DNA of 60,176 nt from NCBI GenBank assembly GCA_019116585.1, contig DXBJ01000067.1, forward strand, positions 1-60,176, read 5' to 3'. The stretch is from Candidatus Faecalibacterium gallistercoris (GTDB lineage: Bacteria > Bacillota > Clostridia > Oscillospirales > Ruminococcaceae). Both the position numbers and the translations under genes were made by a program. Below the pieces are notes generated by a model. It worked only from the letters and a program-made list of their open reading frames with translations. It was not told the DNA's origin and did no database searches. Shown piece after piece: positions 1 to 60,176 of the stretch (the stretch's first letter is position 1; each line of letters starts with the position of its first letter).

Positions 1-19
1 AAAAATAGTAAATCGGGCC

Positions 20-46
20 TTGACACCGGGGGGGGTATGCTATAAT
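20..46 (+). promoter_or_regulatory. Sigma-A promoter with a G8 run in a 15-base spacer
   Basis: The sequence shows TTGACA at 20-25 and TATAAT at 41-46, with TG at 38-39 making an extended -10. The spacer is only 15 bases and contains eight consecutive G (28-35). Both hexamers are perfect consensus. The short spacer would weaken the promoter unless the G run lengthens. It drives the lipoprotein gene at 127. Confidence 0.85.
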
Positions 47-50
47 GCCT

Positions 51-76
51 TTGAAAGGAAAGGACCTTCCTTTCAA
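51..76 (+). promoter_or_regulatory. Perfect 10-bp inverted repeat at the transcript 5' end
   Basis: TTGAAAGGAA (51-60) and TTCCTTTCAA (67-76) are perfect complements around a 6-base loop. The repeat begins 5 bases after the -10 box, so the mRNA should start with this hairpin. It may be a 5' stabiliser or an operator. The ribosome site AAGGAGG is well downstream at 109-115. Confidence 0.6.
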
Positions 77-126
77 CCTGTTTTGGGTCTCTATCTTTTA
101 TACACCATAAGGAGGAAAAATTCATT

Positions 127-834
127 ATGAAACTCAAAAAGATTGCTTCTCTGGCACTGGCCGGCATCATGGCCGTCAGCATGCTGACCGCTTGTGGCGA
201 CAACATCAGCGAGCAGCCCCCTGTTGACAATGGCAATGATACCACTCCCGCTACTGGCTACTCTGCTACTTTCGAGGGCCGTCTGAGCGATCGCGGTGAT
301 GCCAACATCAGCATGAGCGACAACGACGCACTGAACAATGCTCTGAAGGCAGCTATGGACTTTGCTTCTGACAGTCACATTGCAAAAGATTATGATATCA
401 ATTATAATCACAAAGTAAACTTCGTTGAGGGTAAAGTCAAGGGTACTGACCTGAACCAGGTTGCTGCTGAGCTGATTAAGGCTGCTGATACTGACAAAGA
501 GAGCATGGAGAAGGATGTTGCTAAGATTTTCGATGTCCTGAACCCCAATGATAACAAGGACGATTACAAAAAGGACAATCTCGACGTCGTTATGCTGTAT
601 GTTGTTGACGGCGGTCTGAGCACCGATGCTGCTGTTATGGAAGTTGCCGACGCGATCAACGGTGAGATTGAGTCCCTGGTTCGGAGCTACAACACCAAGG
701 ATACTAATAACTCTACTGTGGAGAATGTGTACACCTACACTGGTTCTGTCAGCGCTGACACCATCACTCTGGATGCCAACCATGGCAAGAGCATGACCTT
801 CGTGGCTGTCGAGATCGTCCGCAAGCTCGCCTGA
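127..834 (+). CDS. Lipoprotein of unknown function, 235 aa
   Basis: The protein starts with a positively charged, hydrophobic lipoprotein signal ending in the lipobox LTAC (Cys about residue 23), so it should be anchored to the outer face of the cytoplasmic membrane. The mature part is acidic, rich in Asp, Asn and Lys, has no membrane segment and matches no family I recognise. The start follows AAGGAGG by a normal distance. Codon use differs clearly from the neighbours: many codons end in T or A (GCT, GAT, AAA) where nearby genes nearly always use C or G. Together with the consensus promoter and 5' hairpin this suggests very high expression, though recent acquisition is the alternative. The gene stands alone. 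Confidence 0.85.
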   Translation: MKLKKIASLALAGIMAVSMLTACGDNISEQPPVDNGNDTTPATGYSATFEGRLSDRGDANISMSDNDALNNALKAAMDFASDSHIAKDYDINYNHKVNFVEGKVKGTDLNQVAAELIKAADTDKESMEKDVAKIFDVLNPNDNKDDYKKDNLDVVMLYVVDGGLSTDAAVMEVADAINGEIESLVRSYNTKDTNNSTVENVYTYTGSVSADTITLDANHGKSMTFVAVEIVRKLA

Positions 835-844
835 TTGAAGGTAA

Positions 845-1104
845 CAAGACTTTACTTATAACAAATACAGGGCACCATACTGTATTTGATATAGGAGCCG
901 GTAAGTTTTAGAGACGCTTATCGGTTTGGCAATACCCTCTTAATGTGACGACAAAGGGGAATAACACACCAATTATTCCTTCTGTTGTTGATCGCACCAA
1001 AACAAAAGAACTTTTGCGTCACGAAAGATAGGGTCCCTCTGCGGGGGCTGGCGAAAGCCGGCCCCCGCATTGTTATGCCTACGAATACCCACTTGTCAAG
1101 TGGG
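845..1104 (+). other. Non-coding stretch with several nested hairpins, possibly a structured RNA
   Basis: No gene is visible between 835 and 1311. The stretch holds a perfect 8-bp repeat (863-870 with 880-887), a hairpin 898-905/917-924, and nested long-range stems ACCCT/AGGGT (934-938/1030-1034) and GTGACG/CGTCAC (945-950/1016-1021) enclosing a hairpin at 958-979. A 12-bp stem with a GAAA tetraloop follows (1041-1068), then CCCACTT/AAGTGGG (1088-1104) followed by ATTTT. The last two could end the lipoprotein transcript. I match it to no known riboswitch or housekeeping RNA. Confidence 0.35.
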
Positions 1105-1162
1105 ATTTTCCCGGTGATTCTGCCCAAGAATTTTACCAAAATTTGGTCTTTCCTCCAATTTT

Positions 1163-1232
1163 CGCGTGGGATACAACTTTGCCCTTGCAAAATCAGCCAA
1201 ATGTTGTATGATGGATGTATACAACCCACGCG
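1163..1232 (+). promoter_or_regulatory. Promoter of the PL9-CE12 gene with overlapping operator-like repeats
   Basis: TTGCAA (1185-1190), a 16-base spacer and TATGAT (1207-1212) form a promoter. The -10 box lies inside GTTGTAT (1203-1209), which is mirrored by ATACAAC (1219-1225). A third ATACAAC is at 1171-1177. The whole is bracketed by CGCGTGGG (1163-1170) and CCCACGCG (1225-1232). The same heptamer overlaps the -10 box of the repressor gene at 6363. Confidence 0.65.
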
Positions 1233-1311
1233 GCGCGTGTCTTGAAGCCTGGGCCCGCTGCGGGGCCGGGCAGGGTGTGCGCCCAGCGCAGGGAAGAGAA
1301 GGAGGAACACC

Positions 1312-4300
1312 ATGAGTCATTCACCCAAAGCACGCCTGCGGGCGCGGCGGTTTGCCGCCGGCCTGCTGGCGGCAGCCATGACGGCCAGCTGTATCCCGGC
1401 GGCCCTCGCGGCGGACAATGACACCAGCAAAAGCTGGACCTTTACCTGGTTTGGCCCGTCCACCAGCGAGACGGCCAACACCGTCAGCGCGCCCGACGGC
1501 ATCGGCGGCAAGATCGTCATGACGTCCTGCACCTCGAAAGAGGACGGCACCATCGACAAAAAGGGCGGCAAGTTCGTCTCGTCCGACCCCGCCGACGGCA
1601 TCAGCTTCTATTACACCACCATCGACCCGGCCAGGGAAAATTTCTACCTGCAAGCCGACGTCACCATCGACTACGTCAACCCCACCCCCGACGGCCAGGA
1701 GGGCTTTGCCCTGATGATCCGGGACGTCATCGGCAAGACCGGCGAGAGCGCCAGCTTTGAGTCCAACCTGGTGTCGGTCACCGGCACCAAGCTGCCCTAC
1801 GACGGGATGAACGGCTCCACCGAGGTCAAGGACATGGTGGGCGTCCGCAGCTACACCGGCATCAGCGACCTGTCCACCGTGGACAGCGATGCGCTGAAGG
1901 TCTACCGCCAGGGCTTTGACCCCAACGGCGCCGCCATCCAGCAGGGCGACACCTACCGCGTCAGCCTGGAAAAGACCGATTACGCCTACATCGTCACCCA
2001 GTACGCCATCCATGGCGACGGCTCCACCGGCGCTGTCCTCGGCCAGCATACCCTCTATATCCCGGCCAAGGATCCCAGCGCCGAGAGCGTGTCCAGCTAC
2101 GACGAGCTGGATGACCCCATGCTGGTCCAGGACGATCTGGGCTATGTGGGCTTCGCAGCGGCCCGCGGCATGAACGTCACCTACTCCAACATCACCTTTA
2201 CCACCAGCGCCTGGGACGCCGCCGGCTGGCATCCCCAGGAGCCTGAGCAGGTGGCCGCCGACTACCAGATCACCAGCCCCGCCACCGCCGCCGAGAACAG
2301 CTATACCCTGGTGTTCAAGGCCAACGCCGACGGCAGCGCCAACGTGTACCAGAACGGCGCGCTGGTGGAGTCCGGGGTGGCCGTCACCGCCAACACCGAA
2401 TTCTCCGCGACCTATCCCATCGCCGGGGACACCACCTTCCGGGTGGAGTTCACCCCCGACCCCGACTACAAGATCTCGGCCTTCGAGGTGCTGAACAGCT
2501 ATGACACCGCTGTGGTGGAAAAGACGGTCACCGTCCGCACCATCGGCGACGGCAGCACCATCTATGTGACCCCCGCCGGCCAGAGCGCCGCGGGCGGCTC
2601 CAGTTACGCCGACGCCGTCGACCTCCAGACCGCCCTCGACTATGCCACCGCCGGCCAGACCATCCTGCTCCAGCCCGGCCGCTACGATCTCAGCGGCGCC
2701 CTGCTCAAGGTGGCCCGGGGCCGCAGCGGCACCGCCAGCCAGCCCATCACCCTGAAGGGCGACGGCGGCTATGCCATCCTGGACTTTGGCCGCTCGGGCG
2801 CCGGCTTTGAGCTGTGGGGCGACTACTGGCACGCCAGCTTCATCAACGTCACCAACAGCGCCGACGGCTCCAAGGGGATGCAGGTCTCCGGCAGCCACAA
2901 CATCATCGAGCGGATGAACTTCTACAACAACGGCAACACCGGCCTGCAGATCTCCGGCTCCTCGGCCGAGACCATCGAGAAATGGCCCAGCTACAACACC
3001 GTGCTGAACTGCACCTCCATCAACAACGCCGACTCCCAGATGGAGGATGCCGACGGCTTTGCCGCCAAGCTGACCGCCGGCGTGGGCAACGTCTTTGACG
3101 GCTGCATCGCCGCCTACAACGCCGACGACGGCTGGGACTTCTTTGCCAAGGTGGCCACCGGCTCCATCGGCAACACCACCATCCGCAACTCGGTGGCCTA
3201 CCGCAACGGCTGGATCAAGGTCGTCCCGGGCAGCACCGCCAAGGATTGGAGTTTCGCCTCCGTCTCCTGCGACGAAAACGGCACCCTGACCGTGGACCCC
3301 GCCGCCGAGACCCTGGACGCCGGCAACGGCAACGGCTTCAAGATGGGCGGCTCCAACATGCCCGGCGCCCATGTGCTGGAAAATTCCATCTCCTACGAGA
3401 ACAAGGCCAAGGGCATCGACTCCAACTCGGGCCTGGACATCAAGGTCTACAACTCCACCAGCTTCAACAACGGCAGCTACAACGTGGCCCTGTACACCAG
3501 CGACAAGGCCGCCGCCACCGGCTATGAGGCCGAGGGCGTCCTCTCCTTCCGCACCGACGGCAAGGACATCCCCGAGCAGATCGAGCTGCAAAGCCAGTCC
3601 AGCACCGACGTCTACGGCCGCACCAACTACTATTGGGACACCGAGGCCCAGTCCAGCCACAACACCTCGTCCAACCAGACCGCGGCTTCCCGCTTCTGGT
3701 TCTGGAGCCTGGACACCAGCCGCGAGCCCACCCGCAACGCCGATGGCTCGATTGATATGCACGGCCTGCTGCTGCTCAACCAGATCGGCAAGGCCTTCAC
3801 CGGCGGCAACGCCGGCGCCCGGGGCGAGGCCTGGGGCCAGCACGAGCCCGAAAAGGCCACCATCTGGGTGGTGGGCGACTCCACCGTCTCCGGCTTTGAC
3901 GACGACTACTACCTGCCCCGGGAGGGCTACGGCGAAGAGCTGGCCAACTACCTCAACGCCGACGTCTACAACCTGGCGGTCTCGGGCGCGTCCAGCAAGG
4001 ACTTCCTGACCATGGACAGCTACACCACCCTCCGCCAGGGCAGCGACACCGTCCCGGCCATGGGCACGGTCCCCGGGACCGAACAGTTCCTCCTGATCGG
4101 CTTCGGCCACAACGACGAAAAGACCGAGGAGGCCCGCTACACCAACCCCAACGGCGACTACAACACCCCCGGCAGCTTTGTCAACAGCCTGTATGTCAAC
4201 TACATCCAGCCTGCCCTGGCCGCCGGCGTCACTCCCATCGTCTGCACCCCCATCGTCCGCCTGACCGACGCCAACACCCATGAGAGCTACGACGGCGAGT

Positions 4301-5451
4301 CCGGCCACATCACCAAGACGGTGGAAGCCTACGGCAACACCTTCCCCGGCGGCGATTACGCCCAGGCGATCCGGGATATGTGCCAGGCGCTGGACATCCA
4401 GTGCATCGACCTGACCCGCCTCACCGAGGACCTGAACGTCCGGATGGGCCAGCATGCCCAGTGGATGCACGCCTTCACCGGCGCCAAGTACGCCGCCGAC
4501 GGGGTCAGCCTGATCCCCACCGGCCTGGACAAGACCCACACCAACAGCTACGGCGCCAAGATGAACGCCTGGCTGATCGCCAACGCCGACACCTCCCTCA
4601 AAAAGTACAGCCGGCACAAGGTCCAGCCCACCTACAACGCCGACTTTGCCGACGCCGCCAACCCCGACTATGAGGTCAGCAGCTACGCGGCGCCCACCGG
4701 CGTCAGCGCCCTCTGGCCCGCATACACCGACGCCAGCGGCCGTGTCTGGAACGGCACCGTCTTTGGAGATGTGGGCGGCCAGGACAAGATCACCGCGGAG
4801 AACTTCACCGCCCAGCTGGGGGCCGACGGCTCCATCACCCTGGGCGTGGCCAACAACCGCGGCAAGATCGCGGGCAGCTCGGACGGCATCATGATGTACT
4901 ATGTCCAGCTGCCGGCCGGCACCACCTTCAAGCTGTCGGCCACCGCCACCGTCAACAGCATGGCCGCCAACAACCAGGTCTCCTTCGGCCTGATGGCCCG
5001 TGACGACCTGTACATCGACACCTACGTGGCCGAGACCATGGGCGACTATGTGGCGGCAGGCACCCGCAACCAGGGCGCCTTTGCCGGCTTTGGCCGCAAG
5101 AGCGGCGAGCTGTACAACGCCCCCGCCGCCACCCAGGTCTACGCCGCAGGGGACACCCTGAAGCTGGAGATCGTGGGCTCTGCCGACGGCTACACCGTCA
5201 CCTATGGCGACAACGCCCCGGCGTCGGCTGGGTTCGACTACCCCCTGACCGCTGTGGATTCCGATTACATCTACGTCGGGTTCTACGTCTCCCGCAACTG
5301 CAACGTGACCTTCCGTGACATCGCGCTGGAAGTCACCGGTTCCGCAGCTGCCGGGTCTGCCGGCGGCGCCGGCGCTTCGGCCCAAGCTCCTGCCGGGCCC
5401 TCCCTGGTGGAAGAAGCCTGGACCGCGGTCCGCGGCTGGATCGGCATCTGA
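1312..5451 (+). CDS. Secreted PL9-like pectate lyase fused to a CE12-like SGNH acetylesterase, 1379 aa
   Basis: A Sec signal peptide with cleavage near residue 33 (ALA|AD) indicates export. A beta-sandwich-like region (about 38-290) and a linker precede a right-handed beta-helix of PL9 type (about 415-830). The helix shows GNGNGFKMGG with Lys677 at the expected catalytic-base position and Asp-rich probable calcium sites near 577-606. An SGNH domain follows (about 850-1100) with GDS (Ser857), GHND (Asn934) and DKTH (Asp1073, His1076), as in rhamnogalacturonan acetylesterases. The C-terminal region (about 1115-1350) is another beta-sandwich. I see no LPXTG or other anchor, so it is probably released. 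The domains suggest cleavage and deacetylation of pectin. GAAGGAGG (1297-1304) sets the start. Family assignment is from motifs only. Confidence 0.85.
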   Translation: MSHSPKARLRARRFAAGLLAAAMTASCIPAALAADNDTSKSWTFTWFGPSTSETANTVSAPDGIGGKIVMTSCTSKEDGTIDKKGGKFVSSDPADGISFYYTTIDPARENFYLQADVTIDYVNPTPDGQEGFALMIRDVIGKTGESASFESNLVSVTGTKLPYDGMNGSTEVKDMVGVRSYTGISDLSTVDSDALKVYRQGFDPNGAAIQQGDTYRVSLEKTDYAYIVTQYAIHGDGSTGAVLGQHTLYIPAKDPSAESVSSYDELDDPMLVQDDLGYVGFAAARGMNVTYSNITFTTSAWDAAGWHPQEPEQVAADYQITSPATAAENSYTLVFKANADGSANVYQNGALVESGVAVTANTEFSATYPIAGDTTFRVEFTPDPDYKISAFEVLNSYDTAVVEKTVTVRTIGDGSTIYVTPAGQSAAGGSSYADAVDLQTALDYATAGQTILLQPGRYDLSGALLKVARGRSGTASQPITLKGDGGYAILDFGRSGAGFELWGDYWHASFINVTNSADGSKGMQVSGSHNIIERMNFYNNGNTGLQISGSSAETIEKWPSYNTVLNCTSINNADSQMEDADGFAAKLTAGVGNVFDGCIAAYNADDGWDFFAKVATGSIGNTTIRNSVAYRNGWIKVVPGSTAKDWSFASVSCDENGTLTVDPAAETLDAGNGNGFKMGGSNMPGAHVLENSISYENKAKGIDSNSGLDIKVYNSTSFNNGSYNVALYTSDKAAATGYEAEGVLSFRTDGKDIPEQIELQSQSSTDVYGRTNYYWDTEAQSSHNTSSNQTAASRFWFWSLDTSREPTRNADGSIDMHGLLLLNQIGKAFTGGNAGARGEAWGQHEPEKATIWVVGDSTVSGFDDDYYLPREGYGEELANYLNADVYNLAVSGASSKDFLTMDSYTTLRQGSDTVPAMGTVPGTEQFLLIGFGHNDEKTEEARYTNPNGDYNTPGSFVNSLYVNYIQPALAAGVTPIVCTPIVRLTDANTHESYDGESGHITKTVEAYGNTFPGGDYAQAIRDMCQALDIQCIDLTRLTEDLNVRMGQHAQWMHAFTGAKYAADGVSLIPTGLDKTHTNSYGAKMNAWLIANADTSLKKYSRHKVQPTYNADFADAANPDYEVSSYAAPTGVSALWPAYTDASGRVWNGTVFGDVGGQDKITAENFTAQLGADGSITLGVANNRGKIAGSSDGIMMYYVQLPAGTTFKLSATATVNSMAANNQVSFGLMARDDLYIDTYVAETMGDYVAAGTRNQGAFAGFGRKSGELYNAPAATQVYAAGDTLKLEIVGSADGYTVTYGDNAPASAGFDYPLTAVDSDYIYVGFYVSRNCNVTFRDIALEVTGSAAAGSAGGAGASAQAPAGPSLVEEAWTAVRGWIGI

Positions 5452-5488
5452 TCTTTTTGTCCCTCTCCTCCTGAGGTAACACAGAAAC

Positions 5489-5540
5489 ACCCCGCCGGCT
5501 CGCTGTGCACAGCACAGGGGCAGGCGGGGCGTTTCGTTTC
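5489..5540 (+). terminator. Intrinsic terminator after the PL9-CE12 gene
   Basis: CCCCGCC pairs with GGCGGGG around an inner CTGTG-CACAG stem, followed by the T-rich GTTTCGTTTC. It lies 38 bases after the stop codon. Confidence 0.65.
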
Positions 5541-5728
5541 GGTGGGGAGCCAGGCTCCGCCGTTCCGAAAAATCCCGTGCAAGCGGGAACTGCTATTTCA
5601 CAGCGCGGCGCGGAAAAGACGGAGGAAAAGGGCGCGCCCCGGTCCAGGACAGGGGGCGGCGGGCTCGGAGTTGGGACAGCCGCCGCCCGGCAGGGCGCGT
5701 CCCGCAAGGCGCAGCGCAGGGAAACCGT

Positions 5729-6004
5729 TCAGGCCACCCGGAGCGAGTCGGGCCGGGCCGCCTCTCCGGAGGCGGGGCGGCTGTGCCCGGCGGCGGCCGG
5801 GGCGCGGCGTCGGGTGGCGCGGCGGGCGGCCTGCCGTTCCGCACGCTGTTCGGCCGCCCAGGCGGCCCGCAGGATGCGGTACCCGGCCAGGCAGAGGGCG
5901 GCCGCCAGGGGCAGGCTCATGGTCCCCTCGGCAAAGGCCCCCAGGACCAGTACCAGGGCCAGCGCAACCGTAAGGATCCAGCATTTCCAAAGCAGACACT
6001 TCAT
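5729..6004 (-). CDS. Small two-segment membrane protein with Arg-rich tail, 91 aa
   Basis: The start ATG follows GGAGGAGG on the minus strand, and a consensus promoter lies upstream, so this is likely a real gene despite its size. Two hydrophobic segments (about residues 5-24 and 29-46) are followed by a tail very rich in Arg and Ala, ending in a polar stretch. The positive-inside rule places the tail in the cytoplasm. I recognise no family. It is transcribed divergently from the CI-like repressor, and a GTTGTAT copy sits 6 bases upstream of its -35 box, which suggests shared control. The high Arg content could partly reflect GC-rich DNA, so the tail should be read with care. Confidence 0.65.
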   Translation of the reverse strand: MKCLLWKCWILTVALALVLVLGAFAEGTMSLPLAAALCLAGYRILRAAWAAEQRAERQAARRATRRRAPAAAGHSRPASGEAARPDSLRVA

Positions 6005-6070
6005 AGGACGGGACCTCCTCCACACAGCGTTACAACCAGAAAGACAACCGCAAGTTGTTTTATTGCCTTT

Positions 6071-6099
6071 ATCATAAACCAAAATTGGGTCTCTGTCAA
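6071..6099 (-). promoter_or_regulatory. Sigma-A promoter of the small membrane protein gene
   Basis: On the minus strand TTGACA (complement of 6094-6099) is followed by a 17-base spacer and TATGAT (complement of 6071-6076). It fires toward the gene starting at 6004, opposite to the repressor promoter 42 bases away. Confidence 0.75.
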
Positions 6100-6105
6100 G
6101 AGGAA

Positions 6106-6194
6106 ATACAACTTTTATTCGCTTTTTTACAAATTTGTACTTTACAGGGACACTTTTTGGTTGTATAATAAAAACAAGAAATAACCAGTTGTAT
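6106..6194 (+). promoter_or_regulatory. Repressor promoter and operator cluster
   Basis: TTTACA (6141-6146), a 17-base spacer and TATAAT (6164-6169) form the plus-strand promoter. GTTGTAT occurs at 6160-6166 (overlapping the -10) and 6188-6194, and inverted as ATACAAC at 6106-6112. A perfect 12-bp palindrome TACAAATTTGTA lies at 6128-6139. The layout fits autoregulation by the repressor encoded downstream. Confidence 0.65.
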
Positions 6195-6362
6195 GGTATG
6201 GCACGGCAAAGGCCCGGACCGGCGCGCATCGCGGTCCCGGGCATGGGAGGAGCCGGGAGCGGGGCCGGACGACGCGGCCCGCCGGCGCAAGGTATCCCCG
6301 GGGCCGTGCCCCAAGCACACCGAACGACCGGCAGTATGCCGTTTTGCAAAGGGGCGTTTCCG

Positions 6363-6995
6363 ATGTCATTTTCCGAGCTGCTCAAAAAATGCCGCAAAAA
6401 GCAGGGCATCAGCCAGGCGGAGCTGGCGGCCCGCCTGGGGGTGACCCAGCAGGCCGTGGGCAAATGGGAGAGCGGCAAATCCTCTCCCGACCCCTCCACC
6501 GTGGCCCGGATCGCCGGCATCCTGGGCACCACCGCCGACTATCTGCTGGGGCTTTACCGCCCTGCCGCCGACCTGTCCGAGACCGAGAGCCGCTTTTTCG
6601 GCGGCTATGCCGAGAGCCTGATCCCGGTGATCGGCACCGTCAAGGCGGGCTACGGCGCCCTCGCCTTTGAGGAGGACTACGGCAAGGAGTACGCCCGGGT
6701 CAAGGACCCGGCCAACTATTTTTATCTGGTGGTCCGTGGAGACAGCATGGAGCCCCGCATCCAGGACGGCGACCTGGCCCTGGTCCACCGCCAGGACACC
6801 TTGGAAAGCGGGGACCTGGGGGTCATCATCTACGGCGACGAGGGAGAGGGCACCCTCAAGCGGTACATCCAGCGGGGGAACAGCGTAGTCCTGCAGCCCT
6901 TCAACCCCAACTACAGCGAGCTGGTCATCAAGGGCGAGGACCTGAACCGGCTGCACATCGCCGGCCGTGTGGTGGAGACCAAGACCAAATGGTGA
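6363..6995 (+). CDS. CI/LexA-type repressor: XRE helix-turn-helix plus S24 self-cleavage domain, 210 aa
   Basis: Residues 1-66 form an XRE DNA-binding domain (SQAELAARLGVTQQAVGKWE). The C-terminal S24 peptidase-like domain has the catalytic pair Ser128 (GDSMEP) and Lys166 (GTLKRY), and an Ala95-Gly96 bond in VKAGYG at the site cleaved in LexA and CI. All parts needed for RecA-stimulated self-cleavage are therefore present. I chose the ATG at 6363 because AAAGGGG lies 8 bases before it; the frame stays open upstream but that part is low-complexity. About 187 bases of GC-rich untranslated leader separate it from the promoter. There are no phage genes nearby, so I read it as a chromosomal regulator, probably of itself, the divergent membrane protein and the PL9-CE12 gene. 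Confidence 0.85.
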   Translation: MSFSELLKKCRKKQGISQAELAARLGVTQQAVGKWESGKSSPDPSTVARIAGILGTTADYLLGLYRPAADLSETESRFFGGYAESLIPVIGTVKAGYGALAFEEDYGKEYARVKDPANYFYLVVRGDSMEPRIQDGDLALVHRQDTLESGDLGVIIYGDEGEGTLKRYIQRGNSVVLQPFNPNYSELVIKGEDLNRLHIAGRVVETKTKW

Positions 6996-7044
6996 CGGTG
7001 TCCCATTTGTATTTTTCTGATAAAACAATACGGGAGGGCTTGCG

Positions 7045-8280
7045 TTGAAAGAGATCCTGGTCCTGGGCGGGGGCGCGTCGGGGCTGGCGGCGGCCATTGC
7101 GGCGGCCCAGACCGGCGGCGGCCGGGTGCGCGTCACCCTGCTGGAACAGAACCCCGCCCCCGGCAAAAAGCTGCTGGCCACCGGGAACGGCCGCTGCAAC
7201 TTCGACAACCTCGCCAGCAGCGAGCCGGGGCGGTATTTCACCGCGGCCCCCGGCGCGCTGGCCGGGCTGCTGGCCGCCATCGACGGGGCGGACCTGCCCG
7301 CCTGGTGGGAGGAGCTGGGCCTGCTCCACCGGGCCGATGAGGCAGGGCGGCTGTATCCCTATTCCAACCAGGCGGCGGACCTGACCGGCCTGCTGCTGGG
7401 CTGGCTGGAGGCGCTGGGCGTGTCGGTGCAGACCGGCTGCCGGGTGCTGGAGCTGGGCCAGAAAGGGCGCAGCTACGCCGTCCAGGCGGAGCGGGAAGGC
7501 AAGCGCCAGCTCCTGACGGCCCAGAACGTGATCTGCGCCCTGGGGGGCAGTGCCGGCCCCCAGTTCGGCACCGGAGGCTTCGGCCCCGCCCTGGCCCGGC
7601 GGGCTGGCGGGAGGGTGGAGCCCCTTTACCCCTGCCTGACCCCTCTGCGCTGCGGGGACGCCACTTTGCTGAAACCCCTGGCCGGCCTGCGGGCCCGGGG
7701 GGCTGTCAGCCTGTGGGAGGGCAGCCGCCTTTTGGCCCGGGAAGAAGGGGAGATCCAGTTTGCCGAATACGGGCTGTCCGGCATCTGCGTCATGCAGCTT
7801 TCGGGGCTGCTGGCGCCGGGGCGCGGCCCGCAGGACCCCGCCGTGTCGGTGGACCTGTTCCCCCAGTGGGAGGAAGAGGCGCTGGCCGGCTTTCTGGCCG
7901 CGCGGGGTGGGGGAAAGCCCGCCCTGCCCTTCTGGCAGGGGATGCTGGACCGCCGCCTGGGGGACGCTTTATGGAAAGCGGCCGGCCTCTCCGGCCGTCT
8001 GCCCGCCCAGCTGGTCCCCGGGGACTGGCGGCGGCTGACCCACACCTGCAAGGCATGGCGGTTCGGCGGCCTCAGCCTCTGCGGCTGGAAGCAGGCCCAG
8101 ACCACCGGGGGCGGCCTTTCGCTGGAAGAGCTGGAGCCGGATTTTCAGTTCCGGGGCTGCCCGGGGCTCTACGTTGTGGGCGAGACTTTGGACTGCGCCG
8201 GCAGCTGCGGCGGCTTCAACCTCCACTGGGCCTTTGGCTCGGGGGTGGTGGCCGGACGCTCGGCGGCCCGGCACAGATAA
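7045..8280 (+). CDS. BaiN/HI0933-family NAD(P)/FAD-dependent oxidoreductase, 411 aa
   Basis: The N terminus has the FAD-binding GGGASGLAAA motif, followed by the family signature KKLLATGNGRCNFDN. The C terminus carries GETLDCAGSCGGFNLHWAF and a final FAD-contacting helix, as in the HI0933/YhiN/BaiN flavoproteins. The length is normal. BaiN proteins have been linked to bile acid dehydroxylation chemistry, but most family members have unknown substrates. Translation starts at TTG, with GGGAGGG (7032-7038) 6 bases upstream. It follows the repressor gene by 49 bases and could be co-transcribed with it. It converges with the tat operon across a shared terminator. Confidence 0.85.
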   Translation: MKEILVLGGGASGLAAAIAAAQTGGGRVRVTLLEQNPAPGKKLLATGNGRCNFDNLASSEPGRYFTAAPGALAGLLAAIDGADLPAWWEELGLLHRADEAGRLYPYSNQAADLTGLLLGWLEALGVSVQTGCRVLELGQKGRSYAVQAEREGKRQLLTAQNVICALGGSAGPQFGTGGFGPALARRAGGRVEPLYPCLTPLRCGDATLLKPLAGLRARGAVSLWEGSRLLAREEGEIQFAEYGLSGICVMQLSGLLAPGRGPQDPAVSVDLFPQWEEEALAGFLAARGGGKPALPFWQGMLDRRLGDALWKAAGLSGRLPAQLVPGDWRRLTHTCKAWRFGGLSLCGWKQAQTTGGGLSLEELEPDFQFRGCPGLYVVGETLDCAGSCGGFNLHWAFGSGVVAGRSAARHR

Positions 8281-8289
8281 ATACATACG

Positions 8290-8341
8290 AAAAGACCCGG
8301 CAGGCAGGCGGTCCACACCGCCCGGCCAGCCGGGTCTTTTT
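8290..8341. terminator. Bidirectional intrinsic terminator
   Basis: AAAGACCCGG (8291-8300) pairs with CCGGGTCTTT (8330-8339), giving U-runs in both directions. It serves the flavoprotein gene on the plus strand and tatC on the minus strand. Confidence 0.8.
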
Positions 8342-8367
8342 ATAACGTTTGGTAGAAAAGAAAAGGC

Positions 8368-9165
8368 TTAAGCCTCTTCGGCGTCTTCCTCTTCGTCGTC
8401 CTCTTCCGCTTCCTCGTGCTTCTTGTAAAAGACTTTGCACAGGGCGGTACTGACTACGTACAGGATACACATGGGCAGGGCGACCATGGTCTGGGAGACC
8501 ACGTCGGGCGGGGTGATGACAGCCGCCACAAAGAAGATCAGGACGATCATGACGCCCCGGGCGTTCTTCATCAGAGTGGGGCTCACGATGCCCATCCGGG
8601 ACAGCACCACCACCACCAGCGGCATCTCGAACACTGCGCCAAAGATCAGGAAGATCGTGATGCAGAAGCTGACGTAGCTGGCGATACTGGTGGTCTGTAC
8701 GATGTAATCCGCACCCTCCAGGGTAGCCATAAAGTTGAGCATGAAGGGCAGGGAGACAAAGTAGGCGAACAGTACGCCCACCACGAACAGCCCCAGGCCC
8801 ATCACCAGCACCAGGCCGAAGAAGAAGCTCTCGCTCTTTTTCAGGCCGGGCTTTGCGAATGCGTAGATATGATAGGCGATGAAGGGGATGTCGACGATCA
8901 GCGCGGCGATCAGGGCGACCCGGAAATACTGGATCAGCTTTTCCTGCGGGTCGATGGAGATGAACTCAAACGCCCCGGAAGCCATGGCCGTCAAAACATT
9001 GATGAGCTGGTCGGCGACCGCCAGAAAACCCAGGAAGGCCACAGCGTACAGGACCGCACAGAACACCACGCGGTTGCGCAGTTCTTTCAGGTGGCCGCCC
9101 AGCGTCATGCTGCCGTCGGGGCCCATCGCCTCGGCGCCTTTTCTGTGCTTAAATAGTGTGGCCAC
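8368..9165 (-). CDS. tatC: Sec-independent protein translocase TatC, 265 aa
   Basis: The protein has the TatC layout: a short cytoplasmic N terminus with the conserved HLKELRNR motif, then six membrane segments, including a FAKPGLKKSE region typical of the family. The last 17 residues are almost all Glu, Asp and Ala. TatC binds the twin-arginine signal peptide of folded substrates. Translation starts at GTG, with GAGGAG overlapping the end of tatA 3 bases upstream, so the two are coupled. A plausible client in this window is the twin-arginine lipoprotein encoded at 18306-19523. Confidence 0.93.
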   Translation of the reverse strand: MATLFKHRKGAEAMGPDGSMTLGGHLKELRNRVVFCAVLYAVAFLGFLAVADQLINVLTAMASGAFEFISIDPQEKLIQYFRVALIAALIVDIPFIAYHIYAFAKPGLKKSESFFFGLVLVMGLGLFVVGVLFAYFVSLPFMLNFMATLEGADYIVQTTSIASYVSFCITIFLIFGAVFEMPLVVVVLSRMGIVSPTLMKNARGVMIVLIFFVAAVITPPDVVSQTMVALPMCILYVVSTALCKVFYKKHEEAEEDDEEEDAEEA

Positions 9166-9168
9166 AAA

Positions 9169-9375
9169 TTACTCCTCGTCGTTTTTCTCGGTCTTTTCGG
9201 CCTTCTCGGTCTTGGCCTTCTTGGTGGTATCGTCGTCGTCATCGTCGTCGATGCCTTCCTTGAAGCCCTTCATGGTCTGGCCGAACATCTTGCCCAGCTT
9301 GGGCAGGTTCTTGGGTCCAAAGATGATGAGGACAACGATGAGGATCATGAAGATTTCGGTAGGTCCGATACGCAT
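9169..9375 (-). CDS. tatA: Twin-arginine translocase subunit TatA, 68 aa
   Basis: One N-terminal membrane helix (about residues 7-20) is followed by the FGPKNLPKLGKMFGQ hinge and amphipathic helix that define TatA. The tail is a run of seven Asp followed by Lys/Glu/Thr repeats. TatA oligomers form the transient path through the membrane. The gene lies between the tatB-like gene and tatC on the same strand, with a 100-base gap before it that contains a short GC hairpin. Confidence 0.92.
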   Translation of the reverse strand: MRIGPTEIFMILIVVLIIFGPKNLPKLGKMFGQTMKGFKEGIDDDDDDDTTKKAKTEKAEKTEKNDEE

Positions 9376-9475
9376 AATGTACTACTCCTTTTTACTTTGC
9401 CGGGCATGAGTCTCAGTCCGGGTCACTACTCTACACAGCCGCGCTGTGCGGCTTGCTGCATGGTTTGGGGCGGCG

Positions 9476-10018
9476 TCAGACCGCGGCGGTCTTTTTGCCT
9501 GCTTCTTCGCCGGCTGCCTCGGCGGCCGGGGCGGCGGCAGCTTCCTCTGCGGGCTTGGCGGCGGGCGCTGCCTCGGCGGCGGGTGCTGCGGCGGGTTCGG
9601 CAGGCTCAGCGCCGGCAGGGGCCTGGGCGGGCGCTTCGGCGGACGGGGCGGCGGGGGCGGCCTCTTCAGCCAGCTCCTCCAGTTCCTCCACCGGCTCTTC
9701 CGCTGCGGCAGCTGCCGCGGCCTCTTCCTTGCTGGTCTTGCCAATGCCGGTAAAGCTCTTGGTCACATCCTTGACGCTGTTGTCGATATCCTTTTTGATA
9801 TCCGTCAGGGGAGAGATGGCCTCCTTCAGGGGCTGCTGGATCTCGTTGAGCGGCTCCACAATGTTCTCCTGAATATCCTTGGAGGCCGTGCTGGTGTACT
9901 TGCGCACCTCGCGCAGCATCTTGCCCAGTTTGCGCGCGTATTCAGGCAGCTGGTTGGGCCCGATGAATATAAACGCCACGACGACAACGACGAGCAGCTC
10001 GGTAAATCCGATCTTCAT
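9476..10018 (-). CDS. tatB: TatB-like (TatA/B family) protein with long Ala/Glu/Pro tail, 180 aa
   Basis: The N terminus has a membrane helix and FIGPNQLPEYARKLGKMLRE, the TatA/B family signature. A longer amphipathic region (to about residue 85) resembles TatB more than TatA. The last 95 residues are low-complexity Ala, Glu and Pro. Many Gram-positives have only TatA and TatC, so two TatA/B paralogues suggest a three-component system. The start ATG at 10018 follows GGAAAGGAA. The name TatB is inference from length and gene order, and a second TatA is the alternative. Confidence 0.8.
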   Translation of the reverse strand: MKIGFTELLVVVVVAFIFIGPNQLPEYARKLGKMLREVRKYTSTASKDIQENIVEPLNEIQQPLKEAISPLTDIKKDIDNSVKDVTKSFTGIGKTSKEEAAAAAAAEEPVEELEELAEEAAPAAPSAEAPAQAPAGAEPAEPAAAPAAEAAPAAKPAEEAAAAPAAEAAGEEAGKKTAAV

Positions 10019-10137
10019 GTATACACGATTCCTTTCCGTCTCCTGGCCGGCCTTGTGCCGGCTGCGTTGACTGCATTGATACGCCCTGCCTGGGCCGGGG
10101 AGCTTCTCCCACCGCCGGCCAAATTGCGGACACAGCA

Positions 10138-10166
10138 AGTATAGCATAATCCGCGGGACTTGACCA
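10138..10166 (-). promoter_or_regulatory. Candidate promoter of the tat operon
   Basis: On the minus strand TGGTCA, a 17-base spacer and TATACT with a TGC extension lie about 120 bases before the tatB-like gene. The -35 box is only a partial match. Confidence 0.5.
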
Positions 10167-10343
10167 GATGTTTTTGGGGCCTAACAGGTAAAATTTCTGC
10201 AATTTGGGGCCTGAAAGGCCGCTTTCCGGTGCTGCGGGAGGCTTTCCTCTGCATTTGTACCAGAAAAATAGAGACGGATTATGAGGCGCTGATGAACTTT
10301 TTGTGAACATTGGGGAAAAACGGCGTGTTTGTGTCGAAAGTGT

Positions 10344-10368
10344 GAAAAATGCCCGGACCAAACCGGGC
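10344..10368 (-). terminator. Intrinsic terminator of the PfoR-like gene
   Basis: On the minus strand GCCCGG-TTTGGT-CCGGGC is followed by ATTTTTC. It lies 32 bases after the stop codon and separates this gene from the tat operon. Confidence 0.8.
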
Positions 10369-10399
10369 AAAAGGAACGGACGCACACGCAGACGGCGCT

Positions 10400-11458
10400 T
10401 CAGTCCAGCTTGAGGTCGCCTTCCTGGATCCAGCCCAGGCGGCGCTCGATCTGGCAGAAGAGGACGCTCAGCACCGCCGGCAGCACAAAGCACAGCAGGA
10501 TCATCCCGGCCCAGTCCCAGGGGGTGACGGCGGCTTTGACGCCGGCGGCGACGTCGTTCAGCCAGCCGGTGTACACCCCGATGGGCCCCACCATGCCGCA
10601 GGTGCCCATCCCCGAGGAGACTGCGGCGCCGTTCATTTCAAAGTGGAACAGGCAGGTGGCCATGGGGCCGGTGATGGCGCTGGCCAGGGTGGGGGCGATC
10701 CAGATCCGGGGGTTGCGGACGATGTTGCCCATCTGCAGCATGCTGGTGCCGAGGCCCTGGCTGACCAGGCCGCCCACACCGTTCTCCTTATAGCTCATCA
10801 CTGCAAAGCCCACCATCTGGGCGCAGCAGCCGGCCACCGCCGCGCCGCCCGCCAGGCCGGTCAGGCCCAGGGCGGCGCAGATGGCCGCCGAGGAGATGGG
10901 CAAGGTCAGGGCCACCCCCACGATCACCGACACCAGCACCCCCATGACGAAGGGGGACTGCTCGGTGGCCCACATGATGAGCGCGCCCACCCGGCTGGCC
11001 GCCGCGCCGATGGGAGCGGCGATGAGCAGGGCCAGCCCCACCCCGGAGAAGATGGTCACCAGCGGGGTGACCAGCAGGTCCACCTTGGTCTCCTTGCTGA
11101 CGGCCTTGCCCAGCTCGGCGGCGACGATGGCGATGAGCAGCACGGCCAGGGGCCCGCCGGCCCCGCCCAGGGAGTTGGAGGCCCAGCCCACCGTCACCAG
11201 GCTGAACAGGACAAAGTTGGGGGCGTGGAGGGCATAGCCGATGGCGCAGGCCATGGCCGGGCCGCTCATGGCCGAGGCGTAGTCCCCGATGGTCACCAGC
11301 ATGGCGACGCCCAGCTGCTGGCCCAGGGTGTTGAGGATGGTGCCGATCAGCAGGCTGGCGAACAGGCCCTGCGCCATGGCGCCCAGGGCGTCGATCAGGT
11401 ACCGCTGGGGGGTGATGACGATGTCCTTGCGTGTTAAAAAATCTTTCACATTTTCCAT
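10400..11458 (-). CDS. PfoR-like / PTS EIIC-type multispanning membrane protein, 352 aa
   Basis: The whole protein is hydrophobic, with about ten predicted membrane segments and Gly/Ala-rich loops. It resembles the COG3641 'putative toxin regulator' family (PTS_EIIC_2 fold), named after PfoR of Clostridium perfringens. Members look like sugar permease components without the phosphotransferase domains, and no EIIA or EIIB gene is near, so phosphotransfer is doubtful. Its substrate or regulatory role cannot be read from the sequence. It is monocistronic, with its own promoter and terminator. Confidence 0.75.
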   Translation of the reverse strand: MENVKDFLTRKDIVITPQRYLIDALGAMAQGLFASLLIGTILNTLGQQLGVAMLVTIGDYASAMSGPAMACAIGYALHAPNFVLFSLVTVGWASNSLGGAGGPLAVLLIAIVAAELGKAVSKETKVDLLVTPLVTIFSGVGLALLIAAPIGAAASRVGALIMWATEQSPFVMGVLVSVIVGVALTLPISSAAICAALGLTGLAGGAAVAGCCAQMVGFAVMSYKENGVGGLVSQGLGTSMLQMGNIVRNPRIWIAPTLASAITGPMATCLFHFEMNGAAVSSGMGTCGMVGPIGVYTGWLNDVAAGVKAAVTPWDWAGMILLCFVLPAVLSVLFCQIERRLGWIQEGDLKLD

Positions 11459-11525
11459 GTTGATACCGCCTTTCCGGTCGAAAAAAGGGCGCGCGGCCCC
11501 AAAACAGCTGTTGCAGACGGCAAAC

Positions 11526-11531
11526 AGTATA
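11526..11531 (-). promoter_or_regulatory. Candidate extended -10 of the PfoR-like gene
   Basis: TATACT preceded by TGG on the minus strand (complement of 11526-11531) makes an extended -10, about 68 bases before the start. No good -35 is seen at 17 bases; TTGACA lies too close, 9 bases upstream. Confidence 0.4.
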
Positions 11532-11713
11532 CCATACAGGTGTCAAGACAGCAAGGCGCAGGGGAGATTTTGGGCGATTTGACAGGAATTCCCGCAGAAG
11601 CGTGCAATGATTCTGGCATCTGAGACGTATTACACACAGCAGTTCTCTGCCAGGGCCCCCGTCCGGCCCGGCGCGGGGACGGCGGAACACGCCGGGATAG
11701 ACGCCTTTCAAGA

Positions 11714-11743
11714 TTGACGGCAGAGCGCATCCTGGTGTATACT
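11714..11743 (+). promoter_or_regulatory. Sigma-A promoter of the lysozyme gene
   Basis: TTGACG (11714-11719), an 18-base spacer and TATACT (11738-11743) lie 42 bases before the ATG. The rest of the 327-base divergent gap is GC-rich, with one imperfect hairpin near 11656-11685. Confidence 0.7.
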
Positions 11744-11785
11744 TAGAACACAAAATCTGGATGTACGGAGGCTGAGGGAGACGGA

Positions 11786-13234
11786 ATGAAACGGAAGATT
11801 TCGACCTTGTTTTCAAAAAGACCGGGAGGGGGCCGCGATCTGGGCCAATGCGTGGCAGCGGCAGTCATTGCCCTGACCCTCACGGTGACGGGGGCTGCGG
11901 GATACGCGGCCGCCGTGTTTGAGCCCCAGGTCCTGCTGGTGGAACCGGGGACCGTGTATCAGGAGGCCGCGCCGGAGCAGGCGCAGGCCCTGCCGGCTGC
12001 GCCCGCCGTGGCAGAGGCAGCCCAGGCGGAGGCCGGTGCGGCCGGGGAGGCGGCCCAGTCTGAGGCAGCCGCCCAGCCCGCCGAAACGGAGCAGGCTGCC
12101 CCCGCCGCAGAGACCCCTGCGGCGGAAGAAACCGCGGCGCCCGAGGCTGCGCCGGAGCAGAGCGCCCCTGCGGCGGAAGAGCCTGCCCCTGCCGGGCCGG
12201 AGGCGGCCCCCGCCCTGCCCCAGGCAGATATAGAGGAAGAGAACGGGCTGACGGAGGTGCGGGCCGCGCAGGCCGGCTTCCAGCAGATGACCGAGGCCAC
12301 CGCGGCCGAGGACCCGCTGGCCGCCCGCTATGAGGCCACCACCATCACCCCCGACGCCAGCGGCCGGATCACCCTGACCCCGGACGAGTTCAACACCATG
12401 CTGGAAAACCAGAACATCGACTGGGATGAGGAAAACTGCCTGAGCTGGTTCTTCAACTGGCTGTTCAACTGGCTGTTCCCCGAGCGGGAGACCCCGGCCT
12501 ATTCCGGCTGGCGGACCGAGGGGAACAAGACCTACTACTACGACCCCACCACCCATGAGCGCCTGACCGGCCTGCAGACCATCGACGACAAGATCTACTA
12601 CTTCGACGCCAACGGTGTCCGGCAGGACAACGTGACCTTCGGCATCGACGTGTCCCGCTATCAGCAGAAGGTGGATTGGCAGAAGGTCAAGCAGGCGGGC
12701 GCCTCCTTCGTCATCATCCGCATCGGCTACCGGGGCTACGAGACCGGCGCCCTGGTGCTGGATTCCATGTTCGAGAGCCACCTGGCCGGGGCCAAGGCCG
12801 CGGGCCTCAAGACCGGCGTCTACATTTTCAGCCAGGCCATCAACGAAGAGGAAGCACGGGAAGAGGCCTTTGCCTGCGCTTACGTCCTCAACGGCCGCAG
12901 CCTGGACTACCCCGTCTACTTTGACAGCGAGTACAGCACCAGCTCCCACACCGGCCGGGCCGACAACCTGACCAAGGCCGAGCGCACCGCCTGCGCCGTG
13001 GCGTTCTGCGAGGAGCTGAAGAAGTACGGCTATGAGCCGGGCGTCTACGCTTCCACCAGCTGGTTCCAGAACCATCTGGACCTGTCGGCGCTCCAGGGCT
13101 ACCGCATCTGGAACGCCCACTACGGCGTCAGCGCCCCCAGCATCGACTGCGATATGTGGCAGGGCAGCTGCACCGGCAAGCTGAGCGGCGTCAGCAGCAG
13201 CGGCGTCGACCTGAACATCAGCTACATGGGCTAA
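11786..13234 (+). CDS. Surface GH25 lysozyme (muramidase) with cell-wall-binding repeats, 482 aa
   Basis: An N-terminal hydrophobic segment (about residues 25-45) is either an uncleaved signal or a membrane anchor. A long Ala/Glu/Pro linker (about 60-155) spans the wall. Around 235-280 lie two aromatic repeats of the choline-binding type (YSGWRTEGNKTYYYD, IDDKIYYFDANG). The GH25 barrel follows, with FGIDVS (Asp288) and the catalytic DSE (Asp380, Glu382). GH25 enzymes cut the MurNAc-GlcNAc bond, so the likely role is wall turnover or separation. GAGGGAGACGGA precedes the start. A degenerate copy of the dispersed 3' repeat follows the stop. Confidence 0.9.
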   Translation: MKRKISTLFSKRPGGGRDLGQCVAAAVIALTLTVTGAAGYAAAVFEPQVLLVEPGTVYQEAAPEQAQALPAAPAVAEAAQAEAGAAGEAAQSEAAAQPAETEQAAPAAETPAAEETAAPEAAPEQSAPAAEEPAPAGPEAAPALPQADIEEENGLTEVRAAQAGFQQMTEATAAEDPLAARYEATTITPDASGRITLTPDEFNTMLENQNIDWDEENCLSWFFNWLFNWLFPERETPAYSGWRTEGNKTYYYDPTTHERLTGLQTIDDKIYYFDANGVRQDNVTFGIDVSRYQQKVDWQKVKQAGASFVIIRIGYRGYETGALVLDSMFESHLAGAKAAGLKTGVYIFSQAINEEEAREEAFACAYVLNGRSLDYPVYFDSEYSTSSHTGRADNLTKAERTACAVAFCEELKKYGYEPGVYASTSWFQNHLDLSALQGYRIWNAHYGVSAPSIDCDMWQGSCTGKLSGVSSSGVDLNISYMG

Positions 13235-13241
13235 AACATTG

Positions 13242-13333
13242 CCAGGGGGACCGCTCCCCGCGCGTGCGCGCGGCAGGGAGGCGCCCCCTGGTATTCCCCT
13301 TTTGGCAAGAGCCGCGCCGGGGCCCGGCCCCGG
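13242..13333 (+). repeat. Degenerate copy (E) of the dispersed 3' hairpin element
   Basis: CCAGGGGG (13242-13249) and CCCCCTGG (13284-13291), followed by TATTCCCC, match modules 2 and 3 of the full copies, but the inner sequence differs. A GC palindrome (CCGGGGCC/GGCCCCGG) follows. It fills the gap between the lysozyme and HAD genes. Confidence 0.55.
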
Positions 13334-13377
13334 CTGAACGTAAAACGGTCTTTCATTTTTAGGAAGGGGCTGTGCGT

Positions 13378-14217
13378 ATGGAGCGGGACCACATCGGCCT
13401 GATCGCCTCGGATATGGATTACACCCTGCTGGACGAGAACAGCCAGCTGCCGGACGGCTTTGCCGGGCTGGTCCGGGCGCTGGAAGAGGAAGGCATCTAC
13501 TTTGCGGCTGCCAGCGGGCGGCCCCTCTACACCCTCGAGGCCATGTTCCCCACCCTGCGGGACCACATCGCCCTCATCGGGGACAACGGCGGCGCCATCC
13601 GCTGGCGGGGCCGGGACATCTACCAGTCCCGGATGCCGGGGGCGGACTACCGCGAAATGGCCGCCGCCACCCGGGAGGCAGGGGACATCGGCGTCCTCTG
13701 CGGGATGGAAAGCGCCTACGTCGAGCGCCAGTATGAGCGCTATGCCCGGGTGCTGGCCCAGTTTTACACCCGCGTCACCTATGTGGACGACCTGACCGCC
13801 CTGGACATCCCCGCCGACAAATACACCGTCTACCTGCCCCGCGGGGACGCCCAGGCCGCCTACGACAAACGCTACGGCAAATGGTACGCCGGGCGGTTCT
13901 CGGTGGCGGTGGCGGGGGCCAACTGGGTGGACATCATGAACCGGGGCGTGGACAAGGGCGCGGCCCTGCGGGCGCTGGGGCGCAGCCTGGGGCTGCAGAA
14001 CGCCAACCTGATGGCCTTCGGGGACACCTACAACGACGCCGAGATGCTCTGCACCGCCAAATACGGCTTCCTGATGGCCAACGGCAGCCAGGACCTGCGG
14101 GCCCGGGTGGCCTTTCTGGCGCCGCCCCACTGGGACCAGGGGGTCATGCAGATCATGCGCCAGGTCCTGGACCAGGGCGGCTGGGTGGCCCCTTCCGACT
14201 TTACCCCGGCCCACTGA
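13378..14217 (+). CDS. HAD superfamily Cof-type phosphatase, 279 aa
   Basis: The four HAD motifs are present: DMDYTLLD near the N terminus (nucleophile Asp and acid/base Asp), AASGRP, a Lys in the DKGAAL region, and FGDTYNDAEM for magnesium. The length and the cap between motifs fit the Cof subfamily, which dephosphorylates sugar phosphates, nucleotides or flavin intermediates. The exact substrate cannot be told. I chose the ATG at 13378 rather than the GTG six bases earlier because AGGAAGGGG (13361-13369) is then correctly spaced. Confidence 0.88.
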   Translation: MERDHIGLIASDMDYTLLDENSQLPDGFAGLVRALEEEGIYFAAASGRPLYTLEAMFPTLRDHIALIGDNGGAIRWRGRDIYQSRMPGADYREMAAATREAGDIGVLCGMESAYVERQYERYARVLAQFYTRVTYVDDLTALDIPADKYTVYLPRGDAQAAYDKRYGKWYAGRFSVAVAGANWVDIMNRGVDKGAALRALGRSLGLQNANLMAFGDTYNDAEMLCTAKYGFLMANGSQDLRARVAFLAPPHWDQGVMQIMRQVLDQGGWVAPSDFTPAH

Positions 14218-14234
14218 GATTTTTTTGCAGCAGG

Positions 14235-14277
14235 AAAGCCCCTGCTTCTCCCCAATCAGGGAGGGGCAGGGGCTTTT
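14235..14277 (+). terminator. Intrinsic terminator of the HAD gene
   Basis: AAAGCCCCTGC (14235-14245) pairs with GCAGGGGCTTTT (14266-14277). A near-identical hairpin recurs at 14495-14537, on the other side of repeat copy A. Confidence 0.85.
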
Positions 14278-14280
14278 AGC

Positions 14281-14492
14281 GTGGCGCAAAAGCGCCACGC
14301 TCCAGGGGGAACCCATTTCAGCCCGCATACGCGGGACAGAAATTCCTTCCCCCTGGTATCCCCCTGGGGACAAAATTGAGCGCTGAACCGCGCACTCGCC
14401 GCAAGGCGGCTCGCACACTCTCAGCGCTCAATTTCCCTGTATGTGTCCCGACCGTACGCGCATGTCGTCCGGTCGGGACTTGTTTGACAGTC
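14281..14492 (+). repeat. Full copy (A) of the dispersed modular hairpin element
   Basis: Five modules are visible. (1) GTGGCGC-AAAA-GCGCCAC. (2) A long hairpin from CCAGGGGGA (14302) to CCCCCTGG (14356). (3) CCCCTGGGG. (4) A hairpin with arms AAATTGAGCGCTGA (14373-14386) and TCAGCGCTCAATTT (14421-14434). (5) GTCCCGACCG/CGGTCGGGAC (14445-14479) with a TTGTTTG tail. Copies B and C share long identical stretches. No open frame is conserved. Confidence 0.85.
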
Positions 14493-14494
14493 AA

Positions 14495-14537
14495 AAAGCC
14501 CCTGCTTCTCCTCAATCCGGGGAGGGGCAGGGGCTTT
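14495..14537 (-). terminator. Terminator of the branched-chain amino acid operon
   Basis: Read on the minus strand, AAAGCCCCTGC and GCAGGGGCTTT form the stem, followed by TTTTTGAC. It sits 74 bases after the last gene (livF) and nearly duplicates the hairpin at 14235-14277. Confidence 0.8.
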
Positions 14538-14610
14538 GGTATGTGATATAGGGATTTCAGGTGCGGGCCGCTGCCGGGGAGACGGACAGCCGGCCCTGGG
14601 GCAAGGGGCG

Positions 14611-15324
14611 TCAGCCGCCCAGGTAGGCGGTGCGCACCTTTTCGTTGGTCAGCAGCTCGGCCCCGGTGCCCTCCATCACGATGCGGCCCGTCTCCAGGAC
14701 GTAGGCGCGGTCGGCGATGGACAGGGCCATCTGGGCGTTCTGCTCCACCAGCAGGATGGTCATGCCGTCCTTGTGGACATCCTGGATGATGTCGAAGATC
14801 TCCTGCACCAGCAGGGGGGACAGGCCCATGGAAGGCTCGTCCAGCATCAGCATCTGGGCGTTGCTCATCAGGGCGCGGCCCATGGCCAGCATCTGCTGCT
14901 CGCCGCCCGACAGGGTGCCCGCCATCTGGCGGCGGCGCTCCTTCAGCCGGGGGAACAGGTTGTAGACCTTTTCCATGTTGGGGGCGATGGTGCTGCGGTC
15001 CTGGGTGTAGCCGCCCATCTCCAGGTTATCTTCCACCGTCATGTGCAGGAACACCCGGCGGCCTTCCGGCACCTGGGCCAGGCCCGCCTGGACGATCTTG
15101 TGGGCCCGCATCCCGGTGATGTTCTGGCCCTTGTAGGTGATGGAGCCGGTCTTGGGGTGCAGCAGGCCCGAGATGGTTTTCAGGTTGGTGGATTTGCCCG
15201 CGCCGTTGGCGCCGATCAGGGTGACGATCTCGCCTTCGTTCACATGGAAGGAGATGTCCTTGATGGCGTGGATGGCGCCGTAGTAGACGTTGATGCCTTC
15301 AACGCTCAGCATAGTCTGTGCCAT
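14611..15324 (-). CDS. livF: Branched-chain amino acid ABC transporter ATPase LivF, 237 aa
   Basis: The ATPase has Walker A GANGAGKST, a signature LSGGEQQ, Walker B LMLDEPS and the switch His region in a short (237 aa) LivF-type protein. It pairs with LivG to power the LivH/LivM permease. The ATG lies 3 bases after the livG stop, so the genes are translationally coupled. It is the last gene of a five-gene minus-strand operon. Confidence 0.93.
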   Translation of the reverse strand: MAQTMLSVEGINVYYGAIHAIKDISFHVNEGEIVTLIGANGAGKSTNLKTISGLLHPKTGSITYKGQNITGMRAHKIVQAGLAQVPEGRRVFLHMTVEDNLEMGGYTQDRSTIAPNMEKVYNLFPRLKERRRQMAGTLSGGEQQMLAMGRALMSNAQMLMLDEPSMGLSPLLVQEIFDIIQDVHKDGMTILLVEQNAQMALSIADRAYVLETGRIVMEGTGAELLTNEKVRTAYLGG

Positions 15325-15327
15325 GGC

Positions 15328-16218
15328 TCAGCCCTCCTTCTTGCCCAGGTAGGCTTCGATGACCTGGGGGTTGCTGCGGATCTCGTCGGGGGTGCCCTTG
15401 GCAATGACCCGGCCGAAGTTCAGCACCGCGATGCCCTCGCAGATGCCCATGACCAGGTTCATGTCGTGCTCGATCAGCAGGATGGCGATGTCGAACTCGT
15501 CCCGGATGCGGCGGATGACCTCCATCAGCTCGGCGGTCTCGGAGGGGTTCATGCCGGCGGCGGGCTCGTCCAGCAGCAGCAGCTTGGGGCGGGTGGCCAG
15601 GGCGCGGATGATCTCCAGCCGGCGCTGGGCGCCGTAGGGCAGGCTGCCCGCCTGCTTGCCGGCCAGGTCGGACATGTGGAAGATGTTCAAAAGCCCGATG
15701 GCCTCGTCGGTGGTCTTGCGCTCCTGCTTCCAGTAGCTGGGCAGGCGCAGCAGGGCCTCGGGCAGGCGGTAGTTCATGGACTGGTGCAGGCCCACCTTGA
15801 CGTTGTCGATGACGCTCAGGTCCTTGAACAGCCGGATGTTCTGGAAGGTGCGGGCCACCCCCATCCGGTTGACCTGGTAGGTCTTTTTGCCGGCGGTGGG
15901 CACGCCGTCCAGCAGGATGGAGCCCCGGCTGGGCTGGTAGACGTTGGTCAGCAGGTTAAAGACGGTGGTCTTGCCCGCGCCGTTGGGGCCGATCAGGCCG
16001 GCGATCTCGTTGCGGCCGATCATCAGGTTGAAGTTGTCCACCGCGGTCAGGCCGCCAAAGTCGATGCCCAGGCCCCGGACATCCAGCACAGGGCGCTTGT
16101 CCATGTCCCGCTCGGTCAAAAAGCCGCCCGAGGGGATGCTGTGCAGGCTGGTGTCAAAGGTGGGGTTGCCGCCGGTGGCGGACGTCTGGGCGGCGGTCTT
16201 CTTTTTGGGATCACTCAT
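15328..16218 (-). CDS. livG: Branched-chain amino acid ABC transporter ATPase LivG, 296 aa
   Basis: Walker A GPNGAGKTT, the LivG-type long insert with YRLPEALLR, and Walker B LLLLDEPAAGMNP are visible, ending in the YLGKKEG tail common in LivG. The first 40 residues are a Thr/Ser-rich extension not typical of the family. I chose the ATG at 16218 because AAGGAGG lies 7 bases upstream; the frame is open further 5' but overlaps livM. The start overlaps the livM stop by 8 bases. Confidence 0.93.
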   Translation of the reverse strand: MSDPKKKTAAQTSATGGNPTFDTSLHSIPSGGFLTERDMDKRPVLDVRGLGIDFGGLTAVDNFNLMIGRNEIAGLIGPNGAGKTTVFNLLTNVYQPSRGSILLDGVPTAGKKTYQVNRMGVARTFQNIRLFKDLSVIDNVKVGLHQSMNYRLPEALLRLPSYWKQERKTTDEAIGLLNIFHMSDLAGKQAGSLPYGAQRRLEIIRALATRPKLLLLDEPAAGMNPSETAELMEVIRRIRDEFDIAILLIEHDMNLVMGICEGIAVLNFGRVIAKGTPDEIRSNPQVIEAYLGKKEG

Positions 16219-17230
16219 GGGATGTTTCCTCCTTCCCGCCATGGCTGAGCACTTTGCTGATGATCCGGCTGAGGGAGAAGTCGTAGCTGCCCAGCAGTCC
16301 GCCCGGGCGGAAGATCATCATCAGGATCAGGACCACCGAGTACAGGACCATCCGGTAATCCGCCACGCTGCGCAGGGCCTCGGGCAGGATGGTCAGGACG
16401 GTGGCCGACAGGATGGAGCCCAGCATCGAGCCCATGCCGCCCAGCACCACCATGACCAGGATCTCGATCGACTTCATAAAGTCGAAGTTGGCGGGGTCCA
16501 GCACGCCGATGTAGCAGGCGTACAGGCCGCCGGCCAGCCCCGCAAAGGCTGCCGAGAAGGAGAAGGCCATGACCTTGTAATAGGTGGTCTGGATGCCGCA
16601 GCTCTCGGCCGCGATCTCATTGTCCCGGATGGCCAGGACGGCGCGGCCGTGGCGGCTCTTGAGCATGGTGTGGATGAAAAAGCAGGTCAGCACCACGCAC
16701 AGGAACACCGACAGGAGGTCGGAGTACTTGGGGATGTTCTTCAGGCCCTTGGCGCCGTAAAAGAGGGAAAAACCCAGCACGTTGTCGATGTTGTTCAGGG
16801 TGATGCGGATGATCTCGCCAAAGCCCAGGGTCAGGATGGCCAGGTAGTCGCCGCTCAGGCGCAGGGCCGGGATGCCGATCAGGATGCCGAAGATGCAGGC
16901 CATGGCGGCGCCCAGGGCCAGGCCCGCCGCAAAGGCCAGCGGCTCGGGCCAGGTGCAGTATTTGGTGAACAGGGCGCAGGTGTAAGCGCCCACCGCCATA
17001 AAGCCGGCGTGGCCCAGGGGCAGCTGCCCCAGATAGCCGGTGGCCACGTTCAGGGACACGGCCAGGATGATGTTGATGCCCACCAGCAGCAGCACCTGGT
17101 TCTGATAGGTGCTGAGCATGGTCTGGCTGACCAGCTGCAGCCCCAGGAACAGCGCTGCCACCAGCACGGTGTTGATGATATAGCGCACCGGCATTTTCAG
17201 CGCGCGGTATTTCGCTTTTGCTTTGCTCAC
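16211..17230 (-). CDS. livM: Branched-chain amino acid ABC permease LivM, 339 aa
   Basis: The protein has eight to ten hydrophobic segments and the LivM signatures NVATGYLGQLPLGHAGFMAVGAY, GDYLAILTLGFGEI and a late GGMGSMLGSILSA EAA-like loop that docks the ATPase. It starts at GTG (17230) with AAGGGGG 8 bases upstream. It lies 13 bases after livH and overlaps livG. Confidence 0.92.
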   Translation of the reverse strand: MSKAKAKYRALKMPVRYIINTVLVAALFLGLQLVSQTMLSTYQNQVLLLVGINIILAVSLNVATGYLGQLPLGHAGFMAVGAYTCALFTKYCTWPEPLAFAAGLALGAAMACIFGILIGIPALRLSGDYLAILTLGFGEIIRITLNNIDNVLGFSLFYGAKGLKNIPKYSDLLSVFLCVVLTCFFIHTMLKSRHGRAVLAIRDNEIAAESCGIQTTYYKVMAFSFSAAFAGLAGGLYACYIGVLDPANFDFMKSIEILVMVVLGGMGSMLGSILSATVLTILPEALRSVADYRMVLYSVVLILMMIFRPGGLLGSYDFSLSRIISKVLSHGGKEETSHE

Positions 17231-17243
17231 AGTGGATACCCCC

Positions 17244-18122
17244 TTAGACCTTTTCCTGCACCTGGCGGCCCAGGATGCCGGTGGGCTTGACCAGCAGCAC
17301 GATGATGAGGATCGCAAAGGTGACGGCGTCGCGCCAGGCCGACAGGCCCACAGCCGACACCAGGCTCTCGCACACGCCGATGGCCAGGCCGCCGATCATG
17401 GCGCCGGGGATGGAGCCGATGCCGCCCAGCACCGCGGCCACGAAGGCTTTCAGGCCCAGCATCGAGCCCATGGTGGGGGTGGCCTGGGGGTAGCTGCAGC
17501 AGTACAGCACCGAGCCGATGCCGGCCAGGGCCGAGCCCACCGCAAAGGTGAAGGAGATGGTGCTGTTGACGTTGACGCCCATCAGGCGGGCGGCGTCCAT
17601 GTCCTCCGAGACGGCCCGCATGGCCTTGCCCAGCTTGGTGCGCTGGACCAGCAGGGTCAGCACGATCATGGACGCCACCATGACCACCAGGGTCAGGATG
17701 GTGGTCAGGCTCAGGTTGACCGAGCCGATCTGGAACACCTGGTTGGTGAAGTAAGCGGGGATCACCTTGGCGCCCGAGCCCAGGATCAGCTCGGCGGTGT
17801 ACTCCAGGAAGAAGGACACGCCGATGGCCGTGATGAGCAGGGACAGGCGGGGGGCGTTGCGCAGGGGGGTGTAGGCGATCTTTTCGATCACCACGCCCAG
17901 CACGGTACAGGTCAGGATGGAGGCGCACACCGCCGTCACCGGCCCCAGGCCCAGCTGGTTCATCACGAACCAGGACATATACGCGCCCACCATGATGATG
18001 TCGCCGTGGGCAAAGTTGAGCAGCAGGATGATGCCGTACACCATGCTGTAGCCCAGGGCGATCAGCGCGTAAATGCTGCCCAGCGACAGGCCGTTGATCA
18101 ACTGGCTGAAAAATACTGTCAT
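17244..18122 (-). CDS. livH: Branched-chain amino acid ABC permease LivH, 292 aa
   Basis: The N terminus FFSQLINGLSLGSIYALIALG and the later GYSMVYG, NFAHGDIIMVGAY and FVAAVLGGIGSIPGAMIGG segments are characteristic of LivH. About eight membrane segments are visible. The start ATG at 18122 follows AAAGGA at normal spacing. It is the first permease gene after the binding-protein gene, separated from it by 183 bases containing stable hairpins. Confidence 0.93.
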   Translation of the reverse strand: MTVFFSQLINGLSLGSIYALIALGYSMVYGIILLLNFAHGDIIMVGAYMSWFVMNQLGLGPVTAVCASILTCTVLGVVIEKIAYTPLRNAPRLSLLITAIGVSFFLEYTAELILGSGAKVIPAYFTNQVFQIGSVNLSLTTILTLVVMVASMIVLTLLVQRTKLGKAMRAVSEDMDAARLMGVNVNSTISFTFAVGSALAGIGSVLYCCSYPQATPTMGSMLGLKAFVAAVLGGIGSIPGAMIGGLAIGVCESLVSAVGLSAWRDAVTFAILIIVLLVKPTGILGRQVQEKV

Positions 18123-18170
18123 GGTAGCAGTTCCTTTCTGTTTGACATTTTGTGCGGGGCGCGAAAAGAC

Positions 18171-18212
18171 GGAGGCCGTCCGAGCATCTGAGACAATGTC
18201 CGGACGGTCTCC
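18171..18212 (-). promoter_or_regulatory. Stable hairpin between the binding-protein gene and livH
   Basis: GGAGGCCGTCCG (18171-18182) and CGGACGGTCTCC (18201-18212) form a 12-bp stem with one wobble. There is no U-run, so it is more likely a 3' stabiliser or partial terminator that raises the amount of binding protein over permease. Confidence 0.55.
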
Positions 18213-18305
18213 GCACGATCCGTTTGCGATTGCTCCGCAGTATTCCGCAATAAACACGTTGCACATGCAGGCGCGCGGCCCGGCGGGGCGCGGCCGGCAG
18301 GCGGC

Positions 18306-19523
18306 TTAGTACTGCTCGACGAAGACGGCCTCGCCGTTCTCGAAGGACAGGATGGCGGCGGTCTTGACGGGGTCGTTGTGGTCGTCGAAGGTGAAGGTGC
18401 CGGTGACGCCCTCGATCTCGCCGCCCTTGATGCCGTCGATGACAGCCTGCTTGTACTCATCGGAGCCGGCTTCCAGCCCGGCCTCCTCGGCGGCCTGCAG
18501 GCCGTAGCAGACGGTCATGGCCGCGTCGTAGCCCAGGGGCGCAAAGCCGTTGGGGTAGCTCTCGCCGTACTCGGTCTCATAAGCGCTCTCGAAGTCGGGG
18601 TTGGAGCCGGTGGCGTAGTTGGCGCAGAAGTAGCAGCCGTCCAGCTGCTCGGCGGTGGCGTACTGGGTGACGCCGTCCCAGCCGTCGCCGCCCAGGAAGG
18701 GGACGGTCAGGCCGACGCTCTCGGCCTGGGACAGGATCTGGCCCACGTCCTCGTAGTAGTTGGGGCAGTAGACCACTTCGGGGTTGGCCGCCAGGATGGT
18801 GGTCAGCTGGGTGCGGAAGTCCACGTCGCCGGCGGAGTAGGTCTCGGAGGCCACGATCTCGCCGCCGTTGGCCGCGAACTCGCTCTCAAAGTTGGTGGCA
18901 AGGCCCTCGTTGTAGTCGGCGCCGATCTGGTAGATGACGGCGGCGCGGGTGTAGCCCAGCTTGTCGGTGGCGTAGTCGCCCATCTTGACGCCCTGGAACG
19001 GGTCGGTGAAGGTGGTGCGGAACACGTTCTGGTAGACGGTGTCGGTCTCGGCGTCGTAGGTGACGGCCTCGGCGGTGGCGGAGGCGGTGACCATGGGCAT
19101 GTTGTAGTCCTGGGTGGCAGCCACGACGGCCAGGGTGGGGGTGGTGGTGACGTCGCCGATCAGGGCGGTGATGCCCTGGTCCACCATCTGGGTGAAGCAG
19201 TTGACGGCCTGGGTGGCGTCGCCCTGCTCGTCCATCTGGATCAGCTCGACCTGCTTGCCGTTGATGCCGCCGGCCTCGTTGATCTGCTTGATGTACAGGG
19301 AGGCGCCGTTGGCCACGGCGATGCCGTAGACCGACACGTCGCCGGTCAGGGGGGCCAGCAGGCCCACCTTGATGGTGTCGCCGGAGGCGGAGCCGGAAGC
19401 TGCGCCCGAAGCGGCGCTGGAGGCGGTGGAGCTGGACGAAGAGCCGCAGGCGCTCAGCGCGCCGGCCGCGGCGACAGCGCCCACGACAGCCAGGAACTGA
19501 CGGCGGGAAATGCTCGTTTTCAT
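18306..19523 (-). CDS. livK: Branched-chain amino acid ABC binding lipoprotein with twin-arginine signal, 405 aa
   Basis: The N terminus is TSISRRQFLAVVG, a match to the S-R-R-x-F-L twin-arginine motif, followed by a hydrophobic stretch and the lipobox LSAC. This predicts Tat export and lipid anchoring. A Ser/Ala/Gly linker leads to a periplasmic-binding type I domain (GLLAPLTGDVSVYG, NEAGGINGKQVELI) of Leu/Ile/Val-binding type. Ligand specificity (amino acid, short amide or urea) cannot be decided. It is the first gene of its operon, behind a promoter at 19627-19655 and a leader hairpin. TatC and TatA/B-type subunits are encoded in the same window. Confidence 0.9.
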   Translation of the reverse strand: MKTSISRRQFLAVVGAVAAAGALSACGSSSSSTASSAASGAASGSASGDTIKVGLLAPLTGDVSVYGIAVANGASLYIKQINEAGGINGKQVELIQMDEQGDATQAVNCFTQMVDQGITALIGDVTTTPTLAVVAATQDYNMPMVTASATAEAVTYDAETDTVYQNVFRTTFTDPFQGVKMGDYATDKLGYTRAAVIYQIGADYNEGLATNFESEFAANGGEIVASETYSAGDVDFRTQLTTILAANPEVVYCPNYYEDVGQILSQAESVGLTVPFLGGDGWDGVTQYATAEQLDGCYFCANYATGSNPDFESAYETEYGESYPNGFAPLGYDAAMTVCYGLQAAEEAGLEAGSDEYKQAVIDGIKGGEIEGVTGTFTFDDHNDPVKTAAILSFENGEAVFVEQY

Positions 19524-19582
19524 ACCTAAAATCCCTCTTTCTTGCTTGCTTACTTTAGCGTGTCAAAGTAGAATAGACAAGC

Positions 19583-19614
19583 AAGGGAGCCCCTTCTCCC
19601 ATCGAAGCTCCCTT
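19583..19614 (-). promoter_or_regulatory. Leader hairpin of the liv operon
   Basis: AAGGGAGC (19583-19590) and GCTCCCTT (19607-19614) pair within the roughly 100-base leader between promoter and start. The tail on the minus strand (TTGCTTGTC) is not a clear U-run, so I call it a leader hairpin rather than a terminator. Confidence 0.45.
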
Positions 19615-19626
19615 ACTTTGTACTAT

Positions 19627-19655
19627 AGTATAATCAACTGAAGCGCCAGCCGCAA
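19627..19655 (-). promoter_or_regulatory. Candidate promoter of the liv operon
   Basis: On the minus strand TTGCGG (complement of 19650-19655), a 17-base spacer and TATACT (complement of 19627-19632) lie about 104 bases before the binding-protein start. Confidence 0.55.
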
Positions 19656-19765
19656 GTCACAAACCAGCCATAGTTTTTTGATACATGAGACTTGTTTATT
19701 GTGAACTTTAACAAATTTCACCTGTAAACTTCCTTGACAGGAAGGTTCTCCCAGAGGCGGAGCGG

Positions 19766-21148
19766 TCAGGCTTCCTCCCCGGCGGGGGCGGACGGAAGGG
19801 GCTCCTCCCCGGTTTCGAGGGCCCGGGCGCGGCCCACGGCCCGCAGGCAGAACAGGAGGGACAGCCCGGTGCCGATGACCCAGCCGATGGGCCAGGACAG
19901 CCAGATGCCGGTGGAGCCCAGGCTGGTGGCGGACAGCCCCACCGACAGGGCCACCCGCAGGATCAGGTCGGCAAAGGTGGCCGCCATGAACTGGACCATC
20001 AGCGAGCAGCCCCGCAGCACCCCGTCCGACACCAGCTTGAGGGACACCACGAAGTAGAAGGGGGCCACGATCCGCAAAAAGAGGATGCCCGTCTCGATGG
20101 CGGTGCCGGTGGGCTCGTTCATGAACAGGAAGAGCAGCTGCCGCCCCGCAAAGAAGTAGGCGGCCGCCAGGGGCACGCAGATCAGCCAGACCAGCTTGAC
20201 GCCGGCGAGGTAGCCCTGGCGCACCCGCTCGGGCTTGGCGGCGCCCAGGTTCTGGCTGGTGTAGTTGGAGATGCCGTTGGCCAGGGTGGTGAAGGAGGTG
20301 ATGACCAGATTGTTCAGCTTGACCGCCGCCGAATAGCCGGCGATGACGCTGGCGCCAAAGCTGTTGATGACGCTCTGGATGATGATGTTGCCCACCGAGA
20401 CCGAGCTCTGCTGCAGGATGCTGGGCACGGCGATGACGGCGATCTTGCCCAGCATCCGCCAGGAGAAGAGGGCGGGCTTTTCCGGGGTGGGGATGCCCTG
20501 CATCCGGCGGGCCACAGCCCAGACGGCCAGCACGCAGCTGACCCCCTGGCACAGGAAGGTGGCCCAGGCCACGCCGGCCACCCCCATGTCAAAGGCGGTG
20601 ACAAAGAGGATGTCCATAAAGATGTTGCTGACCGACGAGGCCGCCAGGAAGAAGAAAGGGGTCTTGCTGTCCCCCAGGGCGGAGAAAATGCCTGTGGCTA
20701 CGTTATAAAAGAACATGAAGGGCAGCCCCAGGACGTAGATGTCCAGGTAAAGGGCCGAGTCGGCCAGGATCTCCTCCGGGGTGTTGATGAGCTCCAGCAG
20801 GGCGTCGCAGCCCGCCAGCCCCACCAGCATCAGCAGGGCCACCAGGGCCGCGCAGCCGATCAGGGAGGTGGTGACGGCGGTCTTCATATCCCGGTACTGC
20901 TTGGCCCCGAAAAACCGGGACACGATCACCGAGCAGCCGATGTTGCACCCAAAGGCAAAGGCGATGAAGATCAGGGTGATCTCGTAGCTGTTGCCCACGG
21001 CCGCCAGGGCCGCTTCGCCCACGAACTTGCCGGCCACCAGGCTGTCCGCAATGTTGTACAGCTGCTGAAAGACCACGCTGCCGAACATGGGCAGGCAGAA
21101 CTTCCACAGCACGGTAGACGGATTTCCCACCGTCAGGTCTTTGTTCAC
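19766..21148 (-). CDS. MATE family multidrug/metabolite exporter, 460 aa
   Basis: Twelve hydrophobic segments form two MATE repeats. The N terminus (GNPSTVLWKFCLPMFGSVVF, LYNIADSLVAGKFVG) and the loop RFFGAKQY are typical of the DinF/NorM-like Clostridial branch. Members exchange organic cations or metabolites for protons or sodium. Translation starts at GTG (21148) after AAGGAGG. The gene is divergent from a LysR regulator, with a 38-bp palindrome between them, so that regulator probably controls it. Confidence 0.9.
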   Translation of the reverse strand: MNKDLTVGNPSTVLWKFCLPMFGSVVFQQLYNIADSLVAGKFVGEAALAAVGNSYEITLIFIAFAFGCNIGCSVIVSRFFGAKQYRDMKTAVTTSLIGCAALVALLMLVGLAGCDALLELINTPEEILADSALYLDIYVLGLPFMFFYNVATGIFSALGDSKTPFFFLAASSVSNIFMDILFVTAFDMGVAGVAWATFLCQGVSCVLAVWAVARRMQGIPTPEKPALFSWRMLGKIAVIAVPSILQQSSVSVGNIIIQSVINSFGASVIAGYSAAVKLNNLVITSFTTLANGISNYTSQNLGAAKPERVRQGYLAGVKLVWLICVPLAAAYFFAGRQLLFLFMNEPTGTAIETGILFLRIVAPFYFVVSLKLVSDGVLRGCSLMVQFMAATFADLILRVALSVGLSATSLGSTGIWLSWPIGWVIGTGLSLLFCLRAVGRARALETGEEPLPSAPAGEEA

Positions 21149-21194
21149 AAAAATTCCTCCTTACAGGCATGCAGGCAGAAGCCGCTGTTGTAAT

Positions 21195-21232
21195 TTATGC
21201 CGAAAAATAGTATACTTTTTTGTGCGGCATAA
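21195..21232. promoter_or_regulatory. Palindromic operator between the MATE and LysR genes
   Basis: TTATGCCG (21195-21202) and CGGCATAA (21225-21232) are perfect inverted repeats 22 bases apart. The centre holds AGTATACT, which supplies a -10 box in each direction. The size and placement fit a LysR-type binding site that controls both divergent promoters. Confidence 0.65.
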
Positions 21233-21290
21233 GTAAAATATATGTTTTATATACAAATCATATCAAAACCAGATGAAGGAGGCCGCACCT

Positions 21291-22190
21291 ATGCCGGTGC
21301 CCTACGATTACTACCGCATTTTTTACTATGTGGCCCAATACCGCAGCTTTACCCGGGCGGCGGAGGTCCTGCACGGCAGCCAGCCCAACATCACCCGGAC
21401 CATCAACCTGCTGGAGCAGGAGCTGGGCTGCCGCCTGTTCGAGCGCAGCCACCGGGGGGTGGCCCTGACCCCCGAGGGCGGGCAGCTGTTTGCCCATGTC
21501 CAGATCATGCAGGAGCAGATGCAGGCCGCCGAATCCGAGCTGGCCAGCCGCCGCAGCCTGCACAGCGGCCGGGTGGCCATCGGCGCCAGCGAGACGGCCC
21601 TGCACGGGCTGCTGCTGCCGGTGCTGCGGGACTTCCGGCGGCGGTACCCGGGGGTGCGGCTGCAGATCACCAACCACTCCACCCCCCAGGCCATTGGGGC
21701 GCTGCGCTCCGGCCTGGTGGAGCTGGCGGTGGTGGGCACCCCCTGCGGGGAGCTGGCCGCCCCCCTCACCGAGCAGCGCCTGCGGCCCTTTCAGGACCTG
21801 CTGGTGGCAGGGCCGGAGTATGCCCATCTGGCCGGGCGTCCTCTGACCTATGCACAGCTGGCCGGCCTGCCCCTGATCTGCCTGGGGCAGGACAGCTCCA
21901 CCTTTGCCTTTTACGCCCGGCTGTTTGCCCGGCAGGGCGCCGTGCTGGAGCCGGACGTCCAGACCGCCACCACCGACCAGCTGGTGCCTCTGGTGCGGTA
22001 CGGGCTGGGTCTGGCCTTTGTCCCGGAGGACTTTGCCCGGGACGCCCTGGCCAAAGGCGAGGTGGTCCGCCTGACCCTGGAGACGCCCCCGCCCCTGCGG
22101 TACATCAGCCTAGTCAAGGACAAAAGCCGCCCTCTCAGCGTCGCGGCCATGGAGCTGGAGCGGATGCTGCGGGCGGCCTCCCAGAACTGA
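21291..22190 (+). CDS. LysR-family transcriptional regulator, 299 aa
   Basis: Residues 1-65 are the LysR helix-turn-helix (YRSFTRAAEVLHGSQPNITRTINLLEQELGCRLFER). Residues 90-290 form the two-lobed effector domain. I chose the ATG at 21291 because GAAGGAGG (21275-21282) is then well placed; an ATG at 21273 has no ribosome site. It is divergent from the MATE gene, which is the usual arrangement for a local activator or repressor. The effector cannot be inferred. Confidence 0.9.
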   Translation: MPVPYDYYRIFYYVAQYRSFTRAAEVLHGSQPNITRTINLLEQELGCRLFERSHRGVALTPEGGQLFAHVQIMQEQMQAAESELASRRSLHSGRVAIGASETALHGLLLPVLRDFRRRYPGVRLQITNHSTPQAIGALRSGLVELAVVGTPCGELAAPLTEQRLRPFQDLLVAGPEYAHLAGRPLTYAQLAGLPLICLGQDSSTFAFYARLFARQGAVLEPDVQTATTDQLVPLVRYGLGLAFVPEDFARDALAKGEVVRLTLETPPPLRYISLVKDKSRPLSVAAMELERMLRAASQN

Positions 22191-22193
22191 CCG

Positions 22194-22772
22194 TTACCGC
22201 CACAGCCGCTTCCAGCGGGCGGCCTGGGCGGCCAGCCAGCGGTCCAGCAGCGGGTGGCTGACCCAGGCTTTGCCCGCGCCGCCCTCGATCAGGCGGCGGA
22301 CAAGCACCTGGGGCGCGGCGTCGGCCAGGCCGGGGGCGTCGGGGCCCAGAGTCAGGGTCAGGGCGGAGGTGGTGTCCGGCCAGGGCGGGACGGCCTCCTC
22401 CGACGGCCAGAGGAAGGGCGGCAGCAGCCGCACCGCGCAGGTGGTCCGCCGGCCCTCCTCGGTCAGGACCAGGGCGGCGGGCGTCCCGGCCGCGGTGCAC
22501 CGCAGCTCGGCGTACTGCACCCGCAGCTGCCCGGCGGGCAGGATCGGGGCAAACCCCTCTTTGGGGGCGGGGGAGAGGCTGCACCAGTCGGGAGCCTCCT
22601 CCGCCTCGATGGGCCAGCCCGGCGGGTCGAACCGGGCGTACAGCCCCGGCAGGGCGAAACGCTCGGCCCCCGTCAGCCCCTCTAAGAGCAGGGTGTAAAA
22701 TTCGGTCATGGGATGCCCGGGGTCGGGCTGGCCCAGCCCAAAGCCGGGACGGGTCACGTGTCCGCCACCCAT
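22194..22772 (-). CDS. Protein of unknown function, 192 aa
   Basis: The start ATG (22772) has AAAAGGAG 9 bases upstream, which favours translation. An internal ATG at 22709 has no ribosome site. The protein is Pro/Ala/Leu-rich with conserved-looking Trp residues (PPGWPIEAEEAPDW, WKRLWR at the end), no signal peptide, and no motif I recognise. It converges with the LysR gene (3 bases between stops) and diverges from bioY. Because the DNA is GC-rich, long chance frames are common here, so confidence is moderate. Confidence 0.55.
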   Translation of the reverse strand: MGGGHVTRPGFGLGQPDPGHPMTEFYTLLLEGLTGAERFALPGLYARFDPPGWPIEAEEAPDWCSLSPAPKEGFAPILPAGQLRVQYAELRCTAAGTPAALVLTEEGRRTTCAVRLLPPFLWPSEEAVPPWPDTTSALTLTLGPDAPGLADAAPQVLVRRLIEGGAGKAWVSHPLLDRWLAAQAARWKRLWR

Positions 22773-22803
22773 CGGTCCACACTCCTTTTCACAAAAATTT
22801 GGA

Positions 22804-22832
22804 TTGCATTTCGGGATGCTTTCCCGTATACT
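22804..22832 (+). promoter_or_regulatory. Sigma-A promoter of bioY
   Basis: TTGCAT (22804-22809), a 17-base spacer and TATACT (22827-22832) lie 27 bases before the ATG. I see no room for a riboswitch and no clear BirA-type palindrome. Confidence 0.7.
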
Positions 22833-22859
22833 TGCACCAGAAAGGCAGGGAAGTGCAAG

Positions 22860-23417
22860 ATGATGCGAGAGAAAAAACAAGACGTTTCCACCCTGACGGC
22901 TGCGGCCCTGATGGCCGCCGTCCTCTGTGTGCTGGGGCCGCTGTCGGTCCCCATTGGGCCGGTGCCCATCGCCATGGCCAACTTTGCCGTCAGCCTGGCG
23001 GCCTGGCTGCTGGGGCCCCGCTGGGGGGTGCTGAGCGTGGCGGCCTATCTGCTGCTGGGGGCGGCAGGGATGCCGGTGTTTGCCGGGTACGCGGCCGGGG
23101 CGGCCGTCCTGTTTGGCCCCACCGGCGGCTACCTGATCGGCTATCTGGCCCAGGTGCTGATCGGCGGCTGGGCAGTGGAGCGGTCGGAAGGCCGGCCGTT
23201 CTGGTCCGGGCTGGGCCTCGCCGCAGGGGTGGCCGTCAGCTATGCCTTTGGCACCGCCTGGTTCATCGTCCAGATGGGCTGCACCCTGTCCTATGCCCTG
23301 GCGGTCTGCGTGGTGCCCTTCATCCCCTTTGACGCGGCCAAGGCGGCCCTGGCGTCGGGGCTGGGCAGCGTCCTGCGCCGCACCCTGCTGCGGGCCGGCC
23401 TGCTGCGCCGTCACTGA
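22860..23417 (+). CDS. bioY: Biotin transporter S component BioY, 185 aa
   Basis: The protein is about 185 residues with six hydrophobic segments. It shows the BioY features PIGPVPIAMANFAV near the N terminus, GAAGMPVFAG and GPTGGYLIGY in the middle, and FIPFDAAKAALA near the end. BioY binds biotin and works with a shared ECF energising module or, in some bacteria, alone. No EcfA or EcfT gene is in the window. Two adjacent ATG codons (22860, 22863) could start it; I give the first. It is monocistronic. Confidence 0.9.
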   Translation: MMREKKQDVSTLTAAALMAAVLCVLGPLSVPIGPVPIAMANFAVSLAAWLLGPRWGVLSVAAYLLLGAAGMPVFAGYAAGAAVLFGPTGGYLIGYLAQVLIGGWAVERSEGRPFWSGLGLAAGVAVSYAFGTAWFIVQMGCTLSYALAVCVVPFIPFDAAKAALASGLGSVLRRTLLRAGLLRRH

Positions 23418-23481
23418 TCCTATACCGTCAAAAACGTCCCGTCCGGCCGTTGGGTGCGGACGGGCGGGACGCCTGGAACAT

Positions 23482-23538
23482 TGCCTCGGAGCAGGCGCCG
23501 GCCGCAAGGCGGGCCCGCGGCTCCGGGGCATTTGTTTT
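23482..23538 (+). terminator. Intrinsic terminator of bioY
   Basis: TGCCTCGGAGC (23482-23492) pairs with GCTCCGGGGCA (23520-23530), followed by TTTGTTTT. An earlier GC hairpin (about 23435-23472) has no U-run. Confidence 0.7.
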
Positions 23539-23550
23539 GGGTGCAGAGGA

Positions 23551-24549
23551 TCATTCGGCGGTATAGCCAAGGGTGGCCGCCATCACGGCCTTGATGGTGT
23601 GCATCCGGTTTTCGGCCTCGTCAAAGACGATGCTCTGGGGCCCTTCAAACACCTCGTCGGTGACCTCCATGGCATCCCGGCCGAACCGCTCGCCCATCTC
23701 TTTGCCGATGAGGGTCTTGTGGTCGTGGAAGGCGGGCAGGCAGTGCATAAAGACGGCCTGGGGCCCGGCGGCCTGCATCAGGGCGCTGTTGATCTGGTAG
23801 GGGGCCAGGTCGGCGATCCGCTGGGCCCAGATCTCCGCCGGCTCGCCCATCGAGACCCACACGTCGGTGTAAAGGACGTCGGCGCCCCGGGCGGCGGCCA
23901 GAGGGTCTGTTTCAAAGAAGATAGAGCCACCGGTCTCGTGGGCGATGGCCTGGCACTGGTCGATCAGGGCCGGGTCGGGCCAGTACGCCCGGGGGGCGCA
24001 GGCGATGAAGTGCAGCCCCATCTTGGCGCAGCCCACCATCAGGCTGTTGCCCATGTTGTAGCGGGCGTCCCCGAAATAGACGAGGCGGAGCCCGTTCAGC
24101 CGGCCGAAATGCTCCTGGATGGTCAAAAAGTCGGCCAGGATCTGGGTGGGGTGGAACTCGTTGGTCAGGCCGTTCCAGACCGGCACGCCGGCGTACCGGG
24201 CCAGCTCTTCCACGATCTCCTGCCCGTAGCCCCGGTACTCGATGCCGTCGAACATCCGGCCCAGCACCCGGGCGGTGTCAGCGATGGATTCCTTTTTGCC
24301 GATCTGGCTGCCCGCGGGGTCCAGATAGGTCACTTCCATCCCCAGGTCGTGGGCGGCCACCTCAAAGCTGCACCGGGTGCGGGTGGAGGTCTTTTCAAAG
24401 ATCAGGGCGATGTTCTTGCCCCGCAGCCCGTCGTGGCGCACGCCGGCCTTTTTCTGGGCCTTGAGGCGGGCCGCCAGGCTGAGCAGGGCGGCGATCTCGG
24501 CGGGGGTATAGTCGAGCAGCTTTAAAAAACTGCGGCCTTTCAAATTCAC
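23551..24549 (-). CDS. argF: Ornithine carbamoyltransferase, 332 aa
   Basis: The carbamoyl phosphate motif STRTRCSFE, the HPTQ motif and the ornithine-binding HCLPAFHD are all present, with the DVWVSMGE loop of ornithine rather than aspartate enzymes. The reaction joins ornithine and carbamoyl phosphate to citrulline in the cytosol. Whether it is biosynthetic or belongs to the arginine deiminase route is unclear, because no other arg or arc genes are near. It starts at GTG (24549) after AAGGGGAG. Confidence 0.93.
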
Positions 24550-24650
24550 GGGAAACTCCCCTTTCTGCATATATACAATATAATGATGATAAAACCGGAA
24601 GAATATGCAACCATTATACGACGCCCGGGGGCCGCTGTCAAGCGGGGCGC

Positions 24651-25133
24651 TCAGAGGGTGAACTCCACCCTGCGCCCGCTGGCGTGGTAGGGGGTCACCC
24701 GGACCCCTGCCTTGTGCAGCATGAAGCGGGCGGCCACGCTGGAGTCGCTGTCGTGGTATTTGTCGTCGTAATAGACGATCTCCCCGATGCCCGACTGGAT
24801 GATGGCTTTGGTACACTCGTTGCAGGGGAAGAGGGTGACGTAGATCCGCGCCCCCTTGAGGTTGTTGTGGGCGCTGTTGAGGATGGCGTTCAGCTCGGCG
24901 TGGCATACGTACATATATTTGGTGTCCAGGGGCTGGCCCTCCCGGCCCCAGGGCATGGCGTCGTCGTCGCAGCCGATGGGCATCCCGTTGTAGCCCAATG
25001 AGAGGATCTTGTTTTCGGGGCTGACGATGCAGGCCCCCACCTGGCTGTTGGGGTCCTTGGAGCGCATGGCGGAAAGCAGCGCGATGCCCATAAAGTATTC
25101 GTCCCAGTTGATGTAGTCGTTGCGTTGTTTCAT
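24651..25133 (-). CDS. dCMP deaminase, 160 aa
   Basis: The zinc-binding deaminase motifs CHAELNA and PCNEC are separated as in dCMP deaminases (ComEB/DCD type). The N terminus [25 protein letters not shown] is also typical. It converts dCMP to dUMP for thymidylate synthesis. GGGAGG precedes the ATG, and a -10 TATAAT lies on the minus strand near 25168-25174. The gap to argF (about 100 bases) holds an AT-rich stretch but no clear terminator. Confidence 0.92.
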
Positions 25134-25271
25134 AAAAAGCGCCTCCCTGCGCAGTTGGATTTGTGGGTATTATACCGTATCAGCGTCCAAAACACAATGC
25201 GGGGCGCTTCACTTGACAAAATGGACAAAAGTCGGCCTGGAACTTTGGAAGGCCAAATTTGGCGCAAATCA

Positions 25272-25300
25272 TTTAAAACAGCCCTTGGATGTGGTATTAT
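25272..25300 (+). promoter_or_regulatory. Promoter of the EF-G-like gene
   Basis: TTTAAA (25272-25277), a 17-base spacer and TATTAT (25295-25300) with a TGG extension lie 66 bases before the ATG. Confidence 0.65.
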
Positions 25301-25366
25301 CTTTGTAAAATATGCCACAAAAGCGGAGAGAAGTCCCGCCAGGCGGAAAAGAGGGAAAAGACCGTT

Positions 25367-27451
25367 ATGAAATACGCAAGCAATAATATCCGCAATATCT
25401 TGATTGCAGGCCATGCCGGCAGCGGCAAAACGACGCTGACCGAGGCATTGGTCTATTTTTCGGGTGCGTCCGAGCGGATGGGCCGCGTGGAAGACGGCGC
25501 CACCATCTCCGACTTCGACCCGGAGGAAGCCAAGCGGAAGGCCAGCCTTTCGGCTTCGGTGGTCCCGGTGGAGTACGGCGGGGTCAAGTACAACCTGATC
25601 GACGCGCCGGGCTTGTTCGATTTTGAGGCGGGCGAGTACGAGGGCATCCGCGCCGCCGAGAGCGTGCTGGTCTGCGTGTCGGGCCGCAGCGGCGTCACGG
25701 TGGGCGCCGAGAAGGCGTTCCAGCTGGCGCGCAAAAACGGCAAGGCCACCATGGTCTTTGTGACCAAGTCCGACCTGGAGCACTCCAACTACTTCCAGAT
25801 CCTGGAGGACATGAAGATCAAGTTCGGCTCCAGCATCTGCCCCTGCGTGGTGCCCGCCCGCCTGGACGACGGCACCAGCGTCTACATCAACCTGTTCAGC
25901 CAGAAGGCGTTCAAGTACGAGAGCGGCAAGCAGATCCAGATCGACCTGCCCGACATCGGCCACCGCTTCCAGGGCCTGATCGAGGCCATGAGCGAGGCCA
26001 TCGCCGAGACCGACGACGAGCTGATGGAAAAGTTCTTCGGCGGCGAGCCTTTCACCACCGAGGAGATCGTGGAAGGGATGCGCAAGGGCGTCAAGGACGG
26101 CCTGATCACCCCCGTGTTCTGCGGCAGCGCCGTCAACCTGCAGGCGCTGGATATGCTGCTGTACAATATGGACAAGCTGCTGCCCAGCCCGGCCCACGCC
26201 GCCGCCATCCCGGCGGAGAACGCCGCCGGCGAGCTGGTGGAGCTGCACTGCGACGCCGCCGAGCCCACCGCCGCCTACGTCTTTAAGACGGTGGCCGATC
26301 CCTTCGTGGGCAAGATGAGCTATCTGCGTGTGGTCAGCGGCAAGGTGACCCCGGGCATGAGCCTGGTCAACGCCCGCACCGGCGACACCGAAAAACTGGG
26401 CAAGCCCATGTTCATCTGCGGCAAAAAGCAGATCGACACCGACGAGATCACCGCCGGCGACATCGGCGCGGTGGCCAAGATGGTCAGCGCCCGCACCGGC
26501 GACACCCTCTGCGACGCCTCCCGCGTGGTCAAGCTGGACGCGCCGGTCTTCCCCAGCCCCAGCTTCTTTATGGCCGTCACCGTGGCCAAGAAAGGGGACG
26601 AGGGCAAGATCAGCAGCGCCCTGGCCCGCCTGATGGAGGAGGACCCCACCCTCAGCTACGAGAACAACGCCGAGACCCACCAGCAGATCATCGGCGGCCT
26701 GGGCGAGCAGCACCTGGACGTGGTCAAGGCCAAGCTGAAGAACAAGTTCGGCGTTGAGATCGGGCTGGAAGCCCCCCGCATCGCCTACCGCGAGTCCATC
26801 CGCAAGCCGGTCCAGAAGCAGGGCCGCCACAAGAAGCAGACCGGCGGCCACGGCCAGTTCGGCGACGTGGTCATCAAGTTCGAGCCCTGCGAGGGCGACG
26901 CCATCCAGTTTGAGGAGCAGGTCTTTGGCGGTTCGGTGCCCAAGAACTTCTTCCCCGCCGTCGAAAAGGGCGTCCGCCTGGCGGCCGAGAAGGGCGTGCT
27001 GGCCGGCTATCCCATGGTGGGCCTCAAGGCCACCCTGCTGGACGGCAGCTACCACCCCGTCGACTCCTCCGAAATGGCCTTCATCATGGCGGCCAAGCTG
27101 GCCTATAAGGCGGCCATGCCCGAGGCCGGCCCCGTCATCCTGGAGCCCATCTACACCGTCCGGGCCCACATCCCCGGCGACAACACCGGCGACGTCATGG
27201 GCGACGTGACCAAGCGCCGCGGCCGCGTGCTGGGCATGGAGCCCGACGAGGACGGCCTGCAGACCATCATCGCCGAGGTGCCCCTGGCCGAGCTGACCAC
27301 CTTCACCACCTTCATCCGGCAGACCACCCAGGGCCGCGGCTGGTTCACCCGCGAGTTCGCCCGTTACGAGGTGCTGCCCGAGAACCTGGTGCCCGCCGTG
27401 GTCGAGCAGGCCCGCAAGCTGGGCAACCTGGACGAGGGCGCGGACGACTGA
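25367..27451 (+). CDS. Elongation factor G-like GTPase (EF-G paralogue), 694 aa
   Basis: The protein has EF-G length and domain order: a GTPase domain (to about 270), domain II, then domains III-V with the QTGGHGQFGDV and GDNTGDVMGDVTKRRGRV segments. Several motifs differ from housekeeping EF-G: P-loop GHAGSGKTT instead of the His-Asp-Ala-Gly form, IDAPG instead of DTPGH, and TKSD for the guanine-specificity loop. This is the divergent FusA-like family found in many Clostridia beside true EF-G, with an unsettled role in translation or ribosome recycling. GAGGGAAAAG precedes the start. Confidence 0.88.
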   Translation: MKYASNNIRNILIAGHAGSGKTTLTEALVYFSGASERMGRVEDGATISDFDPEEAKRKASLSASVVPVEYGGVKYNLIDAPGLFDFEAGEYEGIRAAESVLVCVSGRSGVTVGAEKAFQLARKNGKATMVFVTKSDLEHSNYFQILEDMKIKFGSSICPCVVPARLDDGTSVYINLFSQKAFKYESGKQIQIDLPDIGHRFQGLIEAMSEAIAETDDELMEKFFGGEPFTTEEIVEGMRKGVKDGLITPVFCGSAVNLQALDMLLYNMDKLLPSPAHAAAIPAENAAGELVELHCDAAEPTAAYVFKTVADPFVGKMSYLRVVSGKVTPGMSLVNARTGDTEKLGKPMFICGKKQIDTDEITAGDIGAVAKMVSARTGDTLCDASRVVKLDAPVFPSPSFFMAVTVAKKGDEGKISSALARLMEEDPTLSYENNAETHQQIIGGLGEQHLDVVKAKLKNKFGVEIGLEAPRIAYRESIRKPVQKQGRHKKQTGGHGQFGDVVIKFEPCEGDAIQFEEQVFGGSVPKNFFPAVEKGVRLAAEKGVLAGYPMVGLKATLLDGSYHPVDSSEMAFIMAAKLAYKAAMPEAGPVILEPIYTVRAHIPGDNTGDVMGDVTKRRGRVLGMEPDEDGLQTIIAEVPLAELTTFTTFIRQTTQGRGWFTREFARYEVLPENLVPAVVEQARKLGNLDEGADD

Positions 27452-27490
27452 GCCGCAGCCTCCCGGCGCATAAGTTAAAGACATCCACCC

Positions 27491-27530
27491 GGACCCTGTC
27501 GGCACTTCCCTCTGCCGGCGGGGTCCTTTT
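27491..27530 (+). terminator. Intrinsic terminator of the EF-G-like gene
   Basis: GGACCC-TGTCGGC pairs with GCCGGCGGGGTCC and ends in TTTT at 27527-27530. It lies 40 bases after the stop. Confidence 0.85.
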
Positions 27531-27571
27531 ATGCGGAGCGGTCATTTGCACCTATCTGCGATGGGTTTTGG

Positions 27572-27600
27572 TTGACATCCCGGCGGGTTGCTATTATAAT
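27572..27600 (+). promoter_or_regulatory. Strong sigma-A promoter of greA-lysS
   Basis: TTGACA (27572-27577), a 17-base spacer and TATAAT (27595-27600) match consensus perfectly. A leader of about 100 bases follows, with a small GCCG/CGGC hairpin and TTTTG but no T-box motif. Confidence 0.9.
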
Positions 27601-27707
27601 AGAGAGGTTAGGGCGGAGGGAGCAGCCCTTTTGCCCCGCAAAAACGCCGACTTGCGGCTTTTGACCATACCGCCGCACATTTGAAACATAAGGAGAGATT
27701 CAGATCC

Positions 27708-28190
27708 ATGGCACAGGAAATCGTAATGTCTGCCGCCGGCCTGCAGGCCATCAAGGAAGAGCTGGAATACCTCAAGACGGTCCGCCGCAAGGAGCTGGCT
27801 GAGGAGATCAAAGAGGCCCGCAGCCACGGCGACCTGTCCGAGAACAGCGAATACGACGAGGCCAAGAACACCCAGGGCCTGGTCGAGAACCGTATCACCG
27901 AACTGGAACAGATGATCAAGAACGTCAAGGTCATCGACGAGAGCGAGCTGAGCGTGGACAGCGTTTCGGTGGGCACCCACGTCACCATCCAGATGGAGGA
28001 CGAGGATCCCGAGGAATACGACATCGTGGGCCGCACCGAGGCCGACCCCTTCAAGGGCAAGATCAGCGACGAGAGCCCCGTGGGCCACGCCCTGCTGGGC
28101 AAGGCCGTGGGCGATGAGGCCGAGGTGCTGCTGCCGGCCGGCCACACCGTGATCTACAAGGTGCTGGCCATCACCCACAGCAAGGTGTAA
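27708..28190 (+). CDS. greA: Transcript cleavage factor GreA, 160 aa
   Basis: An N-terminal coiled coil (about residues 10-75) carries the acidic tip GDLSENSEYDEAKN, which reaches the RNA polymerase active site and triggers cleavage of backtracked RNA. The C-terminal FKBP-like domain has the ESPVGHALLGKAVGDE signature. The length is normal. AAGGAG lies 12 bases before the ATG, rather far. lysS follows after 13 bases, so the two form an operon. Confidence 0.95.
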   Translation: MAQEIVMSAAGLQAIKEELEYLKTVRRKELAEEIKEARSHGDLSENSEYDEAKNTQGLVENRITELEQMIKNVKVIDESELSVDSVSVGTHVTIQMEDEDPEEYDIVGRTEADPFKGKISDESPVGHALLGKAVGDEAEVLLPAGHTVIYKVLAITHSKV

Positions 28191-28203
28191 AGCGGAGGAA
28201 AGC

Positions 28204-30186
28204 ATGGAAGAGATCAAGAATACCGCCGCCGCCCCTGCCGACAGCGAGCAGGTGCAGGTCCGCCGCCAGAAGCTGGCCGACCTGCGTGCCGCCGGCTGCG
28301 ACCCCTTTGCCATTACCAAGTTCCCCCAGGACGCCTACTCGGCGGACCTGAAGGCGGAATACGCCGGCCTGCCCAACGAGGCCGACGCCGGCCGCACCGC
28401 CGCCCTGGCGGGCCGCATGATGTCCAAGCGGGTGATGGGCAAGGCCAGCTTTGCCCACCTGCGGGACGACAAGGGCGACATCCAGCTCTACGTCCGCCGG
28501 GACGAGCTGGGGGAGGAGGCCTACGCCGCCTTCAAAAAGCTGGACGTGGGCGACATCATCGGCGTGCGGGGCGAGGTGTTCCGCACCAAGACCGGCGAGC
28601 TGAGCCTGCGGGTCACCGAGCTGACCCTGCTGGCCAAGAGCCTGCGCCCCCTGCCCGAAAAGTTCCACGGCCTGACCGACACCGAAATGCGTTACCGCCA
28701 GCGCTACGTGGACCTGATCGCCAACCCCGAAGTCAAGGACACCTTCGTCAAGCGCAGCCGCATCCTGAAGGAGATCCGCGCTTATCTGGACGAGAAGGGC
28801 TTTTTGGAGGTGGACACCCCCATCCTGACCCCCTTTGAGATCGGCGCGTCGGCCCGGCCTTTCATCACCCACCACAACACCCTGAACATGGACATGGTCC
28901 TGCGCATCGAGACCGAGCTGTACCTCAAGCGGCTGGTGGTGGGCGGCATGGACCGTGTGTACGAGGTGGGCCGCATCTTCCGCAACGAGGGCATGGACCC
29001 CAAGCACAACCCCGAGTTCACCTCCATCGAGCTGTACCAGGCGTTCACCGACTATCACGGCATGATGGACCTGGTGGAAGAGCTGTACAAGCGGCTGGCC
29101 GAAAAGATCTGCGGCAGCCTGGTCATCACCTACCAGGGCAACCGGATCGACATGGGCCACTGGGAGCGGCTGACCATGGTGGAGGCGGTCAAGAAATATT
29201 CCGGTGTGGATTACCACGACTGGAAGACCGACTCCGACGCCATCGCCGCGGCCAAGGCCCACAACGTGGACCTGCCCGAGGTGCCCACCCGGGGCTCCAT
29301 CCTGGCGGCCTTCTTCGACGCCTTCGTGGAGGATAAGCTGATCCAGCCCACCTTCATCTACGATTACCCGGTGGAGATCAGCCCCCTGGCCAAGCGCAAG
29401 CCCGACGACCCCGCCTTCACCGAGCGGTTTGAATACTTCATCGACTGCACCGAGTACGGCAACGCCTTCAGCGAGCTGAACGACCCCATCGACCAGAAGG
29501 ACCGCTTCGAGCGCCAGGTGGCCGAGCGCAAGGCCCTGGAGCCCGGCTGCAAGGCCCAGGTGGATTACGACTACGTCAACGCTCTGGAGTACGGCCTGCC
29601 CCCCACGGGCGGCCTGGGCTTCGGGGTCGACCGGCTGGTCATGCTGCTGACCGACTCGGCCTCCATCCGGGACGTGCTGCTGTTCCCCACCATGAAGCCC
29701 CTGGACGGGCCGGCTGCCCCCCGGCCGGAGAAGGCCCCCGAGGCCGCCCCGGCCCAGCCCGAGGTCCCGGCGGCGGAAGCGGCGCCCGCCCCCGCCGCAG
29801 CGGAGCCCATCGACTTCTCCCACGTAGAGATCGAGCCCCTGTTCGAGGACATGGTGGACTTTGAGACCTTCTCCAAGTCCGACTTCCGGGCCGTCAAGAT
29901 CAAGGCCTGCAGCGCGGTGCCCAAGAGCAAAAAGCTGCTGCAGTTCGTCCTGGACGACGGCTCCGGCACCGACCGGGTGATCCTCAGCGGCATCCACGCC
30001 TATTACGAGCCGGAGGAGCTGGTGGGCAAGACGGCCATCGCCATCACCAACCTGCCCCCCCGCAAGATGATGGGCATCGACTCCTGCGGGATGCTGATCT
30101 CGGCGGTGCACCACGAGCTGGGCGCCGAGAAGCTGCACCTGCTGCTGGTGGACGACCACATCCCCGCCGGCGCAAAGCTGTACTGA
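28204..30186 (+). CDS. lysS: Class II lysyl-tRNA synthetase with extra C-terminal Trbp111-like tRNA-binding domain, 660 aa
   Basis: A standard LysRS occupies residues 1-500: an OB-fold anticodon domain, motif 2 (YEVGRIFRNEG), and motif 3 (GLGFGVDRLVMLL). An Ala/Pro/Glu linker follows (about 500-535). The last 120 residues (VEIEPLFEDMVDFETFSKSDFRAVKI, LPPRKMMGIDSCGMLISA) form an OB-fold of the Trbp111/EMAP II type, normally found at the end of MetRS or PheRS beta. Ordinary bacterial LysRS is about 500 residues, so this is a fusion. The extra domain should raise non-specific tRNA affinity. GGAGGAAAGC precedes the ATG. Confidence 0.93.
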   Translation: MEEIKNTAAAPADSEQVQVRRQKLADLRAAGCDPFAITKFPQDAYSADLKAEYAGLPNEADAGRTAALAGRMMSKRVMGKASFAHLRDDKGDIQLYVRRDELGEEAYAAFKKLDVGDIIGVRGEVFRTKTGELSLRVTELTLLAKSLRPLPEKFHGLTDTEMRYRQRYVDLIANPEVKDTFVKRSRILKEIRAYLDEKGFLEVDTPILTPFEIGASARPFITHHNTLNMDMVLRIETELYLKRLVVGGMDRVYEVGRIFRNEGMDPKHNPEFTSIELYQAFTDYHGMMDLVEELYKRLAEKICGSLVITYQGNRIDMGHWERLTMVEAVKKYSGVDYHDWKTDSDAIAAAKAHNVDLPEVPTRGSILAAFFDAFVEDKLIQPTFIYDYPVEISPLAKRKPDDPAFTERFEYFIDCTEYGNAFSELNDPIDQKDRFERQVAERKALEPGCKAQVDYDYVNALEYGLPPTGGLGFGVDRLVMLLTDSASIRDVLLFPTMKPLDGPAAPRPEKAPEAAPAQPEVPAAEAAPAPAAAEPIDFSHVEIEPLFEDMVDFETFSKSDFRAVKIKACSAVPKSKKLLQFVLDDGSGTDRVILSGIHAYYEPEELVGKTAIAITNLPPRKMMGIDSCGMLISAVHHELGAEKLHLLLVDDHIPAGAKLY

Positions 30187-30201
30187 TTTGCCATGCAAAA
30201 A

Positions 30202-30235
30202 GCGCCTCCAGCCCGCAAGTGTGGGCGAGAGGCGT
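30202..30235 (+). terminator. Hairpin after lysS, probable terminator
   Basis: GCGCCTC (30202-30208) pairs with GAGGCGT (30229-30235), with an inner GCCCGC/GTGGGC stem. Only CTTGAC follows, so termination may be partial. Its end touches the -35 box of the next promoter. Confidence 0.55.
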
Positions 30236-30236
30236 C

Positions 30237-30265
30237 TTGACAAAAAGTGGCGTTTGCGCTATACT
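30237..30265 (+). promoter_or_regulatory. Inward-facing strong promoter, left end of the palindromic locus
   Basis: TTGACA (30237-30242), a 17-base spacer and TATACT (30260-30265) fire rightward into a stretch with no gene. Confidence 0.85.
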
Positions 30266-30271
30266 TTTTAC

Positions 30272-30366
30272 AGAAACGGGTGCTGCCGGACAAACGGTAG
30301 TCCCCCTGATCGGTCACAGAAGTAACCGCACGAGCTGGAAACTATGGCGGTTACTTCTTTTATTTC
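30272..30366 (+). ncRNA. Predicted small RNA from the palindromic locus, rightward
   Basis: Transcription from 30237-30265 would start near 30272 and end at an intrinsic terminator with stem AGAAGTAACCGC (30318-30329) / GCGGTTACTTCT (30347-30358) and tail TTTTATTTC. That gives about 95 nt. There is no start codon with a ribosome site. The promoter, short length and terminator together look like the antisense RNA of a type I toxin-antitoxin locus. No toxin gene is visible, so the assignment is inference. Confidence 0.5.
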
Positions 30367-30409
30367 TTAGTGACAGGGGGATACCGCTTGCCGTTTATCG
30401 GCAGCACCC
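30278..30409. repeat. 132-base nested palindrome between two convergent promoters
   Basis: Four arms pair in order around the central hairpin: GGGTGCTGCCG/CGGCAGCACCC (30278-30288/30399-30409), AAACGG/CCGTTT (30292-30297/30391-30396), TCCCCCTG/CAGGGGGA (30301-30308/30374-30381) and TCAC/GTGA (30314-30317/30370-30373). Either strand would fold into one long rod. Confidence 0.8.
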
Positions 30410-30411
30410 TT
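30311..30411 (-). ncRNA. Predicted small RNA from the palindromic locus, leftward
   Basis: The promoter at 30418-30446 would start an RNA near 30411 that is complementary to the rightward RNA in the middle. Its 5' end nearly repeats that of its partner, because of the palindrome. After the shared hairpin there is no U-run on this strand, so its 3' end is uncertain. I see no coding frame with a ribosome site. Confidence 0.4.
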
Positions 30412-30417
30412 ATCTGT

Positions 30418-30446
30418 AGCATACCATAACCGACACAGAATGACAA
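30418..30446 (-). promoter_or_regulatory. Inward-facing promoter, right end of the palindromic locus
   Basis: On the minus strand TTGTCA (complement of 30441-30446), a 17-base spacer and TATGCT (complement of 30418-30423) fire leftward, facing the promoter at 30237. Confidence 0.75.
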
Positions 30447-30478
30447 GGCCCCCGGCTGTTTGCACAGCTGGGGGCGTT
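30447..30478. terminator. GC hairpin at the end of the polar amino acid ABC operon
   Basis: GCCCCCGGCTG and CAGCTGGGGGC pair across a short loop. TTTT follows on the plus strand, and CCTTGTC on the minus strand. It lies 16 bases after the ATPase stop codon. Confidence 0.6.
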
Positions 30479-30493
30479 TTGTGTGCGGGGGGC

Positions 30494-31234
30494 TCAGCGC
30501 TCCCGGAAGCGGCTGAGGAACTCCACCGTCTTGGGGTTCCGGGGGTGGTCGAAGATGTCGGCGGGGGCGCCTTCTTCCGCGATGACCCCGTCGGCCATGT
30601 AGACCACATGGCTGGACACGTCCCGGGCAAAGGCCATCTCGTGGGTCACCACGATCATGGTCAGGCCGCCGGCGGCCAGCTTGCGCATGACCGACAGCAC
30701 TTCGCCCACCATCTGGGGGTCCAGGGCCGAGGTGGGCTCGTCAAACAGCAGCACCTCCGGCTGCATGGACAGGGCCCGGGCGATGGCCACCCGTTGCTTC
30801 TGGCCGCCGGACAGCTGCCGGGGCCGGGCATGGATGTAAGGGGACATGCCCACTTTTTCCAGGTTGGACAGGGCGGTGGCCTTGGCCGTCTCCTTGTCCT
30901 GGTGCAGGACATAGCGCAGGCCGGCGGTGCAGTTTTCCAGCACGGTCATGTTGTTGAACAGGTTGAAAGACTGGAACACCATCCCCACCCGGGCCCGGTA
31001 GCCGCAGGGGTCGAAGCCCTTGGCCATGATGTCCTTGCCGTGGAAGAGGATGGAGCCCGCCGTGGGGGTCTCCAGCAGGTTGATGCAGCGCAGCAGGGTG
31101 GACTTGCCCGACCCCGACGCGCCGATGACGCAGGTGACGTCCCCGGGTTTGACGGTAAAGTCCACATCCCGCAGCACCACGTGGGTGCCGAAACTCTTGG
31201 AGAGGTGGCGCACTTCAATGATCGGTTCAGACAT
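30494..31234 (-). CDS. Polar amino acid ABC transporter ATPase, 246 aa
   Basis: Walker [10 protein letters not shown], signature LSGGQKQR, Walker [13 protein letters not shown] and the His switch [10 protein letters not shown] place it in the GlnQ/HisP family. It energises the permease upstream in the operon, whose stop it overlaps by 8 bases. It is the last gene of three. Substrate is not readable; Cys, Gln, Glu, His or basic amino acids are all possible. Confidence 0.92.
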
Positions 31235-32051
31235 GGCTGGCGCCCTCCTTCATGTCAAGATTCTGGGACTTGTGGTCCGGGTCCGGGGCGTTGTACATCC
31301 CGCTGGTGTAGGCCAGGGTGTCGGTGGTGTCCAGGTCGTAGTTCTGGGGGCCGTCCAGCTTTTTCTCCCACAGGCGCAGCAGATAGCTGGACACCAGGGT
31401 CATGGTCAGATAGATCAGCATGACGATGGTGGCGCTCTCAAAATAGGTATACTGGGCGCCCACCACGCTCTTGTGGACAAAGAACAGGTCGGTGATCGAA
31501 ATGACCGACAGCACCGAGGTGTCCTTGATGTTGATGATAAAGTTGTTGCCGATCTGGGGCACGATGTTGCGCAGGGCCTGGGGCATGATGACATGGAGCA
31601 TGGTCTGCCAGTGGGTCATGCCGATGGACATGGCGCCCTCGGTCTGGCCGGGGTCGATGGAGACGATGCCGCCCCGGACCGTCTCGGCCATGTACGCGCC
31701 GGTGTTGATGGAGACGATCAGGAAGCCTGCCGTCCACATCTCCAGGTGGATGTTAAAGACCTGCATCAGGCCGTAGTAGATAAAGACGGCCTGGATCATC
31801 ATGGGGGTGCCGCGGAACAGTTCGACGTAGCACCGCAGCAGCACCCGCAGCGCCCGCAGGGGGATGCGCTTGTACAGGGGGTCGCGGTGGGGGTCGATGG
31901 GGATGGTCTGCAGCGTGCCCACCGCAAAACCGATCAGGCAGCCCGCCAGGGTGCCGACCAGCGCCAGCAGCAGGGTGGTGCCAGCGCCCCGCAGGTAAGA
32001 TACGCCGTACTTCTGCAGCAGGAAGGCGCACTCGTTCAAAAATGTGGTCAT
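31227..32051 (-). CDS. Polar amino acid ABC transporter permease, 274 aa
   Basis: The HisM/GlnP-type inner-membrane domain shows the EAA loop [21 protein letters not shown] and the FRGTPMMIQ segment after the first helices. A roughly 45-residue hydrophilic C-terminal tail rich in Asp extends beyond the usual end. Five or so membrane segments are visible. It follows the binding-protein gene by 127 bases, which contain a stable hairpin. Confidence 0.92.
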
Positions 32052-32118
32052 GGGTACTCCTTTGGTACGTCCGTTGAAACGCTGCGTCCCGGCCGGATGC
32101 AGCAGCTTGGCAAAACAG

Positions 32119-32141
32119 GTCCCGCCCGGGGCGGGCGGGAC
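32119..32141 (-). promoter_or_regulatory. GC hairpin between binding-protein and permease genes
   Basis: GTCCCGCCCG (32119-32128) and CGGGCGGGAC (32132-32141) form a 10-bp stem with a 3-base loop and no U-run. It probably protects the binding-protein mRNA 3' end or thins transcription into the permease gene, as in the liv operon. Confidence 0.55.
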
Positions 32142-32178
32142 ACGGACAGGGGCAAAACGGGGCTGCCCCCGCAGGGCG

Positions 32179-33042
32179 TCAGCCCTGGTTCAGGGGCTGG
32201 GCCTCGATGGCCTGGTCCATCATGGCGTTGTAGTCGTCGGTGGTCATGGTGGACAGCACTTCGTTGATGGCGTCCTTCAGGGCGGTGTTGCCCTTCTTCA
32301 GGGAGATGCCGATGTTGATCTCCTCCTCGCTGACCTCGAAGTCGCCCTCGCCGCCGCCAAAGTCCAGCAGCTGGAAGTCGGGGTAGGCCACCAGCGCCGC
32401 CTGAGCGGTGGGCCGGTCGGTGACGACGATGTCGCAGGCGCCGCTGTCCAGGGCCACCAGCATGGCGGGGGCGGTCTCCTGGGCGGGCAGGATGTTGGCG
32501 TTTTCGATCTGGGGCAGGCAGATGTCATACCAGATGGTGCCCAGCTGGCTGGTGCAGGTGGCGCCGGCCAGGTCGGCCACGCTGGCGGCGGAAGCGTAGG
32601 GGCTGTCCTTCTTCACCAGGGTGACGATGGAGGCGTAGTAGTAGGGGTCCGAAAAGTCCACCTGCTGGGCCCGCTCGCTGGTGATGGACTGGCCGGCGAT
32701 GACGCAGTCCACGTCGCCGCTCTTGACGGCGGGCACCAGGCTGTCCCAGTCCAGCTTGACGATCCGGACTTCCTGGCCCAGGGCCTCGGCGATCTTCTTG
32801 GCCATCATGACGTCGTAGCCGTAGGCGTAGTCGCTGGAATCACGGATCTGCACCGCGCCGTTGGAGTCGTCGGTCTGGGTCCAGTTGTAGGGGGCGTAGG
32901 CGCACTCCATGGCCACCGTCAGAGTGGAGGGGTCGCCGTCTCCGTCGGGCACATCCGAAGCGGCGGTGCTGCCGCCGCAGGCCGTCAGGCCGGCCAGCAT
33001 GACGGCGGCCAGGCCCAGGGCCAATGCTTTCATCTTTTTCAT
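32179..33042 (-). CDS. Polar amino acid ABC substrate-binding lipoprotein, 287 aa
   Basis: The lipoprotein signal MKKMKALALGLAAVMLAGLT ends in a lipobox with Cys near residue 22. The mature protein is a family 3 solute-binding domain: AMECAYAPYNWTQ at the ligand pocket, YGYDVMMAKKIAEALG, then DCVIAGQSITSERAQQVDFSDPYY. Its start has AAAGGAG upstream. It is first in its operon, behind a promoter and a leader terminator, so expression may depend on readthrough. Confidence 0.92.
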   Translation of the reverse strand: MKKMKALALGLAAVMLAGLTACGGSTAASDVPDGDGDPSTLTVAMECAYAPYNWTQTDDSNGAVQIRDSSDYAYGYDVMMAKKIAEALGQEVRIVKLDWDSLVPAVKSGDVDCVIAGQSITSERAQQVDFSDPYYYASIVTLVKKDSPYASAASVADLAGATCTSQLGTIWYDICLPQIENANILPAQETAPAMLVALDSGACDIVVTDRPTAQAALVAYPDFQLLDFGGGEGDFEVSEEEINIGISLKKGNTALKDAINEVLSTMTTDDYNAMMDQAIEAQPLNQG

Positions 33043-33081
33043 TTGGATCGTTCTCCTTTTCCCAAAAACCCTTCTTGCCAC

Positions 33082-33111
33082 AAAAAAACCGGCATCCTTG
33101 CGGGATACCGG
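33082..33111 (-). terminator. Intrinsic terminator inside the leader of the ABC operon (attenuator candidate)
   Basis: On the minus strand CCGGTATCC-CGCAA-GGATGCCGG is followed by seven T (33082-33088). It lies between the promoter (33181-33209) and the start codon (33042), so most transcripts would stop unless it is bypassed. I see no T-box, no known riboswitch and no obvious leader peptide upstream. Confidence 0.75.
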
Positions 33112-33180
33112 GTCTTGAGGCTGCGTAAAAAGCTGTCGTCCGGCGCAGGCCGATGCCGCGCCGTCGCGGCTCCTTGTGCT

Positions 33181-33209
33181 ATTGTATTCATCTATAATGG
33201 TTTTGTCAA
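33181..33209 (-). promoter_or_regulatory. Sigma-A promoter of the polar amino acid ABC operon
   Basis: On the minus strand TTGACA (complement of 33204-33209), a 17-base spacer and TACAAT (complement of 33181-33186) are seen. It is back to back with the gltX promoter 31 bases away. Confidence 0.85.
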
Positions 33210-33239
33210 GGGGAAACCGCCACTTGCCCCCGGGAATGA

Positions 33240-33268
33240 TTGACAAACGCCCCCCGAGCGGGTAAACT
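33240..33268 (+). promoter_or_regulatory. Sigma-A promoter of gltX
   Basis: TTGACA (33240-33245), a 17-base spacer and TAAACT (33263-33268) lie about 100 bases before the ATG. The leader holds short hairpins but no T-box. Confidence 0.75.
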
Positions 33269-33369
33269 ATGTATCGGAACGTCCAGGCCGGACGGCAAGC
33301 GCCACGGTCTGGACACAACTCTTTGTGTGAGAACGCTGTTTTGCAGCCTGCGGATAGAGGAGATAGACC

Positions 33370-34848
33370 ATGGAACAGAAAGTACGTACCCGCTTCGCCC
33401 CGTCCCCCACGGGGTATATGCACGTGGGCAACCTGCGCACCGCCCTGTACGCCTACCTGACGGCCAAGCACGCCGGGGGCACCTTCATCCTGCGCATCGA
33501 GGACACCGACCAGGAGCGCTATGTGGAGGGTGCGGTGGACGTGATCTACGACACCTGCCGGGAGGCCGGCCTGCTGTGGGACGAGGGCCCCGATGTGGGC
33601 GGCCCGGTGGGCCCCTATGTCCAGAGCGAGCGGATGGGCCTGTTCAAGCAGTATGCCGAACAGCTGGTGGCGGACGGCAAGGCCTACTACTGCTTTTGCA
33701 CCAGCGAGCGGCTGGACGCTCTCCACGCCGAGCAGCGGGCCCGGGGCGAGATGACCCACTACGACGGCTGCTGCCGCGACCTGCCCGCCGAGGAGGTGCG
33801 CCGCCGCCTGGCCGCCGGGGAGCCCTACGTCATCCGGCAGAAGATCCCCCGCACCGGCGTCACCAGCTTTGACGACCTGGTCTACGGCCACATCGAGGTG
33901 AACAACAGCGAGATGGACGACCAGATCCTGATCAAGAGCGACGGGATGCCCACCTACAACTTTGCCAACGTGGTGGACGACCACCTGATGGGGATCACCC
34001 ATGTGATCCGCGGCAGCGAGTACCTGTCCTCCACCCCCAAGTACAACCTGCTGTACGAGGCGTTTGGCTGGGAGATCCCGGTCTATATCCACTGCCCCCC
34101 GGTGATGAAGGACGCCCAGAACAAGCTGTCCAAGCGCAACGGCGACGCCAGCTACCAGGACCTGATCGCCAAGGGCTGCCTGCCCCAGGCCATCCTGAAC
34201 TATATCTGCCTGCTGGGCTGGAGCCCGAAGGGCGAGTACGCCGAGCAGGAGATCTTCTCCCTGCCCGAGCTGGTCCGCATCTGGGACCCGGCGGGCATCT
34301 CGAAGTCCCCGGCCATCTTCGACCCCCTCAAGCTGCGGGCCATCAACGCCGAGTATATCCGCCGCCTCTCCCCCGAGGAGTTCCGCCGGAAGGCCGAGCC
34401 CTGGATCGACAGCGCCGTCCACTGCCCCATCAACAAGGAGCTGCTGTGCGCCAACCTCCAGCCCCGGTGCGAGATGTTCAGCGACATCCCGCCCCAGATC
34501 GACTTTTTCGACGCCCTGCCCGACTACGACCTGAGCCTGTACGCCAACAAAAAGCAAAAGACCACCCCGGCCTCCGCCCTGGAGGCCCTCACCGCCCTGG
34601 AGCTGCTGCTCTCGGACGAGGGCACCGACTACGGCGACCGGGACGGCCTGTTCGACGCCTGCAAGGCTCTGGCCGAGCGGATGGAGCACAAGAACGGCTG
34701 GCTGCTGTACCCCCTGGGCATCGCCCTGTCGGGCAAGCAGCGCACCCCCGGCGGCGGCGTGGACCTGGCCTGCATGATGGGCCGGGACAAGACCGTCCAG
34801 CGGCTGCGCACCGCCATCGACCGGCTCCGCGCCGCGGCGCAGGAATAA
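33370..34848 (+). CDS. gltX: Glutamyl-tRNA synthetase, 492 aa
   Basis: The class I signature is FAPSPTGYMHVGNLRTAL with HVGN as the HIGH motif, and KLSKRNGD is the KMSKS motif. The C-terminal alpha-helical anticodon-binding domain is complete. The length is normal. It charges tRNA-Glu, and in most Clostridia without GlnRS it also mischarges tRNA-Gln for later amidation. GAGGAG precedes the ATG. It is monocistronic, ending in a strong terminator. Confidence 0.95.
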   Translation: MEQKVRTRFAPSPTGYMHVGNLRTALYAYLTAKHAGGTFILRIEDTDQERYVEGAVDVIYDTCREAGLLWDEGPDVGGPVGPYVQSERMGLFKQYAEQLVADGKAYYCFCTSERLDALHAEQRARGEMTHYDGCCRDLPAEEVRRRLAAGEPYVIRQKIPRTGVTSFDDLVYGHIEVNNSEMDDQILIKSDGMPTYNFANVVDDHLMGITHVIRGSEYLSSTPKYNLLYEAFGWEIPVYIHCPPVMKDAQNKLSKRNGDASYQDLIAKGCLPQAILNYICLLGWSPKGEYAEQEIFSLPELVRIWDPAGISKSPAIFDPLKLRAINAEYIRRLSPEEFRRKAEPWIDSAVHCPINKELLCANLQPRCEMFSDIPPQIDFFDALPDYDLSLYANKKQKTTPASALEALTALELLLSDEGTDYGDRDGLFDACKALAERMEHKNGWLLYPLGIALSGKQRTPGGGVDLACMMGRDKTVQRLRTAIDRLRAAAQE

Positions 34849-34877
34849 GGGCATAAACCCGCCCATTGCACAAAAAA

Positions 34878-34919
34878 GGACCCCTGCACGGCCAAAAAAC
34901 GGCCTTGCAGGGGTCTTTT
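34878..34919 (+). terminator. Intrinsic terminator of gltX
   Basis: GACCCCTGCA and TGCAGGGGTC pair around an inner CGGCC/GGCC stem, followed by TTTTG. Confidence 0.85.
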
Positions 34920-35037
34920 GCACTTCTTTTGCCTGTTTGGGTCGTTCCTGCTTTCTGCGGCAAAAAGCGCGGCCCGGCCCTGCTACAGTATATGCACAGG
35001 CCGGGCCGGACATGACAGAGAACAGGGGGCAAAGTGT

Positions 35038-37347
35038 ATGGAAAAAAGTTTTGTGGGTTTTGGGCCGGGCAGCAGCCCGCTGCCGGTGCGCATCCAGGAC
35101 GGGACCGAGGCGCTCATCCGCCGGGGGCGGGGCCGCGCGGCCCTGCGGCAGCTGGGCGGCCTGGCGGCCGGCCTTGCCGCCGGGTGGGCGGTGCTGTACG
35201 GGCAGCTGTGCCCCTTTGGGCTGGGCCTGGTGCTGGGCCTGGGGGAGGACTGCTTTGCCGCCTGCGGGGCGGGGGCCGTGCTGGCCCTGCTGCTGCGGGG
35301 GCAGGGGGTGCGGGCGGTCTGCCTGATCTGCGCCATCGGCGGGGCGGTGGTGGCCCGGTGGCTGTGGCCCCGGCGGTATCTGCCGGCGGCCCTGGCCGGG
35401 TGCATCCTGCTGATGGGCAGCGCCTATTGCTTCAAAACGTACATCGGCGGGGACGGGCTGTTGTTCTCGGGGGCGGACGCGGTGCTGGCCGCCGGCATGG
35501 GGTACGTGCTGCGCCGTTCCCCCGCCGAAAAACAGGGGGCAGGGCGCCTGGTGGTGGTCCTGTGCGGGGCAGCGGCCCTGGGCAGCCTGTGGCTGGGGCC
35601 GGTCTGCCTGGGGGTGACCGGCGCGGTGGTGTACACCCTGGTCCTGGCCTGCCGGGGCAAGCTGCAGCCGGCCCTCAGCGGGGCGGCCGCAGCGGCCGCC
35701 GGCCTGTGCGGCGCCGACCCGGCCCTGGCCTGCAGCGGGGTGGGCCTGTGCTGCGGGGCGGCTCTGGGCCTGCTGGCCCAGGGGGACAAGCTGGTCTGCA
35801 TCGCCTTTTACATGGGCGGGACCCTGGCCGGGGTGCTGGCAGTCCAGCCGCCCGGAGCGGCCTTTGGCTGCCTGGCGGCCCTGGGGCTGGGGGCGGGGGC
35901 CTGCCTGCTGGTGCCCCGGCGGCTCCTGCTGCGGGACCCCAGCCTGGACAGCGACCCCGCGGAGGGGGCCCGCCGGCCCCAGCTGTCGGCGGCGGCCACC
36001 CGGCTGAACGCGGCGGCCGAGAGCCTGTCCAGCCTGGCGGACACGGTGAACAAAGTCTACGAGGGGCTGCCCCGCCGCCAGGAGGGCTGGCGCTGGGTGA
36101 TCGACGCCGCCCACGACGGGCTGTGCGCCAACTGCGGCCGCCGGGAAGCCTGCTGGAAAGAGGAATACGCCGTCACCATGGCGGGCTTCGAGGCCATGCG
36201 CCCCATTCTGGAAGAAAAACAGCAGCTGGAAGCGCAGGACCTGCCGGGGCAGCTGTCCCGCTGCATCCACCCGGCAGCCCTGTCGGGTGCGGTGACCCGT
36301 GCCTTTGCCCTGTACAAGAGCAGGCAGGAGGCCCGGGTCCACGCCGAGGCCATGCGCACCGCCCTCACCGAACAGTACAGCGCGGTGGCCCAGGCCCTCA
36401 GCGCCCTGGGGGACCAGATCGGCAGCCCCGGCAGCCCCGAGCCCTACAAGTCGGGCCGGGTGGCGGCCTTCTTCTCCTCGCTGGGGATGCCGCCGCTGGA
36501 GTGCGCCGTCACCCTGGACGACCTGGGGCGGACCCGGGCGGCCGTCACCCTGCCGCGGGCCCGGTTCAGCCAGGGGGAGCTGTCGGCGCTGGCGGGGGAG
36601 GTGGGGCGGCTGTGCCGCCGCAGTTTCGAGACGCCCCAAAAGCTGAGCTGCAAAGGGGTGACCACCCTGCTGTTCACCGAAAAGCCGCTGCTGCGGGCCC
36701 TCTTCGGGTGGGCCGGGGCGGCGGCCCAGGGGGAGGTGTCGGGGGATGCGGTCCAGCAGTTCTGCAGCCCCACCGCCGCCCAGATGATCTTGTGCGACGG
36801 GATGGGCACCGGCCGGCCCGCCGCCGTGGACGGCAACCTGGCCGCCGACCTGACCGGGCGGCTGTTGCGGGCGGGCTTTACCGCCGAGCTGGCGGCCCGG
36901 CTGGTGAACGTGGCCCTGGCCCTCAAGAGCGAGGACGAGAGCGGGGCCACCCTGGACCTGCTCAGCGTGGACCTTTACACCGGCGCGGCCCGGATCTTCA
37001 AGGCGGGGGCGGCCCCCGGCTTCATCGTCCACGAGGGGCATGCCCGGACGGTGGGGGAGGCAGGGCTGCCGGTGGGGGTGCTGGGGGGCGTCAACGGCCA
37101 GAGCAAGATGGTCCGCCTGGCTGCCGGCGACCTGGCCGTCCTGGTGTCGGACGGGCTGCTGGTGGACGGCCCCGGCTGGGTGCTCAAGCAGCTGGAGCTG
37201 GCGGCCGCCGGGACCGACACCCCCGAGCGGATCGCCCAGGACCTGGTGGAGACCGCCCGGGCCCGGGCCAGCCAGTCCGGCCGGCCCGACGACATCACCG
37301 CCGCCGTCCTCCGGCTGGAGCGGTACGGCGCATTCCCCGGGGAATAA
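35038..37347 (+). CDS. spoIIE: Stage II sporulation protein E (SpoIIE) phosphatase, 769 aa
   Basis: The first 320 residues hold about ten membrane segments, the central region (about 320-560) is the SpoIIE oligomerisation domain with a CANCGRREACWKEEY cysteine motif, and the C terminus is a PP2C-type phosphatase with CDGMGTGRPA and a final PDDITAAVLRL metal-binding motif. In Bacillus SpoIIE dephosphorylates SpoIIAA and activates sigma-F in the forespore. The protein looks complete, so the organism may sporulate or have kept part of the programme. No spoIIA or sigma-F gene is in the window. I chose the ATG at 35038 with CAGGGGG upstream. Confidence 0.9.
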   Translation: MEKSFVGFGPGSSPLPVRIQDGTEALIRRGRGRAALRQLGGLAAGLAAGWAVLYGQLCPFGLGLVLGLGEDCFAACGAGAVLALLLRGQGVRAVCLICAIGGAVVARWLWPRRYLPAALAGCILLMGSAYCFKTYIGGDGLLFSGADAVLAAGMGYVLRRSPAEKQGAGRLVVVLCGAAALGSLWLGPVCLGVTGAVVYTLVLACRGKLQPALSGAAAAAAGLCGADPALACSGVGLCCGAALGLLAQGDKLVCIAFYMGGTLAGVLAVQPPGAAFGCLAALGLGAGACLLVPRRLLLRDPSLDSDPAEGARRPQLSAAATRLNAAAESLSSLADTVNKVYEGLPRRQEGWRWVIDAAHDGLCANCGRREACWKEEYAVTMAGFEAMRPILEEKQQLEAQDLPGQLSRCIHPAALSGAVTRAFALYKSRQEARVHAEAMRTALTEQYSAVAQALSALGDQIGSPGSPEPYKSGRVAAFFSSLGMPPLECAVTLDDLGRTRAAVTLPRARFSQGELSALAGEVGRLCRRSFETPQKLSCKGVTTLLFTEKPLLRALFGWAGAAAQGEVSGDAVQQFCSPTAAQMILCDGMGTGRPAAVDGNLAADLTGRLLRAGFTAELAARLVNVALALKSEDESGATLDLLSVDLYTGAARIFKAGAAPGFIVHEGHARTVGEAGLPVGVLGGVNGQSKMVRLAAGDLAVLVSDGLLVDGPGWVLKQLELAAAGTDTPERIAQDLVETARARASQSGRPDDITAAVLRLERYGAFPGE

Positions 37348-37348
37348 G

Positions 37349-37468
37349 CAGCAAAAAAGCCCGTCCGGGCCGGGGCGCAGACGGGGTCCATACAGGAAAA
37401 TTTGGCGTTGAGAGTGTGCAGGGCGGGCAGGCCGTGTGCGCGGTTCAACGCCAAATTTTGTCTAAAAG
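37349..37468 (-). repeat. Partial reversed copy (D) of the dispersed hairpin element
   Basis: On the minus strand, module 4 (arms AAAATTTGGCGTTGA and TCAACGCCAAATTTT, 37396-37468) is followed by CCTGTATGG and a terminator-like module 5 (CCCGTC/GACGGGC plus TTTTTT, about 37352-37386). It lies just 3' of the small minus-strand gene at 37493-37627, so it is in that gene's sense orientation. Confidence 0.7.
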
Positions 37469-37492
37469 GGGATGCCGGTGGGGGCGGGCCGG

Positions 37493-37627
37493 TCACTGCT
37501 CTTCGGCCTCGCCGCCATAGATGCGGATATAGTGGGGAGCGTTTTTGGCCTGGCAGAACAGCAGCAGGGCCGTGGCGGCGACGGCAAGGGCCGTGAGGGT
37601 GACGAGCATCGCTTTGAGAACTTTCAT
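37493..37627 (-). CDS. Small membrane-anchored peptide, 44 aa
   Basis: The ATG follows GGAGG by 7 bases, a consensus promoter lies about 90 bases upstream, and a terminator-bearing repeat follows, so a real gene is likely despite its size. Residues 5-25 form one membrane helix (LKAMLVTLTALAVAATALLL). The short tail NAPHYIRIYGGEAEEQ is polar and acidic. I recognise no family. It might be a small regulator or a subunit of a membrane complex. It is divergent from the rnf operon across 331 bases that hold only the two promoters and AT-rich sequence. Confidence 0.65.
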   Translation of the reverse strand: MKVLKAMLVTLTALAVAATALLLFCQAKNAPHYIRIYGGEAEEQ

Positions 37628-37712
37628 GTCTGGACCTCCTACGATCAAGATGCAAAGCGGGCGGGCAGAGACGCGCCCGCCGGCGTTCCGTTCGGAGCGG
37701 ATGATTATTTAT

Positions 37713-37741
37713 AGTATAGCATATTCGGAGGCGGATAGCAA
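37713..37741 (-). promoter_or_regulatory. Promoter of the 44-aa peptide gene
   Basis: On the minus strand TTGCTA (complement of 37736-37741), a 17-base spacer and TATACT with a TGC extension (complement of 37713-37718) are seen. Confidence 0.7.
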
Positions 37742-37833
37742 ACCAAAGCCTCCGGGGAGGGAAGTATACAAGATTTTGTTAAAACTAACTCTAAAATTTT
37801 TTCTCTTTCAACAACTTTTTAGTGCGTTGGGCG

Positions 37834-37861
37834 TTGACTTAAGGCCGGGAAATGATACAAT
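37834..37861 (+). promoter_or_regulatory. Promoter of the rnf operon
   Basis: TTGACT (37834-37839), a 16-base spacer and TACAAT (37856-37861) lie about 98 bases before rnfC. The stretch before it (37780-37820) is AT-rich and may act as an UP element. Confidence 0.65.
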
Positions 37862-37958
37862 AAAATATATCAGCAAGAAGCTGCCCGGGGGATGCTGTGC
37901 CTTTTTGCAGGCCGGCGCACCCTGCGGCAAGAAAGCAGAATGGGGGATTGTATAGTTC

Positions 37959-39281
37959 ATGTTGAACAAGCTGAAACGTGCGGCGCTTGGCGCACATACG
38001 CCGCATGACAAAGCGACCGCTGCCAGCAAGCCCGTCCCGATGCCCCTGCCCAAGCAGGTGCGCATCCTGATGAGCCAGCACATCGGCGCCCCGGCGAAAG
38101 CCACGGTCAAAAAGGGCGACGAGGTCTGCGTTGGCACGCTGATCGGCGAGGCAGGGGGCTTCGTCTCGGCCAACATCCACTCCAGCGTGTCGGGCAAGGT
38201 GTCGGCGGTCGAGCCGTTCCGCCTGGCAAACGGTAAGCTGTGCGACTCGGTGGTCATCCAGACCGACGGCAAGCAGACGGTGGACCCGTCCATCCAGCCG
38301 CCCGTCGTGACCGACAAAGCCAGCTTCCTGGCCGCCGTGCGGGCCAGCGGGCTGGTGGGCCTGGGCGGCGCAGGCTTCCCCACCGATGTGAAGCTGCAGC
38401 CCAAGAGCCCGGTGGACACCCTGCTGATCAACGCCTCCGAGTGCGAGGTCTGGCTGACCAGCGACACCCAGGAGATGCTGACCTGCCCCGACGACATCGT
38501 CCGCGGCATCCAGGCGGTGCTCCAGTATACCGGCATCCCGCGCTGCATCATCGGCATTGAAAAGAACAAGCCCGAGTGCATCGACCTGCTGTGCCAAAAG
38601 ACGGGCGGCATCGCCAACATCGACGTCAAGCCCCTGCCCAGCGTGTACGGCACCGGCGCGGAGCTGATCCTGATCGAAAAGTGCCTGGGCCGCGAGGTGC
38701 CCCACGGCGGCCTGCCCGCCGACGCCGGCGCCATCGTCATGAACGTGACGTCGGTCAGCATGCTGGGCAAATACCTGGCCACCGGCATGCCGGTGGTGGA
38801 GCGGATCGTCACCGTGGACGGTGACGCCTGCGCCAAGCCTCAGAACCTGATCGTCCCGGTGGGCGCCTCCTACCAGGACGTGATCGACGCCGCCGGCCTC
38901 AAGCCGGACGTCACCCTGGGCAAGGTCATCGCCGGCGGCGCCATGATGGGCCCCGCCGTGGAGGACCTGAACTACCCCACCACCAAGACCACCGGCGGCC
39001 TGATCCTGCTCAGCGAGGCCAGCGCCGCCCAGCCCGCGGCCGAGCCCTGCATCCGCTGCGGCCGCTGCATCGAGTACTGCCCCATGGGCCTGGCCCCGGT
39101 GGAGGTCAACGCCGCTTACAGCGCCCGCGACGTCAAGGAGCTGGGCAAGCTGCACGTGGACTACTGCTTCAACTGCGGCTCCTGCTCGTTTGTCTGCCCG
39201 GCCAAGCGCCCCTGCACCCAGATGATGAGCCTGGCCAAGGCGTATTACCTGAATGAGATCAAAAAAGGAGGCAATAAGTAA
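37959..39281 (+). CDS. rnfC: Rnf complex subunit RnfC, 440 aa
   Basis: The barrel-like N terminus, the NADH/FMN-binding GLGGAGFPTDVK and the two [4Fe-4S] motifs CIRCGRCIEYCP and CFNCGSCSFVCP define RnfC. It is a cytoplasm-facing peripheral subunit that exchanges electrons with NAD. Rnf couples ferredoxin oxidation and NAD reduction to export of sodium or protons. The family motif NASECEPYL reads NASECEVWL here. It is the first of six genes in the order C-D-G-E-A-B, the common bacterial order in Clostridia. Confidence 0.95.
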   Translation: MLNKLKRAALGAHTPHDKATAASKPVPMPLPKQVRILMSQHIGAPAKATVKKGDEVCVGTLIGEAGGFVSANIHSSVSGKVSAVEPFRLANGKLCDSVVIQTDGKQTVDPSIQPPVVTDKASFLAAVRASGLVGLGGAGFPTDVKLQPKSPVDTLLINASECEVWLTSDTQEMLTCPDDIVRGIQAVLQYTGIPRCIIGIEKNKPECIDLLCQKTGGIANIDVKPLPSVYGTGAELILIEKCLGREVPHGGLPADAGAIVMNVTSVSMLGKYLATGMPVVERIVTVDGDACAKPQNLIVPVGASYQDVIDAAGLKPDVTLGKVIAGGAMMGPAVEDLNYPTTKTTGGLILLSEASAAQPAAEPCIRCGRCIEYCPMGLAPVEVNAAYSARDVKELGKLHVDYCFNCGSCSFVCPAKRPCTQMMSLAKAYYLNEIKKGGNK

Positions 39282-39283
39282 AA

Positions 39284-40246
39284 ATGGATACAAAGCTTAT
39301 TGTTTCGGCCTCCCCCCATGTCCGCTCGGATGAGACCACCCGGAGCCTGATGGCCAACGTCATCGTGGCTTTGTGCCCCAGCGTGGTGGCCTCGGCGGTC
39401 ATCTTCGGGATGCGCGCTCTGCTGGTCACCGCCTTCTCGGTGGTGTTCTGCGTGGCGCTGGAGTGGCTGTACTGCAAGCTGCTCAAGCGGCCCAACCCCA
39501 TCGGCGATCTGTCCGCCGTGGTCACCGGCATCATCCTGGCCATGAACGTCCCCGTCGGGATGCCTCTGGGCCAGATAGCGGTGGGCTGCGTGGCGGCCAT
39601 CATCGTCACCAAGCAGCTGTTCGGCGGCATCGGCATGAACTTTGCCAACCCCGCCCTGGTGGGCCGCATCGTCCTGTTCATCAGCTTTGCCTCGGAGATG
39701 AACGCCTGGGTCTACCCCGACGCGGCAGTGGACCAGCTGGCCAGCGCCACCCCGCTGCAGGTGGCCGACCCCAGCCGCCTGAACCTGTTCGACCTGTTCA
39801 TGGGCATCCACGGCGGCGTCCTGGGTGAGACCTGCGCCCTGGCCATCCTGTTGGGCTTCGTCTACCTGGTGGTCACCAAGACCATCAGCCCTGCCATCCC
39901 GCTGACCTACGTGGGCAGCATGTTTGTGTTCTATCTGATCGCCACCCGCAGCCTCCACGAGAGCCTGGTGGAGGTGCTGAGCGGCGGCCTGCTGTTCGGC
40001 GCTGTGTTCATGGCCACCGACTACGTCACCAGCCCCTTTACCCTGAAGGGCAAGCTGTTCTACGGCGTCTGCCTGGGCCTTGTCACCTTTGCCATCCGTT
40101 ACTGGGGCAGCTACACCGAGGGCGTGTCCTTCGCGCTGCTGTTCATGAACCTGTGGGTGCCCTTCATCAATGACGCCACCCGCCAGACCCCGTACGGCTA
40201 TGTCAAGCCGGCCAAAAAGGCAGGAAAGGAGGGCGCTTCCAAATGA
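39284..40246 (+). CDS. rnfD: Rnf complex subunit RnfD, 320 aa
   Basis: The protein is highly hydrophobic, with eight to ten membrane segments and the family sequences LCPSVVAS, GIGMNFANPALVGR and MATDYVTSP. The Thr in the last motif is the likely site of covalent FMN attachment, as in the related NqrB. AAAGGAGG at the end of rnfC provides the ribosome site, and the start lies 2 bases after the rnfC stop. Confidence 0.95.
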   Translation: MDTKLIVSASPHVRSDETTRSLMANVIVALCPSVVASAVIFGMRALLVTAFSVVFCVALEWLYCKLLKRPNPIGDLSAVVTGIILAMNVPVGMPLGQIAVGCVAAIIVTKQLFGGIGMNFANPALVGRIVLFISFASEMNAWVYPDAAVDQLASATPLQVADPSRLNLFDLFMGIHGGVLGETCALAILLGFVYLVVTKTISPAIPLTYVGSMFVFYLIATRSLHESLVEVLSGGLLFGAVFMATDYVTSPFTLKGKLFYGVCLGLVTFAIRYWGSYTEGVSFALLFMNLWVPFINDATRQTPYGYVKPAKKAGKEGASK

Positions 40247-40791
40247 CGAAATCTTCGAATTGGGAGAGCACCATCAAGCCCATCCTGGTGCTGACCCTCA
40301 GCTCGCTGGTAGCCAGCCTGATGCTGGCCCTGGTCAACTCGGTCACGGCGCCTGTCATCGAGGCCAACCAGCGGGCCGCCACCCTGGTGGCCTATGTGGA
40401 GGTGCTGCCCACCGTCTCGGATGCCGCCGAGCTGGAGGAAGTTACCGACTACACCACCGCCGGCGTCACCGGCGCTGTCCGCGCCCCCGACGGCTCCATC
40501 GCCGTCCAGGCCTCCGAGAGCGGCTACAACGGCGGCATGGTCAACGTCATCATCGGCTTTGACACCACCGGCACCATGACCGGCATCCATGTGGACGCCT
40601 CGAGCCAGACCAGCGGCATCGGCACCAACGTGGCCCTGCCCGACTACCTGGCTCAGTTCGACGGGCTGACCGCCGAGGCCAACATCACCAAGGGCCAGGG
40701 CTACGATGCCGTGACCGGCGCGACCTACTCCACCGACGCCCTCTTTGCCGCCATCAACGACTGCATCAACTGCTACAACGAGCTCGCATAA
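40243..40791 (+). CDS. rnfG: Rnf complex subunit RnfG, 182 aa
   Basis: One N-terminal membrane anchor (about residues 13-37) is followed by an extracytoplasmic FMN-binding domain. The flavinylation motif TGATYST places the covalently modified Thr at about residue 161. An ApbE-type flavin transferase must be encoded elsewhere. The start overlaps the rnfD stop (ATGA). Confidence 0.95.
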   Translation: MTKSSNWESTIKPILVLTLSSLVASLMLALVNSVTAPVIEANQRAATLVAYVEVLPTVSDAAELEEVTDYTTAGVTGAVRAPDGSIAVQASESGYNGGMVNVIIGFDTTGTMTGIHVDASSQTSGIGTNVALPDYLAQFDGLTAEANITKGQGYDAVTGATYSTDALFAAINDCINCYNELA

Positions 40792-40810
40792 AGGAGGCTG
40801 AAACAATACA

Positions 40811-41485
40811 ATGGCACAGGAAAAAGTCTCCAAGGTAAGCATCCTTACCAATGGTATCATCAAGGAGAACCCGGTCCTACGCCTGGTGCTGGGCACCTGC
40901 TCGACCCTGGCGCTGACCACCTCGGTCTCGAACGCCTTCGGCATGGGCGCGGCCTTCACCTTTGTGCTGGTGCTGTCCAACGTCATCATTGCGATGCTGC
41001 GCAACATCATCCCCGCAAAGGTCCACCTGCCCTGCTACATCGTCATCATCGCCAGTTTCGTCACCATCGTCCAGATGGTGATGCAGGCCTTTACCCAGAG
41101 CCTGTACGACGCGATGGGCGTGTTCATCCCGCTGATCGTCGTCAACTGCATCATTCTGGGCCGCGCCGAGATGTTCGCCTGCAAGAACACCGTGGTGGAC
41201 TCGGCCATCGACGGCATCGGCATGGGCATCGGCTACACTCTGACCCTGCTGCTCATGTCCACCATCCGTGAGATCCTGGGCAACGGCACCTGGCTGGGTT
41301 TCCAGGTCATGCCCGAGGGTTTCGTCACCATCGGCATCATGACCCAGGCGCCCGGCGCCTTCCTCTGCTTTGGCCTGCTGATGGGCCTGTGCATCTGGGT
41401 GGAGGGCAAGCTGGATGCCCGCATCGAGCGCAAGATCGGCTGCCAGCCCATGAAGGACCTGCAGGAAGGAGAGGATAACAAATGA
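40811..41485 (+). CDS. rnfE: Rnf complex subunit RnfE, 224 aa
   Basis: This is a six-helix membrane protein with the RnfE N terminus NGIIKENPVLRLVLGTCSTLALT and the GRAEMFACKNTVVDSAIDGIG loop. The conserved Cys pair shared with RnfA could hold an iron-sulfur site in the membrane. AAAGGAGG precedes it by normal spacing. Confidence 0.95.
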   Translation: MAQEKVSKVSILTNGIIKENPVLRLVLGTCSTLALTTSVSNAFGMGAAFTFVLVLSNVIIAMLRNIIPAKVHLPCYIVIIASFVTIVQMVMQAFTQSLYDAMGVFIPLIVVNCIILGRAEMFACKNTVVDSAIDGIGMGIGYTLTLLLMSTIREILGNGTWLGFQVMPEGFVTIGIMTQAPGAFLCFGLLMGLCIWVEGKLDARIERKIGCQPMKDLQEGEDNK

Positions 41486-42114
41486 TCGTAAAACTTGCGG
41501 CGATCTTCTTCAGCATGATCCTGGTCAACAACTACGTGCTGGTGAAGTTCCTTGGCATCTGCCCGTTCCTGGGCGTCTCCAAAAAGCTGGACTCCTCGCT
41601 GGGTATGTCGGGCGCGGTCATCTTCGTCATGTTCATGGCGACGGCCGTCACCTTCCCCATCCAGATCTATGTCCTTGACCCGGCGGGTCTGGGCTATCTG
41701 CAAACCATCGTCTTTATTCTGGTCATCGCGGTGCTGGTGCAGTTCATTGAGATCTTCCTGAAAAAATATATGATCTCGCTGTACAACGCCCTGGGCGTTT
41801 ACCTGCCCCTGATCACCACCAACTGCTGCGTGCTGGGCGTGGCCATCCTGGTCGTGGACGACTACGGCGCCGATGTGGCCACCCTGGGCTTTGCTATGGC
41901 TTATATCGAGTCGCTGGTCTGCGCCGTGGGCTCGGGCGTCGGCTTTATGCTGGCCATGTGCCTGTTCAGCGGCGTGCGCAAGCGGGTGGAAGTCTGCGAC
42001 GCTCCCGGCCCCATGAAGGGCCTGCCCATCACCCTGGTCGCCGCGGCCATCACCAGCCTGTCCTTCATGGGTTTTGGCGGCATCGTCGAAAACCTGTTCA
42101 ACGTCACGCTGTAA
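41482..42114 (+). CDS. rnfA: Rnf complex subunit RnfA, 210 aa
   Basis: The six-helix membrane subunit related to RnfE shows ILVNNYVLVKFLGICPFLGVSKK near the N terminus and TTNCCVLGVA in the middle. Its topology is inverted relative to RnfE in the known complexes. The start overlaps the rnfE stop by 4 bases. Confidence 0.95.
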   Translation: MIVKLAAIFFSMILVNNYVLVKFLGICPFLGVSKKLDSSLGMSGAVIFVMFMATAVTFPIQIYVLDPAGLGYLQTIVFILVIAVLVQFIEIFLKKYMISLYNALGVYLPLITTNCCVLGVAILVVDDYGADVATLGFAMAYIESLVCAVGSGVGFMLAMCLFSGVRKRVEVCDAPGPMKGLPITLVAAAITSLSFMGFGGIVENLFNVTL

Positions 42115-42132
42115 GGGAGGAGGAAACGGAAT

Positions 42133-42933
42133 ATGAGTATCGTATTGGCTGTTGTCCTCTGTACCGTCGTGGGCGCCCTGGGCGCGGTGATCCTGGTCGC
42201 TGCATCCAAGTTCATGGCAGTGGAGGAGGACCCCCGCATCGAGCAGGTGACGGGCTGCCTGGCCGGCGCCAACTGCGGCGGCTGCGGCTATGCAGGCTGC
42301 GCTGACTATGCCAAGGCCATCGTCATGGACGGCGTGCCCTGCGATAAGTGCGCCCCCGGCGGCCCCAAGGCGGCTGCCGCCATCGGCAAGATCATGGGCG
42401 CCGAGGTGTCGGCCGTCGCCAAGAAGGCGGTGGTCCAGTGCCAGGGCAGCAAGGACAACTGCAAGCCCAGTTATGACTACAAGGGCATCCAGAGCTGTGC
42501 TGCGGCCGCCGCGCTGTACGGCGGGCCCAAGGACTGCTCCTTTGCCTGCGCCGGCTTTGGCGACTGCGTCAAGGCCTGCAAGTTCGACGCCATCCACATC
42601 GTCAACGGCGTGGCTGTGGTGGATCAGGACAAGTGCACCGGCTGCGGCGCCTGCGCGGCGGTCTGCCCCAAGCACGTCATCATGATCCAGGCTGCCGGCC
42701 CGGACAAGCCGGTGGTCATGTGCTCCAACTGCGACCGAGGCCCGGTGGCCATGAAAGCCTGCGCCACCGCCTGCATCGCCTGCGGGATGTGCCAGCGCAA
42801 CTGCCCCTCCGACGCCATCCATGTCACCGACAACCTGGCCCGGATCGACTACGACAAGTGCACCGGCTGCGGCACCTGCGTGGCCAAGTGCCCCAAGAAG
42901 ATCATCACCTACCCGCTGAAGAAGAATGCGTGA
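42133..42933 (+). CDS. rnfB: Rnf complex subunit RnfB, 266 aa
   Basis: One N-terminal membrane helix is followed by the Cys-rich CLAGANCGGCGYAGCADY domain, a second Cys region, and two or more ferredoxin-type [4Fe-4S] motifs (CTGCGACAAVCP, CTGCGTCVAKCP, CIACGMCQRNCP). It is the entry point for electrons from reduced ferredoxin. It is the last rnf gene and is followed by a terminator. Confidence 0.95.
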   Translation: MSIVLAVVLCTVVGALGAVILVAASKFMAVEEDPRIEQVTGCLAGANCGGCGYAGCADYAKAIVMDGVPCDKCAPGGPKAAAAIGKIMGAEVSAVAKKAVVQCQGSKDNCKPSYDYKGIQSCAAAAALYGGPKDCSFACAGFGDCVKACKFDAIHIVNGVAVVDQDKCTGCGACAAVCPKHVIMIQAAGPDKPVVMCSNCDRGPVAMKACATACIACGMCQRNCPSDAIHVTDNLARIDYDKCTGCGTCVAKCPKKIITYPLKKNA

Positions 42934-42977
42934 GGGATGAACCCGGCCTGACCCGGCCGGGACCGGAACAAACAGAC

Positions 42978-43023
42978 GCCCCCGCAGGAAACCCGGCCGT
43001 GCCGGACCTTGCGGGGGCTTTGT
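42978..43023 (+). terminator. Terminator of the rnf operon
   Basis: GCCCCCGCA (42978-42986) and TGCGGGGGC (43010-43018) form the stem, followed by TTTGT. Confidence 0.75.
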
Positions 43024-43037
43024 CGTGAGGAAAATCT

Positions 43038-44186
43038 ATGAACGAACAGCAAATACTGGCCCGCCGGCGCAGCGCGGGCTTTGCGGCCTTTTTCTTCAGC
43101 GGGGTGTGCGCCATCTCCAGCGGGGTGGTGGTCAGCCTGCTGCAGGAGCAGTACGGCTTTGCCTACGGCGTCACCGGCACACTGCTCAGCCTGATGAACA
43201 TCGGCAACCTGGTGGCGGGCTTTTTGTCGGGGGTGCTGCCCGGGATGCTGGGCGGCATGAAGCGCAGCGTCCTGCTGCTGAGCCTGGGCTATCTGGCAGG
43301 CTACGGCCTGATGGGCTTTACCGGGGCGGTGGCCCTGCTGGGGCTGGGTTTCTTTCTGGTGGGCGCGGCCAAGGGCCAGGTCATCAACACCTGCACCGTC
43401 CTGGTGGGCGACAGCAGCCCCGACCGCACCCGGGGCATGAACATCATGCACAGCTGCTACGCCTGCGGGGCGCTGCTGTGCCCCTTTGTCATCGCGGCGG
43501 CCGGCCGGGCCGGGGCGAAGGCGCCCCTGTTCCTGCTGGCGCTGCTGGGGGCGGCTCTGTGGCTGGCCTTCGCCCTCACCCCCATGGAGCAGGGCGGCCG
43601 CAAGGCCGGCGGCCGGATCGACTGGAGCTTCCTGCGCAGCGTCCGGTTCTGGCTATTGATGGGGCTGATCTTCTGCCAGAACGCCGCCGAGACCAGCGTC
43701 ACCGGCTGGATGGTCACCTACTTCAAGGACAGCGGCATCATCGCCGGGGCCCTCAGCACCTACACCGTCACCGTCATGTGGGGGGCCACCCTGGTGGCCC
43801 GGCTGCTGATCGCCTTCGTGTTCCCATTCAAGAACCCCCGCAAGGCCATGGTGGTGATGGGGGCGGGCTGCATCGTGACCTACTTTGGGCTGATGCTGGC
43901 CCGCAGCCAGGGGGCGGCCATCCTGCTGCTGTTCCTCTTCGCCTTTTCAATGGCCGGGATGAACCCCACCGCGGTGGCGGCCGCCGGCCGGATGACCACC
44001 GTCACCAGCATCGCCATCCTGCTGCCGGCGGCCAGCCTGGGGGCCATCGTCATGCCCTGGGTCATCGGGCTGGTGGCCGAGACCGCCGGCCTGACCGCCG
44101 GCATGGCCTCCAACATCGTGCCCTGTGTGGGGATGCTGGTGTTTGCGGCCCTGGTGGCCCGCCTGCCCGCGGAAGAGGCGGCCTAG
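43038..44186 (+). CDS. MFS transporter, 382 aa
   Basis: Twelve hydrophobic segments and Gly-rich MFS loops (SGVLPGMLGGMKRSVLLLS) are visible, with the acidic NAAETSVTGW in the seventh helix as seen in FucP/YfkF-like sugar or drug transporters. The substrate cannot be assigned. GAGGAAA precedes the ATG. The stop lies one base before the stop of the convergent queH gene. It starts right after the rnf terminator. Confidence 0.85.
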   Translation: MNEQQILARRRSAGFAAFFFSGVCAISSGVVVSLLQEQYGFAYGVTGTLLSLMNIGNLVAGFLSGVLPGMLGGMKRSVLLLSLGYLAGYGLMGFTGAVALLGLGFFLVGAAKGQVINTCTVLVGDSSPDRTRGMNIMHSCYACGALLCPFVIAAAGRAGAKAPLFLLALLGAALWLAFALTPMEQGGRKAGGRIDWSFLRSVRFWLLMGLIFCQNAAETSVTGWMVTYFKDSGIIAGALSTYTVTVMWGATLVARLLIAFVFPFKNPRKAMVVMGAGCIVTYFGLMLARSQGAAILLLFLFAFSMAGMNPTAVAAAGRMTTVTSIAILLPAASLGAIVMPWVIGLVAETAGLTAGMASNIVPCVGMLVFAALVARLPAEEAA

Positions 44187-44187
44187 G

Positions 44188-44802
44188 TCACGGCTCGGCG
44201 CTGCGGGCACTGAACACGCACCCGCAGTAATCCTGCCGGTACAGGCCGTACTGGTCCGACAGCTGCAGGGAGCGCAGGTAGCCGTTTTTCTTCTTGAAAT
44301 CCGAGGGGAGATGGGGCACGCCGAAGGCGGCGGCCAGCTCCTGCCCGATCTGGTTGATCCGGGCGGCGTCTTTGTGGGGACTGATGGACAGGGTGGTGGT
44401 GAACCAGTCGAAACCGTTCGCCGCCGCATATTCCGCCGCCCGGCGCATCCGCAGCCGGTAGCAGGCGGTGCACCGGGCTCCCCGCTCGGGCTCGTTTTCC
44501 AGGCCGCGGGCGGCGTCGTAGAATTCCTGGGGGTCGTAGCGGTCCTCCACCACCTTCACCCCCAGGGGGTGGGCCTCGGCCACAAAGCGCTCCAGCTCGT
44601 CCTCCCGGCGGCGGTATTCCGCGGGGGGCCAGATGTTGGGGTTATAGTACAGGACCGTGATCTCAAAGTAGGGGCACAGCTGCTCCAGCACCGCGCTGGA
44701 ACAGGGCCCGCAGCAGGCATGGAGCAGCAGGCGGGGCCGCCTGCCCTCCAGGCTCTGCAGCACCTTGTCCATCTCCCGCGCATAATTGGGTACGTTGGGC
44801 AT
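44188..44802 (-). CDS. queH: Epoxyqueuosine reductase QueH, 204 aa
   Basis: The protein has the HACCGPCSS motif near the N terminus, and later CTACYRLR and CGCVFS cysteine motifs, which hold iron-sulfur and metal sites in QueH (DUF208). It performs the last step of queuosine synthesis in tRNA, replacing the B12-dependent QueG. I chose the ATG at 44802 because GAGGTG lies 7 bases upstream; the ATG at 44808 is too close to it. It is divergent from the DUF896 gene, with only 42 bases between. Confidence 0.92.
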   Translation of the reverse strand: MPNVPNYAREMDKVLQSLEGRRPRLLLHACCGPCSSAVLEQLCPYFEITVLYYNPNIWPPAEYRRREDELERFVAEAHPLGVKVVEDRYDPQEFYDAARGLENEPERGARCTACYRLRMRRAAEYAAANGFDWFTTTLSISPHKDAARINQIGQELAAAFGVPHLPSDFKKKNGYLRSLQLSDQYGLYRQDYCGCVFSARSAEP

Positions 44803-44844
44803 TCTCATTCACCTCGACTGACAGTATAGCACAAAGGAGAACCT

Positions 44845-45066
44845 ATGACAAAGGAAAAGATCGCCCGCATCAACGAGCTGGCGAAAAAGAGCAAGACCCC
44901 CGCCGGCCTGACCGAAGCGGAACAGGCCGAGCAGGCCGCCCTCCGGCAGGAGTATGTGGCCGAGATGAAAGCCTCCCTGCGGGCCCAGCTGGAGCACACC
45001 ATGATCCAGGAGCCGGACGGCACCCTGCACAAGCTGGGCCGCCGCCCTCAAAACGCCCAAAAATAA
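44845..45066 (+). CDS. DUF896 (YnzC-like) small protein, 73 aa
   Basis: The sequence IARINELAKKSKTPAGLTEAEQAEQAALRQEYVAEMKASLR is the DUF896 family core, a two-helix hairpin also seen in YnzC and YozD of Bacillus. The biochemical role is unknown; ynzC lies in the Bacillus SOS operon. The C-terminal 25 residues are polar. AAAGGAG precedes the ATG at good spacing. Confidence 0.9.
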   Translation: MTKEKIARINELAKKSKTPAGLTEAEQAEQAALRQEYVAEMKASLRAQLEHTMIQEPDGTLHKLGRRPQNAQK

Positions 45067-45072
45067 AGGGGG

Positions 45073-45115
45073 CGCCCCGGGCAAAAGGTAAAATTTTGCC
45101 CCGGGCGGGATTTTC
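45073..45115 (+). terminator. Intrinsic terminator of the DUF896 gene
   Basis: CGCCCCGGGCAAAA (45073-45086) pairs with TTTTGCCCCGGGCG (45094-45107) with one mismatch, followed by GGGATTTT. Confidence 0.7.
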
Positions 45116-45137
45116 CCCTTCCGCGCCCCGGCGTTTG

Positions 45138-45147
45138 GTGATATAAT
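45138..45147 (+). promoter_or_regulatory. Extended -10 promoter of purA
   Basis: TGA followed by TATAAT (45142-45147) makes an extended -10. The -35 position (TTCCGC) is poor. About 110 bases of leader follow, without a recognisable purine riboswitch. Confidence 0.55.
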
Positions 45148-45258
45148 AAATTTGTATGTGCAGGTTTTGGCCTGCTCTGCGATGTGTCCAGGGCAGCGTA
45201 TCCCGGGCAACGTGCACGGAAAAGGCTGTTCTTTAGTGCAACAAAGAGGTCATCAATT

Positions 45259-46551
45259 ATGCTTACTGCAATCACTGGGATCAACTGGGGCGATGAGGGC
45301 AAGGGCCGCATGGTCGACCTGCTCAGCCAGGATTACGACATCGTGGTCCGCTACCAGGGCGGCAACAACGCCGGCCATACCGTCAAGAACGAGCGGGGCA
45401 AGTTTGTGCTCAACCTGCTGCCCTCCGGCATCCTGCGGCCCAACATCGTCTGCGTCATGGGCAACGGCATGGTCATTGATCCCCACCATCTGGACGGCGA
45501 GATCGCCCACCTGCGCGAGCAGGGGATCGACGTCAGCCCGGCCAACCTCAAGATCTCGGACCGGGCCACCATCACCATGCCCTACCACGTCCTGCAGGAC
45601 GGGCTGGAGGAGGCCCGGCTGTCCAAGACCGGCGCCCAGTTCGGCTCCACCAAGCGGGGCATCGCCTACGTCTACGGCGACAAATACATGAAAAAGACCC
45701 TGCGCATGGGGGACCTGCTCCATCTGGACGACTCGGTCCGCAAGCGCCTGGAGACCATGGTGGACTCCAAGAACCTGGTGATGGAGGGCAGCTACAACGC
45801 CGACCCCATCCAGGTGGACGAGATGTGGGCCTGGCTGGAAAAGTACGCCGCCATCTTCAAGGACTACATCTGCGACGCCGGCGCCTACCTGGACGAGGCC
45901 GACCGCGCGGGCAAGAAGATCCTCTTCGAGGCCCAGCTGGGCGCGCTGCGGGACGTGGATTTCGGCATTTATCCCTATACCACCTCCTCCAACGTCATCG
46001 GCGCCTATGCCCCCATCGGGGCGGGCATCCCCGGCCGCAAGCTGGACCACTCCATCGGCATCATGAAGGCCTACTCCTCCTGCGTGGGGGACGGCCCCTT
46101 TACCGCCGAGCTGGCCATGACCGAGGAGGAAAAGCACCATCTGCGGGAGGCCGGCCATGAGTACGGCGCGGCCACCGGCCGTCCCCGCCGGGTCGGCCCG
46201 GTGGACCTGGTGGCCAGCCGGTACGGCGTGTCCTGCCAGGGCTGCGACGAAGTGGCCCTGACCCTGCTGGACGTGCTGGACTATATGGAAAAAGTGCCCG
46301 TCGTCACGGCGTACGCCCTGGAGGACGGCACCACCACCACCCGCTTCCCCATGGGCAAGGCCCTGGACACCGCCAAGCCGGTGGTGGAATACCTGCCCGG
46401 CTGGCACTGCGACATCACCGGGGCCCGCCGCTGGGAGGACCTGCCCGCCGCAGCCCAGGACTACATCCTCTATCTGGAAAAGGCTGTGGGCTGCAAGATC
46501 ACCTATATCTCGGTGGGCGCCGAGCGGGAAGCTTACGTCCACAGAGACTAG
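45259..46551 (+). CDS. purA: Adenylosuccinate synthetase, 430 aa
   Basis: GINWGDEGKGRMVD is the GTP and IMP site, followed by GGNNAGHTV and, near the end, TAYALEDGTTTTRFP. It condenses IMP and aspartate with GTP to adenylosuccinate, the first committed step to AMP. The length is normal. AGAGGT precedes the ATG. The stop codon TAG consists of a TA dinucleotide plus the first G of the MITE-like element that begins at 46551, so the insertion defines the end of the protein. Confidence 0.95.
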   Translation: MLTAITGINWGDEGKGRMVDLLSQDYDIVVRYQGGNNAGHTVKNERGKFVLNLLPSGILRPNIVCVMGNGMVIDPHHLDGEIAHLREQGIDVSPANLKISDRATITMPYHVLQDGLEEARLSKTGAQFGSTKRGIAYVYGDKYMKKTLRMGDLLHLDDSVRKRLETMVDSKNLVMEGSYNADPIQVDEMWAWLEKYAAIFKDYICDAGAYLDEADRAGKKILFEAQLGALRDVDFGIYPYTTSSNVIGAYAPIGAGIPGRKLDHSIGIMKAYSSCVGDGPFTAELAMTEEEKHHLREAGHEYGAATGRPRRVGPVDLVASRYGVSCQGCDEVALTLLDVLDYMEKVPVVTAYALEDGTTTTRFPMGKALDTAKPVVEYLPGWHCDITGARRWEDLPAAAQDYILYLEKAVGCKITYISVGAEREAYVHRD

Positions 46552-46712
46552 GGTGTATCTGAGAAGTCAAAAATGCTGAGATATTCGCCAAAAAGTGCCA
46601 GATGCAAGGCGCATGAGCGCTGCACTCCTTTGTGGAATGCAAGCGAATGCAACGCAGCAGATGGTGCTTTTTGGTAGAATAGAACAGCGTTGGGGAGTTT
46701 TCAGATGCACCC
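46551..46712. mobile_element. MITE-like inverted-repeat element, 162 bp, flanked by TA
   Basis: The ends GGGTGTATCTGAGAA and TTTTCAGATGCACCC are inverted repeats, and similarity of the arms continues inward through CAAAAAGTGCC/GGTGCTTTTTGG. Both sides carry TA (46549-46550 and 46713-46714), as expected for target duplication by IS630/Tc1-type transposases. There is no coding frame. The inner part holds imperfect repeats (GGAATGC, GCGAATGC). Confidence 0.75.
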
Positions 46713-46804
46713 TAAGGGGCCGGGCGGCTTTTCCGGCAAAATGCGCAGGCAGACGGCCCGGGCGGTTTTGACATGAGCTTGCCGGCAGACAGGGAGGAAA
46801 AACT

Positions 46805-47707
46805 ATGTTCGATATTGTGACCGACAGCGCCTGCGACCTGACGCCCGAAATGGTGCGCCAGCTGGGGCTGACCGTGGTGCCCTTCTACGTTTCCACCGAC
46901 GGGGAGCACTATCTGAAAGAAGGACAGGACATCGCTGTCCGGGACTTTTACCAGTTCATGGTGGACCACCCTGAGACGCTGCCCAAGACCAGCCTGCCCT
47001 CCCTGGAGGACTTTGAAAAAGTCTTTCGGGAAAAGGCGGCCGCCGGCCGGGAGACCCTCTGCCTGTGCTTCACCGGCAGGATGAGCGGCGGCGTGGGCAG
47101 CGCCCGCAACGCCCGCGAGCTGGTGCTGGAAGATTATCCCCAGGCCGTCATCGAGGTGGTGGACACCGGGGCGGCCACCGTCAGCGAGGGCGCCGCTGTC
47201 CTGAACGCCGCCGCCATGCGGGACGCCGGCTGCACCCTGACCGAGACCCTGACCTGGCTGGCCGGCACCCGGCCCACCAACCAGATCTTTTTCACGGTGG
47301 GCAACCTGGACTACCTCATCAAGGGCGGGCGAATCGGCAAGGTGACCGGCCTTGCGGCCAATTTCCTCAACGTCAAGCCCATGATCCACTTTGCCGACGG
47401 GGAGATCTTCTCGGGCGGGATGGCCCGGGGCCGCCAGAAGAGCATGGAAAAGGCCATCGAACAGCTGCTGGGCTACCTGGCCGAGCGCAAGGCCGACCCC
47501 GACGACTACCGCATCATCGCCGGGTACGGCTACGATGCCGACGAGGGCCGCCGCTTCTGGATGCAGCTGCGGGCCGCCCTGCGGGCCAGATACCCCGCCA
47601 GCGAGTGCGACGCCGGGCTGCTGCAGATCGGGGCCACCATCGCCGTCCACACCGGGCCCTACGCCCTGGGCGTGGGCGTCATGCGCAAATGGAAAAAGAA
47701 AGCATGA
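46805..47707 (+). CDS. DegV family fatty acid-binding protein, 300 aa
   Basis: DIVTDSACDLTPEM at the N terminus, TSLPSLEDF, and GGRIGKV near the middle are DegV signatures. The protein length fits the two-domain fold that buries one fatty acid. FakB proteins of this family present fatty acids to the kinase FakA for phosphorylation, and no kinase gene is near. GGAGGAAAAACT precedes the ATG. The MITE-like element lies upstream in its 5' region. Confidence 0.92.
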   Translation: MFDIVTDSACDLTPEMVRQLGLTVVPFYVSTDGEHYLKEGQDIAVRDFYQFMVDHPETLPKTSLPSLEDFEKVFREKAAAGRETLCLCFTGRMSGGVGSARNARELVLEDYPQAVIEVVDTGAATVSEGAAVLNAAAMRDAGCTLTETLTWLAGTRPTNQIFFTVGNLDYLIKGGRIGKVTGLAANFLNVKPMIHFADGEIFSGGMARGRQKSMEKAIEQLLGYLAERKADPDDYRIIAGYGYDADEGRRFWMQLRAALRARYPASECDAGLLQIGATIAVHTGPYALGVGVMRKWKKKA

Positions 47708-47734
47708 CAAAAGAGTAAAGAATACTGGAATTTG

Positions 47735-47763
47735 TTTACAATGCGCCTCCCTTTTGGTATACT
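47735..47763 (+). promoter_or_regulatory. Sigma-A promoter of the flavin reductase gene
   Basis: TTTACA (47735-47740), a 17-base spacer and TATACT (47758-47763) lie 66 bases before the ATG. Confidence 0.8.
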
Positions 47764-47829
47764 TGTTGTGAATGCTGCGCCTGTTCAAATAGGTGCAGGA
47801 CAAGGGTATATAAAAGGGAGGCATTTTGT

Positions 47830-49932
47830 ATGAAAAAACGGATCCTGGCGGGCGTCCTGGGGCTTACCATGCTCCTGACCGCCTGCGGCGGCGGGACGTC
47901 GTCGTCCCCCGCAGCCAGCACCCCGGCATCGTCCGCGCCAGCGGCCGCGGCGTCGGGCACCTTTGAGGGCTCCTCTGTGGGCATGCAGGGCACCGTCACG
48001 GTGGCCATGACCGTGGAGGACGGCAAGATCACCAATGTGGAGCTGACCGAGTGCCACGAGACCCCCTCCATCGCATCGGTGGCCATGGAGCGGCTGCCCC
48101 AGCTGATGGTGGAGCACCAGACCACCACCCTGGACAACGTCACCGGCGCGACCCTGGCCAGCGGCGCCATCATGCGGGCCGCTTCGGCCGCAGCCGAGGC
48201 CGCCGGCCTGGACATGGACCAGCTGAAGGCCAACGCCTATTCCGAGCCGGCCGGTGAGGACGAGACCTGGGATACCGACGTCCTGGTGGTGGGCGGCGGC
48301 GGCGCAGGCTTCTCCTCCGCCATCACGGCGGCACAGGAGGGCGCAGACGTCATCCTGATCGAAAAGAGCTCGGTCCTGGGCGGCAACACCCTGATGCAGG
48401 GCGGCGCGTTCAACGCCGTGGACACCGTGGCCCAGTCCGAGGTCGTCCTGACCGAGGCCCAGAAGGGCACGCTGGACAGCTACCTGGCGCTGAGCACCGA
48501 CGACCCCGACCTCCACTTTGACCAGTTCCCCGAGTGGGCCGAGGTCCTGACCCAGCTGCAGAGCGACATCAACCAGTTCTACGCCGAGAACGCGGGCACC
48601 ACCGCCGGCGTGGATATGCCCGGCTTTGACTCCGTCGCCCTGCATATGTGGCACATCTATGTGGGCGGCCTGCGCCAGCTGAACGACGGCACCTGGATCT
48701 GCTCGGACATCGACCTGGCCCGCAACCTGGCCGAGAGCGCCCTGGGCACCTTCGAGTGGATGCGGGACGGCCTGGGCCTGAACGCACCCTCCGGCGAGGG
48801 GGCGGGCAGCAGCCTGTTCACCGTTCTGGGCGCCATGTGGCCCCGGACCCATCCGGTGGAGACCAGCACCGAGCTGATCGACAAGCTGCGCAGCGTGGCT
48901 GAGGCTGCCGGCGTCACCATCTACACCGAGACGGCTGCCACCGGCCTGCTGACCGATGACACCGGCCGGGTGATCGGTGCGACCGCCGAGCAGGCCAACG
49001 GCACCAAGATCACCATCAACACCACCAAGGGCGTGGTGCTGGCCAGCGGCGGCTACTGCGCCAACCCCGCCATGGTCAAGGAATACGACAAGTACTGGGG
49101 CGATGACCTGAGCGACCACACCCTGACCACCAACGTGGGCACCAACGAGGGCGACGGCATCATCATGGCCCAGGCCATCGGCGCCGACGTGGTGGGCATG
49201 GAAGTGGCCCAGATGATGCCCTCTTCCTCGCCCCTCAAGGGCACCATGACCGACGGCGCATGGGGCGATGCTTCGGAGCAGATCTGGATCGACGGCGAGG
49301 GCAACCGCTTTGTGGACGAGTATGCCGAGCGCGACGTCCTGGCCAAGGCATCCCTCCAGCTTGAGGACGGCATCTTCTACATCATCTACGCCGGCACCAA
49401 CCGCACCAGCACCGGCGATACCACCGTCAAGGGCGCGTCCCTGGACGACGTGATGTTCGGCACCACCATCCAGGATATGGTGGACAACGGCCACGTCTGG
49501 TACGGCGACACCCTGGCCGAGCTGGCCGAGGCCACCGCCACCAGCGCCGGCGGCGCTGCGCCCGCCTTCACCGAGGAGGCCCTGCGCAACACCATCGAGA
49601 AGTATAACAGCTACGTGGAGGCCCAGGAGGACCCCGACTTCCATAAGGAAGTCCTGGCCGGCGCCATCGACATCGAGGCCATCGACGCTGACCCCAACGT
49701 GGGCTACGTCATCTCGCCCCGCAAGGCGTCCCTGCACCACACCATGGGCGGCCTGAAGATCGACACCGAAGCCCAGGTCATCAACACCGAGGGTGAAGTG
49801 ATCCCCGGCCTGTGGGCTGCGGGCGAGGTCACCGGCGGCATCCACGCCGGCAACCGTCTGGGCGGCAACGCCGTGGCCGACATCTTTACGTACGGCCACA
49901 TCGCGGGCGCCAATGCCGCGGCGGGCAACTGA
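47830..49932 (+). CDS. Extracytoplasmic FMN- and FAD-binding lipoprotein reductase (fumarate reductase-like), 700 aa
   Basis: A lipoprotein signal ends in LLTAC (Cys about residue 19), followed by a Ser/Ala/Pro linker. Residues 40-130 form an FMN-binding domain whose NVTGATLAS motif places the flavinylated Thr at about 108. The remainder is a flavocytochrome c/fumarate reductase flavoprotein domain: VVGGGGAGFSSAITAAQEG for FAD, then SGGYCANPAMV and a final GEVTGGIHAGNRLGGNAVAD. The family reduces small enoates such as fumarate or urocanate outside the membrane, and the acceptor here is unknown. A NusG domain II protein follows, and Rnf is encoded 5 kb upstream, a plausible electron source. 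Confidence 0.9.
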   Translation: MKKRILAGVLGLTMLLTACGGGTSSSPAASTPASSAPAAAASGTFEGSSVGMQGTVTVAMTVEDGKITNVELTECHETPSIASVAMERLPQLMVEHQTTTLDNVTGATLASGAIMRAASAAAEAAGLDMDQLKANAYSEPAGEDETWDTDVLVVGGGGAGFSSAITAAQEGADVILIEKSSVLGGNTLMQGGAFNAVDTVAQSEVVLTEAQKGTLDSYLALSTDDPDLHFDQFPEWAEVLTQLQSDINQFYAENAGTTAGVDMPGFDSVALHMWHIYVGGLRQLNDGTWICSDIDLARNLAESALGTFEWMRDGLGLNAPSGEGAGSSLFTVLGAMWPRTHPVETSTELIDKLRSVAEAAGVTIYTETAATGLLTDDTGRVIGATAEQANGTKITINTTKGVVLASGGYCANPAMVKEYDKYWGDDLSDHTLTTNVGTNEGDGIIMAQAIGADVVGMEVAQMMPSSSPLKGTMTDGAWGDASEQIWIDGEGNRFVDEYAERDVLAKASLQLEDGIFYIIYAGTNRTSTGDTTVKGASLDDVMFGTTIQDMVDNGHVWYGDTLAELAEATATSAGGAAPAFTEEALRNTIEKYNSYVEAQEDPDFHKEVLAGAIDIEAIDADPNVGYVISPRKASLHHTMGGLKIDTEAQVINTEGEVIPGLWAAGEVTGGIHAGNRLGGNAVADIFTYGHIAGANAAAGN

Positions 49933-49969
49933 GCCTGACCCCTGCGGAAGGACAAACGCATAACAGATC

Positions 49970-50005
49970 GAGGGCTGCTGCGGGCCACGCGGCAGCCCTC
50001 TTCTG
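49970..50005 (+). terminator. Hairpin after the flavin reductase gene
   Basis: GAGGGCTGC (49970-49978) and GCAGCCCTC (49992-50000) form the stem, followed by TTCTGT. The weak U-run suggests partial termination before the NusG domain II gene. Confidence 0.6.
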
Positions 50006-50019
50006 TATGGAGAAACGCC

Positions 50020-50388
50020 ATGAGCCAAAAACGCAACCAAAACCTGAAAAAGAACCTGATCTTCACGGCGGCGGTCCTGCTGGCGGCGGCCGCGCTGGGG
50101 GGCTACTACCTGGTGCGGCAGGCAAACCGGCCCGACAAGGTGGCCCACCTGGTCTACGGCACCCTGGAGCGGGCCCAGACCGACATCGACCTGCGGGAGG
50201 ACGCGGACTACAGCTTCCAGTCCAACGGCTACGAGATCCACCTGCAGGTGCGGGATGGGGCCATCGCCTTTGTGGACAGCCCCTGCCCCGACCACGTCTG
50301 CGAGCAGTTCGGCCAGCTGAGCGAAGTCTACGACTGGGCCGCCTGCATCCCGGCCCAGGCCATGCTGACCATCGAGCCGGTGGAGTAA
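50020..50388 (+). CDS. Membrane-anchored NusG domain II protein, 122 aa
   Basis: One membrane helix (about residues 12-32) precedes an extracytoplasmic NusG_II domain with the family pattern CPDHVCEQFGQLS and a later CIPAQAMLTIE. Such proteins commonly sit beside FMN-binding, ApbE or fumarate reductase-like genes in Clostridia, and are thought to belong to flavin-linked membrane redox modules. It lies 87 bases after the flavin lipoprotein gene, so they probably act together. GGAG precedes the ATG. Repeat copy B follows. Confidence 0.85.
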   Translation: MSQKRNQNLKKNLIFTAAVLLAAAALGGYYLVRQANRPDKVAHLVYGTLERAQTDIDLREDADYSFQSNGYEIHLQVRDGAIAFVDSPCPDHVCEQFGQLSEVYDWAACIPAQAMLTIEPVE

Positions 50389-50399
50389 ACCGAAACAGC

Positions 50400-50610
50400 G
50401 TGTCGCAAAAGCGCCACGCTCCAGGGGGAACCCATTTCTGCCCGCATACGCGGGGCAGAAATTCCTTCCCCCTGGTATCCCCCTGGGGACAAAATTGAAC
50501 GCTGAACCGCGCACTCGGCCTTGCGGCCTCGCACACTCTCAGCGCTCAATTTCCCTGTATGTGTCCCGTCCATCCGCACGTGTCGGCTGGACGGGACTTT
50601 TTTGACAGTC
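50400..50610 (+). repeat. Full copy (B) of the dispersed modular hairpin element
   Basis: It has the same five modules as copy A at 14281. Module 1 has lost part of its left arm (TGTCGCAAAAGCGCCAC). Module 4 arms are AAATTGAACGCTGA and TCAGCGCTCAATTT. Module 5 is GTCCCGTCCA/TGGACGGGAC followed by TTTTTTG, a good intrinsic terminator. It begins 12 bases after the NusG domain II stop. Confidence 0.85.
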
Positions 50611-50635
50611 TGTTGTGGTCCCGGGAGGCTGCCGT

Positions 50636-50664
50636 TTGCCATTTTGGCCTGTACGTGATACAAT
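50636..50664 (+). promoter_or_regulatory. Sigma-A promoter of the ftsK/spoIIIE gene
   Basis: TTGCCA (50636-50641), a 17-base spacer and TACAAT (50659-50664) lie 45 bases before the ATG. Confidence 0.75.
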
Positions 50665-50709
50665 AAAAGAACATATGAACTTTTGGATGAACGAGGTACA
50701 GAGCAGAGA

Positions 50710-53538
50710 ATGGCGAGAAAAAAACGCAAATCATCGTCCCGGGCACGCCGCGGCCGGCAGCAGGCCCAGCGCCGGCTGCTGGCCAGCAGTGTCACCCTGT
50801 TTGGGGGCATCCTGCTGGGACTGCTGGCTTTTGTGGACGGGCAGGCCGCCTGGCACACCGCCCACGACATCCTGTTCGGGGTGTTCGGGGCGGGCAGCTT
50901 CGTGCTGGGGCCGGCGGTGTGCTACATGGCCGTCCTGGCCGCCCGGGAAGAGCCGGTGGCCCCCTGTGTGGTCAAACTGCTGCTGGGGCTGGCCTTTTTG
51001 AGCGGGGCGGCGGTGGTCTTTTCCGACATCCCCGCCCAGGGGCTCACGGTAGCCCAGATGGGGGTGGCCTGCTACGACAACGGAGTCAACGCCTGGTTCG
51101 GCGGCGGGTCGATGGGCGGCCTGCTGGGCGGCAGCCTGCTGCTGCTCTGCGGCCGGCCGGCGGCCAACCTGATCGTGGTGGCCCTGGCGGTTTGCGCCAG
51201 CTGTTATATCTTTGATGTCACCCCCGCCGACATCTGGCAGTGGCTGGCGTGGGCGGCGGGCGGTGCCCGAGACAAGGGCCTGGCCGTCTATGCCGACGGC
51301 CGCGCCGCCCATGAGGAGCGCCGGGCTGCCCGCCTGGCGGCCCGGGCGGAGGCCCAGGCCGAAGCCGAAGCCCAGGCCCAGGCGGACGCCGCCGACGAAG
51401 AGGAAATGGCCGAGGATATGCTGCTGGACGGCGACCCCGACGCCGCGCCGGGAGGCGGGTTCCATCTGGGGATGCCGGCCTGGCTGAGCCATATCTTTGG
51501 GCACGGGCGCCTCCCGGACGAGAGCGGGAGCACCGAGGCCCCCCCAAGGCCGGAATCGCCGCTGCAGTCGGCGGCGGTCAGCCATCCCCGCGCCCCCTTT
51601 GACATCGACCTGGGGCCCGACCCGGCGGCCGTCAGCGACGGCGGCAGCGAGCCCATCGAGCCCATCATCCCGGGCCCGGGAGGCACCTTTGGGCTGAACC
51701 CCCTGCGCCCTGCGCCGGCATCCGGCGCGCCCCGGGCAGAGGACGACGCCCCTGCCGCCCCTGCGGCGCCCCATGTGGCCATGTACGACCAGGATAAGGA
51801 CGACGGGACCCTCCCGCCGGCCCCGGCGGCCGGGCCTGCCGCAGCCCCGGTGACCCCGGCGGCTCCGTCCCCGATGGCGCCGCCCCCGCCGCAGCCGGCC
51901 CCCATGGACGGCGAGGAAGAGGACGGCTGGATCACCGTCGAGGACGGGGAAGGGGAAGGCACCGGGGACATTGCCACTCTGGTGGCGGCGGCCATGGAAA
52001 AGCCTGCCGACGCCGAGCAGGCCGCAGCCGCGGCCGCGCCTTCCGCCCCGGAGGAGCCGGAAATCCCCGCAGCCTATGAATATCCCCCCATCGAGCTGTT
52101 CGATAAAGCCCCGGAGGACGCCGACGAAGGCGCCACCGCCGAGCTGCAGGCCAACGCCCAAAAGCTGGTGGATACCCTGGAGAGCTTCGGGGTCAAGACG
52201 CGGGTGCTGGACATTTCCCGCGGGCCCGCCGTCACCCGGTACGAGGTGCAGCCCATGGCGGGCGTCAAGATCAGCCGCATCACCTCCCTGGCCGACGACC
52301 TGGCCCTGAACCTGGCCGTGGCCGACATCCGCATGGAGGCCCCCATCCCCGGCAAGCCCGCCGTGGGCATCGAGGTGCCCAACCGCAAGCGGGCCTCCGT
52401 CAGCATCCGCAGCATCTTTGAGAGCCAGAGCTTCCGCCACATGACCAGCCCCCTGACCATCGCCCTGGGCAAGGACATCGCCGGCGTGGCCCAGGTGGCC
52501 GACCTGTGCAAGATGCCCCACCTGCTCATCGCGGGCAGCACGGGCAGCGGCAAGTCGGTCTGCGTCAACAGCATCATCATGAGCCTGGTGTTCCGCTCGG
52601 GCCCGGAGGACGTCAAACTGATCCTCATCGACCCCAAGGTGGTGGAACTGGCTGAGTACAACGGCATCCCCCACCTGCTGATGCCGGTGATCACCGAGCC
52701 CAAAAAGGCTGCGGGCGCCCTCAGCTCGGCGGTGGCCGAGATGGAGCGCCGGTACCGGATGTTTGCCGACAACAATGTCCGGGACATCAAGACTTTCAAC
52801 AAGCTGGCGGCGTCCGACCCCATGCTGGAAAAGCTGCCCTACATCGCCATCGTCATCGACGAGCTGGCGGATCTGATGATGGTGGTGGGCAAGGACGTGG
52901 AGGACTCGATCTGCCGCATCGCCCAGAAGGCCCGCGCGGCCGGCATGCACCTGATCGTCGCCACCCAGCGCCCCAGCGTGGACGTCATCACCGGCCTGAT
53001 CAAGGCCAACATCCCCAGCCGCATCGCCTTCGCGGTGTCCAGCCAGGTGGACAGCCGCACCATCCTGGACGGCGCCGGCGCCGAAAAGCTGCTGGGCATG
53101 GGCGATATGCTGTTCATGCCGGTGGGCGCGCCCAAGCCCATCCGCATCCAGGGCACCTACGTCACCGACGAGGAGATCAGCCGGGTGCTGACCTTTATCA
53201 AGGCGTCGGGCACCGTCCAGTACGACGAGGCCATGATCCGCGCCATGGAAGAGCACGCCACCCAGGACAAGAACGGCAAGGACCACGACGACGCCGAGGG
53301 CGGCGCCGACGACCCCATGCTGAAAGCCGCCGTCGAGGTGGTCATCGACGCGGGGCAGGCCTCCACCAGCCTGCTGCAGCGCCGGTGCAAGCTGGGCTAT
53401 GCCCGGGCCGCCCGCATCATGGACGAGATGGAGCAGAAGGGGATCATCGGCCCCTACGAGGGGGCCAAGCCACGGGCCGTCCTCATCAGCCGCCAGCAGT
53501 GGCTGGAAATGTGCATGAACCAGCCGGACGAGCCGTGA
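50710..53538 (+). CDS. DNA translocase FtsK/SpoIIIE, 942 aa
   Basis: Four membrane segments (about residues 25-175) anchor the protein at the septum. A long Ala/Pro/Glu linker (about 200-470) leads to the RecA-like motor with Walker A GSTGSGKS (609-616), PKVVELAEYNGIPHLL, Walker B LPYIAIVIDELADLM and GMHLIVATQRPSVDVITG. The last 65 residues are the gamma winged helix that reads orienting DNA motifs. It pumps chromosomes through the closing septum. It could be FtsK or SpoIIIE; the two are not separable here. The start is uncertain: ATG 50710 has GAGG 14 bases upstream, and a TTG at 50683 is in frame. Confidence 0.92.
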   Translation: MARKKRKSSSRARRGRQQAQRRLLASSVTLFGGILLGLLAFVDGQAAWHTAHDILFGVFGAGSFVLGPAVCYMAVLAAREEPVAPCVVKLLLGLAFLSGAAVVFSDIPAQGLTVAQMGVACYDNGVNAWFGGGSMGGLLGGSLLLLCGRPAANLIVVALAVCASCYIFDVTPADIWQWLAWAAGGARDKGLAVYADGRAAHEERRAARLAARAEAQAEAEAQAQADAADEEEMAEDMLLDGDPDAAPGGGFHLGMPAWLSHIFGHGRLPDESGSTEAPPRPESPLQSAAVSHPRAPFDIDLGPDPAAVSDGGSEPIEPIIPGPGGTFGLNPLRPAPASGAPRAEDDAPAAPAAPHVAMYDQDKDDGTLPPAPAAGPAAAPVTPAAPSPMAPPPPQPAPMDGEEEDGWITVEDGEGEGTGDIATLVAAAMEKPADAEQAAAAAAPSAPEEPEIPAAYEYPPIELFDKAPEDADEGATAELQANAQKLVDTLESFGVKTRVLDISRGPAVTRYEVQPMAGVKISRITSLADDLALNLAVADIRMEAPIPGKPAVGIEVPNRKRASVSIRSIFESQSFRHMTSPLTIALGKDIAGVAQVADLCKMPHLLIAGSTGSGKSVCVNSIIMSLVFRSGPEDVKLILIDPKVVELAEYNGIPHLLMPVITEPKKAAGALSSAVAEMERRYRMFADNNVRDIKTFNKLAASDPMLEKLPYIAIVIDELADLMMVVGKDVEDSICRIAQKARAAGMHLIVATQRPSVDVITGLIKANIPSRIAFAVSSQVDSRTILDGAGAEKLLGMGDMLFMPVGAPKPIRIQGTYVTDEEISRVLTFIKASGTVQYDEAMIRAMEEHATQDKNGKDHDDAEGGADDPMLKAAVEVVIDAGQASTSLLQRRCKLGYARAARIMDEMEQKGIIGPYEGAKPRAVLISRQQWLEMCMNQPDEP

Positions 53539-53581
53539 GCCCGCAGCCCGGGACCAACAACGACACAGAGTGAGGAGCGCT

Positions 53582-55543
53582 ATGAACGAAACGACATACA
53601 CCCCGTACACCGAGTTCCTGCCCATCTGCCGGGCGGACATGGAGGCCCGCGGCTGGGACCAGCTGGATTTCGTGGTGGTGGGCGGCGACGCCTACGTGGA
53701 CCACCCCAGCTTTGGCACCGCCATCATCAGCCGCCTGCTGGAAGCCGAGGGCTACCGGGTGGGGGTGCTGGCCCAGCCCCGCTATACCGACTGCGAGGAC
53801 TTCAAGCGGTTTGGGCGGCCCAAATACGGCTTTTTCATCGGCGGAGGCAATGTGGACAGCATGGTCAGCCACTATTCGGTGGCCAAGATCCCCCGGGCCG
53901 AGGACGAATATTCCCCCGGCGGCAAGGCCGGGGCCCGGCCCGACCGCAGCGCCACTGTCTACACCCGGCTGGCCAAGCAGGCGTATCCCGACCTGCCGGT
54001 GATCCTGGGCGGGCTGGAAGCGTCCCTGCGGCGGTTCGCCCATTACGACTACTGGCTGGACACCGTCCTGCCCAGCATCGCCGAGGACGCCGGCTGCGAC
54101 CTCATCAGCTTTGGGATGGGGGAGCACCAGACCGTCGAGATCGCCCGCCGCCTGGCGGCAGGGGAGCCCATCGCCAGCATCACCGACGTGGCCGGCACCT
54201 GCTACATGACCGACTTCGACCACCTGCCCGAGCGGTATGTGGAGTGCGCCGGCTACAAAAAAGTGGCCTCGGACAAGGTGGCTTACGCCAAGGCCTGCCG
54301 CATCCAGATGGACAACCAGGACGTGGTCAGCGGCCAGATCATCGTCCAGAAGCAGAGCGAAAAGTACCTGGTCCAGAACCTGCCCGCCAAGCCCCTGGTC
54401 CGCTGGGAGCTGGACAAGGTCTACGCCCTGCCTTATACCCGCCGTTATCACCCGGTCTACGAGGCCATGGGCGGGGTGCCCGCCATCCGGGAGGTGCAGT
54501 TCTCCATCATCCAGAACCGGGGGTGCTTTGGAGGGTGCAACTTCTGCGCCATCCAGCTGCACCAGGGCCGCCGGGTCACCAGCCGCAGCGCCGACAGCAT
54601 CGTGGCCGAGGCCGAGCGGATGACCCACGAGCCCGACTTCAAGGGCTACATCCACGACGTGGGAGGCCCCACGGCGAATTTCCGCTTCCCCTCCTGCGGC
54701 CAGCAGATGAAAAAGGGGATGTGCACCGGCGGCAAGCACTGCCTGGCCCCCCAGCCCTGCCCCCACCTGCTCGTGGACCACAAGGACTATCTGGACATTC
54801 TGCGCCGGGTGCGGTCCCTGCCGGGGGTCAAGAAGGTGTTCGTCCGCAGCGGCATCCGCTTCGACTACCTGATGGCCGACCCCGACGAGACCTTCTTCAA
54901 GGAGCTGGTGGAATACCACGTCTCGGGCCAGCTGAAAGTGGCCCCCGAGCACTGCGCCCCCAACACCCTGGCCTACATGGGCAAGCCCCCCATCGAGGTG
55001 TTCAACCGCTTCAAGGACAAGTTCTACGAGCTCAGCCGCCGGGCGGGCAAAAAACAGTACCTGGTGCCCTACCTGATGTCCAGCCACCCGGGCAGCACCC
55101 TGAAGGACGCGGTCTATCTGGCCGAGTACCTCTACAAAAACCACATGCGCCCCGAGCAGGTGCAGGATTTTTACCCCACCCCCGGCACCGTCAGCACCTG
55201 CATGTTCTACACCGGGCTGGACCCCTACACCCTGAAGCCGGTCTTTGTGGAAAAGACCGCCGAGGGCAAGGCCCTGCAGCGGGCCCTGCTGCAATACTAT
55301 GAGCCCCGCAACGCCGAAAAGGTGGTCAAAGCCCTGAAGATGACCCATCGGGAGGACCTGATCCCTCTGCTGGTGCCGGCTGCCGGCCGCCGGGCCGTCC
55401 AGCGCAGCGCCCGCAAGGCCGCGCCCCGGGACGTCACCATCCACCCGGACGGCCATTACACCGTCCATCCGGGGGCGCGCTTTGCCCCCCGCACCAAACC
55501 GAACCACAAAAACAACAAAAAGAAGGGTAACAAGAACCAATGA
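53582..55543 (+). CDS. YgiQ family radical SAM protein, 653 aa
   Basis: An N-terminal B12-binding-like Rossmann region (FVVVGGDAYVDHPSFG) precedes the radical SAM core with Cys315, Cys319 and Cys322 in CFGGCNFC for the [4Fe-4S] cluster. The C terminus (PEQVQDFYPTPGT, FYTGLDPYTL) is typical of UPF0313/YgiQ, and the last 30 residues are Lys/Asn-rich. The substrate is unknown for the family. GAGGAG precedes the ATG. The stop overlaps the start of the next gene (ATGA), so the two are co-translated. Confidence 0.92.
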   Translation: MNETTYTPYTEFLPICRADMEARGWDQLDFVVVGGDAYVDHPSFGTAIISRLLEAEGYRVGVLAQPRYTDCEDFKRFGRPKYGFFIGGGNVDSMVSHYSVAKIPRAEDEYSPGGKAGARPDRSATVYTRLAKQAYPDLPVILGGLEASLRRFAHYDYWLDTVLPSIAEDAGCDLISFGMGEHQTVEIARRLAAGEPIASITDVAGTCYMTDFDHLPERYVECAGYKKVASDKVAYAKACRIQMDNQDVVSGQIIVQKQSEKYLVQNLPAKPLVRWELDKVYALPYTRRYHPVYEAMGGVPAIREVQFSIIQNRGCFGGCNFCAIQLHQGRRVTSRSADSIVAEAERMTHEPDFKGYIHDVGGPTANFRFPSCGQQMKKGMCTGGKHCLAPQPCPHLLVDHKDYLDILRRVRSLPGVKKVFVRSGIRFDYLMADPDETFFKELVEYHVSGQLKVAPEHCAPNTLAYMGKPPIEVFNRFKDKFYELSRRAGKKQYLVPYLMSSHPGSTLKDAVYLAEYLYKNHMRPEQVQDFYPTPGTVSTCMFYTGLDPYTLKPVFVEKTAEGKALQRALLQYYEPRNAEKVVKALKMTHREDLIPLLVPAAGRRAVQRSARKAAPRDVTIHPDGHYTVHPGARFAPRTKPNHKNNKKKGNKNQ

Positions 55544-56691
55544 AGGAACACCGCAGCCATAACAAACCCGTCCTGACCGGCGCGCTGCTGCGCCGCGCCG
55601 CCGCCCTGGCCCTGGCGGCCCTGCTGGCCCTGGGGCTGACCGCCTGCCAGGACCTGGCAGGCGCCCTGACCCAGCAGCCCGCCGCCAGCACCGTCCAGCC
55701 CGCACAGCCTGCCGACGGCAGCGGCTTTTCGGTGGATTTCATCGACGTGGGCCAGGCGCTGAGCGTCCTGGTCACCTGCGACGGCCAGAGCATGCTGTAC
55801 GACGGCGGCAACGTGGAGGACGGCAGTCTGGTGGTCTCCTACCTGCAGAACAAGGGGGTCACCCGGCTGGAGTATGTCTTTTGCAGCCACGCCCACAAGG
55901 ACCATGTGGGGGGCCTGGCGGCGGTGATGGCCGCCTTCCCGGCGGGGCACGCCTATGCCCCCGTCACCACGGCGGACACCCAGTGCTTCCAGGATTACGT
56001 CAAGTATGCCCAGCAGCAGGGCCTGGCTCTGGAAGTGCCCGCCGTGGGCACCGTCTGGCAGCTGGGCAGCGCCACCGTCCAGCTGCTGGGGCCGGTGGCC
56101 TCCTATGAGGACACCAACGACACCTCGCTGGTGCTGCGCATCGACTACGGCGAGACCAGCTTCCTCCTGACCGGGGACATGGAGCAGGACGCCGAGGACG
56201 ACCTGGTGGCCTCCGGCGCGCCTTTGGATGTGGATGTGCTGCAGGTGGGCCACCACGGCAGCGAGACCAGCACCGGCTATGTCTTTTTGAACGCCGTCCT
56301 GCCGGAGGTGGGCGTCATCTCGGTGGGGGAGGGCAACAGCTACGGCCACCCCCACGAGGCCGCCCTCAGCCGCCTGCGCGACGCGGGGGTGGACGTCTGG
56401 CGCACCGACCTGTCGGGCACCATCCGGATCACCAGCGACGGCGTCAACTATGCCGTCGCCTCGGACAAGGATGTGCCCCCCGAGGCCCAGAACCCCACCC
56501 TGACCGACGGCAGCGGCCAGCAGAGCAGCAGCCAGCCGGCCATCCAGGCCTACATCGGCAACGTCAATTCCAAGAAGTTCCACCTGCCCAGCTGCTCCAA
56601 CCTGCCCGACCCGGCCAACCAGATCCTCTTTTCCAGCTACGAGCAGGCCGTGGAGGCCGGCTATGAGCCCTGCGGCAACTGCCTGGGCTGA
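55540..56691 (+). CDS. ComEC-like metallo-beta-lactamase lipoprotein with C-terminal Cys motif domain, 383 aa
   Basis: The lipobox LTAC (Cys about 30) puts the protein outside the membrane. Residues 60-300 are a metallo-beta-lactamase fold like the C-terminal nuclease-like domain of ComEC: FIDVGQALSVLV, the metal motif HAHKDHVGG, and LQVGHHGSETST. The last 45 residues (NSKKFHLPSC, EPCGNCLG) resemble the Ada-type metal-binding fold found at the end of many secreted nucleases and MBL proteins. Stand-alone members are proposed extracellular nucleases or phosphodiesterases. It overlaps the YgiQ gene by 4 bases, an unexpected pairing. Confidence 0.87.
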   Translation: MKEHRSHNKPVLTGALLRRAAALALAALLALGLTACQDLAGALTQQPAASTVQPAQPADGSGFSVDFIDVGQALSVLVTCDGQSMLYDGGNVEDGSLVVSYLQNKGVTRLEYVFCSHAHKDHVGGLAAVMAAFPAGHAYAPVTTADTQCFQDYVKYAQQQGLALEVPAVGTVWQLGSATVQLLGPVASYEDTNDTSLVLRIDYGETSFLLTGDMEQDAEDDLVASGAPLDVDVLQVGHHGSETSTGYVFLNAVLPEVGVISVGEGNSYGHPHEAALSRLRDAGVDVWRTDLSGTIRITSDGVNYAVASDKDVPPEAQNPTLTDGSGQQSSSQPAIQAYIGNVNSKKFHLPSCSNLPDPANQILFSSYEQAVEAGYEPCGNCLG

Positions 56692-56766
56692 AGCCTGCGC
56701 CGGGAAAAGAGCGGCCCGGAACCGGGCCGGCGGGCTTGCTGCCGCCCATGCCCTAGAAGTATAGTA

Positions 56767-56841
56767 GGATATACGATACAGGTATTTGCCATACGGCGGA
56801 CTTGGTGCTATAGTAGGGTAGTCTCCGATTGCCGTATATCC
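56767..56841 (+). promoter_or_regulatory. Promoter of the second amino acid ABC operon, flanked by inverted repeats
   Basis: TTGCCA (56786-56791), a 17-base spacer and TATAGT (56809-56814) form the promoter. GGATATACG (56767-56775) and CGTATATCC (56833-56841) are perfect 9-bp inverted repeats around it. A repressor bound to both could loop or block the promoter. Confidence 0.6.
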
Positions 56842-56855
56842 AGAGAAAAGGCTTG

Positions 56856-57545
56856 ATGTCTATGATCGAAACACTGTTGCAAAACCGCACCGTTCAGGTG
56901 CTGATCGAATCTTTCCCCCGCATTTTGCTGCCTGGCCTGGCGGTGACCATCCCGCTGACGGTGCTGTCCTTCGCGTTTGCCATGGTGATCGCGGCGGCGG
57001 TGGCCCTGGTGCAGTTTGCCCGGGTGCCGGTGCTGCGCCAGCTGGCCCGGGTGTACATCTGGGTGGTGCGGGGCACCCCGCTGCTGGTCCAGCTGTTCAT
57101 CATCTTTTACGGGCTGCCCAGCATGGGGATCGTGCTGGACGCTTTCCCCACGGCGGTGATCGCCTTCTCCATCAACGAGGGGGCCTATTGCGCCGAGACC
57201 ATCCGCGCCGCGCTGGAGTCGGTGCCTTCCGGCCAGCTGGAGGCAGGCTACTGCGTGGGGATGTCCTGGTGGCAGGTCATGCGCCGGATCATCATGCCGC
57301 AGGCGCTGCGCACCGCATTCCCGCCGCTGTCCAACTCCCTGATCGGCATGGTCAAGGACACCTCCCTGGCGGCCAACATCACCGTCGCCGAGATGTTCAT
57401 GGCCACCCAGCGGGTGGCCTCCTACACCTATCAGTTCCTGCCGGTCTACTGCGAGCTGGCCGTCATCTACCTGATGTTCTGCACCGTGCTGACCTGGGTG
57501 CAGAAGCAGGGCGAAAAATACCTGAACGCCCACGGCTTCAACTGA
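56856..57545 (+). CDS. Polar amino acid ABC transporter permease, 229 aa
   Basis: The protein is a compact HisM/GlnP-type permease with about five membrane segments, VVRGTPLLVQLF, and the EAA loop GYCVGMSWWQVMRRIIMPQA. Two ATG codons (56856, 56862) are possible; AAAAGG lies 5 and 11 bases upstream respectively. It is first in an operon with the order permease, ATPase, binding protein, the reverse of the operon at 30494-33042. Confidence 0.92.
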   Translation: MSMIETLLQNRTVQVLIESFPRILLPGLAVTIPLTVLSFAFAMVIAAAVALVQFARVPVLRQLARVYIWVVRGTPLLVQLFIIFYGLPSMGIVLDAFPTAVIAFSINEGAYCAETIRAALESVPSGQLEAGYCVGMSWWQVMRRIIMPQALRTAFPPLSNSLIGMVKDTSLAANITVAEMFMATQRVASYTYQFLPVYCELAVIYLMFCTVLTWVQKQGEKYLNAHGFN

Positions 57546-57582
57546 CGGGCCGGACGCGTGAAACGAAATGGAGGGATGCCCC

Positions 57583-58326
57583 ATGCCGATGCTGGAAATA
57601 CAGGATATTCACAAATCCTTCGGGGAGCGGGAAGTGCTCAAGGGTGTGGGCCTGACCGTGGAAAAAGGGGCGGTGGTGGCCATTCTGGGGCCTTCGGGCT
57701 CGGGCAAGACCACCCTGCTGCGCTGCATCAATTTTCTGGAAAAGGCGGACAGCGGCAGCCTGCTCTTTGACGGGGAGCGGGTGGACCTGGCCCGGGTCTC
57801 CCGGGCCGACGTGGCCCGGCTGCGGCGCAAGACCGCCTTTGTGTTCCAGAGCTACAACCTGTTCCGCAACAAGACGGTGCTGCAGAACGTGACCGAAGGG
57901 CTGATCGTGGCCCGCCGGATGCACAAGGACCAGGCCGAGGCCATCGCTGTCCGGATGCTGGAAAAGGTGGGCATGGCCGACCGGTGCAGCCAGTACCCCC
58001 ACCAACTCTCGGGCGGGCAGCAGCAGCGGGTGGCCATCGCCCGCGCCCTTGCCACCAGCCCCGAGATCATCTATTTTGACGAGCCCACCTCCGCCCTGGA
58101 CCCCGAGCTGACCGGCGAAGTGCTGGACGTCATGCGTCAGCTGGCCGCCGAGGGGATGACCATGCTGGTGGTCACCCACGAGATGGGCTTTGCCCGGGAT
58201 GTGTCCAGCCACGTCATCTTTATGGAGGACGGGCGGATCGTCGAGAGCGCCCCCTCGGCCGAATTTTTCGCCAACCCCAGGCAGGAGCGCACCCGCGTGT
58301 TCCTGAGCCGCATCGCCAACCGATGA
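57583..58326 (+). CDS. Polar amino acid ABC transporter ATPase, 247 aa
   Basis: Walker A GPSGSGKTT, signature LSGGQQQR, Walker [12 protein letters not shown] and the VTHEMGFARD switch place it in the GlnQ/HisP family. I chose the ATG at 57583 because GGAGGG lies 8 bases before it; the ATG inside that site (57568) would lack one. It sits between its permease and binding-protein genes. Confidence 0.92.
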   Translation: MPMLEIQDIHKSFGEREVLKGVGLTVEKGAVVAILGPSGSGKTTLLRCINFLEKADSGSLLFDGERVDLARVSRADVARLRRKTAFVFQSYNLFRNKTVLQNVTEGLIVARRMHKDQAEAIAVRMLEKVGMADRCSQYPHQLSGGQQQRVAIARALATSPEIIYFDEPTSALDPELTGEVLDVMRQLAAEGMTMLVVTHEMGFARDVSSHVIFMEDGRIVESAPSAEFFANPRQERTRVFLSRIANR

Positions 58327-58354
58327 CCCTTACAGCATAGAGAGGTAGAATTGT

Positions 58355-59203
58355 ATGAAGAGAAAGAGCTTTATTTCCCTGATGGCCGTCCTGGCGGCCG
58401 CCGGCGCCCTCAGCGCCTGCGGCGGGTCCTCGTCCACGGCCGCCGGCGCGGCGGACAGCGCGTCCTCCGCCGCCTCGGGCCAGCCCGCCGACCGGCTGGA
58501 GGCAGCCCGCCAGCGCGGCACCCTGATCGTGGCCCTGGAAGGCGCCTGGTCGCCCTGGTGCTACCACGACGACACCGACACCCTGGTGGGCTACGACGTG
58601 GAGGTGTCCCGGGCCATTGCCGAATATCTGGGCCTGGAGCCCGAGTATGTGGAGGGCGAATGGGACGGCCTGTTCGCCGGCCTGGAAGCCGGCCGCTACG
58701 ACATCGTCTGCAACGGCGTCGAAGTGACGGAGGAGCGGGCCAAGAGCTACGATTTTTCGGAGCCCTACGCCTACATCCACACCGCCCTGGCCGTCCGGGA
58801 GGACAACACCGACATCACCAGTTTTGAGGACCTGGCCGGCAAGACCACGGCCAACTCCATCGCCAGCACGTACATGACCCTGGCCGAGAGCTACGGCGCC
58901 GAGGTCCTGGGGGTGGACACCCTGGACGAGACCATCCAGATGTTGCTGGCCGGCCGGGTGGACGCCACCCTCAACGCCGACGTCTCCTTCTATGACTATC
59001 TGAACGTCCATCCGGACGCCGCCTTCAAGCTGGTGGCCGAGACCCCGGACGCCTCCCACGTCTGCATCCCGGTGCGCAAGGGCGGCGAGTCGGACACCCT
59101 GCTGGCTGCGGTCAACGAGGCCATCGACGCCCTGCGCGCCGACGGCACCCTGGCCGAGATCTCGGAAAAATACTTCGGCAGCGATATTTCCAGCGAGGCG
59201 TAA
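58355..59203 (+). CDS. Polar amino acid ABC substrate-binding lipoprotein, 282 aa
   Basis: The signal ends in the lipobox LSAC (Cys about 22), followed by a Ser/Ala linker. The family 3 solute-binding domain shows TLIVALEGAWSPWCYHDD at the pocket, GYDVEVSRAIAEYLGL and EERAKSYDFSEPYAY. The Trp-rich pocket entrance differs from the binding protein at 32179, so the ligands probably differ. GAGAGG lies 9 bases before the ATG. It is last in the operon and followed by a strong terminator. Confidence 0.92.
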   Translation: MKRKSFISLMAVLAAAGALSACGGSSSTAAGAADSASSAASGQPADRLEAARQRGTLIVALEGAWSPWCYHDDTDTLVGYDVEVSRAIAEYLGLEPEYVEGEWDGLFAGLEAGRYDIVCNGVEVTEERAKSYDFSEPYAYIHTALAVREDNTDITSFEDLAGKTTANSIASTYMTLAESYGAEVLGVDTLDETIQMLLAGRVDATLNADVSFYDYLNVHPDAAFKLVAETPDASHVCIPVRKGGESDTLLAAVNEAIDALRADGTLAEISEKYFGSDISSEA

Positions 59204-59223
59204 AAGAGCCCCGCTGTGCCTGG

Positions 59224-59257
59224 CCGGCCTGTGCGTTTACCGCACAGGCCGGTTTTT
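59224..59257 (+). terminator. Intrinsic terminator of the second amino acid ABC operon
   Basis: CCGGCCTGTGCG (59224-59235) and CGCACAGGCCGG (59241-59252) form a perfect 12-bp stem with a 5-base loop and TTTTT. Confidence 0.95.
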
Positions 59258-59331
59258 GCATACGGGGGCCGCCCGGCGCATAAGCATAGGTTGTACCCGA
59301 AACAACGAGCGGAGCGTGGGGAGGCAGAACT

Positions 59332-59979
59332 ATGTTTGTGGTGACATTGAACCGGGCGCGGCTGCGCCAGATCGGCGTGGGGGCCATGTGCTGCGCGGTG
59401 GTGGTGTGCAGCGCCCTGCTGGGGCGGTACATCAGCAGCCGCACCGTCGAGACGGCCGCCGGCGCCGGCAGCCAGAATGCAAAGATCGAGACGGCCCAGG
59501 ACATCCAGACCTGGTTCACCGGCTACGGCATCGAGGTGGACGGCGCGTCCATCACGGCCGACAAAGTCAAGATCCCCCGCAAGTGGGACGACAGCTTCAT
59601 GGCCTTCAATACGGTGGTGGGCCAGAGCGGCCTGGACCTGGAGCGCTACAAGGGCAAGACGGTGGAAAAATGGCAGGCCCTGATCCCCTCCGCCTCCAGC
59701 GGGGAAGAAAGCTGCTACGGCGTGCTGCTGGTCTACAAGAAAAAGCCGGTGGGGGCCTACCTGCTGGCCAAACCCTCGGGGCTTGTGACAGGGCTGGGGG
59801 ACGCCCAGGCCGCCATGGCGGAGGCCGGCGCGCAGGAGACTGCCGCCAGCCAGGAGACGGCGGCCAGCCCGGAAGCCCCGGCCCAGGAGACTTCGGGGGA
59901 GCCCGGGGTCTACGACGAGGAGAGCGCCGCACCCTGCACCGACCTGCCTCTGGACCTGGAAGGCTATCCGGTGGAATGA
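59332..59979 (+). CDS. DUF4830-domain membrane-anchored protein, 215 aa
   Basis: One membrane segment (about residues 12-32) is followed by a roughly 100-residue extracytoplasmic domain (WFTGYGIEVDGASIT, FMAFNTVVGQSGLDLERYKGK) that resembles DUF4830, common in Clostridia and of unknown function. The last 65 residues are Ala/Glu/Pro-rich and probably unstructured. GGGAGG precedes the ATG. It stands alone after the ABC operon terminator, and repeat copy C follows. Confidence 0.75.
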   Translation: MFVVTLNRARLRQIGVGAMCCAVVVCSALLGRYISSRTVETAAGAGSQNAKIETAQDIQTWFTGYGIEVDGASITADKVKIPRKWDDSFMAFNTVVGQSGLDLERYKGKTVEKWQALIPSASSGEESCYGVLLVYKKKPVGAYLLAKPSGLVTGLGDAQAAMAEAGAQETAASQETAASPEAPAQETSGEPGVYDEESAAPCTDLPLDLEGYPVE

Positions 59980-60030
59980 CCGGCGCCCAACGCCCTGCCT
60001 GGCGCAGTCTGCGCGCCGGGCAGGGTCAGC

Positions 60031-60176
60031 GTGGCGCAAAAGCGCCACGCTCCAGGGGGGACCCATTTCTGCCTGCTGCGCAGGACAGAAATTCCTTCCC
60101 CCTGGTATCCCCCTGGGGACAAAATTTGGCGCTGAACCGCGCACTCGGCCTTGCGGCCTCGCACACTCTCAGCGCC
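60031..60176 (+). repeat. Copy (C) of the dispersed modular hairpin element, cut by the window end
   Basis: Module 1 is GTGGCGC-AAAA-GCGCCAC. Module 2 keeps the CCAGGGGGG/CCCCCTGG arms with a changed tip (CCTGCTGCGCAGG). Modules 3 and the start of 4 (AAATTTGGCGCTGA, TCAGCGCC) follow. It begins 52 bases after the DUF4830 stop and runs off the window. Confidence 0.85.

Follow-up and report, generated by a model that had tools for sequence, protein, structure and literature searches.

The window, a stretch of 60,176 bp, contains the gene of a candidate SOS repressor, a divergently transcribed gene for a small membrane protein and a neighbouring gene for a PL9-CE12 type pectinase. These genes, their promoters and the candidate operators are listed with their coordinates in Table 1.

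Table 1. Genes, promoters and candidate operators of the window, by position.
Feature	Position	Strand	Remarks
Weaker relative of the hexuronate-type operator, 2 mismatches	1167–1176		PL9-CE12 promoter region
PL9-CE12 promoter, TTGCAA-16-TATGAT	1185–1212	+	promoter scan; contains the non-conserved GTTGTAT at 1203–1209
Hexuronate-type candidate operator, 1 mismatch to TTGTATACAA	1215–1224		just after the −10; TGTATACAA at 1216–1224
PL9-CE12 type pectinase	1312–5451	+	Beta_helix and GDSL domains; neighbour predicted to lie outside the SOS system
Divergent small membrane protein, 91 aa, candidate SOS-regulated division inhibitor	5729–6004	−	kept in 14 genus loci
Exact predicted operator, ACAAC-CGCAA-GTTGT	6044–6058		between the divergent −10 and the ribosome-binding site of the membrane protein; missed in the preliminary description
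Divergent promoter for the membrane protein, TTGACA-17-TATGAT	6071–6099	−	promoter scan
Conserved ACAAC half-operator adjoining the divergent −35	6106–6122	+	32 bp upstream of the CTTTAC that holds the repressor −35
Repressor promoter, TTTACA-17-TATAAT	6141–6169	+	promoter scan; conserved across 28 loci
Imperfect predicted operator, ACACT-TTTTG-GTTGT	6150–6164	+	overlaps the repressor's own −10; same 15-bp spacing
SOS repressor candidate, 210 aa, CI/434-type HTH_3 + Peptidase_S24	6363–6995	+	Pfam HTH_3 3e-19, Peptidase_S24 5e-24

The repressor had been described as a self-cleaving protein of the CI/LexA type that retains the Ala95–Gly96 bond, Ser128 and Lys166, and this assignment was borne out: a CI-type helix-turn-helix (HTH) domain is fused to an S24 peptidase domain with an intact Ala-Gly cleavage site and Ser/Lys dyad, and equivalents of these residues were found in 28/28 genus orthologues and in 23/23 more diverse orthologues (that of the window included). 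The winged-helix domain LexA_DNA_bind (PF01726) was absent among the Pfam matches of the repressor, and the model TIGR00498 covered only its S24 half (65.9 bits, under the cut-off of 110.95). The nearest solved HTH structure is that of the phage 434 repressor, in which TQQ aligns at the same place; both glutamines of this motif are invariant in the 23 diverse orthologues. Orthologues (75–100% identity) were found in 28 of the 31 genus genomes. The named sequences closest to the repressor, also at 75–100% identity, are all from Faecalibacterium. None was found in G008, G017 and G024, the assemblies of which are 87–93% complete and all carry the recA operator described below. The genome of the window has another 16 S24 or HTH domain matches besides the repressor.

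The heptamer GTTGTAT had been put forward in the preliminary description as a shared operator of the locus. Six copies were found, which are all the copies in the window (1.58 expected, sd 1.18; six reached in 1 of 100 shuffles), and they are confined to two intergenic regions. Their placement was confirmed throughout: according to the promoter scan, the copies at 1203–1209 and 6160–6166 overlap the −10 elements of the PL9-CE12 gene and of the repressor gene, respectively, the copy at 6106 adjoins the −35 of the divergent membrane protein gene, and the copies at 1171, 1219 and 6188 are likewise where they had been reported. The role assigned to the heptamer did not hold. When the scan was extended genome-wide, GTTGTAT proved commoner than its reversed-pattern control (108 versus 36 copies) but not specific. 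Moreover, the copies at 1203 and 6188 are not conserved: of three close orthologous promoters, two have GCTGTAT in place of the former, and a copy of the 6188 type lies downstream of the repressor promoter in only 2/28 genus loci, the window included. A longer candidate, GTTGTAT-N9-ATACAAC (1203–1225), is unique in the genome and was also rejected, being broken in G016 and G013.

From the sequence, the operator is predicted to be a 15-bp palindrome, ACAAC-N5-GTTGT. The GTTGTAT at the repressor −10 forms the right half of the imperfect 15-bp site at 6150–6164, which has two mismatches to the palindrome; among the 28 genus promoters, the −10 operator has one mismatch in 16 cases and two in 12. 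The 28 genus upstream regions compared contain a constant promoter, CTTTAC...GTTGTA(T/C)A(A/T/C)T, and ACAAC lies 31–33 bp upstream of CTTTAC in all of them. One or two exact copies of the palindrome precede the divergent small gene in 14/28 genus repressor loci. Three Gemmiger loci carry two exact copies, a one-mismatch copy and a −10 copy with one mismatch, and the distance between the last two (42 bp) is the same as that from 6108 to 6150 in the window; given this common spacing, the heptamer at 6106 looks like a decayed operator. The palindrome at the repressor locus also supports, at the level of prediction, the earlier proposals that the repressor would control its own gene and that of the divergent membrane protein.

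In the whole 2.34-Mb genome, exact palindromes occur only at the repressor locus (6044–6058) and just upstream of recA (at C62:10770, which is 77 bp before the coding start taken for recA; RecA 1.2e-165, RecX next). An exact operator was located 77–119 bp upstream of recA in all 30 genus genomes (of 31) in which recA was placed. These recA loci were reached through palindrome matches, and the count is complete only because 30 of the 31 genomes were covered; in the 31st genome, G023, recA lies outside the stretch fetched. The recA operator mostly overlaps a likely −35 element, TTGTAA, some 16–17 bp before a TATACT-like −10 (read by eye). At uvrB, the operator is present with no or one mismatch in 27/28 genus promoters (2 exact, 25 with one mismatch; of 30 loci fetched, two without the gene start were excluded), mostly directly downstream of the −10; the exception, G023, has a two-mismatch site only. 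Upstream of the Y-family polymerase, AAAAC-N5-GTTGT was found within 700 bp in 9/30 loci and a one-mismatch site of another form in one further locus, and an operator at 0–1 mismatch was absent in the remaining 20; in the genome of the window, a small open reading frame (ORF) lies between operator and polymerase. The palindrome is thus common to the repressor's own gene and to core SOS genes of repair and translesion synthesis, and its presence at recA, uvrB and the Y-family polymerase operon points to DNA damage as the probable signal, as had been suggested. The evidence for the operator is where the sites lie, not how many there are. The 31 genus genomes contain 52 exact palindromes, compared with 33 matches to the reversed pattern, and at up to two mismatches the reversed pattern is the commoner one in the window's own genome (1729 versus 768), where the one-mismatch operator sites fall mostly inside open reading frames.

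A scan of named genomes yielded 69 related repressor loci, mainly in Faecalibacterium, Gemmiger, Subdoligranulum, Fournierella, Anaerofilum, Ruthenibacterium, Pygmaiobacter, Anaerotruncus and Oscillospiraceae. Usable upstream sequence was available for 66 of these, three fragments or remote matches being left out. The operator is exact in 57/66 loci and present at 0–1 mismatch in 65/66, compared with 1/66 and 6/66, respectively, for the best of nine permuted palindromes. For recA, 30 orthologue-bearing genomes outside Faecalibacterium were taken, 28 of which gave a usable promoter; the operator is exact in 18 of these (nine permuted controls: 0 exact), and recA lacks it in the other 10. Among the recA promoters of 29 non-genus genomes of the order, no exact operator and a single one-mismatch copy (G031) were found. 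Upstream of more remote repressor homologues, no such operator was detected either in G039 and G057 (38–41% identity; best sites with four and three mismatches) or in Marinitoga virus 1 (37%; three mismatches). A record labelled "Bacteriophage sp." (MT839076, 81% match) was rejected as a phage: its promoter is that of the genus loci, as is, judged by eye, the sequence further upstream, and it carries no annotation, had no tRNA gene called, and looks like a piece of Faecalibacterium chromosome.

The consensus of the Gram-positive LexA box is GAAC-N4-GTTC. A scan for this box, which covered recA outside the genus only, found it in place of the palindrome in 4/4 recA promoters of Anaerotruncus/Marasmitruncus (two exact, two with one mismatch) and, with one mismatch, in one recA promoter of Pygmaiobacter; neither box was convincingly seen in the recA promoters of two remote genomes and of three from Anaerofilum. 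In a quick repressor tree made without bootstrap, in which many other forks are open, the sequences of Anaerotruncus/Marasmitruncus fall into a single clade (SH-aLRT 100). All 16 named Faecalibacterium loci, that of G023 among them, are labelled in this tree as positive for the recA operator, and no count was drawn from these labels. No convincing LexA was found in the genus: the LexA winged-helix model had no match at E≤0.001 in 27/31 genomes, and the remaining four matches are weak (21–25 bits), three of them under the curated cut-off (G008, G013, G019) and one marginal, at 25 bits just over it (G024). Of six sister genera sampled, four reached 44–56 bits. The recA boxes, which differ between genera, look like the traces of a takeover by the repressor in stages.

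DivS and YneA, two SOS division inhibitors, are small membrane proteins encoded divergently from the SOS repressor, the operator of which they carry. The same arrangement is described for SosA in PMC6851548. According to that source, several Gram-positive bacteria have the gene of their SOS division inhibitor next to lexA, and the C-terminal protease CtpA is proposed to remove SosA and reported to remove YneA. At the present locus, too, the gene of the small membrane protein diverges from that of the SOS repressor candidate, and the predicted operator lies in the region common to both. The N-terminal segment of the protein is hydrophobic, its tail is rich in arginine and its C-terminus reads LRVA; it gave no Pfam, NCBIfam or PHROG match. 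Comparable divergent ORFs, which share little sequence between genera, were recognised at 44/66 orthologous loci; at the other 22, including all three F. prausnitzii-type loci of the set, no such gene was recognised. Their C-termini are AA, VA, SA or IA in 39/44 cases, AAS in four and II in one that is possibly spurious (the rows are related, and these numbers come without a background rate). On position, size and C-terminus, the protein is probably a short-lived, SOS-induced inhibitor of cell division, this being the least certain step of the analysis. It differs from SosA, YneA and DivS in its lack of a family match and in its conserved non-polar C-terminus, and its division role is predicted.

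All in all, Faecalibacterium and its relatives among the Oscillospiraceae very probably have a captured CI-type phage repressor as their SOS repressor, in the place of LexA. The basis of this reading (residues, operator, genomic positions, conservation and the lack of a convincing LexA) is observed; binding, RecA-triggered cleavage, induction and division arrest are what we infer from it. A repressor dimer would bind ACAAC-N5-GTTGT at its own promoter, at the divergent membrane protein gene, recA, uvrB and the Y-family polymerase operon, and would thereby block either a promoter element (−35 or −10) or early elongation. Once RecA forms filaments on damaged DNA, these would cause Ser128/Lys166 to cleave Ala95–Gly96, so that the target genes are freed; new repressor made from its own promoter, with its weak operator, would reset the switch. 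The small membrane protein would probably act as a short-lived inhibitor of cell division. A more far-reaching version is offered tentatively, its chances being put at a little under even: a phage CI (434-like) repressor would here, independently and for a third time, have taken over an entire SOS regulon, in a major group of human gut bacteria, and the process would be caught part-way; with it would come a new family of divergent, SOS-induced membrane proteins that inhibit division and have an alanine-type degradation-tag C-terminus. The part-way state would be represented by Anaerotruncus/Marasmitruncus, in which recA keeps the GAAC-type box and the repressor gene has its own putative operators, and the switched state by Faecalibacterium, Gemmiger and relatives, in which recA carries the new predicted operator.

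Few commensals of the human gut are as abundant as Faecalibacterium, and no description of its SOS repressor was found in the open-access literature searched. An SOS-enriched co-expression module is reported for strain A2-165 (PMC9674144), and the main text of that paper, as far as accessible, gave no match for LexA, recA, umuC or repressor. Non-canonical SOS repressors are known from Streptococcaceae and Bacteroidetes, as set out in PMC8565304. According to that source, HdiR of Lactococcus and Streptococcus likewise combines a CI-like HTH with S24 and exerts SOS-type control without LexA, its targets in S. thermophilus including the cinA-recA and umuC loci; compared by description, the present candidate differs in its host lineage and in having uvrB and the divergent small membrane protein as further predicted targets. 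The non-canonical LexA of Bacteroidetes, reported there as exclusive to that phylum, resembles the present system in being a chromosomal CI-type S24 repressor of a canonical SOS network with an N5-spaced palindrome, which reads CTAA-N5-TTAG, unlike ACAAC-N5-GTTGT. FddR of Francisella, an SOS-type repressor in reduced form as described in PMC13148647, is also a co-opted, autoregulated phage repressor with divergently transcribed targets; its palindrome is GTG-N11-CAC, and canonical SOS genes are not induced, whereas recA and uvrB carry the predicted operator here. Set against these systems, the present candidate is a new lineage of predicted non-canonical SOS repressor that has an operator of its own and, as a new partner, the divergently encoded membrane protein. 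With operator and repressor defined, the DNA-damage response of Faecalibacterium becomes directly testable, and the two together predict which genes should respond to antibiotics that damage DNA. Because the recA boxes vary from genus to genus, a repressor takeover can be studied at intermediate stages, and members of the small membrane protein family can serve as concrete candidates when SOS control of division is studied in Clostridia.

That ACAAC-N5-GTTGT belongs to another S24/HTH paralogue or to an unrelated regulator, with the window repressor merely one of its targets, is considered very unlikely. Paralogues do exist, one of which, in G015, has an exact palindrome next to it; against this, the palindrome (at 0–1 mismatch) precedes the repressor orthologues in nearly all loci across genera, as autoregulation would have it, and recA is without it in 10/28 orthologue-bearing genomes of other genera. 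The operators of phage 434 read ACAA-N6-TTGT and are 14 bp long, and the glutamines of the 434 recognition helix read the ACAA half-site. The 434-like recognition helix of the window repressor suits the palindrome, and this fit argues that the window repressor itself may be its reader. Differences from 434, of which the solved structures are PDB 1r63, 1per and 2or1, are the 15-bp length of the operator and the chromosomal SOS role predicted here. According to a review, mutagenesis was used to test the helix-turn-helix model of 434 (PMC8163980).

The pectinase had been suggested as a possible target of the repressor through GTTGTAT, with pectin degradation answering to DNA damage, or to another signal that triggers cleavage, and not to the usual sugar sensing. 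Three heptamers do lie within 55 bp, one of them overlapping the PL9-CE12 −10, and the SOS-operator match at this −10, TCAGCCAAATGTTGT, has two mismatches, as many as the repressor's own −10 operator. Sites with two mismatches, however, occur about once per 3 kb, and about 7% of promoters of such a size would contain one by chance. The same place has four, five and four mismatches in the close orthologues G012, G016 and G013, respectively. The neighbourhood is not conserved either. In a search of the genus with the C-terminal 783 aa as query, strong PL9-CE12 matches were obtained in 6/31 genomes (G002 has a fragment at a contig end besides, and the match in G007 is weak), and the gene is far from the repressor in G005 and on another contig in G004. 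G013 has both PL9-CE12 and the divergent small gene. A better candidate operator, moreover, is present in the PL9-CE12 promoter. Control of the pectinase by the repressor is accordingly regarded as highly improbable, and the suggested link is traced to the letters GTTGTA, which the predicted SOS and hexuronate operators have in common.

It is likely that the pectinase, for which the NCBIfam matches to PelX (7e-68) and PaeY (6e-11) are both under the curated cut-offs, belongs to a hexuronate (galacturonate) regulon with the operator TTGTATACAA, presumably a site of the GntR-family type, of which the heptamers at 1171 and 1219 would be halves. TGTATACAA is kept in 4/4 close PL9-CE12 promoters, and TGTATACAA(C/G) directly follows the −10 in three close orthologues. 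In the genome, TGTATACAA has 12 forward and 8 reverse matches, with none for the reversed control. TTGTATACAA lies between uxaB (tagaturonate reductase) and uxaC (glucuronate isomerase), TGTATACAA upstream of the KDPG aldolase gene, and sites of the TGTATACAA type upstream of genes for TRAP and ABC solute-binding proteins; the PL9-CE12 promoter, one base off TTGTATACAA, thus has its candidate operator in common with hexuronate catabolic genes, and the pectinase fits their regulon. On the other side, some TGTATACAA sites fall within coding regions or have neighbouring genes that matched no family, and of the distant orthologues G005 keeps GTATACAA and a one-mismatch site, and G004 a two-mismatch site only. 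Judged by its promoter, the pectinase appears to be under ordinary sugar-acid control of the hexuronate type and is placed outside the predicted SOS regulon. One ABC-transporter region with a one-mismatch site of the palindrome also carries TTGTATACAA.

The exact operator (the 15-bp palindrome ACAAC-N5-GTTGT) was found upstream of uvrB in two genomes, G008 and G027, both of which are divergent within the genus. The uvrB operator of the remaining species examined is a one-mismatch form (e.g. ACAAC-N5-ATTGT or ACAAC-N5-GTGGT), with the exception of that in genome G023, which carries two mismatches. At the Y-family polymerase locus of the window's own genome (G000), a one-mismatch operator lies upstream of a small open reading frame for which no family match was found; the predicted lipoprotein upstream of the pectinase gene likewise gave no family match in Pfam or NCBIfam.

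Positions of exact operators and of small or unassigned genes
Feature	Location	Remarks
Exact operator	L096 (G008:C18)	~50 bp upstream of uvrB
Exact operator	L098 (G027:C23)	~50 bp upstream of uvrB
Exact operator	L100 (G015:C7), about 3886	adjoins S24/HTH paralogue
Exact operator	L093 (G023:C71), about 4581	ends ~35 bp ahead of uncharacterised gene
Small ORF, ~100 aa	L135 1932-2261 (G000:C66)	5' of Y-family polymerase gene
Predicted lipoprotein, 235 aa	window 127-834	signal ends LTACG; upstream of pectinase

At the recA locus (L259) of G031, a genome from another genus of the same family, an operator with one mismatch precedes the recA family match by 40 bp, and the LexA winged-helix profile gave no match in this genome; G031 may have the same repressor/operator system.

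Although the exact palindrome is absent from the regions upstream of the repressor in the 14 F. prausnitzii-type loci (L043-L056), the ACAAC half-site and the -10 operator are retained; two tRNA-Ser genes lie upstream in the four of these loci that were scanned (L043, L044, L051, and L054). An 81% identical repressor with a Faecalibacterium-type promoter is encoded on MT839076.1 (L397; 4.6 kb, labelled Bacteriophage sp.), which is probably a mislabelled chromosome fragment.

The paralogue beside the G015 operator is 31% identical and is perhaps a mobile-element repressor with the same operator type. The G023 gene, which starts MIHELILQGCAP, is possibly a species-specific SOS gene.
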